Source of the DNA: Heterostelium album PN500 | Lineage: Eukaryota > Evosea > Eumycetozoa > Acytosteliales > Acytosteliaceae | Length of the DNA: 64,000 nucleotides | Assembly: GCF_000004825.1 (NCBI RefSeq) | Contig: NW_008805085.1 | Coordinates: 806,001-870,000 of the forward strand | Reading direction: 5' to 3' | Shown here: one piece after another, positions 1 to 64,000 of the stretch | Position numbering within the stretch: position 1 is the stretch's first letter | Layout: every line of letters begins with the position of its first letter | The notes under the pieces: model-generated | The model's input: only the letters and a program-made list of their open reading frames with translations | What the model was told of the DNA's origin: nothing | Database searches by the model: none | Program-made: the position numbers and the translations under genes

Positions 1-124
1 GTATGTGTTTAAATTTAAATACAAAATTTTTTTTTTTAACTATTATATTGATAATTTATATTATATATTACTTTTCTTTATATATAAAAAAAAGGTATTA
101 ACCAACTAAATAATCATTTTTCAG

Positions 125-1007
125 AGATTTCAAAGGTTAAAGATATATTTCATTTGGATAATGAATTCAAAAATGTATACTTGCCTAATAAAATAAGATG
201 TAAGATTATATAATATTTAAAAAAAAATATATTGATTTTTTACTTACCAATAAAATAATAATAGCTCAAAAATCAGTTGTTCAACTTGATGCAGAAAGAA
301 CATTTGAAGCTGTTTGGGCACAACTTTCAACAAAGTACGGTGTGGAGAATCTAGATTTCCCAAAAGAAGTAACATTCTTATTGGGGGGACCAGGTGCAGG
401 CAAAGGAACCAACACCAAAATTCTCCAAGAATCACTGAATGTAACATCGGAACCGATTGTTGTCAGCTCATTGCTCAACTCACCAGAGTGTGCAGAGATC
501 AAGAAACAAGGAGGTCTTGTCAACGATAAGACAGTGTTGGAACTACTCTTGACGAAACTGGGCAAACCCGACTTTTTGGGTGGCAGCAAGAAGCCACAGA
601 GCGTGATCATCGATGGATTCCCAAGAAACGAAAAACAAGTAAAGTTTGTCGAGTTGCTCTACGAGAAGTTGGCATCGCTCCGTCAACGTGTCAATCCACA
701 CGCCACACTCCCAAAGTTTAGAATGACAGTGCTACACGTCTCCGAGGCAGAGTCTGTCGCTCGTCAACTCTATCGTGGTGCTAAAACCATGGAGGAAAAC
801 GCCGTGCGTAGATCAAAGCAACTACCGGAGCTCGAAGTAAGAGACACCGATGTCGACCCTGCCGCATGCAAGAAGAGATACGATATCTACATGTCGCAAT
901 ACAATCAAATCAAATCATTATCTGACCGCTTCCAATACGATGAAATCGATGCAAACGGTAATCTTTCAGAGGTAGAGTCTGAAATTAAAAGCATCTATAA
1001 TATATAA
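125..1007 (+). CDS. Adenylate kinase/UMP-CMP kinase family protein, 5' end outside window
   Basis: Nucleoside monophosphate kinase domain protein, expected to move phosphate from ATP to an NMP. The window opens exactly on an intron donor (GTATGT at 1), so earlier exons lie to the left. Visible exons are 125..199 and 265..1007; the split codon TCT joins them in frame. The P-loop GGPGAGKGT is near 392-418, followed by the NMP-binding part and IDGFPRNEKQ near 609-640, the usual DGFPR motif of the family. The lid part has QLYRGAKTMEENAVRRS, more like UMP-CMP kinases and plant adenylate-kinase-like proteins than classical AK1. The start at a GTG at 342 is not real, because the frame is open back to the splice site at 265. 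The stop at 1005-1007 is followed by AT-rich DNA. Substrate choice (AMP, UMP or CMP) cannot be decided from sequence. Confidence 0.8.
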
Positions 1008-1672
1008 TATAATATAATTTTAAAAAATTAAATAAAATAAAAATATAAATATTTATAAAGAATACAAATAAATATAAAAATAGAAAATAAATCATGATGA
1101 ACTTACGAAATGATGATCAAAATTAAATATATATTTTTAGAGAAAGATTTGAAATGTTTCATTTACACACAATTTATTCGATATTAGTTATAGATCGATG
1201 TGTGTGGTATGAAAGTCATAGTATTCTTCTGTTAATAAAATTCCAAGAATCGTTTCTTTATACATCGGTAAGTTCTTCATCATTAATTAACCCGGGGGTC
1301 AATGAACATACAAAAAGCTTTGTTTTGAACAAAACAAAAAAATAGAATCGAGAAACACATTCTTTGGGGTGTGTAAAATAATAAAAAAATAATTAAAAAA
1401 AACCTGTAGAATTCGATACTTGGTTGGAAGGTTACAAAACCCCCACAAACCAATACATCTTTTGCATTTATAAATGTCTTTAAATATTAATTAAGACCTC
1501 CAAATTAATCATCATTTTAAAAATAAACAAATAATAATTAAATTTTTTTAGTTGTAAACTAAAAAAACATAAAAATAACTAAATAATTAATAAAGTAATC
1601 AAAAACTATTTTTATATGTTAAATATCTAAAAATAAATATTTTAAATATTTTAAATAAAATTTTTTTAAATC
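1008..1672. other. Intergenic, AT-rich
   Basis: About 665 bases between the kinase stop and the hemerythrin start. It holds A/T tracts and one CCCCCAC-bearing spot near 1440, a G/C-box-like sequence that could belong to the promoter of the next gene. A 63-codon open frame at 1154-1345 has no coding look. No RNA gene was recognised. Confidence 0.5.
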
Positions 1673-2242
1673 ATGGAAACATCAATAACAACAACAACAT
1701 TAAATACCTCAGTGGAAATAATAAATTTTAATCATAGTAATTTTCATTTGAAAGGATGGCAATGGGCACACTTGACTATACATAGATTGTTTGATATGAT
1801 AGATAATAAGCTGACGTCCTGGAAACCAAATCCACATGATGTTAGAAAAGTGATTAAAGCAATTAGAATGGTATCAGATTATTTAGACAGTCATCATAAA
1901 CAAGAAGACCAGGAAGTTTGGCCATTCCTCATTTCACACAATCCAGAAGTAAAAGAACATTTAGATTTTCTGGATACACAACACGCCAAATGGCATCAGC
2001 TAAGCGACGAGATGAATGAAATCATGACTAAATTAGAAACAATCAAGATTTGTACATTGGAACAACGATCACAACTGACGGCCAAATTTAAAGAGGCCAA
2101 AGAACATCTGTATACTCATTTAGCCGACGAAGAGCGTTTACTCTTACCATATGTATTAACAATTTCAAAAGAAGAACAAGATAGATTAAGTAATATTATT
2201 TTTGTAAGTATTGAAATGTCAGAGTGTGATGTGAGAGAGTGA
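1673..2242 (+). CDS. Hemerythrin/HHE-domain protein; 3' end of gene uncertain
   Basis: Four-helix HHE protein that probably binds a di-iron centre. Candidate ligands are visible in order: HLTIHRLFD, the HHKQEDQEVW stretch, HLDFLDTQHAKWH and HLADEERLLLPY, the spacing expected for the H...HxxxE...H...HxxxxE pattern. Start ATG at 1673 follows an A/T-rich leader. The continuous frame stops at 2242, but a perfect donor GTAAGT at 2203 suggests that the last 12 codons are intron. Candidate downstream exon sequence lies at about 2331-2430 and is open in two frames. One reads RTWQEVNQITGLVYAQCM; the other starts MARSES and ends at a second GTAAG donor near 2431. I could not decide between them, so the C-terminus is open. 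Function in the cell is unknown (oxygen, NO or iron sensing are possible). Confidence 0.7.
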   Translation: METSITTTTLNTSVEIINFNHSNFHLKGWQWAHLTIHRLFDMIDNKLTSWKPNPHDVRKVIKAIRMVSDYLDSHHKQEDQEVWPFLISHNPEVKEHLDFLDTQHAKWHQLSDEMNEIMTKLETIKICTLEQRSQLTAKFKEAKEHLYTHLADEERLLLPYVLTISKEEQDRLSNIIFVSIEMSECDVRE

Positions 2243-2715
2243 GAGTAGTAGTGAATGAACATGAGGTGGGTGGTGGAAGTGTTTTAAAATCATTTTAAAA
2301 TAGGAAATTAACCAGTTCTCTCAATAGAACATGGCAAGAAGTGAATCAAATTACCGGTTTGGTTTATGCGCAATGTATGATACATCGGTTCACAACAACG
2401 AAATGAAATCATTCCAAAAAGAAGTTCCAACACTTGTAAGATACACAATAATACCTATATTTTTTAAATTAGATTATAATTGGTTTTTAAAAGCTCTACA
2501 TATATAAAAACACTTTTAAAAATAAATAAATAAATTATTTGTACATATGTATAATCAAAAAAAAAAAAAAAAAAAAAAGAAATAGAAATTTGATCAAATG
2601 AATTGAGCAAGCAACAAAAAAAAAGATGTTATTTTTATTGGTTAAAGTTGACAGTGTGATAAAAATTCATTATCATTATAGTTGTTTTATTCTAGAATAA
2701 CAGAATCATACATTA

Positions 2716-4917
2716 ATGGGTGATATGATTATTAGTAATAATAACAACAATATCAATGATGAGGATAGAGATCTATTGCTCTATCTCGAGTCGATAGACC
2801 CGGTGTTTAAGAGGATTCATACACATCTAAAGACCAGTTGTTTTATTTGTGGTATCACATTTTATTTTAAGGAGGCTGCTCGAACGCATATGAAAATATG
2901 TGCACCGAAAGTCACTCAGTACTATTCGTTTGTAGATGACTATGAAAGACTGTACAAACCCAAACTGCCGCCAGTTTCTCCTGTTTTATCACAAGAATTT
3001 CATCTTGAACTTCCTTATCATCAAGATAAACAACAACAGCATTCACATCAATCACACCAATCACCATCACAATTCATACAACAATCACCACAATTATCAC
3101 ATCAATCACAACAATCACCATCACAATTCATACAATCACCGCAACAACCAAGGCAATCACAACAAGAATATCACCAACAACAACAACAACAACATTATAG
3201 TCAACAACAACAATATAGTCAACAACAATATAGTCAACAGCAATATAGTCAGCAACAAAGACAATCCATTTATGAAGCTTCTTTTTCACCTATAAACTCA
3301 CCGACAACAACAACAACTACGACTACTACAAGTTTAACAAATTCACAACCGCAATCACAAACACAACCTCATCACAATATAAACAATATAAATAATATTT
3401 CACAGGTAAATGGTCATATTCCAATTCAATTACAGCAAGAGAAACTACAACAACCACCAACACCAACACCAACACCAACACCAACACCAACACCAACACC
3501 AACACCAACACCAACACCAACACCAACACCAACCTCATCTTTAAAAACAACCGAAAGTAAATTTTCACCAAATAAAAACCCATCAGATCTCAATAACACA
3601 TCTGCAATCCCTATTGACTCAACTGACCCTTCACCTAAAAGACCAAAAAGAGTAGCAGCAGACGATGCATTAAAGAAAATCAGTACTTTAATTAATGTAA
3701 AGAAAGAACCAGAGACTACTCATATCGATAACATTGTCATTAATCTAGATGATGATGAAGAAGTATTTTTAAATACCAACAACAACAACAACAATAATAA
3801 TAATCATGATAACAATGTTGTAAACAACTTGGTTAATTCACCAAATGAAGTACCCGACAACACTCCACCAATCGCGACATCATCGATGCAGTTTATACCA
3901 ACCACTGAATCTCAGCATGATACCATGATGAATGACAATGACTATGACTTTGGAGGTGGTTTTGGCACACCGGAAAGCAGTGAACCAGAAACGTTAGAGA
4001 TAGAGGAAGACAATGTTGTGATTCCACCAAAGCCAAAAACCTATGCCAGGAAATCAGTGATTGCTCCCAAAGCACCTGGAACACCAAAACCAACAGCAGT
4101 TCCAGAAGCCGTACCCTCACCAACTTCTTCACTCCTCAGACCCTCGCAATTCGACTCTGTTACCCAACCTACCAGTCTTTCTCATGTCGCCTCACATAAG
4201 AATAAGCTGGAGCAAAACAATATCGACACACCTCTCAAGAGGCCTAGAATTTCCACACCATTTGGACCCAGTCGTAATGTGGATTTTGCAATTAAAATCA
4301 AGCCGGCAGCATTGAACCCTATGAACACTTCAATAGTAGTCTACCAGCAAGAAGGAGGAGTTGACTGCTACCCAATAACAACAGCAGATCTGTTAGAAGA
4401 TATGAGCGAATTTCAGGCAAAAGTAACAGAGATCATCGACAAACTGAAAGAACAAGAATTCTCCAATGCATTTATCAACCTAAGGAAATCCGACTACTTT
4501 TCCAACAATGCACAGGAATATAGGTACTACTACAAAGAGATTACGGCACCAATGACACTGTCGATGATAAAAAACAAACTTCTAATGAACCTCTACAATG
4601 ACTCTGTCAGAGAGATTTCTGCCGATTTTCTGAGGCTAATAGATAATGAAGCTAAATTCAAGAAAAGACCAGATATCATTAAGAAAAGTCCTGATACTAC
4701 AAAAGAAGCAATTGAATTAAATGTAATTATAAATACTTTATAACTTTATATTATCTTTTTAAACTAACTAACTAAATATATAAAAATAAATCCTATGAAT
4801 TACCCTTAGCAACATTGGCTAGAAGATGTAAAGTCTATATTTGGAGATGGTGCATTTTATTTATTAAATGATTATCAAGCTAAACTAAAACAATATCAAG
4901 AGGATCATAATCAATAA
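2716..4917 (+). CDS. Zinc-finger protein with C-terminal degenerate bromodomain
   Basis: Two exons, 2716..4722 and 4810..4917, give 704 residues. Near the N-terminus is a CxxC-x12-H-x3-C zinc finger (CFICG...HMKIC, about residues 42-62). A long low-complexity middle follows: Gln/Ser/His blocks, a Pro-Thr repeat, poly-Asn and a basic KRPKR patch that could be a nuclear signal. The last 120 residues, including YYKEITAPMTLSMIKNKL and the Asp/Leu-rich helix after it, resemble helices A-C of a bromodomain. The usual acetyl-lysine-binding Asn is not obvious, so acetyl-lysine binding is doubtful. The short last exon adds QHWLEDVKSIFGDGAF and ends at TAA 4915-4917. A nuclear, chromatin-linked role is inference; I do not recognise an orthologue. 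Confidence 0.7.
3455..3532 (+). repeat. CCAACA microsatellite coding Pro-Thr repeat
   Basis: About 13 tandem CCAACA units inside the zinc-finger/bromodomain-like gene, translated as (Pro-Thr)n. Such in-frame hexamer repeats are common in dictyostelid genes and probably vary in length between strains. Confidence 0.9.
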
Positions 4918-4962
4918 ACAAAACATATGTTGATTTTATTTTATTTACAAAAAAAAGATTTA

Positions 4963-7696
4963 TTAATTTATTTGAAATAAATTTAAAAGTTCTCGCTTAT
5001 CTACTGTTTGATTAGGGTGAAAATGGAAATGAGGCATAGAAGATTGGTGAGCGTGATGATCGTTGTTGCTGTAATCGTTGTTGTAGTTACCATACTGGAA
5101 GCTGTAGGGTTGATGTTGTTGCTGTGATACCTTGGAGCGATTGCCTCGTAGATAGGTACGATAATTGGTATTGTCAACGATCTTTATATACTGAATCTTT
5201 GAGCATCCATCCAAAATACTATTGATAAAATCATCCGATATCATATTTCTGTACATGAGAGAAGCGGTATTGCTCGACGATGATGATGGTGAGTGAGGTT
5301 CAATCGTGATCGGTGTGACAGAGATGAATTTATCAATCTCTGAAGCCGATATCTCGAATACCTTTAGATTGGTTTGTGAAAGAATAAACATTTTCAACTC
5401 CTTCTCTGATATCATGTCATATCCAATATTATCTGGATCCAACTTTAATCTTGCCCAAATAGGTCTACAAACTCTTGAATCCAATCCATTCTTTAATACA
5501 AAATGTTTTAAATTTAGCTAATAATCATAATAAAGAGTTGTTAGCAATTTAAAAAATTAAAATTAAATTATTGTAAACACTTACCTTTCCAAATGATTTA
5601 AGTGAGGAATCTGATAGATTTGAAAGCCAACCTTCAAATGAAAAGTGTGTCAAGTTTGGACATTTGGTGGCTAGTAGCTCAACCATTGAATCTTCGAGTT
5701 TTCTATCCCTGTGTGAAAAGGAAGTCGAGTATTTTATACCGTTACAAGTTGTGAATCGAATACCAAGCTCTTTGAGTTTGGTACCAAAGATGCCAGTGAT
5801 ATCTTCGAATAGCTTCACCAAGTCATGATTCCAAACAGATAGATGAAGTCCTTCAAGACTAGGTAAATGACTGTTAAAATTATTAAATACATTCTTATCT
5901 ATGGTGGTCGTCACTAGATACAATCTTCTAAGATTAATAAATGTGAGAGGTGATGCGAATAAAGTTGAAAAAACTTTATCCAATATAGTTTGACTAGTTT
6001 TACATGCTGCACTGAAACTAAATTATAAATAACAATAATAGTGGAAAAGTTAATTAATTTTCAAATTCGAAATAAAATTATTAATAATATTATAATTTGT
6101 TGTTACCTTGGATCTAAAGGATCATGAGTGAGTAATCCAATTTCAGAGAGATTTTCTACTTTTACAATTTTTTTGAAATAGTCGTCTTCCTTTTTCTTTG
6201 AATAAGGTAGATCGATACAAACTCGTATTTTCAGTTCCTTAATCTTGCTGTTCAATAGAGATGAGAGAATGGAGAGAGGAATGACAGCACCAAGATCGTG
6301 GAACGGCAGTGCCAGTGGCTTCTCCAAGTCAAAGAAGTGGCTGCGTTGCTGTTGATAGTCACGAGAGAATCCATGATTGACGGTGCATTCGTGTTGGAGT
6401 TGTGGTGTAAGATTTGCATATGCAGGATCTGTAGAGGTGCATGTCGAAGCGGTTTGGCTGGTCAGTGGTGAGCTGCTTTGGTTGATGATTGTAGCTGCCG
6501 CTGCTGTTGCTGGAGGTGGTTGCTCCGGTGTGGAGTTGTGAAACACCCTGAGTGTCACCTTTGATAGGTCGCTTGAGAAACATGCAGGTTCGAGATAGTC
6601 GATCCACTTTTTGAGGAACTGGTAGGGATCGTTGTGGAAATAACAGAAGTTGCATGAACATGGTGCAATGGTGATATTGAGTGAATTGATAATGTGTCGA
6701 ATCGGAAGAAGTTTGCGTTCAGGTGGTGGTTGGTGCAATGAGATCATGCAATTCTCCAACAACGGATTGGGTGTCATCATCAACGTACATCGCCATGTTG
6801 TACAAACCCATGCACATGTACATCTATCAGTATATGATAGTTGTGAAAATATTAAATCTAAAACATCTATAGGTAATAATACTGAGTTGTTATAATAATA
6901 GAAAAATGTTGTTAATATTTTTTATATAATAGGTATCAATATTTATATATTTACTTTCTTCTCCTCGATTGGAGTCATTGGAAATACTAAGGTAATATTC
7001 ATCAGAGTCGGAGGAGACTGATTTATGAATGGCAGCAGCATGTGGTTGCGCTAGTTGTTTCCCACTGTTTGGTGAGATTGGAATAAAGGTAGTGGGTGCC
7101 AACTTGTGTGATTTTGGTGAGTGAATTTGGTAGGATGGGCGTGGTGCTTTGCTTGGTATCGTCGAAAGACAGTGATGGTCGTGATCGAGTGTTGGAATTG
7201 GTGCGTTAGACCCTACTATTGCCGAGTTTACTGATTTATATGATTGATAAGGTGAAAATTGTTGTTGTTGTTGTTGTTGTTGTTTTTGTTGTTGTTGTTG
7301 TTGTTGCTTATGATGATATTGATATTGCTGTTGCTGTTGTTTTAAATCCTCTAAATGATCATTCGAATAATAAAAATCTGATTGTAAACGTTTTTTACTT
7401 TTACTACTACTATTATTATTATTATTATAATTTAAATCTATATTTCTATTATTATTATTTTTATTACAATTATTCTTCTTGCTACTGTTATTATTATTAC
7501 TATCTATTGGTGAAGATAAAGATTGATTTTGTGGTGAAAAATGTGGAGATTGTGGTTGAGATGGAGGTTGAGATGGAATTCTATTATTTTTTATAATTAA
7601 ACTCGGAGATGTACTATTATTTATTGTTGTTGAACAGGAATTTGTTGTAGTTGTTGTGGTTTTGGACAACGACTTGTATTCGATTTTTGGTTGCAT
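4963..7696 (-). CDS. F-box protein with LRR-like C-terminal part
   Basis: Four exons on the minus strand: 7696..6955, 6866..6107, 6011..5585 and 5517..4963, giving 827 residues. Exon 1 is disordered, rich in Asn, Ser and Gln. The exon 1/2 junction creates an F-box: VLDLIFSQLSYTDRCTCAW, followed by VCTTWR, the classic SKP1-binding shape. The rest has leucine-rich lines such as FINLRRLYLV, LPSLEGLHLSVW and CPNLTHFSF that look like irregular LRRs, probably the substrate-binding face of an SCF ubiquitin ligase. The exon 3 acceptor is ambiguous: TTAG and TTTCAG lie six bases apart (exon start 6017 or 6011) and both keep frame. The C-terminal exon ends in a His/Asn-rich tail. The substrate is unknown. 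Confidence 0.75.
7258..7340 (-). repeat. CAA/CAG repeat coding poly-Gln
   Basis: GTT-type triplets on the plus strand encode Gln runs in exon 1 of the F-box gene, followed by Asn/Ser runs up to about 7500. Typical dictyostelid homopolymer tract. Confidence 0.85.
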
Positions 7697-9701
7697 AAAC
7701 TATAGGATCCAAAGCCAAAACAATTTTTTTCAAACAAAAATAAAAATAAAAAATTAATAAAAAAATATTAAATTAAAAAATTAATAAATAAATATCCTTT
7801 ATTTTTATTTTTTTTTTTGAAACCATATAAAACAAAATAATAAAGATTAACAAAGTTTTTTAGATTTAGATTACAAAAAGAAGAAGAAAATAAACAACAA
7901 ACAACAACAACAATGATATCTAGAGTACAATGAACTTTAAATTTTAATAAATAGATTTTAATAAATAGATTTTGATTAAACTGAATAGAAAAATTTATTA
8001 ACAAAAAAAAAAGATAGAATGTGAAAGAAGGCAGTTAAAAATTAAACAGTTGTTGTAAATAATTAATTAAACAATGTGAGATTAAAATTGCAATGGTTGA
8101 GGTACAAGTACTTGTTATAGGTGAGATTGAATTTTTTTGATCAAGGAAATACAAGAAGATTTAAATTTGATTCTTTTCAATTAAAAAAATAAAATCATTC
8201 AAAAAATAATAAATATCCTGCTTCCTTATAAATTGTGATGTTTTTTGTTATTCATGATAATTGAACGACCCACATACCCAAAAAAAAAAATATTAACACC
8301 ATATCCCAATATAAAAAAGAAAAACACACCACAAAATATTTTGATTTTGCACATTATGAGTAAAAGAACTTGGAAAGTGCACAAAAAAATTGGTATTAAC
8401 CAAAATGTTAAATTGTTCTAAAGAAAAATCAAACATTTGGTTTATTTACAAAGTTTTTGAATACTATCTAATGAATCGTGGGCAGTGTAATGATTTTGAT
8501 GTTTGATAGATTTAATGATTTTTGAATTCTAATTAGGAAAGGTTATTTCAATATTAATTTATACCATGAGCAAAAATCTTACTTAAAAGATTTAATAAAA
8601 ATATACATTCATTGTTAAATTCTAAAAAAATGTGAAATATTTGTGTATTTTCTATCAAATAATATGGCCACTTACTTTTTAAAATTTTAATCCTCCTTAT
8701 GGAGGTAATATTAATCAATTTCCCAATGGTGTATTTAGTTCTATTTTTACTCCTATTACTTTAAAATAGTTGTTATTAATTTATCCTAAATATTATTATT
8801 GTTTCCTTATTATTAGTATTTAAAAATAATTTATTATTTAATGTCTAAATATCCAAAAATTTTTACAAAGAATATTATAGTGAATATTTGTCGTAATTTA
8901 AAATATTATTTATTATTCTTTTTAATGAAAAATGATTTAAAATTTAATTTTATATAGATTTTTTTTTGAAAATAAAAATTTAATAAAAGGAAGATGAGAG
9001 AACGAGTTAAAGATGTCACATGTCAATCAAAAGTAGGAAAAAGTCTTGTTTTTTTTAACTAAAATTGAAACCAAAAATAAACTGATATTTTTTAAATTTC
9101 TATTTATGATTGGTTGATAGCACTAATTTGAAAGAGTCGTTGTCTTTAAATTAAAAAATATATGGTATTAGACATTGGATCAAACACAAACAGTGGAAAT
9201 ATACTTTTTTGTTTATTTTTTTTTTTGTTTTGGTGTATAATAAATAAATAAATAAATAAATAAATAAAAATTGAAAATAGAATTCTAATATTATATTTTT
9301 AAAGTTTAAAAACAAGTCGACTATAAAACTAATTTATTTTTTTTGTAACAAAATAATTAAAATGAATGGTTTTTGTGGTTGAGATTCCATTTTCTTTTTT
9401 TGGAATATTGAATAAATAGTTTTTTTTATAAACTGGTCAATGCTGGAAAAAAAGGTCATTTATTTTACATTTTTTTTTTTGGATATGTAGATCTTAATAT
9501 TTGTTTGTAATAAACAAAAATGAATTATTTAATTTTCTGTGATATTAATTTACTTGTTATAAAATTTGTTGTTGTCTTTGTTTTGTTTGTTTTCTATATC
9601 CATCTTATCTGTATACTAACTTTATGATAATAATTATTATTATTATTGTTAATTTAAAACTTTTATTATTATTATTATTATTATTATTTATTGATAGCAA
9701 T
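7697..9701. other. Intergenic, very AT-rich, no gene recognised
   Basis: About 2 kb between the F-box gene start (minus) and the VPS37 stop (minus). It has A/T tracts, a TAAA microsatellite near 9238-9268 and a TTA/TTG repeat near 9655-9690. The only coding-like scrap is at about 8690-8770 (NPPYGGNINQFPNG on the plus strand), which recalls dictyostelid FNIP repeats but is too short to call. Confidence 0.5.
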
Positions 9702-10887
9702 TTATTTATCTTTTACAATACCACCTATGAGTCCATCTCTTTTAGCTAGTCTAGAGTGATAGATATTTCTTTTCTCTTTAAATTGTTTTTTGAATTCCTT
9801 GAGATCGATTGTTCCTTCTAAAAAGTCGTTGGCAATGTCGTCCGACTCAGTTTCTGCAGTCGATGCTAGCTCTGTGAGTTTGTCGATGAGCACGCCTGTG
9901 GAGAGTGCCTTTTGAATTTCATCTCTTCGCTTCTGTTTGCTATCGAGTTCCGATTTGAGTTGGTTGTAGAGCTGTGTTTGTTCCTCGAGATGTGACTTGA
10001 GTTCGATTATCTTTTCTTTCTTTGGGTTGATCGGAGTTGACAACCGCTCGTTGGTCGTCTTCAAATTGTCGCGGTGGTCACCCATTGCCGAGACTTCGTC
10101 GAGTGAGAACATTAGAATCTCAATCTCACCAGAACTCAACAGTGCCTCCAACTCTTCCTTTGACTTTGATTCCAACTCTGGGAATTTATAAGGAATCGAT
10201 GGTATATTTGGTTTCTGTACATTGTTGTTGGAAGATGCCGACTTGTTATCTTGTTGCTTCAAAGAAGAAGAAGAAGAAGAAGTAGAAGAAGAAGAATATG
10301 GAGGTGGTGGTTGTCCTTGTTGTGATGATACTATATTATTATTGCTATTGCTATTATTTGATACATTGTTGTTGCTATTGCTGTTACCGCTATTACTGTT
10401 GTTATTATTGTTGTTATTATTAAAATAAGAGGGTGGTGGAGAGTAATGTTGAAACTGTGGTGGATTCTTGCTGTAGTATTCGATGTATTCCATTGTAACC
10501 TTGGCTAGTGAAGTCATCTGTGTCCACTCTGCCGGTGGTTTCACCGAGATTGTCTGACCATCTGGTGACTCTAAAAAGTATACTGGTGGTAAATTTGGAA
10601 AGTTTACAGGCAATGATCTAGTTTTCATGATGATGATTATTAATATTCAGCTAGATATCTAGATATTCAATCAAATAAATAAACATACATAACAATATGA
10701 TTACCACCTAACAATGGTATTTTATAGGTTGAGTCTTTTGATAACTCTTTAATCGTTGGATATCTGCTCTTTAAAACTTCAATCTGTTTAAGTTTTCTAG
10801 GTATCCGATTGATTGTTAATATGAAAATCAAAGCAATTCAATAGTATTTTATTATATTATTACTTACAGTGATAACAAGTTTGACAT
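9702..10887 (-). CDS. vps37: VPS37, ESCRT-I subunit
   Basis: Subunit of ESCRT-I, which sorts ubiquitinated membrane cargo into multivesicular bodies. Three exons on the minus strand: a 20-nt first exon 10887..10868 (MSNLLS), then 10796..10689 and 10617..9702, giving 347 residues in frame. The N-terminal part (YPTIKELSKDSTYKIPLL to FPNLPPVYFLESPDG) looks like the UEV-like fold found at the front of some VPS37 proteins. A Pro/Asn/Ser linker follows. The C-terminal helical part is the Mod_r domain (PYKFPELESKSKEELEALL through GTIDLKEFKKQF) that forms the ESCRT-I stalk with VPS23 and VPS28. A 308-residue reading from the ATG at 10628 would miss the conserved N-terminus, which is why the spliced start is preferred. 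Confidence 0.88.
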
Positions 10888-11435
10888 TTGTTTATATTTA
10901 GATAACAAAGACTAACCTTTAAAAAATAAATAAAATAACAATAATAAAATTAAAATTTTAAAAAAAAACTGAATAATTGAAAAAAAAAATCATTATTACC
11001 CAATTAATCAAGAAAATATATTTTATTTTTGCTATTTAATTTATATTTGCATTCATGGAGTAGATAGAGATAAAAACAGGTGAATAAATTTATTGTTTAG
11101 TATTGTTTACTACTACTACCACTACTATGAATTATTAAATAAAATCTTATTTTATAACAATTCCTCAATTAATTGTTTTTTTTGTAAGCAATAATTCTGG
11201 ATATGCTTTTACATTTGTGTTTAATACATTGTTTGACTTTGGTATCTCATGATTAGACTTCAACTCTGTAAAGGCACTTACAAATGAGGTAAACAATACA
11301 ATTATAGAAATAAAGGGTAACCAATAAAATGACCATAAAAAAATAAAAATAAAAAAATGAAAAAAATTGGCAGTGATCATAAAAAAAACACGATTTACAG
11401 TTAGTTGATTTTTCACAGATAGATAGATAAAGAAA
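10888..11435. other. Divergent intergenic/promoter region
   Basis: 548 bases between the VPS37 start (minus) and the small-protein start (plus), so it probably carries both promoters. It contains an A-tract-rich leader just before 11436. A 100-codon minus-strand frame (11467..11165) with hydrophobic segments overlaps the plus-strand gene start; most of its hydrophobic codons come from the T-run complement, so I do not call it a gene. Confidence 0.45.
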
Positions 11436-11997
11436 ATGACAGCAGATAACATACCAAAAGTAACCATCGAGAAGCATTTACCAGAAGGCTTCGAGAAACT
11501 TCTCGGTACCTATGAACAAGAGTTTACAAAGAAATACCAATTCATCAAGGAATCAAATGCAAAGAAAGTTGAAATTAGAACTTATCAAGATATATTAGTA
11601 TGTTTTCTATTTTTTAACATCATATATATATATATATAATAATAGCTACATATGTTTTATGATAATAGCATAGCTATTACTATAATTATTATTGCTATTC
11701 ATATATATTATAACTTTAGTGATGGTTCTAAGTGTTCAATAATGTTAGAATAGCGATAATAACACATGTGTGATATAATAATAAAAGTTTAATAGTTACT
11801 ACTTTTATTGTTATGCTATGCTCTATATACTTTTTTTATAAGATTTACTAATCAACCTTCTCAATTAATCAATTAACTAATATAATAAACAGGGAGAATG
11901 TTTCTTTACTCAAAAACAAAACTATATGATGAATTGTAGAACTATTGCTTTGGAATATTTAGAGTTGATTAAATACCCAGCTCAACACAAAATGTAA
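11436..11997 (+). CDS. Conserved-looking 88-residue protein, unidentified
   Basis: Two exons, 11436..11597 and 11893..11997, joined in phase 0 between the donor GTATGT and an AACAG acceptor, give 88 residues. The protein is charged and helical: EQEFTKKYQFIKESNAKKVE, then CFFTQKQNYMMNC and a helix ending KYPAQHKM. The two Cys are 11 residues apart. The size and the paired Cys recall small mitochondrial intermembrane-space or respiratory-complex accessory proteins, but the spacing is not the CX9C pattern. It sits head-to-head with VPS37 and tail-to-tail with the AAMP gene. No function is assigned. Confidence 0.65.
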
Positions 11998-12267
11998 TCA
12001 CACAACATAATATAATAATAATAATAGAATAGAACAACAATAATAATCATCAGAATAACAATAGATATCTTTTTTTTATTTATTTATATTGTCGCAACCG
12101 AAAAAAAGAAACAAGTAGAGGAATAATTATAATCAACAGTTAAATCCTCAATTTATCGATAAAAAGATAAATAAAATCATTTATGTACTAAACAAACAAA
12201 TATATATAATTAATTATTTTGTTATTACATGTTTTTTTTTTAATTTATTTATATTTTATATGTTAAT

Positions 12268-13682
12268 TTAATTAGATGTTGTTGTCGATGTTGTTGTTGT
12301 TGTTGTCGATGTAGTTGTAGCGAATGCATTGTTTGGTGCAGCAGTTTGTTGAGCAGTGGCAGCCAACATTGAGAAAACTAAAGATACTTTATCGTCACCG
12401 GCAGTCACCAGAGTTGCACCGTCGTTTGTCATATCGAAATCTAAAATAACATCTTGATGTCCTTTGAATTGTTTGATGAGCTGACCGTTACGCTCGTCCC
12501 AAAGACAAATAGTCTTATCGGTCGACGAACTATATAAAATCGGTTGTGTAGGATGTACCATCAACTTTGTAATACCACATCCCTCTTTATGTTTCATTGT
12601 TGAACGTGGTTGCATTGTCTGTATATCCCATACTTTAACAGTACCATCCATAGATCCAGTAAAACAGAAACTATACCATTCATATTAATAGATAGACAAA
12701 CATCGGTTAAACAACTATAATACTACTACCTCTTCTTACTTTCAGCAATCTGAATCTTCCTTTTTTTTACTTACTTTGGATTGTTATTACTGAATGCTAT
12801 AGCTTCGATTGTATCTGTATGACCCATTAGTTTACCTACGACTTTGTTGGTGTTGATGTTTGAGATACATGCGTAGTTGTCTTCTCCGGCGGTGAGAGCG
12901 AGAACACCATCGGAACGAATGGCAACTCTGTTGATTGGCGACTCGTGGAATCCGTGACCGCTAATGACACCGGCTACACTACCATCCTTTGGATTCCAAC
13001 AACGTAGTGTTTGATCTTCAGAGATGGTGACTACTTTCTTTCCATCGGGTGTGAATGTACCGTCTGCAACGATGCCGCTGTGTCCTGCGAATGTCGAGAG
13101 TAGATCACCTTTGAGTGTCGACCACATGAATGCACAGCAATCAGCAGATCCTGCCAAAAGCAAGTTTCCTCTTGGATGCCATTGAATCCACTCGATTGCT
13201 TCGGATGGACCTTCCAATGTTACCTTTAGTTCACCGGTTGCAACGTCCCAGACACGAACGACACCGTCCATTCCACCGGTGGCGACGAGTGTTCCGTCAA
13301 AGTTGAAGCCGACCGAGCAGACAGAGTCGGTGTGACCCTTGAGAGTGTATACTTTGTTGCCGTCTTCACGATTCCAAAGATAAGCGAGATCGTCACCACC
13401 ACCGGTGACAATGATATCGTTGTGTTGACGATTGATAGCGACGCAATAGACAGAGTCGGTGTGTTCAAAGAATCCTTGTACCGATTCATCTTCAAAGTCT
13501 TCGTCCATCTCTACGTCGTCACCTTCCTTCATGTCTTCATCACCACCAGCTTCGATATCATCGGCATCGTCATCGTCATCCATCATAGCATTCTCTTTTG
13601 AATCTAAAACCAACTCTTGAACAGCATCATTTGGATCAATGAATGCTTCTTCATCTTGTTGTTGTTGTTGATTATTTTCCAT
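12268..13682 (-). CDS. aamp: WD40 repeat protein AAMP (Sqt1-like)
   Basis: Angio-associated migratory cell protein family; yeast Sqt1 of the same type is a chaperone for ribosomal protein uL16. Exons 13682..12775 and 12670..12268 give 436 residues. An acidic N-terminal segment with Asp/Glu runs precedes eight WD units, for example HTDSVYCVAINRQHNDI, GHTDSVCSVGFNFDGTL, GVVRVWDVATGEL and GTVKVWDIQTMQP. The intron falls inside repeat seven. A Thr-rich tail ends the protein. Acidic N-terminus plus a single WD40 propeller is the AAMP/Sqt1 architecture, and length (about 430) agrees. Cytoplasmic; ribosome assembly or motility roles are transferred from the family. Confidence 0.85.
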
Positions 13683-14186
13683 TCTTTATTATATTATATT
13701 CTTTTTGTATATGTTATGAATAAAACTATAATATATATTATTATTTATTTATTTATCTATATTAAATGAATTAAAACAAATCACAACAATCTATTTAATT
13801 AGTACTACTAATCGAGAAGGAGTTAAATTAAAAAAAATAAAAGAATCAATCAAAAAAAAATAAAAAGAGGAATATATATTGTTGTGGAATGTCGTTCGTT
13901 TTTTTTTTCAAAACAAATTTTATTTATTCTTTTTTGCTTCTATATTTTTTTGTGTACACAATATATATATTTATTTTGATTATACACACTTATTATGATT
14001 AATAAGTTTTTCCTTTTATTTAAAATACCAATTTTCGTTTATACAATGGGATTTTATGATACTGGGTTTTGATTTCTTCTAGGTGTCGGCATGCCTGTCT
14101 GGTCGAATGGTCGGTTTTACTGTGGTAGGGTCGATTTTGTAGTGGATTTATATATTGATTGCTATTTACAATACTACATTTCATTT
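13683..14186. other. Intergenic with a GC-richer island
   Basis: 504 bases between the AAMP start and the end of the next minus-strand gene. Most is A/T, but 14080-14146 is clearly GC-richer, contains the palindrome GGCATGCC and three GGTCG-type repeats, and opens a small plus-strand frame at 14091 (MPVWSNGRFYCGRV...). It may be a small RNA, an unrecognised exon or a regulatory element. Confidence 0.4.
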
Positions 14187-15138
14187 TTACAGACCAAAAT
14201 GACGCTTCATAATGGCAATGGATTCATTTGCAAATCTAATCATTGTTTGGATCATCTAAAATATAAATGTGGTGAGATAAATTTATATTAATAAAACTAA
14301 TTTTAAAATTTTGAGAAAAATAATGTTGTTTTGTTTGTATACTTACAACCATACATTCATCTAAGGATACATCTTGTTCCAATTGAATTTGAATTGAGGT
14401 GAGTTGTGTTGACATTTCGGTATTTATAAATAAAAGGTTGTTGTTGTGTTGATTGAATATCTTGATGAGGTCTCTAATGAGTTGTTTGCTCTTGCTGCTG
14501 TCCTTTTGGTTGAAAGAGGTGAGCAACTGGTCGAGTATATTGATAATTTGAATTTCAATGCCGAGCATTGGGATGATCTGTTTGATCGAGTTGATCAAGT
14601 GTCCGTGTTTGTCGCGGTGATTCTGGTCCAAGCCATTCAAGATCTTGACGACCTTCAAGTGAATGGTGGCTTGGTCTCTGTTGATCTCATCGAGTGTCTT
14701 GACATAGTAGTTGATCTTTTCGATCACTGGTTGCTTGTTGGAGATGGCGATACGAGTAAAGTGCTCAAAGTACGACTTGATCGATTGGAGTGTAAGTGCG
14801 ATACGTGTAATCACTTGACGGTACTCTGTAATGGTGACCAAGTCGTAGGTGTCACCGATATTACTGACGTCTTCAATGAGTTCGTCAAGTGAGTTGGTAA
14901 TTGGTCTGATATCGATTGGTACCTCCTTATTATTATTATTATTGTTATTGCTAGTTTTCTTGGCAGCAGCGAGTGAAAAAGTGCCTGTACGACCTGGAAA
15001 TGAACGTTCTGAAGTTCCTCCACTAGAATGCATTCCATTGGCATTGGAGTCTGGTGATGATCCATTGTTATTGTTGGTTGAGATATCTCTCAATCTTTCA
15101 AAGCTTGGCGAAATTGGTTGAATAATTCCTGACATCAT
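14187..15138 (-). CDS. Unidentified helical protein, 286 residues
   Basis: Exons 15138..14347 and 14255..14187, joined in phase 0 (GTAAGT donor, TTTTAG acceptor), give 286 residues. The first 80 residues are Ser/Asn/Gly-rich and disordered. The rest is a run of amphipathic helices (DLVTITEYRQVITRIALTL, KQPVIEKINYYVKTL, GHLINSIKQIIPMLG, ESIAIMKRHFGL). No catalytic motif, membrane segment or signal peptide is seen. It is likely a coiled-coil or helical-bundle adaptor. I do not recognise the family. The start ATG is at 15138, with a second Met directly after it. Confidence 0.7.
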
Positions 15139-15991
15139 TTATGGATGTAAATTATTAAGTCTTGACTGACTAACTACTGACTTGTAGCTTAATTGAATAA
15201 CACTAAGTTATTTCTAATTGATATATTAATATTAATTTATATACTATTTTTTTTTTTTAAAAATAAAAAATAAATAATAGATAGATAATCTACTTTACTA
15301 AAATATGGTTTTTACTAAAATGATTTGAAAGTCTATCGATCTGATTATTATATATACAATGTATCTACAAATATTGATAAATTTCTGTTTCTAATTTATT
15401 TCTCTAAGGTTTTTGATTTATTTGATTGATTATAATCATGCGGTGATCAATCCAAACCCCTAAACATTTTAAAAAGGTGAAAAAAAAAAATTAATTAAAA
15501 AAAAATAAAAATAAAAAAATAAAAAAATCAATTTAATTAAATGTTTTGGTGTGCCAAGGAACCTGGGAGTAAACCACACAACAGTTCATCACAGGTCGGT
15601 TCTATTTGTTTGTGGGCTTCAAGATTCAGAGTGTCTCACAAAAGTTCGTCACCCCAAAAAAAAAAATAGTTTTTAAATTAATACAATTCTTAAGAATACT
15701 TTCAATTTTTTATTAAAAGAAATAATATCATTATAATTTAATTATTATTTTAACATAACATAATTGTTAAAAATAAAAATAAAATAAAATAATTATTACA
15801 AAAAAAACAAAAAAAAAAAAAAAAAACCAATTATGTCGACATCAATTTCACACTATTTGAAAGAAAAACTTGTTGCTGAGACAATCATAACAAGATTTAT
15901 TTCCATTTCTTAGAAAAAATAATGAAATCATAATTATATTGTTTTGAACAAATATGTTCTATTGTTATTAGCAAAAATAAATAAAAAAAAA
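15139..15991. other. Intergenic, contains a candidate structured RNA
   Basis: 853 bases between divergently transcribed genes. Apart from the candidate RNA at 15541-15655 it is A/T-rich, with several A-tracts. A 25-28 codon frame starts at the ATG near 15834 and could be a leader ORF of the next gene or chance. Confidence 0.45.
15541..15655 (+). ncRNA. Candidate structured small RNA, family unknown
   Basis: A GC-richer block of about 115 bases surrounded by poly-A/T DNA. The ends can pair (TTTTGGTG near 15543 with CACCCCAAAA near 15650). Inside, GGAACCTG (15557) can pair with CAGG/GTTC near 15591-15601, and CCACA (15574) with TGTGG (15613). It has no long open frame. Strand is a guess; the plus strand puts an A/T-rich leader with ACCCCTAAA, about 80 bases upstream, in a promoter-like position. 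It does not match tRNA, U1, U2, U4, U5, U6 or the dictyostelid class I RNA motif as far as I can tell. Confidence 0.3.
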
Positions 15992-16615
15992 ATGAATTTA
16001 TTTGTTTTAGATAAAAATAGTAAAAAGAGTGTAAGATATCATTGTGATAAGCATGTCGTAAAGTTGATATTGGAAGCTGTACAGATGTTGTATTGTGCCT
16101 ATCATGTTTTGGAGGCTGACGATGACGCGTGGAAAGCATCTTCACCTACACCTTTGAAGCTGACTCACAAGAACCATCCAATCAATAAGTGGGTGAGAAC
16201 CAATGCAAGTTCTTATGACTTTACTGTTGACTATGCAGCGAATCTGCTGGACGAGTATACTTTACGTTATGGAAAGATACACTCATACAAAGAACATGTC
16301 GATTGGCTATCGAAAAACAAACCGTCGAAACTTGACAAATCTAATCAGCTGACTCTGATGCCTGTAGCTATGCCTGAGGAGTATCGTGTACAACCAATGA
16401 ATGATTGGGATGATGTTGTTAAATCGTATCGAACCTACTACATTAAAGAGAAACTTAGATTTTGCTCTTATAAAGGTGTTGAATGGCCTGACTGGTTACC
16501 AGATAAATCAACTTTTATCGCCCCAGTTTCTTCACCAAAAAAATCAAAAACTAAAAGCAATTCATCATCAACAACAACAACCTCAAGAAAAGCAAAATTA
16601 AATGCAACTAAATAA
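15992..16615 (+). CDS. Phage/large-DNA-virus-type conserved protein of unknown function
   Basis: Single exon, 207 residues, start ATG at 15992 (MNLFVLD). Conserved blocks are YHCDKHVVKLILEAVQMLY, THKNHPINKWVR, DEYTLRYGKIH, AMPEEYR and VKSYRTYYIKEKLRF followed by W-P-x-W. This order of blocks is familiar from small proteins of T4-like and marine phages and of giant viruses, where no function is established. The Lys/Ser/Thr tail (KKSKTKSNSSSTTTT) is a dictyostelid addition. Codon use is like that of the neighbours and there is no intron. Origin by ancient transfer from a virus or phage is inference; it could also be a family that is simply widespread. Confidence 0.75.
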   Translation: MNLFVLDKNSKKSVRYHCDKHVVKLILEAVQMLYCAYHVLEADDDAWKASSPTPLKLTHKNHPINKWVRTNASSYDFTVDYAANLLDEYTLRYGKIHSYKEHVDWLSKNKPSKLDKSNQLTLMPVAMPEEYRVQPMNDWDDVVKSYRTYYIKEKLRFCSYKGVEWPDWLPDKSTFIAPVSSPKKSKTKSNSSSTTTTSRKAKLNATK

Positions 16616-17284
16616 TAACCATGGTTTTTATTGTAAATAAATTATTATGAAATATTGTTCAGATATTAATTATTAATTTCAAGGTTTAAAATAATCACAG
16701 CCTAGTAGATAATTTTAAAGATATCTAACTTTCAATACATTTATATCTTTTTTTATCTTTACAGAACAACACATTTATTGGCATAATTTTATCTAAAAGG
16801 TTGATTTTTACATAATACCTATTAAATTATAATGGAATATCACATATTGTGGAGAACACCCTTGAAAACCAAACACAAACATTCAATGTTTTTCTTTGGT
16901 ATTTCAAACCACTTACCTATTATCTAATCACTTAACAATCAATCTTGATCAAAAATTTTTAACAGCAAATGTGTTAAATAATATTTTGGAATATAATAAA
17001 AAATAGCACTAATATGTAAAAACAACATCAACACAATAATTATTTTTTTTTTATTTTTTGTTAAATATTCAAGTTGATAATATCAATTAATTTCGTAGCA
17101 TTTTGCTATAAAATTATTGAAACATATATCAAGCGATTATTGTAGATTAAAATACTCTTTTTATTGATTCTAATTGAAAAAAATAATGAATGATTTTGTT
17201 AGGGGAGTATGAAAATTACTTTTCATTTGTAAATAATTAACAAATTTATTTTTATTTTTTAGTATAAAAGGGAATTATTTTTAA
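16616..17284. other. Intergenic holding a relic of the downstream gene family
   Basis: 669 bases. Apart from the relic at 16831-16944 it is A/T-rich. The last 60 bases (TATAAAAGG near 17265) look like a TATA-type promoter for the secreted-protein gene that starts at 17285. Confidence 0.5.
16831..16944 (+). pseudogene. Decayed third copy of the tandem secreted-protein family (3' end)
   Basis: The stretch AATGGAATATCA...CTTGAAAACC...ACACAAACATTCAATG matches the last exon of the downstream gene at about 18982-19040. Then, after a large internal deletion, CAAACCACTTACCTATT...TCTAAATCACTTAACA-like sequence matches its last 50 bases (about 19295-19343). Only about 114 bases remain and the frame is lost. 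It shows that the array once had at least three members. Confidence 0.75.
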
Positions 17285-19353
17285 ATGAAATTTTGTTTTA
17301 AAATTAAATTATTATTTATTTTTTCTTTGATTTTATTGTCAATCATAAATGAAGTAAACTCTTCAAAACAAAAAAATAATGTAATAAATGAATTGATGAA
17401 AATAGTAGAAGAATCTCAGTCAAAGTAAGATTAAAATTTTATTACTAAATTATCAAATTATTTTATTAATAATTCTTAGGATTTCACAAAAGTATTCTTT
17501 TTTAGAGAGATGGGAAACTAAAAAAGGTTTATTTCCGTCTGAGCTTCACTTTAACTTTAATGGTAATGAATGGATGACTAAAATGAGAAGAGTGTTTGCA
17601 CTCCCAGATACAAATATGTTTGTCACTGTTTTTATTTTATATTCATTGATAGAAGTAAGTAATCAAAAAGAATGAAAATATAATATTTTAATTAAAGAAA
17701 TTTCTTTTAGGCAGAGAAAAATGGTGTTAATCTTAATAAAGAGATAGTTGATATGGGAGCTGAAGCCATGTCCGAATATAGGGATAAAAATTTAGATAGA
17801 GATTCAGGATTGTATTGTTTTTGGCAACAAACTAGAAATGAAACTTCTAATCATTATTTTTCGTATCCTTCAAATTTGAATGGCCCACTAGATGATTTTC
17901 CAAATTTATCAAAGTCTCCCATATCAATTTTATTGAAGGCTTTTAAAATTGACTTTTCCAAGGTAGCTACATTATTTCATCAACTATCATTGTTTCTTAG
18001 AGTTTCTCCAGATTCTGATGATACAAGTGTAATTCTTGCATTGAATGCACAAATTGACAATTCAGCATTTAAATATCCAGAAACCAACTTTAAGATGAAG
18101 GCCTCTAATCCAAATATCAACAAAACAATTGAATCACTGACCTATTACACTTATAGACCTTTTTCTGAAGATAAAAAAAGAAATGCTGTTAATCCAAGGA
18201 CATATTTTGTTATCCACCAATTTATTGAAGATTGGGTATCAAATGGTAGAAACCAAGAGGACTTGGTACTACCTTTTACTTGGATGATGGATTTCCCTTT
18301 TAGATCAGACCAATATCCATTTACAAACCTTGTGATTTCTTCAAATGATATAGATTTTTGTGTTGCAATCAATACATTTTATGGATTGGCATCATCTATC
18401 ATACAACATGGAAACAGTATCATCAGTTTAGAAGTCAAAAGAATGCTGAGTTCTATTGCTTATTTAATAGAATGGGGAATCAATAGTGAATTAGTATATG
18501 ATCGTAAAGATTTGGCATTAGTATACTATCCATCTATCTATACATTCTCATGGTTTGTTTCGCGTGTAGTCGATTTTCTTGAAACTGAAAATCAAAAATC
18601 ACAAAACCAAATGCCATCTATTGTATGTATAACATTAGAAAATTATTATTAAAAAGCTATTTATTAACATTAAATTTATTTATTATATATCTAAAGTTGA
18701 ACGATTCACTTGTTTTATTACGTGATGCAATGATGAATGGTGGAACCAATCAAATGTTAAAGAGAATGAAAAGTGATGGAAATGGAGGTGTCTATTGGGA
18801 AGATTTCCTTGGCAATGCGGACACTCTTCAAGGTGTTAAAAAGGAATATGGTGAAGATAGATTCTATAGTAGTGCACTTGCATTGAATGTATTGATTGAT
18901 ACATGGACTATTACTTGTGGAGATACTGTAAATCGTAGATGGCGTGATAATACACCACACCCTGTAAAGGCTGCTGTCAATAATGGAATATCATTTATAG
19001 TTGATAATATACTTGAAAACCCAACACAAACATTCAATGCTTTCTTTGATATGTCTTTCAGAGGACCATCAACATATCCTACTTCTTACCCTATAAACTA
19101 TTGTTATGACAACAATGGAATTGAATGCAAGTTTACTCCATCAAATCCAGAGGGCGTCATGGGTGTAGTCAGTGGTATCATTCCACACACTAAATACCAA
19201 GAGATGTTGAAAATGAAATGGGCAAACAATACTGTTCCAACCACTTGGTCAGGATCATTTAATCCCGTTGTAATACCATATTTTTCATCACAACCACTTA
19301 CCTATTCAGTCAGTATACTCGCATTATCTAAATCACTTAACATTCAAACTTAA
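17285..19353 (+). CDS. Secreted protein of unknown function, tandem copy 1
   Basis: Four exons, 17285..17424, 17480..17654, 17711..18622 and 18697..19353, give 627 residues. A signal peptide is clear (MKFCFKIKLLFIFSLILLS, then INEVNSS). No transmembrane segment follows. The body is helical with several Trp/Tyr-rich lines: LYCFWQQTRNETSNHYF, YFVIHQFIEDWVSNGR, LPFTWMMDFPF and YWEDFLGNADTLQGVKKEYG. The SDDTSV and DTWTITCGDTVNRRW segments recall the acid-rich helices of alpha/alpha-toroid enzymes (terpene cyclase or prenyltransferase type), but no catalytic motif is certain. Several N-glycosylation sites are visible. The next gene is a paralogue with the same intron positions. Family not recognised; function unknown. 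Confidence 0.78.
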
Positions 19354-19442
19354 TAAACTTGATAATAATGTTTTTTTTTGCAATAAATGTAAAGGAATTA
19401 ATTAAAATAAATATTAGAACAAAAGAAGAGAACATTATAGAT

Positions 19443-19479
19443 AGATAATTAATAATTAATAATTAATAATTAATTATCT
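19443..19479. repeat. AT palindrome downstream of tandem copy 1
   Basis: AGATAATTAAT...ATTAATTATCT forms a long perfect AT hairpin made of AATTAAT units, about 90 bases after the stop of copy 1. It may act in 3'-end formation or be a simple-sequence expansion. Confidence 0.5.
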
Positions 19480-19635
19480 ATTTTTCATTATCTATTATTA
19501 TAATTCATAACTATTTGAAATTTTATTTTTTTCTGATTTTTTTTTTCATCTTAACACACATGTATGTTGTGGGGATATAAATATATTTCTTTTGGTTACA
19601 ATAAACAAAATTTTTTTAATTTATTATTTATAAAA

Positions 19636-21704
19636 ATGAAATTATATATTATATTAAAAACTATCATTTTTCTATATATATTTTTGATAACTTGTGAAGC
19701 AATAACTTTTAAAAATGAAAATAATGTGATCAATCAGTTGATAGAAAGAATTGGAAATTCACAAACAAAGTGATTATTAATATTTCTAAATTTTCAACTA
19801 AAATTATTTCTAACAAAAATTTGTTCTCAGAAAATCACAAAAATATTCCTTTTTAGAAAGTTGGGAAACAAAAAAAGGTTTATTTCAATCTGAAATTAAA
19901 TATAGTTTTAATGGAGATGAAATGATAACTAAAATGAGAAGAATCATAGGAATTCCTGATACCAATATGTTTGTTACTGAAATTATATTATATTGTTTAT
20001 TAGAAGTAAGAATTTAATTTTTTAAACTTTTTCAATAGATTTTAATATTTAATTTTTTTTTTTATATAGTCCCAGGCAAATGGAATTGTTCTTGATAAAA
20101 GGATGATAGATTTAGGAATGGATTCCATTCTAGAGTTTCGTGATAAGAATTTTGATAATGATTTGGGAATCTATGGTTTTTGGAGTCAGTCAAGAAATGA
20201 ATCATCAAATCAACTATTTACAAATTCTGCCAATATACTAGGTCCATTGAATGATTTAGAAAGGTTGATGATGTCACCGGTAGTGGGGATGATGCTGAAA
20301 TCTTTAAACATTGATTTGTCGAATGTTGCAGCTTTCTCTAATGTTATCAAAAACAATTTTAAAATCCCTTCAGATAATGATGATACCTGTGGAAATCTAT
20401 TATTAGGAATGAAACTGAGAAACTCTGTAAATACTGAAATCTACAAAAAATGGGAAGAAAACAATCAAAACATCAAAAAAACAATAGAAATAATAACTTT
20501 TAATTCATATCAACCTTTTTCTAAAGATGTCAAAAAAAATGTTATTGATTCAAGATCATACTATTTTGTGCACGAATTTATTCAAGATTGGATTTCCAAT
20601 GGAAGAAAACAAGATGATTTTGTACTACCTTTTACTTGGTTTGTTGATTTTCCTTTAGGAACAAATCCCAATGCATTTAAAACTATACCAACTACATATA
20701 ATAGTGTTGATCTTGTAGTTGTTATCAATACATTCTATGCATTGTCAACATCATTAATTGTACATGGAGATTCTATTTTAAATCAAGATGTTGAAAGAAT
20801 GATGAGATCAATTATATATTTCTTTGAATGGGGATTTAAAAGTGGATTTGTGTATGATCGCTATGATGTTGGAAGTGTTTTTTATCCATCTATCTATACA
20901 TTCTCATGGTCAATTTCAAGAGTTGTTGATTTTCTTGAAACTCAGAGTCAAACATTACCAAATCATTTACCATCTATGGCAAGTATATTGTATTAATCCA
21001 ATTTTAGTAATTATTAACATTCATTTTAATATATTTAGTTGAACGATTCACTTGTTTTATTGCGTGATATAATGATGAATGTTGGAACAAATCAAATATT
21101 GCAAAGAATGAAAAGTGATGGAAATGGAGGTGTCTATTGGGAAGATTTCCTTGGCAATGCGGACACTCTTCAAGGTGTTAAAAAGGAATATGGTGAAGAT
21201 AGATTCTATAGTAGTGCACTTGCATTGAATGTATTGATTGATACATGGACTATTACTTGTGGAGATACTGTAAATCGTAGATGGCGTGATAATACACCAC
21301 AACCTGTAAAGTCTGCTGTCAATAATGGAATATCATATATAGTTGAAAATATCTTTGACAATCCAACACAAACATTCAATGCTTTCTTTGATATGGGTGA
21401 AAGAGGACCATCAACACAAGCAACATCATATCCGATAAACTATTGTTATGACAAGATTGGTGTGGAGTGTAAATTCTCACCTTCAAATCCAGAAGGTGTT
21501 GTGGGTGCTGTTAGTGGTGTCATTCCAGACAACCAATACCAAGAGATGTTGAAAATGAAATGGGCAAACAATACTGTTCCGACCACATGGTCAGGGTCGT
21601 TCAATGGCTCCTCATTGGTATTTTGGTCATCACAACCACTTACCTATTCAGTCAGTTTACTTGCATTATCTAAATCACTTAACATTCAAACTTTGAAAAC
21701 GTGA
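19636..21704 (+). CDS. Secreted protein of unknown function, tandem copy 2
   Basis: Exons 19636..19769, 19831..20005, 20076..20978 and 21039..21704 give 625 residues with the same intron positions as copy 1. The signal peptide is MKLYIILKTIIFLYIFL, with ITCEAI after it. Exon 1 uses a weak donor (GTGATT). Exon 3 can start at 20070 or 20076 (TATATAG or TCCCAG, both in frame). The third intron (20979-21038) is best read as GC-AG: GCAAGT is the known GC-donor consensus and keeps frame, while the nearby GT would not. Most of the protein has clearly diverged from copy 1, but 21105-21301 is identical to it. Motifs NDDTCG, DTWTITCGDTVNRRW and the C-terminal YSVSLLALSKSLNIQT are shared. Function unknown. 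Confidence 0.76.
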
Positions 21705-22323
21705 AAAAAAATACAAACAAATCGCACACAATATTTGCACAAATACACAAATTTAATAAAATAATTTTAATTTGCTTTTTCAAAAAAAAAAAAACTGGTT
21801 ACGAAAAACATGCAAAGAGTTTCTTAGAATCTGCGTTGTTCTTTGGAATGCAAAAATAAAAATAAAAATAAACGGTTGCATAAAATGAAATTATAATAAT
21901 CAATTTGAACAAACACAAAGACATATTTGGGTGTTTATTTTAACTAAAATTGTGCAAAAAAGTGTGGTTAGTATTAATTTTTTTGATAATATGTGTGTTT
22001 GCAAACAACAACATCAGGTTCCATTTCTTAAACTTTGAGACTTTAATTGGGTTATGACACTCAATATGATAATAAATCTTGAGCACACTTTAAAATAAAA
22101 TTTATTTTTAAATAAATTAAAATTTAAATTATAATCAGGAGTGAAGTTAATATTTATTGGTAAAAAAAAAATCAATTGCTTAGTCAATCAACCTACCAAC
22201 AAACCAATCAATCAATCAGAACTAATAAACCAAAATATATATATTTTGTATTAAAATCAAAGTGATCATTTTATAAAGTAATATTTTTTTCAATATATAA
22301 ATTATTTAAAGCAAAACATCAAA
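21705..22323. other. Intergenic/promoter region of PMP3
   Basis: 619 bases, A/T-rich, with CAAT-rich repeats near 22185-22220. The last 50 bases before the PMP3 ATG (about 22275-22310) recur at 24170-24205, so part of this promoter has been copied into the accessory island. Confidence 0.5.
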
Positions 22324-22617
22324 ATGGGAGCATGTGAAAGAATTTGTTTATTGATTCTATGTTTTATCCTTCCACCACTTGCAGTGTTGATTAAGAAGGG
22401 TATGTATTTACCAAAGATATTAAGATATTAAGAATAGAAATTTCGATATTAATACAATTCAAAATAATATATATATATAAAAAATAAAATAAATAATAAA
22501 ATAAAAAAATAAAAAAAAATATTAGGTTGCTCGGGTACTTTCTGGCTTAATGTTCTTTTGACAATCTTAGGTATTATCCCTGGAATAATTCACGGAATAT
22601 TCGTCGTTTTAGATTAG
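22324..22617 (+). CDS. PMP3/UPF0057 small membrane protein
   Basis: Exons 22324..22399 and 22526..22617 join in phase 1 to give 55 residues, the normal family length. Two membrane helices are separated by the typical short loop: ICLLILCFILPPLAVLI, then KKGCSGTFWLNVLLTILG and GIIPGIIHGIFVVLD. The PPLAV and C-x-x-x-F-W-x-N signatures are those of plasma membrane proteolipid 3, which affects membrane potential and salt tolerance in yeast and plants. An inverted, damaged copy of this gene and its 3' flank lies at 27680-28189. Confidence 0.9.
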
Positions 22618-22802
22618 ATTAGACTAGATTTGAAACCAATAAAGGTAAAAAATAAAGCCACAATGTAGATAAGATACTATTTATTCACATCTTCAGTTTA
22701 AATAAACTTTTAAAATTAAATCCATGAATCAATTATTTTACTATTATTCATCTGTTGTGAGTGTCAATCCTAACTATTTAATAAATTAGTCAAAAGATTA
22801 AA
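22331..22802 (+). repeat. Left arm of inverted duplication (PMP3 gene and 3' flank)
   Basis: Matches 28189-27680 in reverse complement, with many small differences. It covers nearly the whole PMP3 gene plus about 185 bases downstream. The arms enclose about 4.9 kb of mobile-element debris. Confidence 0.8.
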
Positions 22803-24005
22803 CTCCTTTTTAATAATTCATTCATGACCAATTAAGAGGTAATAGTTAACTTTGAGGGCATGTACTATAGACAATAATTCTTTCTCAAGCACAGTAATAT
22901 TAATTTCACTTATGGTTAACTTTCTTGATCCTTATGAAATAATACATCTATTAAGTTCATTATCTTTATGACTTGGAACAACACATGTCCAATTCCCAAT
23001 TTAGAAGTGTTTCATTCTAAATGAAATGGTATAATCGCGAGCAACCAGATGAGTTACTTTCTTTACTTCATCTTTTAATAATTTAAAAGCATCCAGATGA
23101 AATCATTCTTTTTTTTAATCATTTCTAATAAAGGTGCTTCAATGGAAGATACATTACTAATAAACGTCTGTAGTACCCAACAAGACCAATAAATGATCTC
23201 ATTTCACTTTTAGATTTTGGTTTTTTCAATTAATAATTGATTTAATCTTGTAATTTAATGGTTTTATCATACAATATCCAAGAAATTCCATTTTGCGTCT
23301 AGAAAATTTACATTTTAATAACTTTACTTTTAAATTATGTTTCTGTAATATATCATTCAGATCAGCTGAAGATGTCTTTATTCGAATATCATCAATGTAA
23401 AAGCAAATCTTTTGCGCAAGTATTAATAATTGGAATATGTGATCTATCAGGCGCTGAAAAATTTCACCGCTCCTGATAGATATCTTATTAAGTTCTCTCG
23501 TCAACACATAAACGTCATGTGCCTTCAGGTTTTGATAAAAAAAGAATAGGGATCCTGAATTGGGATTAGGATCTTCTAATCCACCCTTTCTTTAACCGAT
23601 TATTGATCTGTGTTTTCAGTTCTTCAAGATGTGCAATTGGCACAGGATATAACTTTGATTTAGGTACACTATCGGTCTTCAGCGGTATAGTTAGATCAAA
23701 TTTCTTTCCTCTGGTTGGAGGCAAACCGTTGTGTGGTTCGAATACTTCTGGGTATTTTTCTTTTAGAATTTTAATTACTTTATCTTCGTATTCATTCGTA
23801 TCATTGTCTTGCTCATCGTTATTATTGTTATCTTTATTAGTTGAACCGTCAGCATCGCTTTTTAAGTCTTCGTATGCTTCAGACACGTTAACATATGCGA
23901 AAATGGGTGTAAAATCATTCTCAATTCGAGAACATTCTTTTAATTCATTAATAAAATTCCAAACCTACTATTAGATAAGGTAAGTCATTAGATCTTTCAC
24001 ACAAA
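22803..24005 (-). mobile_element. Ty3/gypsy LTR retrotransposon relic A (reverse transcriptase and RNase H part)
   Basis: A fossil on the minus strand. From right to left it shows the segment before the RT domain, an RT N-terminal part (LTIPLKTDSVPKSKLYPV), the RT core with FYIDDI and FLGY-type lines, and an RNase H part (EKELLSIVHALKVNYYLL). No LTR was found at its ends. It is broken, with several breaks, and looks moderately old. A segment shared with relic B indicates the same family. Confidence 0.75.
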
Positions 24006-24159
24006 ACCAATAAATATAGTTCAAATATTGCGATTTTTTTTTTAATCATCACTCAAAACGGTATTCTTAAGATGTATTGTCTTTATTAAAGATCAATTAT
24101 AAGACAAATTTATTATTTTTAAGAAGAAGAATCTCTATAATCTTTGTTATTCAAAATAT

Positions 24160-24205
24160 CTTTTTATAGAGTAATATTTTTTTCAATAAATAAATTAATT
24201 AAAGT
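24160..24205 (+). repeat. Short copy of the PMP3 promoter
   Basis: About 45 bases, including TAATATTTTTTTCAATA and the following AAATTA-rich stretch, match the sequence just upstream of the PMP3 ATG (22275-22310). Direct orientation. It marks the right border of relic A. Confidence 0.55.
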
Positions 24206-24232
24206 TCTTTTGTTGATTTAATTTATTATACA

Positions 24233-24950
24233 TTTTATTGTTCACTCTTTGTTACAATATCAATCAATTGTGATTAACTTAATAGATCAAAACAGTATTA
24301 ATAGATAGTTTAGTAAAGAGTTTAAAATAGTAATAGTATTTTATTTATTTAATTTAATATTAATCAACTTGTCTAATCAGACACAAAACCAACTTTAGAA
24401 AGTGCCAGAGTCCAGACTGTACCAACTCAGTTTAGTGTAATACTGAAACCTCCACCAAAGCAATTGCCACAATAGTGTTAATGGATGTTTTGGTGAAGTA
24501 GATAAGAAAGATACAAATTGTCCCTTCTCTTAGAAAGTCTGGAAACATTGGTACAATGACGTGATGGTACTTCGATGGAAGATCTTCAAATTGAACTGGC
24601 AAAGTGTAGAATGGTACATGCGTCATGCCATTTAGATATAACTAGAGAGTAACTGAGTTGGTACAGTCTGGACTCTGGTTTTGGTTATTTTATTGTGTTC
24701 CTATTCACTATTTAGAATTGATAGAAATGAGTTTGTTAATATTCATTAAAACTTTGTGTTTGTTAGTATTTATTTAGTATGACCTACATAATATTAAAAC
24801 TAACGATAATATTAAATTTAAATATTTCAAACTTGATAAATGTATCTATCTCTATTTCTCTAAAAGAAATTTGTTTTAACAATAACTCAAAGAATGATAG
24901 AAAATATCCATCGTTTGGAATTAGACAAAGTTCACAGTAACACATCTTTT
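24233..24950 (+). repeat. Direct repeat R, left copy, interrupted
   Basis: The first 150 bases (from TTTTATTGTTCACTCTTTG) are nearly identical to 32492-32635. The last part (about 24720-24950) is a more diverged match to 33165-33440. In between sits a small terminal-inverted-repeat element instead of the coding fragment present in the right copy. Confidence 0.75.
24405..24678. mobile_element. Small DNA-transposon-like element with perfect 26-bp terminal inverted repeats
   Basis: The 26 bases at 24405-24430 (starting CCAGAGTCCAGACTG) are the exact reverse complement of 24653-24678. The 274-bp element lies inside the left copy of repeat R. It has no transposase; a 64-codon minus-strand frame (24626..24432) with one hydrophobic segment is the only ORF. 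This is the layout of a MITE moved by a transposase elsewhere. Perfect ends suggest a recent insertion. A target-site duplication could not be fixed; the flanks AAAACCAA and TTTTGGTT also mirror each other, with different spacing. Confidence 0.7.
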
Positions 24951-26380
24951 CATATTCATGATGTGGTTAGGGTGAATTGATTCCAAAGGGGTATTTACTT
25001 ATAAGTATTCACCCTCAGTTTTTTTTTGATACTCATTAAATATATACTGTGGTAGTGTATTTTCATATTTAAAGTTATTAAGGTTTTAAAAAGTTCACTC
25101 TCAAATAGTATTTTAAGTTATATTCCTTTTAAAACTTTATATAGTACATTTTTAAAAATATTTATAATTTATAACATATCGATATTATTATTTAATGGTA
25201 ATAGATACAAGAAAAGTATCTAAAATTATTTGTTCATATAATTTCGCATTCCTAAAAATAAATCAACAACATCTTGAATTTATTTATCAGTTTATGATTG
25301 ATTGCAACTTATTTATAGGTTTGAATAAATAAGAAACATATATATTTCTTTGGGTTACCACACACAAATTAACAATTTACCCCACTGTGGTATACAGTTC
25401 ACAACCACACCTAATCTCATCTCTACTATTGTTTAAGTAGAATCTCTCAATTTAGGAAAAATTAAAATACACCTATTGTGAGTCATTAGTATTTATATTT
25501 ATATTTATTAAAGTTGGTTTATAAAGATGATTTAATAATAAAAATCGTTCAACATAATTTTAGAAAAGTGTCTTTTCAAAAATGTAATTAAAAAAAACTA
25601 TTAGGTTGTTTTTCAGATAATAATGACAAGAGAAAGTTATTTATCAAGTGGAATTAATTAACTCTTAAATTAATTAAATATAATGAATTTGATATTATTT
25701 TATATTAAAAATGAAATCAAACTTTTGTTTATGCAAAAAGGGTTAACAGTGAACCCTAAGAAAGAATTCTGATGATTCATAGAGTTGGCTGTTGTTGAGT
25801 TGCACAAACACAAGCAAGAGCCAGTTTTGTTTTGTGAAGGATGTCATAAATAAATTAAACGAGTAATATGTCGGTGACTATTTTAAAGATTAAAAAATAA
25901 ATAAGTTATTTGCAATATATAATTATACTTTAATTTGATATATAATTCATAATGAATTATTAAATTTAGTATATGAATAGCTTGTGATTTTTTTTTTTTT
26001 TGACATTAAAAATCAAAGTAGAATTTCTCAAGTAGTTTTTTAAAAATACCTAACATAGGTCACAATAAATCACAAAAACCACAAAATTTTTTTTTTTTTT
26101 GAAAATTCGCGGGCTTTGGTGTTAAATTTCTCTGAAAACTTATTGCCTCATATTAATTTTTGAATGATGATTTGATTTATGAAGCAATTGCGCAAAAAAA
26201 TTTGAATTGTGACTTGTACCGCCATTAAGGTCATATTCTTAATACTATTATTAATTAACTTAATATTTTAAATTGTTTTTTTAAAAAATTAGATATATAA
26301 TAGTTAAGAATAAGTAGTAACTATAGATTTTTATTTTAATTATTTAATAATAAGGAAAATATTATCAAGAAAAAACATAT
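24951..26380. other. Accessory-island filler, no gene recognised
   Basis: 1.4 kb, very A/T-rich. Slightly GC-richer patches lie at 25735-25860 and 26100-26125 (GAAAATTCGCGGGCTTTGG). No open frame of note and no repeat partner was found within the window. Confidence 0.4.
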
Positions 26381-27207
26381 CTTTCCATCCACAATTTTCT
26401 TTTCCTTTGCTATATTCTGGAATATATAGAATTCTTTTACCATTCTCGTTAATGCAGGTGTGTCTTCATCTTCATCTTGTTCATCTGAACTATTCCACGT
26501 AAGTACATCTTTCCTAAAAGATTCGATGATGACTTAATCTCTTCTAGAGATACGACAACAATATTTACATCCAATTTTCGTTGAATAGAATAACCAGATG
26601 ATTTAAAGCAAGCACCATCAATATCTTGCTATATTGGCATTGGAAATCGTTGAATTCCATCAATTTCTTTGTCCTTACCATCGAGTTGTTTAACAAACAC
26701 TAACAATCATCTTCACTTGCTAATGCAGTATTGCTTGTATAGTTTTCATCCATAGGGAGCAAACCAGAAGTAGGTTCTCCTTCATCCAAGAACGTCGTCA
26801 GATTGGTGGTAGTAGTTGGCATAGGCATCGTAGTAGTTGGCACAGGCGTCGAGATCTGTAGATTGGCAACCATTGTTCAATTTTACCAGCATTAAAGCAT
26901 GATCTACTTGATCATCATCATCACCTTCCTCTCGAATGTTTCTTCAATTGTAGATTCACTGTCGGCATCATTGTCTGGTGAGCATTGATTTCGATGTCAG
27001 TACTGGTCGGGAAATACTTACTGTCGGTACTTGTTGGGAATTGGTTGGTCTTGTTGGATGTGCGCGATTCTGTTCTAGCACAAAGTAACTATCTATTGAG
27101 CTTATCCGATTACCTCTGAATAGATCCGGGATACATAAGAAGATATATAAGCGTAGGATCTTTTCATGTAGTTCCTGGGCAATACCACCATTGTTAGTTG
27201 AACCCAT
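26380..27207 (-). pseudogene. Unidentified coding relic in the accessory island
   Basis: The minus strand shows protein-like stretches one after another: the segment starting MGSTNNGGIAQELHEKILRL, a Pro/Thr-rich part (STPVPTTTMPMPTTTTNL), VKQLDGKDKEIDGIQRFPM, KLDVNIVVVSLEEIKSSSNL and an acidic SSDEQDEDEDTPALTRM. Composition is coding-like, but the whole is broken and no domain was recognised. It may be a mobile-element gene or a host gene fragment. Confidence 0.4.
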
Positions 27208-27679
27208 TCTATTTACTCTATTTATTCTACGTGTGAACCTAAGAGATATATTAACAATTGTTATTTTTTTTTTTAAAATTTATAGACATATACGAACATT
27301 CAATCGCAAAGTTGGAATACCGATCAAGACAATCATACTTTTCCAAATAGAAGCCAACATAATATACTAAGCATCGTAAGTATGAGGTTACCTTCTTGCT
27401 AGAATATACACTTACAAAATTCTTGCCATAACTTTACTTTACTTTAGCCAATCTGCTTGACTTGTAGGTGATTTCTTTGCAATACATATTCCAAAAAAAA
27501 GCAATATTTGTTTCCACAAGATCCTTACCTGGAATAGCAGAGTTGTTAATTTAACACATATCTATTGTAAATAGCATAATTACCGATTTTATATGATTGT
27601 CACCATCACCACAATACTTTGCATTCCTTCCCTACTGTAATTAATAAAAGTAAATATGACCTATAAAATAGTTAATATT
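27208..27679. other. Accessory-island spacer
   Basis: About 470 bases between the coding relic and the inverted PMP3 copy. A/T-rich, with short coding-like scraps around 27300-27600 that I cannot place. Confidence 0.4.
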
Positions 27680-28189
27680 TTAATCTTTTGACTAATTTAT
27701 TAAATAGTTAGGATTGACACTCACAACTGATGAATAATAGTAAAATAATTGATTCATGGATTTAATTTTAAAAGTTTATTTAAACTGAAGATGTGAATAA
27801 ATAGTATCTTATCTACATTGTGGCTTTATTTTTTACCTTTATTGGTTTCAATTCTAGTCTAATCTAATCTAAAACGACGAATATTCCGTGAATTAAAGGG
27901 AATATATTTTTTTACCCTAAGATTGTCAAGAGAACATTTAGCCAGAAAGTACCCGAACAACCTTAATAATTATATTATATTATATTTTATTTATTTTATT
28001 ATATTATTTTATATTATATTATATTATATTATATTATATTATATTATATTATAATGTATTGTATTGTAAAATATCGAAATTTCTATTCTTAATATCTTAA
28101 AATCTTTGGTAAATACATACCCTTCTTAATCAACACAGCAAGTGGTTGAAGGTAAAAACATTGAATCAATAAACAAACTCTTTCACATG
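27680..28189 (-). pseudogene. PMP3 pseudogene, right arm of inverted duplication
   Basis: Reverse-complement copy of 22331-22802. The first exon lacks the true start region (CATGTGAAAG is kept, but what precedes it is replaced) and carries several substitutions. In exon 2, extra bases break the frame at the place corresponding to GIIPGI, whereas the end (the HGIFVVLD part) and the 3' flank are well kept. The intron is expanded by a TATTA-type repeat. It is surely not functional. Confidence 0.82.
27965..28055. repeat. TATTA/TATAT low-complexity expansion in the PMP3 pseudogene intron
   Basis: Runs of ATTATATT and TATAT of about 90 bases replace the shorter A/T intron of the parent gene. Confidence 0.8.
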
Positions 28190-28205
28190 ATCTCGAGATA
28201 AGTTA

Positions 28206-28578
28206 ATAAGAGAATTATAGAATCTAAATGTGTAACCTATATCTTTATTTCCTATTAAAATGCTGAGTTATTGATGACTAGTTGATTCATGGTCGTTTGT
28301 ATTATTATATTTCAATGATTATGGTTTTATTCAACAGCTTAACACATTTTACACTCTGATCTTATTTCAGATAAGCTTAGCTCTATGATTTCTAACTGTT
28401 TAACTCTTTCAATTTATCTATCTGTCTAAACTTGATCTGTTGCATAACCTTTCTATTTCACCAAATGTTGCTGCGCTTCATGAACACACGATGTCCAATG
28501 ATTCTTGATTCTCTGTTACTGGACATGATCCTTCTTGTTCTGTTATTCAATTGTCTTTCACTATAGATTGATATCCGT
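28206..28578 (-). repeat. Inverted repeat I, left arm
   Basis: The reverse complement of this stretch matches 32068-32482 at high but incomplete identity; the right arm is about 40 bases longer because of internal insertions. The two arms flank the integrase relic. The repeat has no known identity; it might be mobile-element coding sequence or untranslated DNA. Confidence 0.75.
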
Positions 28579-29087
28579 CTTAGTTTCTATGATTATTAAC
28601 TTGATTATTTTACTAATTTTTATATAATTTATTCTTCATCTCTTACTTCTTGACTACACTATCTATATAAGCTATATTTCTACATTTACATTACTTTTTA
28701 CACTTTAACTTCTGTTAATCTCTTTCCCAAAACATACTCATATGCGATTATAGTCGCCAATAATCAGAGTAGATATTTAATCTTGACAGGCAGATAAATC
28801 TGTAAGTTTAAAGTTTGAGTAAGAATTAGCTTGAGAATGAATTAGATATAAAGTGTTATGATAGTGGAGTTCTTGCGTGGCATAGTATATCACCTCGTAA
28901 ATCTTAAAGTAATTTCGGTAACAATTGTGATCACCACAACAAAGAAGTTAGAAGTTAGAATATAAAGATTTATTAATTTAAAAGAAAAATATCGCAAAAT
29001 TAATCGCCAAACATGAAGATGGGGGTATACAAAAATATAAATAAAAATGAAAATGAAAATAATTTTACTCCATAGTATGCTTGGGTA
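28579..29087. other. Spacer between inverted repeat I and relic B
   Basis: About 500 bases, A/T-rich with a T-rich, C-containing left part and an A/G-rich right part. No gene was recognised. Confidence 0.4.
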
Positions 29088-31420
29088 ATGAAGCTATTGT
29101 ACATGCATTAAAAGTTAATTACTATCATTTAATTGGTCATGATGTTACGGTTATGATTTAGAATCTAAAATGATAGAGAATAACGAAATTAAATTACAAA
29201 AGTTATATAATAGTAAAAAGATTATTTTTATTGACGGTATTAAATATATAAATGGTAAAATAATCGTTCCTAATGTTAGACATATTGTCAACTCAATATT
29301 GAGCTTGTATCATAGCTCCACCACCTCGGCACATGTCAATGCTTTCACCATGTCAGAATTGATATCCAGCAAGTATGTTTGGGATACAATGAAAGCAGAC
29401 ATAACCAAGTATTGCAATAGATGTATTGTATGTTGTAGATATAACGATTATTACCACAAGAGAAGAGGTTTGCTAAAGCCTTTACCTGTAATGAGTGACA
29501 AGTTTGTTGCTATATCATGTGACTTCATAACCAATTTAAAAGAAGTTGAAGACGACAATGGAAATGTATATAATCAAATTTGGGTAATTGTCGATCGTTT
29601 CTCTAAATATGTCACATTGATTCCAACTCATAATACCTATAAATCTGAAGATTTGTATAATCTGTTTATGTCAAATTATGTTAAATATTTTGGTGTACCA
29701 CGTGAAATTACTAGTGATAGAGATAGTAAACTTACATCAAAGGTTTGGCGTACTTTCGCCGACAAGATGAAGGTGAAGTTAAATTTCACCACCGCTGACC
29801 ATCAACAAGCAAACGGTCAAGCTGAGATTGTTATTAAAGCTATTAAAAATACTTTAAGAAAGTTATTATTAGACGACAAGTTTAACGATTTAGATAAGAA
29901 TTGGTACGAACATTTAAGTACAATTCAAATCTCTTTAAATAACACGAAATCTCATTCTACAGATTACACACCTTTCTTTGTCACATATGGAAAGAATCCT
30001 AATACTGTTGCTGATATTAATTTAAATAGTAAAGATTGGGGTATTGATGAAAATGATCCAAATGAAATTCAAATTTTTAATTTTATTAAAAATATTCAAG
30101 AAATTAATATTGCTGTAAAATATAATTTAATAAAAACAAGAAATAAGATGCTTGCTAATTTTAACAAAGACAAAAAGGATAATGACTTTAAAGTCGGTGA
30201 TATGGTATACGTTAAAGAGAAAAGACCTTCTAAGAAATGGAACAAGTTAGCTCCAATTTATGCAGGTCCGTATGAAATAATTAACGTTGACAAATATATA
30301 ATATTACTATTAAAGATTATGTATCTGGTGTAACAAGAATTAGTACTAAATCTAAGATTTTAAATTCTAAATACTTTAAGCACGCTGAAATAGAAGATTT
30401 AGAAAATTCAGTTGTTAACAAAGATACTTCCGTTCTAGACAAGACAGATGGTGTTGTCTCAGATAATGATACATCAGTCAGTAGTGACGATGATGATGAA
30501 ATGTCAACAGATAACGATGACGACGTGATGTCGGTCAATGACAGTGATGAAGATACCAATCACTCAGTAGAAGACGGTATGGATTTAGTCGAAACTAGTC
30601 AAAACAATCACAGTGAAGTGAAGCAGAATATGACTACCAACGAAACAAACGAGACTGAAATAGATTCGTCTCTCATGCCTACCGGTATCGTTTCAGATTT
30701 TATGAAATCAGATGTAATAAAAAGCAAGAACACTCATGAAGAAGTATTACATGTTTTAGAAAGCAACAAGGATTCAAATCTCAAATACATTAAATTGTTA
30801 AGAGAGTTGATAGAAAACGAGAAAGATTTAGATCAGAGAAATAAAGTATCCGATAAGTCGAATCTCCTCGTCCGTTCGCTGATGAAATCTAAATTACATC
30901 CATCTATCTTCAAAATCATGCAGAAGAGAAGTTTTGTAATTTCAGCGAAAAGAAGTATTCCTTTTGTTGAGTACTTAGTTAAGATCAGTCATACTGTTGG
31001 TTGGGTTCCATCCTCCGAAATGATTGGTGCCACCAAAGAAGTCTCTAGTTTCAATTCAATTGTTGGAAAGTTGAGCGCTGCAGTAACAAAGCCTGTCCAA
31101 ATTAACATGTTACGTGCTAGAAGATCGAACGTCTACAGTTCCTTAAAGTCATGTTATGACAAAGCTCAAATCAATCGTCTACACTTCAAGTTACACCGAA
31201 TCCAATCCCAGCTAGAGTCTGCTTTACAAATGTAAACCATCAACCTTTTTCTTTAGGAGGAAGAGTGTTGTCCGTCTAAGGACAATAAGGTAGCCGCCAA
31301 GGCAATGCCGGCACCTATCAATCAACATTAATAATATACACCAGCCAACATATAGTAATAGTCAATTATAATTAATTAAATTAATTAAATCAACTAAATA
31401 AGTAATAGTTCCAAACAACA
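29088..31420 (+). mobile_element. Ty3/gypsy LTR retrotransposon relic B (RNase H end, integrase, tail, polypurine tract, LTR)
   Basis: A fossil on the plus strand. It opens within the RNase H region (HALKVNYYHLIGHD). The integrase region follows: zinc-binding part with the CNRCIVC line, then the catalytic core with CDFIT, ITSDRDSKLTS and the ANGQAE line typical of Ty3/gypsy. The tail is acidic and Ser/Asp-rich and ends near 31235. A polypurine tract (AGGAGGAAGAG, 31255-31265) is followed directly by TGTTGT, and the proposed LTR ends in ACAACA at 31420 (about 155 bases). It is broken, with few breaks, and looks younger than relic A. Left LTR not found. Confidence 0.78.
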
Positions 31421-31443
31421 GATCGAAATTAGAATCTGTTGTT
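31414..31443. repeat. Perfect 10-bp hairpin across the proposed LTR end
   Basis: AACAACAGAT (31414-31423) and ATCTGTTGTT (31434-31443) are exact reverse complements around a 10-base loop. The left half contains the proposed ACAACA end of the LTR. Confidence 0.6.
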
Positions 31444-31685
31444 TCTGAATTAAGTATTCAACACTCAGCCGTCAAGCTTCTCAATAATGAATATATTGAG
31501 TTTAACGCGACGTTAAAGATTCATTCAGTTTTATTCAATTCATTCAATCTATTACAAGAATTAATTAGATTATTAGAACAAAGATTAATAAATAAACAAA
31601 AGATAAAATAAGAATTAAATTTAAATTATATAAAGACATTATTAAAAACATTATTTTATATTATTAATTATTATTTGAATAAGAA

Positions 31686-32033
31686 ATGTCAGATCCAACC
31701 GATCAAACAACAACAACAACCACAACAACCAGTAGTGCAGCAGCACCTACTGATACAACAACCACAACAAATGATCTTACGATGAATGATCTCGAGAGCA
31801 AAAATGATAATGATTCAATCCCATCAACCTCTATGTTATTCCCGGATGTTACTCCCAACAACACTCATCCTGATCCACTCCCATCCGATTTATTCCTAGC
31901 AACTCTAGCTGCATCTAAGATACCGATCTCTTCTTCCATCGCTTCAGGTCAACCCGAGAACAAACAATTTTCAAGATTGGGGATATACAGACCTGGATAT
32001 GTAATGAAAGCAGAAGGAGGAATCAACAATTAG
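31686..32033 (+). mobile_element. Possible Gag-start region next to the LTR
   Basis: A 115-codon frame opens MSDPTDQ, runs through Thr-rich and Asp/Asn-rich parts and ends near LGIYRPGYVMKAEGG. Its place, a few hundred bases after the proposed LTR and on the same strand, is where a Gag would begin in an element to the right, or in a tandem copy that shares the LTR. No capsid or zinc-knuckle motif is visible, so the assignment rests on position only. Confidence 0.35.
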
Positions 32034-32067
32034 AATTTGCAAAAGAGTAATAGTCAGGGAAAGTAAT

Positions 32068-32482
32068 ACGGATATCAATCTATAGTAAAAGTTCAAGACA
32101 ATCGAAAAACAGAACAAGAAGGATCATGTCCAGTAACAGAGAATCAAGAATGGTCATTCTGAGTGTAAATTGGAAGCAATCATTGGACATCGTGTGTTCA
32201 TGAAGCGCAGCAACATTTGGTGAAATAGAAAGGATGTAGATCAAGCTTAGACAGATAGATAAATTGAAAGAGTTAAAAAGTTAGGAATCATAGAGCTAAG
32301 CGTATCTGAAATAAGATCAGAGTGTAAAACACCGTAGCAGTGTTAAGAGGTTGAATAAAACCATAATCATTGAAATATAAAAATACAAGAGATCATGAAT
32401 CAACTAGTCATCAATAACTCAACATTTAAATAGGAAATAAAGTTATAGGTTACACATTTAGATTTCTATAATTCTCTTATTA
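32068..32482 (+). repeat. Inverted repeat I, right arm
   Basis: Matches the reverse complement of 28206-28578, for example at CATCGTGTGTTCATGAAGCG. It starts about 35 bases after the Gag-like frame and ends ten bases before the right copy of repeat R. Confidence 0.75.
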
Positions 32483-32631
32483 AATAATAAATTTTATTGT
32501 TCACTCTTTGTTACAATATCAATCAATTGTGATTAACTTAATAGATCAAAACAGTATTAATAGATAGTTTAGTAAAGAGTTAAATATAGTAATAGTATTT
32601 TATTTTAATATTAATTTATCTTGTCTAATCA

Positions 32632-32925
32632 TCAGATATCTGTCTCATACGTCGATGGTAATTTGTTGTCACAATATATATTATTTATGATGTCTACCAA
32701 ACTATCGATTGACAATTCAGCTTTAGGATCATTGAATGGATATACGGAAATCACATAGTAAGCTTTTCTTCGGTTGTTTGGTTCCGCAGCCACCTTTGGA
32801 CATTTTAAAATCTCCTTCAATAAAAGAAAATGTTAAAATCCGTGAAACGTTTAGGCATCTGTGTGTTGTAAGAGTTAGTATTATACCTTTTAAATTGGAA
32901 AACGTTAATAATATAAATAATTACC
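32632..32925 (-). pseudogene. 3' fragment of an unidentified spliced gene
   Basis: The last exon 32814..32632 reads EILKCPKVAAEPNNRRKAYY, then VISVYPFNDPKAELSIDSLV, and ends in NKLPSTYETDI before the stop. An intron (32924-32815, GTAATT...GAAG) joins it in frame to a short upstream exon piece coding VTIPEGSPR and ending at 32925. Upstream of that the frame closes quickly, so only the C-terminal part remains, unless another short exon exists. Family unknown. The tail NKLPS-x-Y-x-TD recurs in the small ORF at 33136. Confidence 0.4.
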
Positions 32926-33135
32926 CTTGGTGAACCCTCTGGAATAGTTACTTTGATTTGATTTTATATTCATTGACTGGGTTAATCAAATGCTTGTTCG
33001 TTTTTCTAAATGTACCAATAGACGACTTGAGAGAAGAATGTGGAGCTGAGTACAAGTTGATGAGTTTTGTATATATTTGATTCTACCCTATAATCATAAT
33101 AGATTTAACAGCAAGACGTGTTAGTATATTGACAA

Positions 33136-33291
33136 ATGAGTACTAATAGTAACAAAATAAAAATTCATTCAGATAAAAAACCAATGAGTTTGATGTATTT
33201 ATTTTATATTGACCTACAATTTAAAATAACGGTAATATATGGTGAAAACAAATTACCATCGATGTATGATACAGATACATCTGACAATTAA
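33136..33291 (+). CDS. Small 51-residue ORF in repeat R
   Basis: ATG at 33136 to TAA at 33291: MSTNSNKIKIHSDKKPMSL, MYLFYIDLQFKITVIYGENK, then LPSMYDTDTSDN. Codon use is dictyostelid-like. The end (NKLPSMYDTDT) resembles the C-terminus of the fragment on the other strand (NKLPSTYETDI), which suggests shared ancestry in inverted arrangement. The left repeat copy has only a decayed match. It may be a gene fragment. Confidence 0.35.
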   Translation: MSTNSNKIKIHSDKKPMSLMYLFYIDLQFKITVIYGENKLPSMYDTDTSDN

Positions 33292-33440
33292 GATAAATTA
33301 ATATGAAAATCTTGAATAAATATCTCTATCTCTATTTCACTATCTCTATCTATTGACTATGAATATTTTATTTTTAAATAACTCAAAGGATGAGAGACAA
33401 TACCCATCTTTTGTCATTCGATAGATGTATTCTGTAACAC

Positions 33441-33908
33441 GTTAGATTAAAATGAATTTAAAAATAAAATAAAAAAAGATAGAAAAACAGAATTCAAGAT
33501 GAGGGGTAATTGGAATGATTTTAGCTTAACAAATGTATAAATTTATTTAAATAATAAAGATTTTCTTTAATATCTTATTGCTCTTTTTTTTAAATTATAT
33601 TTATTCTATCTCTTATTTTTTTATAATATTCGAATATTTAGTTATAGAATATAATCTAAAGAAATATATGACTACAAATAAAGGAATGAGTTTAGATTAT
33701 TTGAAAAAAATAATAATTTATAAAATCTGCGAATTCGCCTCTTCAATTATACTTTCAATCAATTCCTATGACTTTTCTTAATCAATATTTTTCTTCAACT
33801 ATAAATTAATAAATAAGTATTAAAGTATTTTATTAAAGTTTGATTTATAAGATGAATTTAAATAAAATAAAAAAATTAACAAAAAAATAGGTCTTGGTAT
33901 CAATAATT
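33441..33908. other. Right border of the accessory island
   Basis: About 470 bases, A/T-rich. A 67-codon frame near 33578 lacks a good start and is Ile/Leu/Tyr-rich only because of A/T composition. No gene is called. Confidence 0.45.
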
Positions 33909-34657
33909 TTAAGCAGAAGAGTCATTGGAACGATTATCATTGTTATCATCTTCATTAGCTTTAACCAAAGCAATAGATGTAATTAAAGAAGCAGGCTAAT
34001 AAATAAAAGTTAATATTTCTATTTTTAAAAATTAATAATCAGATTTTGTTTTTTAATACATACCAAAACGAAAATATTGAAGCACCAGAAAACAGCTAAA
34101 GAGATTCCAAGGTATTTCTCGAGATCATAACAGAATGAATTCCATCCGAAATCACCATTACATTCTTTACGGATGTATCTGTGGACCAAACCAGAATAGA
34201 TGATATACAATACTATTGCCTCGAGGAAGACAAAGAGATTCAAAACAGCATACAATTTGTAACAAATAGCGACAAACGGACAAAATACAACTGAAAGTCC
34301 AAAGAGTCCGAGAATAACACAAAAGATACCGTTTATAAGAATACCCCAGGTATGACGAACATGTAAATCGTCTTTTTGGGTGGCAACTGCAATCTGGGCA
34401 ATACCAAAAGCTAAAATAATAAAGGCAATCATAAACATTAGTCCGGATAAACCGGACATATTTCTCAATCTTGATTTTCTACGATTGCTGTCATTGCTAT
34501 TGTTATTGTTATCATTGTTATTGGATGAAGAGGCTTCTTGAGATTCTCCTACTTTGGCTGGACTACTTTCGGCAACTGGAGAAGATGGTTTCTCTTTATT
34601 TTCATTGATCTCAACATTTTCAAAATGTTCTTTCTTTGGAGATGATGGATTACTCAT
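33909..34657 (-). CDS. Four-helix membrane protein, unidentified
   Basis: Exons 34657..34064 and 33995..33909 give 226 residues. The N-terminal 65 residues are cytoplasmic-looking, Ser/Glu/Asn-rich. Four membrane helices follow: LSGLMFMIAFIILAFGIAQI, GILINGIFCVILGLFGLSVV, LYAVLNLFVFLEAIVLYII and ISLAVFWCFNIFVL running into the last exon. A short loop with CNGDFGWNSFCYDLE between helices 3 and 4 has two Cys that could pair. This is a tetraspanin-like topology without the CCG motif, so it is not a true tetraspanin. The C-terminal tail is acidic. Function unknown. Confidence 0.7.
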
Positions 34658-36039
34658 TTTGTTTTATTTTTTTTGTAAATTACAAACTAATTTAATTAAT
34701 TAATAAATCAAAAACATTATTAATTTTAAAAATAAAAGAAATTTTTATTATTCTTACCTTTTTTTTTTTAAAAGAAGAAATGAATTCTAATAATAATAAA
34801 TAAATTGTAGTTTGGTATTTTTAATTTATGTTAAACAAACAAATAGGACAACATTGTGCTATGATTAAATATTAATATTTAACAATGTTATCAAGAGTAA
34901 AAAGAATATAATATTCCTTCTATTAAAAGATTTTAGTTTCCAAAAAGTTAGAGATAGTAGTTCATCAAAAGATACATGGGTATTTGAGAGAATCCAATTA
35001 TTAATACACTTTGAAAATTGAAACAAAATGTAACTTGTTTTCAACAATGTTTGAGTTACAAGTAAACAATTCAGTATTGTCCAATAGAAAAAATTCAATA
35101 GATGTAATTTTTACACTACAACAATAACAATAGAAAATATAACAATTGTTGTTTTTAAATAATAATAATGACAATAGTAATCACCAACTTTCAATTATTA
35201 TCAATAATTTAAAAGGTCTTAGTAAAAGTATGAAATTATTTTTTTTACAACCCGAATAAAAAGGAATTGAAAATAGATAGTAAAGATTGGGTATTATTAT
35301 TTATTGTTAAAAAATGAATATTTTAAAAGATGATAATATTATCTTTTAAAAATAATAATGTTTATAAACACTAACACACAAAATATATAAACTCTTTGAG
35401 ATAATTGAATAATAATCAATAACAAAGTTGTTTAAAAAAAACACCACAAACAAATTATTTTAATATTTTATTTTAAATTTGAAAAAAATAATATAAAAAA
35501 TTCAAAAAAAGATATTTATATATGTAACCTTATTTGTAAAACATTGATAATAAAATCTAAAAATATAACTTTAAGCCCAAAGTAAGGCCTTACTTACCCT
35601 TTGACATTCGATTGCTTTTCTCTCTCCGAAATTGATACCTATGAAGAATGATCATTATGTTTTTTTTAATTTTTATTCATTTTTTAAATTTTTATTTCTT
35701 TTTTTTTCAATAATTTTTTTATATGTTTGTTTTTTTTATTTTTTTTTTTCTTTCAACCTTTCATTGAGACATAATTTTAGTTTCAAAATCAAACACGTTT
35801 AATTAATTTTATGCATATTTAGTTAGATCTTGATTTTTTTTTTTTCACTGTTTTGTCTCTTGTCTTTTTTTTTTTTTTTTTTTTTTATTCATATTTTTTT
35901 TATTTATTTATCTACAATAAGAATAATAATTCAAAAAAGTAATAATATAATAGTAGTAATTAAAGAGAGATTGTGTTGTTGGTTTATGTCTGTTTGTTTT
36001 TTTTTTTGTGTCACAACAACATCGACAACAGCTTAAAAG
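34658..36039. other. Divergent intergenic region
   Basis: 1.4 kb between two divergent genes. It has long T tracts before 36040, expected for a dictyostelid promoter. A GC-richer spot at 35572-35640 (TAAGCCCAAAGTAAGGCCTTACTTACCC...) contains the palindrome GTAAGGCCTTAC and could be a promoter element or a leader exon of the channel gene. Confidence 0.5.
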
Positions 36040-37762
36040 ATGAGCAGACGTAAACTGCTTATCAATCTTACAAGACTGAGAGATGAAAACGAGTTTCAAA
36101 TTCTACCAACAGCAGAATTTTCAGTACACACCTTTAAGAATGAATTGGATGCACAAAAAGTAGATAAGATACTACGAAATAGGTATCTCTATATCTTTCT
36201 AAACGGTCTTATCGGTGTAGCTCTCATGATCATCGAGTTACAACTCTCTTGGAATGAAAAAGAAATCATCATCAACAGTTCAACAAAAGCAATTAGAATC
36301 GTTATGTTTATATTAAATTTAATTTTATGTAAGAAAAATCACTTTCGAATAGAAAACATAAAAAGATAAATACAAATAGTATTATTTACTAAATATACTA
36401 ATTTAACATGTTTCTATTCAATTTATTTAATAAATTAACTATTAGTATGTCAACTAATGGACTATTATCGGTTGTTGCTATCTAATGTTACTCACGGTTG
36501 GCTTACAAAGAGAGCGAGAGGATTTAGAGTGACGCCAATCAATGTGCTAAGGTCCACTACATTGGCACCTTTGTTTTGGGCAGAGGTTGTAATATGTATG
36601 ATCATGCCTGTTCCATTCACAGATGGACCGGTTCGCTTCTATAATGATCCAAAGTGGGGACTACTTATGTGGCTACGTATTTATATGTTTGCACGTGTCT
36701 ACAGAGATTTCTCACATGTATATAAATCAAGACATAGTCTAGCATCAAAGTAAGTTGATAATCAATATAACTATAATAAGAATAAATGTAATACTAACTA
36801 ACGGATAAAACCATTTAATAAAATATCTATCATTTAGATATAGAGCAAAGAATGAAGTACCACCTAAATTCAATTGGGCATTAAGTTTAAAGACATTATT
36901 GTATCAACGGCCACTGATGACATTCATACCGTTCACAACACTTATTATATTTATATGCTCACATATTATCTACGTATTCGAGAGAGAAGCACTCGCTGGA
37001 TTCTCCTATGCAGTCTCACTCTACATTTCATTTATAAGCATGGCTACTGGTTGGCCAACCGATACCTACGATATCTACAATCCATCCACTTTCTTTGGAA
37101 GATTTGGTGCAATTGTAAGTATAATCGTTGTTATTATTACTATTGAAATGGTTCTAACAACGTTGCTAATCACATTCTAGATGTCATCTGTTTTGGGTCT
37201 TTTTACTTTGGCTTGTTTGATTGAACAATTTAGCAATCTTACACATCCAACTGCTCACCAGAAACCAATTCTCAATTATATTTATCTCCTAGAGTGTCAA
37301 GAGCGTGAGAGAAACTCGGCGGCAAAGCTGATACAAGTCGTTTGGAAACGTCATCGTTGGCAACACTCTCATAGCTTCTCGGCGAACCGAACGGTTTACA
37401 ACACACAGGAAGCCTATTTCTGTATGAAATACATAGAGGCAGTAAAGAACTTTGGAAGAGAACGTCGCTACAAGAAACAGATACGCGCACTCGTTTCTTC
37501 GGATCGCGCCGAAAACGAAGACACTGCTGACAAGACCAAGGAGGTCGAGTTGAAACAGATGCTCGAAACTGAAAAGAAAGCACGTATAGCTATGGAAACA
37601 AAGTTGAAAACAATCGAAGAATATAATATATACATCTCAAATCAATTGAATTTAATCTTACACAATCAACAATCTCAATTTTTACAACAAATCAATAATA
37701 ATAATAGTAACGCACAATCTTCATCTAATCAATTTTTTAACAACAATAATAATAATATTTAG
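36040..37762 (+). CDS. SK-type (calmodulin-gated) potassium-channel-like protein with altered pore
   Basis: Exons 36040..36328, 36446..36749, 36838..37114 and 37181..37762 give 483 residues. Layout follows small-conductance Ca-activated K channels: short N-terminus, helices at YLYIFLNGLIGVALMIIEL, the MFILNLILL region and LFWAEVVICMIMPVPF, an Arg-bearing S4-like segment (MWLRIYMFARVYRDF), S5 (MTFIPFTTLIIFICSHIIYV), a pore part and S6. After S6, RNSAAKLIQVVWKRHRW sits where SK channels bind calmodulin, followed by a helical, coiled tail. The pore differs: where SK has SIGYGDMVP, this protein has MATGWPTDTYDIYNPS, so the K-selective GYG is absent. It may not conduct K, may have another selectivity, or may be a regulatory subunit. 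Confidence 0.75.
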
Positions 37763-40700
37763 CTAAAGTACTAATATACTAATAATAATAAAAAGGTAGG
37801 CGCAAATACAATTTTGTAAATTTTTTTTTTTTAATTAAAACAACTAAACTATTTTATAAAGTTATTTTTTTCATAAATTTAATCATCAATCAAGAGATAT
37901 GTTTTTTTTTTTATTGTTATCATTGTTATTGTATATCTGATAATCAAAATCGGAATTGTGTTTTTTTTTTTTTAATAGTTTGTTGGTTGATAGTTGTGGG
38001 TGTTTCTTTGTTGTTTGTTACTAAAAGTCACCCAATAAAAATAGCTATCAAGCTAATGCTAATCTGATAACATGCCTCCTATCTTTTTTGTTGAATAAAT
38101 CAAAACAATTACAATAAATCAAGTTGTTTGAAATTTAGTTGGAGTTTTGTGCAAAGTGACGGTTGGATTTAAACAAAAAAGTGACCTTTTCAAATTAGAT
38201 ATTATTTAAAAATATAAAAAAAAATAAAATTCGTTAGATTTAATTTAATTTTTTTTTTTAGAATTAAAAAACCTCATTCAATTTATAACCTATTAATAAT
38301 ATTATTACTTAATATATAACATTATATCTATATCAACATAACTGACTTTATTTTACTTTACTTTAAAGTTCAACACATAAAAATAAAGTAAAAGAAAAAA
38401 TAAAGAATTGTAAAACAAACACATATTTAGAAGGTCTTATAAAATTACAAGAAAAACTCAATTATTATTTAAATAATAAAAAGAACAAAAAGTAAACATT
38501 CAAAAAAATATATATTCAGATAGTTGTAGTAATAATATCAGAAAACAAAAAGGTAAAATGTTTATTCAATTTCAGATTTTCCATTATTTTTTTCGATAAG
38601 CTAGTCAGATTCATCTAGAGAGGAATCATTTCATCTCTTACTTTTATTATGATAATTATGCTTCAATTAATAGACAAATAATAAACATGTAATCAATAGA
38701 TATATTTTAGAATGTTATTATATTGTTTTATGTAAATCATTAATTCGAACGAAATATAATGTCTTTTGTTTCACTCATTTTTCTCAAAAGTACAAAGTAC
38801 ATAAAAAGGTATTAATGTTCTTGTTTTACAATAAATTAACAAAAAAAAAAACTACCTCTTTTGAAAGCATGTGATATATAGATATAGTTTAGTTTTTTTT
38901 CAATTTATATAACTTCACTATTATTAATTGTTGCAACAAAACAAACTCACCACACACTTGGTTTTTTTTTTTAATTATTTTCATGTGAATTGGTAAAAGG
39001 TGTGGTCAATCCCTACCTTTTATGCAAATTATATCTTTTCTTTTGTTATTTTTATTCTGCTCAGTGAATGAACACACTCCTGACTTTAGGTGAGAGAGTT
39101 CACAACTGGAAAGAACAAACCTTTTCTTAATCATCAGCTACAACAACATTAACCAGAGGGTTTAGTACTATCGTCGTTATTGAAAGTTTATACTTTTATA
39201 TTCATTTTGTTGTTGTTATGAAACAAAGTCTTCCACTAATATTCAAAAAAAAACACATACAACATATATTTTATAAAACAACATTAAAAAAAAAAAATTG
39301 TTTACAAATATATAAATATTTTTGAAAGCACTGCATGTTTTATTATTTATTACTTTTTTGCTGTTTTTATTCTTTTAAAAATAATAACCTTGGAGCTATT
39401 AGAATAAATAGTTGTAAAAAGGTTTGTAGATATTTTCTATCTTTTATTTATTTTTAGTATGTATATGTTAAAATTGGTTTGTTGTTTTGTTTATTTTGTG
39501 GTCAGTGAAAAGGAAAAATGATAATATTGCAATTATAGTAAAAATAGTAGTAATAGAGTAATAATTAGACTACATTGATTCATTTTATTTTATTTTTTTG
39601 TAATAGTTCTCAGGTGATAATAAAACTATTCTATTATCACTATTATCTGTCTTTGATCATAGATATCGATACCAAACCACAACAAGACAATGCAAAAGAA
39701 AAGACATACATATTAGTTTATTCTTTTTCGACCACTTTCTTCAACATGAAAAACAACAATAAAAAAATAACCAATAGATTCACCACATACATCTCCAACT
39801 AATGCCAACAACATGGTAATAAACTCTGATTATTATTTTTCATCTAATACAAAAAAAATAGTTTAGTTCAATCTAAATCTATAATCTGTCAATAAATTAA
39901 TTACAAAAGTCATTGTGTTTGTCTACAACTACAATACAATATCATCTTCCAAAATAATTTAACAGAATATTTAATTTTTTATTATCGTTTTTACTTTCCA
40001 ACACACATATATACCACTACCCCTCACAAAACACAAACACTCATACCGAGACATTCGACAATCATATAATAAATGTGATAGAAATTAAATAAAATTTTGT
40101 TGGCGCGCTCATTTTTCTCTTATTCTCTCTCTTTCTACTTCTCTATGGTCAAACAATGTTACAATATCTTTTTATCTCAATCTCTTAATATCAAATTTTA
40201 TCATTAGATACCAACCAACCAACCAAGACTAAACTAAACTAAAACAAACTAAAATAAACTATTCTTAAATAAAATCATAATCATACCTATTTATATAAAT
40301 ACATTTGTATAAACCTATTGCCTCACATTGAATAAAAAAAAAACAACATTAAAAACCAGGAATCTTAATTCTTATTCTTGATACAGAACAAAAAGTGTAT
40401 TTTTAATCAATAAAATGTAACTCGTTACAATTCAATGCAAGAATTGCCAACCTAAATAATTCAATTGAAAATAAATAATCAACCACCAGTGTACGCACAG
40501 ATTACCACCAATAGCTCCACACCACCACACTCACACATTTTGTGATTATTGTTTGTTTGAATAACTATTCTGGAAATCTATTTAATATCAGCAATATAAA
40601 ATATTTTTAAAATAATATTTATGATTCTGTGTAGTGTTGGTTGTTGTTGTTGTTGTTGCTGCTGCTGCTATTGTTGTTGTTTATTTATTAGGTCAGGTGA

Positions 40701-41426
40701 CCGCTTATATTTTAAAATAAAGTGAGATAAATTATTAAATTCTTTGTAATAACTTCCAACTAGTTGCTCTACAATCAAGATAGATAGGTAGGAACTAATA
40801 ATAAATAATAAAATTTTATCAAATTATATTAGGAGGATGAATAGTAGTAATTGTAATTGTAGTAGTATCGCTGTGTAGTTATACACCAATATTGCCATCA
40901 CACTATCATAACCATCAACGATCAAAAAATTTGATGGTTCCTCAAAAAATTATTAATAATAATTTTTAATAAAATTATAAAAACAAAAAAAAATAGTAAA
41001 AAAAAAAAACAAAAACAAAACCAAGGAATCTCAGTTTTTTATTTGTTATTTGTTGCTATTTGTTTTTGCTGTTTGTTTGTGTTGTTTGTTTTGATTGCGG
41101 TCAATTATTAATTGTTACAATATTATAATAATAATAATAATAATAAAATACTTAATCTATATTGTATTCGTAAAATATAAAAAAAACTAAATCTTTAGAT
41201 AGTTTTTTTCTTATTTTCTAATATTATTATCATTATTATAAAACTTTACAATTTTCTAATATTATTATTATTATAAATATTTCGTTTTTTATTTTTTATT
41301 AATATTATTATATTATATTAGTTAGTTATTCTTTTTATAAAAAGAATTAATTTCTTGGTATCAACTCGATTCTTGCAAAGCTAGCATCGCATCAACAGCA
41401 GAATAATAACAAATCAATCATCATCG
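37763..41426. other. Long intergenic region, probably promoter DNA
   Basis: 3.7 kb without a supported gene. A/T tracts alternate with CA-rich stretches (40480-40550 with CACCACACTCACACA) and a GTT/GCT repeat (about 40637-40680). A short frame at 39575-39802 has no coding look. CA-rich boxes are typical of developmentally controlled dictyostelid promoters; here they precede the hydrolase gene at 41427. Confidence 0.5.
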
Positions 41427-42500
41427 ATGGAAACAGACATTTTGGTAGATTACTCCTCACCTTCGACCCCTCCAGCTCCCCGATCGGCAAACAAACGTCG
41501 TTTAAGAATCCTCTGTCTTCATGGATACAAGCAAAACGGTACAGTTTTCAAGAGTAAAACTGCAGTTCTAAGGTAATTAGTGAAACATCATCATTACATT
41601 TCACCTTCAGTCTGAACTCAGTGTTGAGTTTACCTTTTATTTTGATCAAAAAAAAAAAAAGAACATACCTCTAATATGATTCTTCTACTATTTTATCTAT
41701 TTTTGATAACAATAGGAAATCTTTAGATGATATTGCAGAGTTTGGTAAGTAAAAAGTTAAAATGTTTCTCTTTTTTTTATTTTTATGATTTGATTATCTA
41801 ATTATCAATTATCTATTAGTCTACGTAGACGCTCCACACGTCATCGATGAAACCAAAGGAACTTCTTCATGGTGGAGAGTTTCTGGAGATGGAAAGGAAT
41901 ACAAAGGTTGGGAACAAACTCTCGATTATCTGAGAAATATTTTTATAAAAAAGGTAACACCTTAAAGACTATGAAAGATAAGATAATAATCATGATATTA
42001 ATATTTTCTATCTATTTTTTTTTTTTTTTAATTAGGGACCATTTGATGGTATCATGGGATTCTCTCAAGGAGCAGTTCTTAGTAGCTTACTTTGCTCTAT
42101 TTCTTCGTTGAATTCCGATCCATCAGAGAATGGCGATTGCTACAGAGACATCTCATTCCAATTTGGACTTTTGTTTAGTGGATTCCAAAGCAGAGCAACA
42201 CTTCACCAATCGTTCTATCCTTGCCAACAAAACCATCAACAAGCAGATGCCGCCGAATCTGCAGCAAACAGCCATCCAAACTCACCACACTATCCCCACA
42301 ACAAAATCACCATTCCATCGCTTCACATTTGGGGTAAGGCTGATGAATTGGTAGCTGCATCCAACTGCGAATCATTATCACTTCAATTTTCACATCCCCA
42401 ATGTTATGTCCACGAACACGGTCATCTGATGCCAACCTCAAAGAAAGATATTGAACACTATAGATCATTTTTATTACAATTCGTAGACGTATTGGAATAA
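41427..42500 (+). CDS. FSH1/OVCA2-type serine hydrolase
   Basis: Four exons, 41427..41572, 41716..41744, 41820..41953 and 42036..42500, give 257 residues. It is an alpha/beta hydrolase of the FSH1 family (yeast Fsh1-3, human OVCA2). Motifs: LRILCLHGYKQNGTVFKSK at the first strand, YVDAPHVI, SWWRVSGDG, the nucleophile elbow GFSQGA (Ser nucleophile), IPSLHIWGKADELV with the acid Asp, and HEHGHLMP supplying the His. The catalytic triad therefore looks complete. Exon 2 is only 29 nt. Family members act as esterases on small or lipid-like esters in the cytosol; the substrate here is unknown. Confidence 0.86.
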
Positions 42501-43460
42501 CATTCAGCTTCTCTTATTTATATTTGAATATTTATTAATTTAAAAATATAATAATTGAATAAAGTTTTTTTTATTATAAAAATCAAACAAACAGCCGCCG
42601 CCACCACAACCACCCAACAATAGAAAGAAAATATAATCAAAACAAATTACAATTGTTAGAACAGTCGCTTAAGGTAGAACTCTACATTGGTCATCTAACC
42701 TTGCTTTTTTTTTTTTTTTTTCAACCACCCAAATGACAGTTTTGTTTCCATTACATCCTGGGATGACAACTAGTAGTAGTCGTCGTTGATGTTATGGTTT
42801 GTACAAACTAACCGAAAGAAATCAACAAACAACTATTTACTAATATAGAGCGAACTTTAATTGTCGCTCAACCCTCAATCTCAATAACAAACCGTGTCTA
42901 ATTCAGCCAAAGAATGGTTTTGCAGAATTAATTGATAATAAATCATTACTTTTGATCGCTAGTCTTTTTGATGCGATTGAAAAAAATAAATCAAAATCAA
43001 AATTGTTGTTATGAACAGACGAATTCAAATAAGATGATTTGCAACCACCCAAATGACAGTTTTGATGATCTTAAAATGTTAGATATTTTAATGTTGCCAT
43101 TATAAATAAACATGGTTTCTTTTTTTCATGCTTCAACGTCTGCAAATAATTCAACAAAAAGGAAAAAAAAAAAAATTTGTATTTTTTTTCACACCTGATA
43201 TCATTGTTGTCTAAACAAATTTTTTTGATAAACACAACACACCCCTATTTTTTTTTGTTTTTGATTTTTATTATTCAAAAAATAGCCTGATTTGTACAAA
43301 CATATTTATTTTAATTTTCATATTTCTAAACGATGTGACATCTACAAGACATTTAAAGGATTCGTTTTAAAGTATTTCAAGCATTACATTACTAAATTAG
43401 TTATCTACATATTTATTGTTATATTCATCTTAAAAGATAATAATAATAAATAAAACGACA
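42501..43460. other. Intergenic with a 23-bp exact direct repeat
   Basis: 960 bases. An identical 23-base sequence beginning CAACCACCCAAATGACAG occurs at 42722-42744 and 43042-43064. It could be a pair of activator sites for the downstream flavin oxidase gene. The rest is A/T-rich. Confidence 0.5.
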
Positions 43461-45057
43461 ATGATGAAATCAACTATCATTCTTTTCATAGTTGGTATGT
43501 TGGTTGTTTGCAATGCACTTACATTGACACAACTCAAAGCCCAACTCTCCGGTAAGGTTATCGGTCAAAGAGATCCCGGTTATAATGATGTTCGTACTGG
43601 TAAGTAATTAATTAAACATTCTATAGAATAAATTTATTATTCTTGATATAAAAAAAGAGATATATAAAAATATTCATTCATTCTTTTCCACACTATTTTT
43701 TTTTTAAACAACTTTTTTTTTTTTTTCCACCTTTTTATTAATTATAGGATATAATTCACGTTACTCTAGACTACCAACATTGATTGTCCAACCATACAAC
43801 ACTGCTGACGTTGTATTGGCATTGGAATATGCTCAATCAAATGGTCTCCAAGTTTCGGTAAAGTCTGGTGGTCATTCCGCTTCTTTGCTCTCGGTTCTCG
43901 ATGACCGTGTCGTCATTGATTTCTCTCAGATGAAAGGAAAGACCTTTGACAATGCCTCGATGACAATCACCGCTCAACCAGGTAACCGTTGGGTTGACTT
44001 TTACAATTACTCTATCAACACCTACGGTGTCGCCACTCCAGGTGGAAATTGTCCATCCGTTGGTATCGGTGGTCTCTCACTCGGTGGTGGTGCCAACGAG
44101 TTGGCATCTGTCTATGGTGCTGCCGTCGACAACATCCTCGAAATCGAAATTGTTTTGGCCAACCGTTCCGTTGTAACTGCATCTGCCACCACTAACCCCG
44201 ACTTGTTCTGGGCATTGCGTGGAGCCGGTCACCAATCTTATGGTGTCGTCACCCAATTGAAATACCGTGTATACAATATCCGTCCAACCTACTACAGTGC
44301 CTGGATCACCTACAAATGGGCTGACTTTGAAAAGGTTCTCTACTTTGTCGGTCAATACTCCAAGACCATGCCGAACGACGTCAATCTCTACTTTACCGGT
44401 TGGCGTTCCGGTAACGCCACCACCCCATCGGTAGCTCTCTCTTGCTTCTCCAATGGTTTGCCAGAGAATGGAGAGTCACTCTGTGGTGTTTTCCGTAACA
44501 TCTCTGGAGCCGTTCCACTCAGTTTCGATTTCACCGTCCAATCTTACTACACAACAGTCTCCACTGGTTCCGATCCAAAGGCACGTCGTTCCTACACCAA
44601 GAACACTTTCCTCCGTGATTTGACACCACTCACCATTAGAACTATCCGTCGTTCACTCGAAGCATCACCAATCTCACCATTCAACTACAACACTGCACGT
44701 CTCAATCTCTACTGGACTGGAGGTGCCGTACTCGACAAGCCACGTAACTACACTGCCTTTGTCCACCGTACCTACCCATGGAATGCCGTCTGGCTCTCCA
44801 GTTGGGCATCCGGTGACAAATCCGATGCCTACCACGATTGGATCTTGGGTACCTACGGTGCTATGCGTCTCTTCTCCGTTAGAGAGGCCTACCAAAACTA
44901 TCAAGACGACGAACTCAGAGACTGGGAGCAACTTTACTACGCTGAGAACTACCCACAACTCCGTGTTATCAAATCTAAATACGACCCAATGAACTACTTC
45001 TCATATCTTCAATCCGTTAGACCAGTTGGTGCTGAATATGAATGGGATTTCTATTAA
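43461..45057 (+). CDS. Secreted berberine-bridge-enzyme-type FAD oxidase
   Basis: Exons 43461..43599 and 43748..45057 give 482 residues. The signal peptide is MMKSTIILFIVGMLVVCNA. The FAD-binding PCMH domain shows VSVKSGGHSASLLS, whose His is the usual covalent FAD attachment site, and TPGGNCPSVGIGGLSLGGG, whose Cys is the second attachment site, so bicovalent FAD is expected. The C-terminal BBE motif is present (KYDPMNYFSYLQSV). Such enzymes oxidise sugars or alcohols, or close rings in natural products, and make H2O2; the substrate here is unknown. Codons are strongly C-ending (GCC, GTC, ACC) compared with neighbours, which points to high expression. Several Asn-X-Ser/Thr sites fit secretion. 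Confidence 0.88.
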
Positions 45058-45423
45058 AAAAAATATATAATCTACAAAAAATAACAAACAACATTTCACC
45101 CATGTTTGAAATAATACATATAATTTTTTTAAGAATAAAATTTAAATTTTAAAACCAAAAGACTTTAGTTCTTTATTATAATTAAAAATTAATATAAAGA
45201 ATAATTACAAACTTATTATATTACTCAATTATAATAAGTTTCTAACTTATTGCTTGTACAAGTATTTCTGTCTTGAGATTCATGTTAGTATCCAAGTTTG
45301 TTTTGCATTTTCAAAAAATTGGTTTTTAGAAGAAATTAACTGAGGGTTGTCAAAAATTTTAATTTCATCATCTGTAAAGCTTTATTATCATAACCTGTAG
45401 AAAAGTAATGAAGCTAGTTTATA
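45058..45423. other. Intergenic
   Basis: 366 bases, A/T-rich, between the flavin oxidase stop and the RBR ligase start. Nothing else was recognised. Confidence 0.5.
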
Positions 45424-45951
45424 ATGAATATGGTTGTCTTTAAGGATTTGACTACGAAGATAGATGGTTTAAGGAAATATATTAATAGCAATTATTATCA
45501 TGATCAAATATTACAAGATTTCTTAAGATCTTTTGGTAAGATCAATATCATCCATCATTATCATTATCATTATTATTATTTTAAAAAGATTGGTTAATTT
45601 GATTACTAATTCTTCTATTTATGTATGATCTATTGTATAGATGAAATAATAGCAGCACAGAATAAGCAAAATGGTAAATCAAAAGTTATCGATTTAGATC
45701 TTGACGCACAGAGGAAGATCAACGCAAATGGTTATTATAACTTTGATGACGATGATGATAACACCACTTTTTATAAACATATCGATGATTTGTTAGATCA
45801 AAAGAAGGAATCTACCACAACGACAACAACTACAACCACAACGACCAGTTCAACTCCTTCAAAAACTGTTGCAATCACTGATACTGATAGTGATAATGTA
45901 ACTATTGTTTCACCTATTAAAAAGAAATTAAATGGTTTTGATAATTTTAAC

Positions 45952-45991
<40 letters not shown>

Positions 45992-46637
45992 GAAGTAATT
46001 CAGTAATTGATATAGATGAGAATCAAAGTAATACAATTGTTGTATCATCTAGAAAGAGGAAACAACCTATATTTATTGGTGGTAAAGAGGATGACATTAA
46101 GAATGATGATCATGAAGAGATATCTTTGATGAGTGATGACGATGATAGTATATCAATCAATAGTAATAATGATAATAATAATAATAAGAGTATAGATAGT
46201 TATCATAATAATATTGATAAAGAAATTGTAAATAAGAAACAAAAGACAATCGTTGTTAGTGTAAATAACAATAATAATAATAATAGTAATGATAATGAAA
46301 CATCGATATCAAGTTTAACTAAACAGTATTCAGCATCATCAACCGATACTGAAGGTACACAAGTCGATAGTATTGAAGATATAATTCCAGCACATCTTTT
46401 GGAGGATGACAAACCAGCTGTTCAACAAAAGACGATCGAGTGTTTCGTCTGTTTGTCCGATGTCAACGAAGATGAAGCACATAGAATACAAAAGTGTCAA
46501 CATGAACTTTGCAGAGGTTGTTTACAGACTTATTTAGTTGGTAAAATCGAAGAGAGAGATTTCCCTATTAATGTAACTATTAAATGAAAGAAGAAACAAT
46601 TAATAATTGTTATAAATACTAATCTAGATTATCACTC

Positions 46638-46695
<58 letters not shown>

Positions 46696-47964
46696 AGTGT
46701 CCATTCTATAAATGTACAGTTGAAATTGAAATGGATGATATGGAGTTACTTTTTGGATCACGATTTAATAACGAAATACACAGATTATTCTTTTGATAAA
46801 GCGATCGATTTGGACCCAGACAAGTTTTCTTTCTGTCCCACTGGTGATTGTGGTTATGTTTTCTTCTGGGAGGCTGGTGACAGCACTGACTTTGTGTAAG
46901 TACACTCTATTATTAGTAACAACTTGTTATCATCCGATTTGCTAATCACTTCTTTAAAGATGTCCGAAATGTAATAAGCGTTATTGTTTCAAATGTAGAG
47001 CTGATTATCATACCGGATCGACCTGTGAGCAATTCAGACAATGGCAAAAAGAGAATGGTCAGGGTGATGATCTCTTTGAAGAGTTTGTTTCAAGACAAAA
47101 CTTTAAAAAGGTAAGTAAACTTTGTTGTTAAAAGTTTCTATACAGATATCATTTGAACTATTGACTAACAAACCTTGTTTTTATCATATATATATTTAAT
47201 ACACACAGTGTCCAAAGTGTGCTAGATGGGTTGAAAAGATCGTTGGTTGTAATCATATAGTTTGTAGATGTAAACATAAATTGTAAATATCATATTCTTT
47301 ATTTGGTTGTTTATTGTCTTTTTTTTTCAGATAAACTAATTAACTATCTTTTTCTTTGGTAATCAGTTGTTATAATTGTGGTAATTCCTACCCTTGTACT
47401 TGTGGTGGCGATCCTCATGTGGTCAATCAGCCACAGTTGCAACAGATGGCAATGCAGCAAATGGGAATGCAGTTTCCAATGCAAATGCCAGTACCAGCAC
47501 CACCACCACCTGTTAGAGGTAGAAGAAGGCGTGGTAACGCACAACAGCAACAAATGATGCAACTATATCAGCAACAACTGCAACAGCAGCAACAACAACA
47601 ACAGTTACAACAACTCCAGCAACTGCAACAACATCAGCAACAATATCCTCCTCCTCAACAACAACAACAACAATACCCCCAACCCCAACAATATCCTCCT
47701 CAACAACAGCAACAGCAACAACAACAACATCAACATCAATATTTTGTAAACTATAATGGTCCACAAATGTTGAATGTCCCACAGCAACATCAAGTGCCAT
47801 ATCGAGTAACTTTTAATGGGTTAGCCGTACAACACCAACAACCACAACCTCTCCCAATACCGCAACAACAACAGCAATATAAACCACCACCACAACAACA
47901 GCAACAACAACAGAATCCACAGAATAATAATAATATCCAACATAGAAATAAAAGACGATCATAA
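45424..47964 (+). CDS. RBR (RING-between-RING) E3 ubiquitin ligase, apparent 1-nt frameshift
   Basis: Six exons: 45424..45535, 45641..46572, 46698..46895, 46960..47110, 47209..47282 and 47367..47964, about 687 residues. An acidic, Asn-rich N-terminus precedes RING1 (CFVCLSDVNEDEAH, CQHELCRGCLQTYL, CPFYKC), the IBR (FCPTGDCGYVFFW, CPKCNKRYCFKCRADYH) and RING2 (CPKCARWVEKIVGCNHIVCR, then C...CYNCG) with the Cys after HIV as likely catalytic residue. A Gln/Pro-rich tail ends it. Exon 3 is one base too long: DDMELL and DHDLITKYTDYSF lie in different frames across the T5 run at 46750-46754, and all other phases agree once one T is discounted. It is either a sequence error in the homopolymer or a real disabling change. 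E3 activity passes ubiquitin through a thioester. Confidence 0.82.
46639..46695 (+). repeat. TTA microsatellite in RBR intron 2
   Basis: About 18 TTA units fill the end of the intron before exon 3 of the RBR ligase gene; they replace a normal pyrimidine tract before the AAAG acceptor. Confidence 0.85.
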
Positions 47965-48196
47965 CATTACTGATTGTTAATACAAATCAGTTGTAATTAA
48001 TAAATATCTATTTCATTATATTTTTCTCTTTATAATTTATAGGTATCATATAAATATGCAAGAATTCTATTTATATCTATTTTCGACAAAAATAAGATTG
48101 ATTAAAAAAAAACAAGTATTTTTTTATTTTCTTTTAGTTGTTATTTTTTTAATCAGTGTTTCAACTTTAAACTCTGAGATTTATTTAAAAAGAAAT

Positions 48197-49636
48197 ATGA
48201 GCGAAATAAATACAGATAATAGTAAAAATAAGAATTGTGATCAAGATCATTGTAATTCTCATAGTGATGAGCATTCAAATGTAAATAAAAACAAAAAAGA
48301 TATTGAAAGTAGTAAAGATCAACAAACAGACAATAAATCGGATAAACAGACAAAAGAATCAGAAGATCAATCAACTAAATCAGTAGAGTCTGAATTAAAG
48401 TCAGATAGTAATGTTAAGCATATAGAGATACCAACTATAATTGAAAATAATGATATCGTAGCGCAAGAAGAAAAAGAAAAAGAAAAAGAGGAAACAAAAG
48501 AAGAAATAAAGAAAGATGATAAAGCTGGAGATAAAGATGAAAAGGAAACAACAGATTCAAAAGAGAATATTGAACAACAAGTAAAGAATGACAATGAAGA
48601 AAAGGAATTGATTGAAAAGGTAGAAAAAGAATTGGTATTGACACCAAAGAAAGAAACAACAACAAAAACAACAACCACAACAACTACAAGCAGCACTCCT
48701 ACAGCAAATAAAGATAAAGATCATATTATTATACCAGCTACACAAAGAGCCGATGGCACTTGGAGAAAGGAAATCAAAGTTAGAGCTGGCTATATACCAC
48801 CAGAAGAAGTTCCCAAGTACATTCCACCACATCAAAGAGAGAGCACACCTACAAAAGATCTTTCAAATTCACCATCTGGAGTTAGAACAACGAAAGGTCG
48901 TGGTCAATTCAAATCATCATCATCTTCTTCTTCTTCTTCTTATTCAGAATCACCTATTGACAATAGTAATGATGACTATGATCCCGATGTCAACAATTCA
49001 TATTCAGACAGAGAAGATAGATTAGATAGTAGATCCAACAACAACAATAATAATAATAATAATAATAATAATACATCACCAACTAATTATTATAATAATA
49101 GTAATCAATCTTCATATAGAAATAACAATAGCTATAACAATAACAATAATAGTAATTACAATAGAGCACCTTTTTCAACATATTCAAAGCCAAGAGATAA
49201 TGATGATAATAACAATACTGGTAGATATTCAAATGATAGTGATAATAGAAATAGTTGGCGTAGCTCACCATCGAGAGGAACAGAAACATATACACCTCCA
49301 TCCTATACATCTTCACCATCTCATTATTCTTCTTCTTCCTCTTCTCCTTTTTCATCTGGTAAGAGTCCAAAACCTTCATATCGAGACAACAACAACAACA
49401 CCTATGACAGTAATGATAGATACCAATCATCACCACAACAAACACAACAGCAGTCATCACCTAACTATAACACAAGAGGTGGTAGTAGTACTCCTAATCG
49501 TGGAGGTAGAGGTGGATATGGTTCTGGCAGTAGTAGCAGTGGCAGAGGTGGAAAGAGTCCATCAAGAGGTGGAAGTAGTTCTGGTGGTGGTTTACAATGG
49601 ACACACGATAAGTTTTATGAAAACTATGATCAATAA
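48197..49636 (+). CDS. Disordered RG/Asn-rich protein with PYM (partner of Mago-Y14) motif
   Basis: 479 residues from the ATG at 48197 (MSEINTDN). The frame extends 47 codons upstream to an ATG at 48056, but that part is A/T-rich and only mimics a membrane segment, so it is probably leader or intron. A Lys/Glu/Asp-rich N-terminal half is followed at about residues 178-213 by IIPATQRADGTWRKEI, RAGYIPPEEVP and the KYIPPHQR line. The first two match the N-terminal Mago-Y14-binding motif of PYM, which strips exon junction complexes from mRNA and binds the 40S ribosome. The second half is Ser/Asn-rich with RG repeats, ending in LQWTHDKFYENYDQ. PYM is usually about 200 residues with the motif at the front; here it is internal and the protein more than twice as long. 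Confidence 0.7.
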   Translation: MSEINTDNSKNKNCDQDHCNSHSDEHSNVNKNKKDIESSKDQQTDNKSDKQTKESEDQSTKSVESELKSDSNVKHIEIPTIIENNDIVAQEEKEKEKEETKEEIKKDDKAGDKDEKETTDSKENIEQQVKNDNEEKELIEKVEKELVLTPKKETTTKTTTTTTTSSTPTANKDKDHIIIPATQRADGTWRKEIKVRAGYIPPEEVPKYIPPHQRESTPTKDLSNSPSGVRTTKGRGQFKSSSSSSSSSYSESPIDNSNDDYDPDVNNSYSDREDRLDSRSNNNNNNNNNNNNTSPTNYYNNSNQSSYRNNNSYNNNNNSNYNRAPFSTYSKPRDNDDNNNTGRYSNDSDNRNSWRSSPSRGTETYTPPSYTSSPSHYSSSSSSPFSSGKSPKPSYRDNNNNTYDSNDRYQSSPQQTQQQSSPNYNTRGGSSTPNRGGRGGYGSGSSSSGRGGKSPSRGGSSSGGGLQWTHDKFYENYDQ

Positions 49637-49940
49637 ATTTTAATTAAATTGTATAATAATAACTTGTAACAAAATCAATATTTTTTTTTTGTGATTCGAT
49701 TCAAACCATTTTTTTACCCACCAAACAACAAACCCAAAACCACACCACAAAATATCTTGTTTTGTTGATCAAGATTTAATAATCTAATAATGTAAATGTT
49801 CACCTTTTAATTGATTAACATTTTTTTATTTATTTATTTATTTGTATTATTATTATTTATTATTATTATTGGTTGTATTATTATTATAGAGTTTGTTATA
49901 ACAACTTTCAAATCAAATTAAATTAAAAATAAATTAAGAT
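49637..49940. other. Intergenic
   Basis: 304 bases with TTATTTATTTATT-type repeats and a CCACCAAACAACAAACCC patch. Nothing recognised. Confidence 0.5.
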
Positions 49941-50561
49941 ATGAGTGATTTCAAAAGATATGGAAGTAGTGTAGGAGCTAACTCTGCTTCAGGAAAAACA
50001 ACATCCGATGCTCATCTTTATGTTTCAACAACTGGACCCTCTGCAATCACTGTCGACAAACATCACCATAAACATAAAGAACATAAACACAAGCATAAAG
50101 AACATAAAGAGCATAAGGAACATAAAGTGCACAAAGAACACAAGGAACATAAGCACAAAGAAAAACCAGGTTTCTTTGATAAATTGCTTGATGGTATCAG
50201 AGAGAATCCAAAACCAAAAACAATAGAACAACAAGTTGATGGATCTCATCATCATCATCATACAACACATTCTCATCCACATACAGTAACAACACATAGT
50301 ACTCATCACCATACAACACATTCTCATCATCATCATCATCCATCGTCGTCATCCACCAAGATTGCGACACATGATACTGGTTTCCGAAAAACTGGAAGTT
50401 CTGTTGGACCTGGATGCGAACCAAAACCAGTCACCAAAGTTGTTGTTACACATCACCATGTATCTGTATCACCTTCCCACTCTAACTTTTGTTCTAATTG
50501 TGGTACAAAAGTTCCTAGTGTTCAATCGAATTTCTGTGTACAATGTGGTCGTCGTGTTTAG
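49941..50561 (+). CDS. His/Lys-repeat protein with C-terminal double zinc ribbon
   Basis: Single exon, 206 residues. Residues about 41-75 are a repeat of H-K-E (KHKEHKEHKEHK...), then a short amphipathic PGFFDKLLDGIRENPKP, then two blocks of HHHHHTTHSH-type sequence. The C-terminus has FCSNCGTKVP and NFCVQCGRRV, two CxxC knuckles of a zinc ribbon as found in many zinc-ribbon regulators. The short repeat GSSVG occurs near both ends (residues 8-12 and about 150). The His density suggests metal binding (Zn, Ni or Cu) or pH-dependent behaviour. I do not recognise an orthologue outside dictyostelids. Soluble, no signal peptide. Confidence 0.75.
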   Translation: MSDFKRYGSSVGANSASGKTTSDAHLYVSTTGPSAITVDKHHHKHKEHKHKHKEHKEHKEHKVHKEHKEHKHKEKPGFFDKLLDGIRENPKPKTIEQQVDGSHHHHHTTHSHPHTVTTHSTHHHTTHSHHHHHPSSSSTKIATHDTGFRKTGSSVGPGCEPKPVTKVVVTHHHVSVSPSHSNFCSNCGTKVPSVQSNFCVQCGRRV

Positions 50562-51288
50562 TTGAATCAATATCAATTTCTTTGATAACAAAAAAAAAAA
50601 AAAACAATTCAATCAATAGATATTAATTTATATTACCATATCTTACTAGTGGTCATAACTAAATAATAAAGATACATTTGATTTATTTTCATTTTTACCT
50701 ACTATTATAAGGAAACAACAACAAACCATCTAAAAATCAAATTTAATTTTTTGAATAATACAAAACATGTTAGTTATACATACCCCATAATTATATGTAA
50801 TTATGACAATGTTACCAATTATAAATATATTATTGGATTATTATTGAAAAATTATTATAAATTACTTTTGGTAACACCACGATGTTTAATGATTGTCTAC
50901 TCAACTTCACACATTGGTATAAAAACATCAAACTTCACAACCACACATTCATTTTCATTTTTTTCACATCTGATTGATATAATAAGAAATATAATAGGTT
51001 GTTTCAATCTATTTTGGTGATGGTCGCGCTACCAATATTATTATAGTTAATATATACCCAAAAAATTGGTGGTATGGTTATAGACGCATATACATTTCCT
51101 AAATCACCAGGGGAAACTAATAATTGTTGTTGTTCTTCATGTGTCAACATATATATTTTAAATTTAATAATAAAATATTTACAATTATAAATATTTGATA
51201 TTTTATTTACTATTTATTAATTATATAAATAAAAAAATAGAAAACTATTAACTTATTTCATTTTATTTTTTCCAAGATAAATAATAAA
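50562..51288. other. Intergenic
   Basis: 727 bases. At about 50780 there is CATACCCCATAATTA, close to the dictyostelid upstream element (CCCATAA) of small-RNA genes, with a TATA-like run 45 bases further on. No recognisable RNA follows. The rest is promoter-like A/T sequence of the next gene. Confidence 0.45.
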
Positions 51289-52165
51289 ATGAAGATTTAT
51301 ATAAATTTATCAATAGCCTTATTATTACTCTTGTTTTGCTCAAGCGCTTTGGGGTTCGATGAGGTGAGACCAGATATCCAGAATGTCACTGATGAAGATA
51401 TAGAAAAACATCACCGTTGCCATGACAACAAAAAAGGTTATGAATCTGCTTACGCTGTAACCTCATTCAATGGTCTCTTCCCAAGTGGAAATGGTACATA
51501 TGTACCAACATCATTCCAAGAATGTAAGTTATTATTATTTGTTTAATATTTCTTTGAATACTAATAAATTTCTTTGTTTGTAAAAATTTATAGTTGGTTT
51601 CTTATCTGTAGATTTCCATCAAAGAAGAATGATGATTCGTTATTTCTTCCGTATGTCCGATGGTTGTTTCAATGGAACTATCTGGGCATTCAACAAGACC
51701 AACACCATGTATCTTTACCAAGATGGTAGTTGCAAGAAGTTACCATTATCCTTTGAGGTTCCGGGTGGATTCCCAAAGCACCATGTTCACTACTGGGGCA
51801 AAACTCATCTCGGAGCTTTCCCAGTGATCTTGTTGAGAGTAGATGCAAGCGTATCACAGAATCTAGTCAATCAAACCGTAATATTCGATCCTCACGGATG
51901 TGCACCGGTCACTACCATCTCCAAGAATCTCGATCCAAAACATGTCGGTTACTCCAACATGGAGTTCTTTGAGTACAAGAGCAACTTTGACAGCAAACAC
52001 TTCAAACTTCCGTCAGAGTGTAACGCTGACGATGAAGGAATCGACAACAACAATGACTTTATCTCTGTATCACACAACAAGAACAATCATCATGAACAAG
52101 ATGAACATGAACATACCAAGAAGACACCACTTTCCTCAATTGTAAACATTGCTCAATACCTCTAA
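51289..52165 (+). CDS. Secreted ependymin-related-like protein
   Basis: Exons 51289..51523 and 51594..52165 (phase 1 junction) give 268 residues. Signal peptide MKIYINLSIALLLLLFCSSA. The mature part follows the ependymin-related pattern: a GFLSVDFHQRRMMIRYFF strand pair, TMYLYQDGSCKKLPLSF, HYWGKTHLGAFP, then VIFDPHGCAPVTT and the end-piece with FKLPSEC. Cys positions (GCF, SCKK, GCAP, SEC) agree with the family's disulfides. Ependymin-related proteins are secreted, Ca-binding, beta-sandwich proteins with a hydrophobic pocket. A His/Glu/Asp-rich tail (HNKNNHHEQDEHEH) is extra. Four N-glycosylation sites. The role in the amoeba is unknown, possibly matrix or ligand binding. Confidence 0.68.
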
Positions 52166-55100
52166 AGTTATCTTTTTTTTTATTTTATTTTTTTCTCTTT
52201 AACAAACTTTATAAAATTACTTTATAAAAATAATTAAATAAATAAATTAAAAGAGAAAATCTAGGTTGAAAAAAAAACATGTACTTTAAAAGGAAAATCG
52301 TTTGGGTCGTTGAAAGAACTCAAAAATTGTGTGCTTTTCAAGCAAAGTTGAATTCAAATAAACTGAGATGATTTTTTTTTTTTTTCCAAAATAAAAATTA
52401 AAAAAAAATTAAGATTTATCAATGTGTCGTGGGGATCAAAATTTATCGTGATGTAATAATAATAATACGAATTAATAGCTAATAGTAAATTTCTTATTAT
52501 ATGTAATAATAGTAGTAATATTTGCAATATTGAATTAATTAATTAATTAGACTTCAAAGTTTGCAACAATTGTATATTTTTATCTTTTTTTTTTTTATTT
52601 CTTTTTTTTATTAATAACGCGTTAATAGTGGTCATATTACTTATTTATAAATAAAGATTATTCTTCAAGTAAAGATTGTATTTAAAGAGTTTTTCATTCA
52701 AATAAGTGTATGTATTAAAAGCACATTTCATAACGGTTTGAAGTTTCCATTTCAACACATTCACACTTTATATCTTTGATCCACACACTATTGTTGTTTT
52801 TAAAAAAAGCAAAAACAAAAAGTACATTTAAAGAAAATCTGAAGATTAAAACAGTTATCCCTATTATTAGATAATCTTATCACCTTGTGTATGAATAACA
52901 ATAATATATCTTACAACTGTTGTTCGATTGTTGTTGTTTTTAAAGTAATCTTATTTATTAAATAATTTGCTTTTTTTTTTTTGTTTGTTATTTTTCAAGG
53001 ATTAGGTAACTGATCAACTACACTTTGTGTCGTGTGTTGTTTTTATATTTTTTTTATTGGGAATTATTATCTAGATTGATATAAGAAATTAGGAGGAGTG
53101 TTAGCCCAATAACTAAAAAAAACCACAAATTTATCAGGTTATTTTTATTCAGGCGCTACATTTTTTTATCATTGATAATCAACAGTCGATTTAATAATCA
53201 TTCTCCAGTATTTCTTAGCAGTTGCGCAGTGGAGATAACTAAATAATCAATAATCGATATATTTGTATCTATACAACCTGCAAATTATTCAATTCCAAAG
53301 CAAAATTTAAAAACAGAGCACTCTTTTTCATGCGATTCTAAACAAAATAGTTTTCTTTAGGTAGATAGATTAAAACTTTAAAAAAGTTTGGAATCCTATA
53401 AGCAACATCACCATCATCCACCCTTTACTTGCATATGCAATCACATCTATTGCTTACATATAAATAATTGCAAGCCAAAACAAGTTAGATGCCATGAATC
53501 AACTTTACTTTCCACATTGTTAGTATTTTTCTTTATTTGTTTTGTATATTTTTTAAAAATTACAACCAAATAAAGAGATAATCGCACCATCTGTTAACTT
53601 TATTAATTATCACGGCATCAAGAAATCAGTACCTATTTTCACATGATCATTTCGCTACCCACTACACCATCAATTAATACAATACCCACCCACACACACA
53701 CTTTTTTTTTAGTAGTATGAATCTTTTGCTTATTATTAGTAATAAATAATCACATCATTCACATGTGAATTGATAGTTGCTGATGATATTGATTAGGAAT
53801 AAGAAAATAGGAGGGAAGTGAAGACTGTTAATTACATTTCAAATTCAAATAATCATATTGTTATGAATAGAGGTGCACCTCCTTTTTTCACTTCTTTTAG
53901 ATAATAATAGGTTGATTTTATTTATTTATTTAATTAACAAATAGTATTATTTATTTGGTTGTTATTGTTGTTGATTCACCAGTTTAGTTGGCAATTGTAA
54001 ATTAAAAACAGGTAATATATATAAAATTACTTTTTACGAATATTTTATTACCTTTGCAATTCCCTCCATACCCAACAACAGCAATTCCAATATCACAATA
54101 CGAATAATCATCGGAACAACTATCATTAGCTTTAATAGGATTGTAGATTAACAGTAACAAAAAAAAAAAAAAAAAAAAAAAACAAAATCATCACATGATG
54201 TACAAACAAAATTAGTAATATGCATGATATATTGTAAATACCTATTTACCAAAATCAGCTATTGTCCATACAAAATAATGATTAACAACAACATGCAGTG
54301 GATTTTAAGATTAGAGCTGTAATATGATCATAATAGAAAACAAACAACTTGATCACTGGTAGTTTAATAATTGGTTATCATTTTAATCTATCAATCAATC
54401 AATCAAACATTCACACTTCTTGGTTATTTTAATCATAGCAGGTGGTAATCAACTATTGACATGGTACCAATTTCCTGCGAAATTAATAACACACCACCAT
54501 CACTCACCTCACTTTGTGTGATGCAACAACGCAAAACACAAACCACAACCATCAATAAAACATAATAGATATCATACCTACCACACACACATGTATTTAT
54601 ATATACAATCATTCATGTGCTGCAAATCAAACAAAGAAATTTGAAAAAAAAAATCTTTGCTCTACAACCCATTAATCTTTAAATCTAAATAATATCTAAC
54701 TCAATTGAGTGTTTTTTTACCCCTGCATATTGGTGGTGATTGGTGCCATTGTCGTATTTTTTTTTAATTAAATTTAATTTAATTTTATTCACCACACATC
54801 CGATTTTTATTCATCAATCAATCTGATTCAAACTAAAACCACCCGCCTATTAATCTTTATCTTTACTTTCAGTCGTTTTATTCAAATTGATAACAATTAT
54901 TATTATTGTTATTATTATTATTATCTTATCTTCCTCATACTTACTTAGTAAGGAAGTAACAATCTACTCCTTTATTGTGTGAGTCATAAAAAAAAAAAAA
55001 AAAAAAAACAATTTGAAGAGTAACTCAAACACACACACACCAAATATTTATTAAAAAGTCGTCATTCTTTTACATATTACCCCATAAAAATATGCAAATT

Positions 55101-55745
55101 AACTAGTTTTACTCTTTTGGTTACCACATTATTTCACGCTTAAATATTAATATCATCATTTATTTAAATTTGAAAGAAAGAAACAAACAACTCACACCAC
55201 ACTTAATTGTTATATATTATTCCAAAATCAATTGATTGACAACAGCAAATTATCAATAACTTGTTTATATTTGTTAATATTGTCTTGTTTTTGCTTTGTT
55301 TTGTTTGTTGTATTTGACAATAATAATCATCACATCAAGAATAAACTATTAGACTAAATATTATTTATTTTGATACTTTACTAATTTATACAATCAATCA
55401 AACATCAAACAGTAATTAGGCTATCAAACAAAAAAGAAATACAATATCAAAAAAAAAAAAAGAGTTGATATTAAATCAGTCAAATATCATAAAACATTAT
55501 AATAATAATAATATTCAGACAGAACTCATAAGAATAATAATAATTGACAAGTTACAGCGCTGATCATATACAAAATAGCAATAAAACAATATAATATCAT
55601 TCGAACCAATGATCAAAATAGTAATTAGTTAGTTTAGTTATTAATAGTAATAGTAATAATAATAATATTAGTCAATAGATATTATTTCATTCCTTCTTTC
55701 TTTTTTCGTTTTTTTATTTCCATATATTATATATAGTTAAAAACT
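52166..55745. other. Long intergenic region upstream of the formin gene
   Basis: 3.6 kb without a supported gene. Includes a poly-A run of about 22-30 near 54158-54182, another near 54988-55010, and CA-rich stretches (53690-53702 CACCCACACACACAC, 54580 and 55030). An ACATTGCGCAG-like U4 look-alike near 53220 does not hold up. A 61-codon frame at 53388 is not convincing. Long CA-rich upstream DNA suggests complex developmental control of the formin. Confidence 0.5.
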
Positions 55746-58700
55746 ATGGAACCAACAGGTTTTGGTAATAGTCATAGTCATAGTAATGCCGGTGGTATGA
55801 CAAGCAGTATATCATCAGAAGACATTCTTTCACAATCGAATCATCCAAATAGCAGAAGAAGTCCATTTCAAGCATTGAAACATACAAATGGATCTAATCA
55901 TATCAATGGATTATCTTTTTCGATCAGTCATTCCACCAATGGTCATTCATCAAGTCCGACACTAAACGGTCACAGTTCATTAAACTCGAGTGGAGTACAC
56001 GCTCAAACACCAGAGATTCGTGTAAAGAGTCCACATCAATTTAAACCATATAGATCTTCCTCTCCATGTGTATTCTGTGGTGAGAATGTAAGTTCAAATC
56101 AAATCAAAATCAATCAGATAGATTAAAATTAATTTTTATTAATATATTATCGGTTCATTTAGATCGGTCAAGTTTGGATACCATTTACAAGTCATTCATA
56201 TAAATGTTCACAGTGTGGAATTGTTTGCCACAAGAAATGTATGGATTTGATGAATACAATATCGTGTTCAAATACAATACAAAAGAAGATTGTTCCTTCT
56301 TCTGGAAAGAATAGAAGTCCATCGATGATGGGTACATCACAGTCAGCACCTGCACTCTCAGTGGCAACGATGGCAGTTTCAGCATCACCAACGCTACTCA
56401 CCAACTCTAATAGCTCACCGAGTTGCACCAGCTCGGCAGCATCCACACCACTGTCAGGATCATCCGGTGATTTGATGAAACCACCCACTCCAACATCGAC
56501 AAGTACACCTAGCGAGAGCACAGCATTCGTGAAATCAATGGGAAATACTACTATTACAGGTGCGATGCCTGCCGATGAGAGAATCATCGATTCGATGTTT
56601 GAAGCACTGGCGAAAGAGCGTGGATTGCCAGAAAAGATGAATTGGACCAAAGAGAGAAAGTGGTTGTTGATCACACAGCATGGCCAATTGCACCAGGAAC
56701 ACAGTCCAGAGAGCAATGGCAATGCATCGAGTGACTCCAATCATTCCAATGGCACACCGGAATACTTTATAAATGCACTGCGCAATGAGCCAAGCAAAGA
56801 ACTGATGTTGTCGCTGCTTGTCCAGCTGCGTTCCAAGACATTCAGCTGGTTGACGAGCTTCATCGAGATGGACGGTATCACACTGATATTCAATCTGCTG
56901 CAATCGAAAAAGAAAGAGACTCGCGAGGAGTGTATAAGGGCAATCGCCACTTTTATGAATAGTACTCACGGACTAAAGTCTGTGACTTCGTTGCCGTTTG
57001 CCGCCAAGCGACTGGCGATGGTTTTGACATCACAGCAATTTACACTAAAGAGTCGTGCTATTGTTATTGAACTTCTCACTGTTATGTGTATGGAGAAATG
57101 GGTACCCGGTGGATACAGCATGGTACTGAAAGCATTGACCAATCTCAAAGAGAAGAAACGTTTCACCAACTTTGTAAAGTTTATCAAAGAGAACAGCTCG
57201 CTCGAGATGAAGACGAAAGCACTCTGTTTCATCAATGTATTGATTCACGAACCCGAGGAAACATCGGTGCGTGTCAATATACGTGGTGAGTTTTTGCGGC
57301 TGGGACTGTACGACTATCTGAAGCCGCTCAAGCCAACACTGTCGCCAGACGAGAACCTCTATTTGCAAATCGAGATTTTTGAAGATATGATGATGGAGGA
57401 TAATCAAGAGTTGGATCACAAGCTAGAGGAGCTAAAGAAGAAGTTGGGTGTCGATATCGAGAATCTAGATGCTTTGTTCAAGGCACTGAAATCGAGTGCC
57501 TCGAAATCTGGATTGACTAAATCATTGTTGTCTGTGATGCAGAATCTGTTGGTTCTACACTCTGATTCCGATGGTATTAAATATTGGTTGTTGATCGACC
57601 AATTGGTACGACAGATTTCAATGCAACGAAATTCACTGGATGGCAACGATACGATCGATATGAAGAGTCTGCTACAGAATGTAGATGCGCAAACCAAGGA
57701 GGTAACACTGACCAGAAAGATGGAGGAGCTCGAGAAACAAAATATAGACAAGGCTGCGATTATACAGGAGAAAGACATGAGTATTAAACAACTTTTGGAT
57801 TTAGTGAAACAAATCAAACTAGCGGGAGGAGACGTCAGTCCTGCACTCCAAAAACAAATCGAAGAAGCCATCAAGAATTTAGATGTTCCAGCAGCGGTTG
57901 TAGTTGTGCCAACTGAAACCATTGAAATAACACCACCTCCACCACCTCCACCTATTTCTACAAATATACCAACAACCCCAGAACCTGCAGTCGATGCTCC
58001 ACCTCCACCTCCACCTCCCCCAATGTTGGGTGGCGGAGGTGGTCCACCACCACCACCTCCACCTCCAATGGGTGGAAAGAAGAATCCAGCTGCCATTAAA
58101 ACACGTCCACCTCCAAAGGTTCCCAAACCAGCACATCCATTGAAAGCACTGCAGTGGACAAAGATGCCACCAGCCAAACTCAACGAATCCGTATTCGATA
58201 AGCTCGGCGAGATGAACGATATTCACTTGCCATGGAAAACAATCGAACAAGAGTTTGCTGCCAAAGTTATCGTTCGTAAGGAGAAACCTCTGAGGAAATT
58301 AGGTCCAATGCAAGTGATCGACGCCAAACTCGGTCAGAACATCTCTATTTTCCTGTCACAGTTCAAGACGGTTCCAGTGCGTGAGCTTATCGACGCCGTC
58401 CAGAAACAAGACGAAGCTAGACTCTCGAAAGAACAAATCCGACAGATGGCCAAGCTTCTCCCCTCGAAAGACGATATGGCAGCGCTCTCTGATTTCCTAA
58501 AAGTAGAGGACCGTTCCAAGCTGGCTGCTGCCGATCAATTCTGTATTGACGTAGGTAACTTCTCGTTCATGGGTGACAAACTTGCTCTCTTCCAACTACG
58601 TGCCGAGTTTCAGCAACGTGCATCCGAGCTACGTCCAGAGATTGCTGCCGTTTCACTTGCATGCAACGAGTTGCTCAAGAGTAATAACCTAAAACGTTTG

Positions 58701-59474
58701 TTTGAAATCGTTTTGGTACTTGGAAACTTTATCAACTATGGAACGGTGCGTGGTGATCAATCCGGTTACAAAGTGGACTGTATGATAAAACTGGCCGACA
58801 CCAAATCGGCCGATCTCCAATCGAATCTTATTCACACACTCGTCGAGTATTGCGAAGAGAAGGAACCATCGTTGTTGGCGTTTGCCGACGAGTTGCCATC
58901 GCTCGATGTCGCCAAGCGTGTCGTCTGGTCGGGTGTCGTCGCCGATCTCTCGATGTTGTCACGTGAATTTTCGCTGTGTAAATCGATTGTCGACCAATTC
59001 CAAAAATCCAACGAACCATTCTGCGAAACCATGGTGCCATTCCTCGAGTTGGCAGCGATCGAGCTCGACAAACTAAAGAAACTCCAAGCAAACACCGAAG
59101 AGAGTTTCAAGAAACTATGTATATACTTGGGTGAGGACAGCACCAAGATCACACCAGACGAAATATTCGAATTGTTCTCGAGATTCGCTACATTGTTCGA
59201 AGCGGGTCTCTTGTTACTCCAACAGATTCGCGAGCAACAGGAGAAAGACTCGAAGCGCGAACAACAAAAGTTGCTCCGTGCAGAACTCAAACTCAAACTC
59301 GCTGGCAAGATCCAAGCGAACAACCCACAGAAAAAAGACGATCAAGACGAGGACATTGTAAATGATTTATTATTGGCAGTACGTGACGGTGATGTTTTCA
59401 GAAAAGGTAGAAGAAAGGTAGTTTTAAACAGAGCCGATTCAAATCATCTTTCACAATTATCACCTGCAAAGTAA
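55746..59474 (+). CDS. Formin with C1, FH3, FH1, FH2 and DAD
   Basis: Exons 55746..56087 and 56163..59474 give 1217 residues. An unstructured N-terminus precedes a C1-type zinc finger split by the intron (residues about 98-145: HQFKPYRSSSPCVFCGEN, then HSYKCSQCGIVCHKKC). The GTPase-binding/FH3 region is at about 252-555 (start DERIIDSMFEALAKERG). A helical linker leads to FH1 with four Pro blocks (about 704-756), which bind profilin-actin. FH2 runs about 772-1160 (LKALQWTKMP, then GNFINYGTVRGDQSGYKVD). The end NDLLLAVRDGDVFRKGRRK is a DAD, so autoinhibition released by a Rho-family GTPase is expected. It nucleates and elongates unbranched actin filaments at the cortex. The C1 finger may add lipid targeting. 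Length is close to several D. discoideum formins; I do not assign which. Confidence 0.92.
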
Positions 59475-60980
59475 AAAGGAAAAAAAAACTAAAAATAAAA
59501 AAAACAACTTATCTTTATTTATCTAATCAAAAAAAAAATCATATTTAATCTTTATTTAATTAAAGATATTATTAATTAATAATTATTAAGCTTTTTGACA
59601 GCTGTCAAACAAACAATTAATTCAATTGAATTATTAATCACATCATCATTGATTTTAAAACAATTCTGTGAAATCAAATCCGGATATTTCTGTGTTTTAA
59701 AAAAAGAAACAAAAAATTTGCCTGATCCAATTGGTGATCGATTGATTTATTTAATTTTTATTTTTTTCACCAAAAAAACAAGACTGGTAAAGGTCGTTTA
59801 ACTATCAGATCTATAAAAATATTTTTTTAAAAAAATCAAATTGATCCAAAGGTCAAACAAAATAATAATTTTATCAGATATACTTTATTTATTTTACAAT
59901 AAATCTATATAAAACAATAGTCTACCAGTATTTATCTTACAGTAAGTTAATATTAAAAATAATAAATTTTAAGTTTACTTTATTTCGTCATTGTATTTAA
60001 AATTCGAATTCTAATTTATCAAAATTACGAGACGAGTCGATTGTATTTATTAAAATTCTGATAGCTTTTGTGAGACAAATTGTTTGTTTAAAATAGATAG
60101 ATCTCAAAATCTACGTATTTGTCTTTCTTTCACACTTTTTGACTCCAAAAACATATTTTTTTTAACAGCCCACATTTTTTTGTTTATTTTTGTTTTATTT
60201 TTAATCAATCAACCATGTGATTAATCACAATCATCTTAAGTATATAGTTACTTAAGATCTCAAATATCTAATATGTTTTGATCGGCAAATAAATACTTTT
60301 TCTATCTTCAAAAGCAAATCTAATAATTATAGTAAGTAAATAAATGTTTGCACACTTCAAATATGAGGTTAGATTAATTTAGGTTTACAACATCAAAACA
60401 AAACAAATCACACAAATATTATTATATAAAGATCTATATATAAAATATTAACGGATGACATCTTTTACCCACAAGATAGACCACTCACTTTGCTAATACA
60501 TTGATTTTTGTAAAAAACAAGTGACACACACCTCCTATTCAATACAAACAATACAGTAAAGTGTCACTTTTGATCGATACGCAATTTACTGATGTAAAAG
60601 TAATATATTTAAAAGCATTTTAACTCTACTCATTTGTTTGTTAGTCAATTAGAAAAAATATATTATTTTTTATTTTTGATTATCGTGTTGTTATTGTTTG
60701 TTATTTATTAAATAAGAAATATGTTCAACTTATTCTATCGAAAAACATTATTTTATAATTATTTATAACTGCCTTTTTATTTATTTAAAATTCACTAACA
60801 GTAAAGTACTTCCAAACATTTTAGATTAAATTTATTTATTATTCAGAAACTGGATTGTATTTTTAAAAAAATATAACTTTGGAAATAATAATAATAATAA
60901 TAATCTGATACGAATCAATTTCTGTATATAAGCAGCGAAGAAGTTAATCAACAGTTTTCAACTCTAAAAACACACCGAAA
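59475..60980. other. Intergenic
   Basis: 1.5 kb A/T-rich. TATATAAGCAG near 60925 could be the TATA region for the following gene. A 68-codon frame at 59595 is not convincing. No RNA gene was recognised. Confidence 0.5.
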
Positions 60981-63900
60981 ATGGTTAGAGTAAACTGTGA
61001 TTATATTCCAGCTTGGCCAATTGTCTATTATAAAAATACATCAAAGACAATCTTACATATTCTATGGCCATTAATTACATGGTAAATATAAACAAAAATT
61101 AATTGATAATCGAAAAGTTTAATAATAATTATATTTAATTAATAATTATATTTTAATAGGAGTGAATCTGCATCTGGAAATAAAGTATTTGCATTATTAT
61201 ATTTCCTATTTAGATTGGCATGGAAAGAGAGATCTTCTACCCAGTATGTCGACTTTTTCTGGCCAATTATACATCTCGAATTTAATGACAATGGATTTAG
61301 ATTTGGAATACGTCCATTGTTTTGGATTATATCTACCGATCGAACGTTTAAACTATCCATATTGGGTATTATCAATATATTCTCAAAGGACAGCGGTGAT
61401 GACGTATGGGTAGTACTGTTTCCATTCTTTTGGTATCGATACAAGAATGGAAAGGTATTCTATACGATACCACCGATTCTCTGGGTTTCCGGAGATGGCG
61501 ATGACAAACTAAAGGTGGTACTACTGCCACTCGGTGTACTCAGTAAGGGTAGCAGTGGATGGTGGCTAAACGTTGCATTCTTTTTCCACCTGGCGATACG
61601 CGACAGTGGCGATAAAGTATATTTCCATCTTCTGCCGTTCCTCGTCGTCAAGAAAGCGAGAAATCTGAATATCAACATCTGTGGTCTGATTCACTATCAG
61701 CTAAAGCACAACGATAAGTATTTCTTTATGTTTACGCCGTTGTTCTTGATGTTTGGTGGTAATGATAGTCATTTCTCACTGTATATGATTCCACTGCTGG
61801 TGTATCGACGTACCGCTTCATCGTCGCTCTTCATCTTTATGTTCATTTTCTATAGGATAAAGAATAGCAGTAGGTTGATATCGATGTTGATTCCACTGTA
61901 TTTCTATAGAGAGTGGGATCAGAAGCGATCTCGTTATCTCAATATTATGGGACTTTACAATTTCCGTCGGTTGTACAGCGAAAACTTGGTACACATTATT
62001 TTAGCACCGATTCTATGGATCAGAATAGCAAAGGGTACCTCATTCACATTCCATCTTTGGCCAGCATTTGGTTTCAAGATCTCACAGAAATCCAGAGGAT
62101 TCAACATCTACGTCCTCTATCCGTTGATTATTTACAAGAACAAACGTAATGGTGACTTTAAACGATTCATGTTTATCTATCCGCTCTGTCACTATTACCA
62201 CGATAAACAAGAAAAAACTAGAATTCGGTCATTCCTTCCAGTATTTTATTATAAATCACAGCCATCGGGAGTGTTTGGTTTCTTCCTTCTCTATTTCTGG
62301 TATAAAGACCGTACCAATAGCAATCAAATCAGTATGGATGTCATTCGAAGAGCCGATGAACCAACCCCAGAGATCGATCCAGAGTTACGCGATGTACCAG
62401 TTCCACCACCTGCAAAACAAGTACCAGAAGTTGAATATCAAATTCGTGGATTTCTTCCATTCTTTTACTTTGTTTCCAAGAGATCAGAGAATCTTGTCAT
62501 CCTATTACCTTTATTCTTTGTCAAATGGAACACTCAAATGGTCGACTCGAAATTCGTATCGTTAATATACTATCAATCGAAATACGAAGATCATTTCTTG
62601 GTGCGTTGGTTGCTACCGGTGTTCTACCAGAAACACACATCAGAGAAAACACTGGTACTCTCACCGGTCTACTATTACTACAGCAGAGGAACCAGACGAT
62701 TCCGTCTCATTCTCCCGGTATTTATTGACTTTATCAAAGGAGAGACACACTTTATCTATTGTTTCCCAACATTCATTCACTACCGAAAGTCTATCTTTAA
62801 GTTCACTTCGTTCTTCCCAATCTATTTCCGAACCCAAGATGCTACCAAGAACGAGTTGTTCACTTACTACTTCCCAATTTGGGGCAGTGGATCGCAAGGA
62901 TCAAAGTCGAATACTTACTACTTTTTGTTCCCTCTGTTTGGATATAAATATGACCGCGAGACTCACGCCAAACGCATCGATATATTATTCCCATTGTTCC
63001 ACTTTGACCGTGACCCCGAATCGTATTCGTTGCGTCTGCTTCCAATTTTCTGGCGTTCCTACAACGAACGTAATGAATTCCTTTTGGTTATGCCATTCTA
63101 CTGGAAGTTTGTCACCGACAAAGATACACGTGCACAAATCAACACTTTGTTCATACCATTCTATTTCAAACGTGACTCTGCCCAATATTTGTTCACATTT
63201 GCATCGCCGGCGCTGCTACCACCCTACTATATTCACTACCACCGTGAAGCAAGCCAGGTTGAGCAAACTTATGTATTCCCATTCTTTGCTCACAAGATAA
63301 AGGGACTGGATCATCTGCGATGGTTCCTTCTCTATGTGTACCGACACACTTGGCGTGACTTTAGCGATGAGATGTACATGAATGTATTGCTTTACTTCAA
63401 GTTAAACAATCCAAAATATCGTATATCCGGTTTCATTCCTCTCTATATTGAATGGTTTGCCAAAGAAACTCAAAAGTATCATCTAAGAACCCTTTTCCTT
63501 TTGGCATACGACCGTATAAAGACAGACCTTAGACGTCAGAAACGTATTTGTCTCTTCTATCTCATCTCGAATCGTGTTACTCTTTTCCTCTGGAAGAAAA
63601 CAAAGAAGTCTTCAACTGGACACGTTGTTAGTAGTACACCGGCACAAGGCGCAGATGAAGAAGGAAGTTTGGGTACTGACATTGATCGACCAGCTCCTCC
63701 TAAACCTCATTTCGATCACCACTCAAAGAAGATATTCCTATTCCCGATTTTCCATTACTGCTCATCGAGCACTGATAAATATTATCAACTCTGTTTCCTT
63801 TGGTTCGTTAAGCCATGGTTATCATTTATCTACCGCTTCAAGAGTGAAACTGAGAGTTGCTTCCAAGTACTCTTTGCCTTCTACTACAATTGTTCGTCTA

Positions 63901-64000
63901 CATTGAAGCAGCTTGCTATTATCTGGTTCTTCAATCCCAATGTTGGATTGTTCCTCTACGAAAAGACACCGTTCGTTGTGATCAAGAGAATATTCCCATT
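60981..64000 (+). CDS. Giant repeat protein with hydrophobic-Pro-aromatic repeats, runs off the window
   Basis: Exon 1 60981..61081 (MVRVNCDYIPAWPIVYYKN...) joins in frame (split Trp codon) to an exon from 61160 that stays open to the last base: about 980 residues and no stop. The chain is a repeat of short strands with the core L-L-P-hydrophobic-aromatic-aromatic, every 25-40 residues: VLFPFFWYRY, YMIPLLVYRR, SFLPVFYYK, GFLPFFYFV, FLFPLFGYKY, ILFPLFHF, LLPIFWRSY, FIPFYFKR, YVFPFFAHK, GFIPLYIEW, FLFPIFHY; I count about 29. Between them are charged loops rich in Lys, Arg, Asp and Tyr. Two linkers are disordered (about 62340-62430 and 63600-63720, Pro/acidic). No signal peptide, no catalytic motif. 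It could be a beta-rich membrane or lipid-associated protein; the family is not recognised. Confidence 0.8.

Follow-up and report, generated by a model that had tools for sequence, protein, structure and literature searches.

A very long uninterrupted reading frame runs off the end of a 64,000-nucleotide stretch of the Heterostelium album genome (the window, C24:806001-870000, AT-rich, from an assembly of 32.9 Mb in 39 contigs), and it raises the question of what kind of protein the frame encodes and where its gene came from. A preliminary description of the window had proposed a 2.84-kb open exon spliced in frame to a short first exon, and both elements were confirmed, with the reading frame kept across the 78-nt intron (Table 1). 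Extension of the gene to its stop, which had been suggested as a check, placed a TAA at window-equivalent 65310-65312 (L002:4510-4512), 1.3 kb past the window edge, giving a full spliced protein of 1,417 residues with a net charge of +64 (K+R-D-E). The start ATG of exon 1 lies in an A-rich context, and the splice is supported because exon 1 encodes an N-terminus that is conserved in bacterial relatives; the predicted two-exon structure, as read from the DNA, is genuine.

Table 1. Features of the repeat gene within the window
Feature	Position	Strand	Remarks
Exon 1	60981..61081	+	33 codons plus 2 nt; starts MVRVNCDYIPAWPIVYY; without signal peptide
Intron	61082..61159	+	78-nt GT-AG, phase 2, AT-rich; GT donor at 61082
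Exon 2, window part	61160..64000	+	2,841 nt open, to residue 980; 49 of 66 units
N-terminal block, residues 11-100 (AWPIVY...ILWPL...)	61011..61358	+	intron inside; colinear with Nitrospirota proteins
Pro/Glu-rich linker, residues 425-458	62331..62432	+	separates repeat blocks; largely gapped in L082 (BLAST alignment)
Repeat core, residues 459-762	62433..63344	+	18-aa repeats; strongest conservation with bacteria; modelled with AlphaFold2
Ungapped block, residues 582-686	62802..63116	+	40/105 identical to Nitrospirota L104
Ser/Thr/Pro-rich linker, residues 848-888	63600..63722	+	between repeat blocks; from segmentation
First type-B unit	63918..63953	+	IIWFFNPNVGLF; similar unit in Nitrospirota relatives

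The gene is flanked by a formin gene (FH2, FH3, GBD) and a retinoblastoma gene (RB_A, DUF3452), and its third-position GC is 0.437 versus 0.48 in the neighbouring formin gene. Bacterial contamination was excluded because the gene has an intron and these two flanking genes. An artefact of DNA tandem repeats was likewise rejected, since the sole array reported by Tandem Repeats Finder was short, AT-rich and located where the intron meets exon 2, and the repeat-coding region had none. A transmembrane-helix protein was rejected as well, as no 19-residue window of the protein had a Kyte-Doolittle value of 1.6 or more. Elsewhere in the window, on the plus strand, we observed a 671-aa frame with a C-terminal bromodomain (2725-4737), a berberine-bridge-type oxidase with FAD_binding_4 and BBE domains (43708-45054), and a frame with Integrase_H2C2 and an rve integrase core (29143-30330), which we interpret as a relic or a copy of an element of the retrotransposon type. 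Two neighbouring plus-strand frames (17711-18649 and 20070-20993) with similar N-termini, DMGAEAMSEYRDKN and DLGMDSILEFRDKN, had no Pfam match at E<=1e-5 and are perhaps a tandem duplicate of a gene without assignment.

The smoothed hydrophobicity of the protein showed an autocorrelation peak at 17-18 residues (0.40) with echoes at about 37 and 55, and dynamic-programming segmentation divided the sequence into 66 units with a commonest spacing of 17. The unit is therefore about 18 residues long, and the spacing of 25-40 residues given previously has to be abandoned. The earlier count of about 29 repeats roughly equals the number of proline-bearing units in the window, whereas the real count is 49 units there and 66 in the protein. 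The unit has the consensus [LF][LF]-P-[LFI]-[FY]-[YWF] with polar hairpin turns on either side, and 42 of the 66 units carry the proline at the identical place. A loose version of this core occurred 30 times in the protein, 24 of them within the window; 1,000 residue shuffles of the protein gave 2.6 on average and at most 9. A strict version occurred 13 times, compared with 0.14 on average and at most 2 in the shuffles. Past the window edge lie four further type-B units, with LSILWIGHPDVAFYR as an example from the C-terminal third, and the protein ends in CRICCIEI.

Neither Pfam nor NCBIfam had a family matching the window part of exon 2 (E up to 10) or the whole exon (E up to 5), and PHROGs and PADLOC were likewise without a match (E up to 0.01); within these collections the pattern indeed belongs to no named family, as first noted. 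PDB sequences contained no match to the window part (phmmer, E up to 10) and none to the repeat profile A2, whose alignment is flawed by overlaps or misregister (hmmsearch, E up to 10), and a bacterial relative (P0003, see below) retrieved from them just 15 chance-level tissue factor rows with E of 0.72 or worse. In the available portions of the literature on LA_1737, on dictyostelid and amoeba gene transfer, on the genome, on lipid bridges and on the motif, we found no description of the gene or the family.

Relatives came to light with a degenerate DNA pattern that spans three P-L-[FY] cores in succession and was run against bacterial and archaeal genomes, each species being represented by one genome. 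Six loci matched, two of which contained long frames of an approximately 18-aa unit, L008 from Myxococcales and L013 from Nitrospiria, while the other four (L009-L012) were dropped as DNA tandem repeats. Three of these, L009-L011, are contigs of a single species, Lentibacillus kapialis, with long tandem repeats reading SAEEREHQQKSGNISRRA, one of them inside a frame that by eye is aminotransferase-like. Among viral contigs a first version of the DNA pattern had matched only other tandem repeats; two contigs (L005, 3497-3613, and L006) encode a 542-aa protein with an FFSPPLFF repeat run, apparently unrelated to the amoeba family, whose C-terminus we take to be Hint/intein-like. With the L008 protein as query (P0003), 45 of 282 Myxococcota and 4 of 148 Nitrospirota genomes matched at E<=0.001, and the L082 protein of Nitrospirota (P0004) matched 15 of 395 Nitrospirota genomes; P0004 found nothing in 247 Bacteroidota and 249 Bacillota genomes, two phyla searched without a positive control. 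The amoeba protein itself matched 17 of 266 Myxococcota genomes (best E 2e-10). No relatives appeared in plasmids or phages with the amoeba protein (tblastn, E up to 1), in plasmids with P0004 (tblastn), or in viral contigs with P0002 and P0004. In the whole amoeba genome this gene was the sole match to P0004 (E 8e-30, four pieces in query order), in a search that scored the best candidates alone and that a weak paralogue could escape. Thus, across bacterial and archaeal genomes, plasmids, viral contigs and the amoeba's own genome, the detected relatives were all exported bacterial proteins, bearing out the initial guess of bacterial relatives or transfer.

The period of the unit agrees on both sides, with an autocorrelation peak at 18 in the amoeba protein and at 17 or 18 in all 12 bacterial members tested. 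As judged from predicted products, there is a family of exported bacterial proteins that consist nearly entirely of a beta unit of 17-18 residues, and the amoeba gene is a eukaryotic member of it. A neighbouring family has an NCBIfam model, LA_1737_Cterm (NF047486), whose name is presumably of Leptospira origin and which carries no function. This model matched the repeats of L008 (37.4 bits) and L082 (40.6 bits), both below its curated cut-off of 60 bits, and did not match the amoeba protein; it had no match in G001, G002 or 14 control genomes, a result that is uninformative as the controls were silent too. Since 45 of 282 Myxococcota genomes encode proteins of this kind and a neighbouring family is already modelled, the phrase "undescribed protein type" in the preliminary description was too strong. 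Around the bacterial genes, a short repeat gene adjoins a histidyl-tRNA synthetase-type gene in three Myxococcota genomes (L131, L134, L135), and mreBCD-pbp2-like genes, labelled by eye, lie near the repeat gene at one locus. In two related Nitrospirota genomes (L127, L128) the repeat gene is followed on the same strand by an MFS, acyltransferase and AMP-binding fusion, which we assume to be of the lysophospholipid transporter/acyltransferase type.

To which of these bacteria the amoeba protein is closest was read from BLASTP against 24 bacterial frames with the database size set to 1e8. L104 of Nitrospirota, with which the ungapped block of Table 1 is shared, scored highest (152 bits, E 2e-36, 26% over 580), followed by L082 (150 bits), L075 (122) and L081 (108), and the best of the seven myxobacterial frames reached 81 bits. 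The myxobacterial lead offered at the outset was thus right in that Myxococcota hold relatives, but Nitrospirota are much closer. The strings FTYYFPI and ALLPPYYI are common to the amoeba and Nitrospirota proteins, and a second stretch of similarity to L104 (84 bits) reached amoeba residue 1400 and residue 872 of 889 in L104. The N-termini also align through amoeba residue 100 (MAFFT, 8 bacterial N-termini), with amoeba AWPIVY--YKNTSKTILHILWPLITW against AWPLIY-HRADADSAETDILWPLLRY in L104, and this was supported by a further HSP with L082 that begins at amoeba residue 64 and by a P0004 piece at 46-142 in the right place (E 0.0017).

Because repeats inflate alignment scores, we permuted the amoeba's own units and compared the Smith-Waterman scores with that of the real order. 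In nine of 15 Nitrospirota rows none of 300 permutations reached the real score, and in the remaining six rows 2-37 of 300 did. The former include L104, L082, L075, L081, L111 and L113, with z of 5.9-10.7 (L075 10.7, L104 8.6, L082 7.6, L081 6.0), whereas 18 myxobacterial rows gave z of 0.6-3.9 and only two of them had no permutation among 120 at the real score. Against L104 the real score was 514, while order permutations averaged 261 and shuffles keeping the hydrophobic pattern averaged 100. The C-terminus contributed less: a profile of 11 Nitrospirota C-termini (VEVNPF...LGG..G) gave the amoeba protein 43 bits summed over many stretches versus at most 14.2 in 2,000 shuffles, and its best single stretch scored 16.0 bits versus 14.2 in the best shuffle. 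The last 115 residues scored 27.1 bits versus at most 11.1 in 2,000 pattern-keeping shuffles; however, internal windows of the amoeba protein reach 26.2 bits, so this block is partly repeat-like. With a narrow profile of myxobacterial C-termini the amoeba protein scored no better than shuffles. The type-B unit was present in nine of 16 Nitrospirota and none of 29 Myxococcota proteins, by a motif written after the sequences had been seen.

Taken on these alignments, the amoeba protein is almost certainly homologous to the Nitrospirota exported repeat proteins. Convergence of simple hydrophobic-Pro-aromatic repeats, which would draw on the score inflation of short units rich in few residues (still visible in the permuted averages against L104), on the weak or absent order in Myxococcota, on the six Nitrospirota rows that failed the order test and on the missed myxobacterial C-terminal profile, is most improbable given the six Nitrospirota proteins whose real order no permutation matched, the specific blocks in common and the aligned N-termini.

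The Nitrospirota proteins (L104, L082, L075/L078, L081) share with the amoeba protein the approximately 18-aa unit, the colinearity of N-terminus and core, the repeat order and the type-B unit, with a weaker C-terminal match. The amoeba protein is longer than L082 (779 aa), L104 (889) and L081 (about 1,290), and its linkers and intron are features of the amoeba gene, unlike its Nitrospirota relatives. The Myxococcota exported proteins (L008, L053, L063, L044 and others) resemble it in the 17-18-aa unit, in overall make-up and, by eye, in a C-terminal GG/G[LM].GY motif, and differ in scores of at most 81 bits among those compared, in barely conserved order and in the lack of a type-B unit by a wider motif; L008 has in addition a Cys-rich N-terminal module, just under the Pfam cut-off, that is unlike the amoeba protein.

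The clearest difference concerns export. In L104, L082, L075 and L081 the conserved N-terminal block follows a clear signal peptide, whereas the amoeba protein has only about eleven residues ahead of its first WP, its start corresponding to that of the mature bacterial proteins, and the 1.5 kb between the formin stop and the repeat-gene ATG contains no upstream ATG frame longer than 15 aa. Judged by its predicted N-terminus, the amoeba protein is homologous to the bacterial family and is not an exported member of it. Since the mature domain has been kept without a signal peptide, the product is predicted to stay in the cytosol, and its location should be intracellular. The suggestion of a secreted protein accordingly fits the bacterial relatives and not the amoeba form.

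How did the gene reach the amoeba? As the detected relatives are exported bacterial proteins alone, acquisition from a bacterium is probable, and we infer that the gene was probably transferred to a dictyostelid ancestor, with direction and date based on distribution among the searched bacteria. A dictyostelid ancestor would have taken the gene from a bacterium, the closest relatives found being Nitrospirota; the gene would then have gained the intron and two Pro/Ser-rich linkers and settled between the formin and retinoblastoma genes, and the mature domain would have been kept while the signal peptide went, leaving the product in the cytosol. Ancient inheritance, eukaryotic or mitochondrial, followed by loss from nearly all other lineages could be accommodated by the very long, unplaced branch of the amoeba sequence in trees and by a search whose only eukaryote was the amoeba itself, yet it is rather improbable: the repeat order is held in common with one bacterial subgroup, and the type-B unit is shared with Nitrospirota and absent in Myxococcota, so descent from a particular bacterial branch fits.

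What the protein does was approached through its fold. Two AlphaFold models were all-beta at low confidence (mean pLDDT 59 and 51), which agrees with the beta structure proposed originally, and neither contained helices between strand groups. Foldseek gave no match at E<=0.001. The top structural match of both low-confidence models was the beta-belt of ApoB-100, a long antiparallel beta-ribbon to which we found no sequence likeness. The hydrophobic core of the unit, with five to six hydrophobic residues, lies on both faces and is only partly amphipathic. The units might thus form one very long, helix-free antiparallel beta-ribbon with a hydrophobic aromatic midline, which would lie on or shield the lipid of a membrane leaflet or a lipid droplet, and would work like the ApoB-100 belt and not as an enzyme. 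We regard this mechanism, modelled on low-confidence structures, as doubtful, given that any long antiparallel meander resembles another and that most bacterial neighbours (histidyl-tRNA synthetase at three loci, mreBCD-pbp2-like at one) are uninformative on lipid. We know of no 18-aa repeat in ApoB, nor of any ApoB-like lipid-binding belt in the eukaryotic cytosol. Unlike the amoeba protein, ApoB is moreover secreted and has a globular N-terminal domain (PMC12419007).

Two other architectures were weighed. The protein could be a beta-barrel of very large size or a sheet inserted in a membrane; the bacterial forms would then be BAM-assembled proteins of the outer membrane, and the amoeba form would reside in the mitochondrial outer membrane. 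This is unlikely: five to six hydrophobic residues per unit, lying on both faces, are short for a membrane strand, every barrel among the structural matches listed had an rmsd above 10 A in one comparison, with two at 8-9 A in the other, and the terminal aromatic is absent from the amoeba C-terminus and from many myxobacterial C-termini. To our knowledge no barrel reaches 66 units, which also counts against it. A bridge-like lipid-transfer protein of the VPS13/ATG2 or AsmA/TamB kind, with a long beta groove moving lipid between membranes, would be in keeping with the length, the repeats, the all-beta character and the hydrophobic lining of the protein and with the transporter/acyltransferase gene next to the repeat gene in two genomes. 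It is nevertheless quite unlikely, as Pfam families of the Chorein, AsmA or TamB type were not matched (window part at E<=10, exon 2 at E<=5), in a search that distant relatives can escape, and as there was no membrane-helix-like window in the amoeba protein and no helix between strand groups in either low-confidence model.

Returning to the beta-ribbon, our best overall reading, a possible and tentative one, is that an envelope protein of bacteria was transferred and became a beta-ribbon that sits on lipid within the cell. The present-day amoeba protein may work at intracellular lipid surfaces, although this is a guess; the fuller proposal, that a captured bacterial envelope protein now serves inside the cell as a beta-belt like that of ApoB, coating or stabilising the surface of lipid, is an unlikely one as it stands.

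An orphan giant repeat protein of a eukaryote is now linked to a large bacterial family, and that family gains an anatomy, with an 18-aa unit, ordered repeats and a conserved N-terminus, together with a eukaryotic form without export signal. The amoeba, if tractable, could reveal what the bacterial family does. If the lipid-belt reading is true, it would add a new means by which proteins hold lipid surfaces, and the bacterial proteins would make up a widespread class of lipid belts in the envelope that has so far gone unrecognised.
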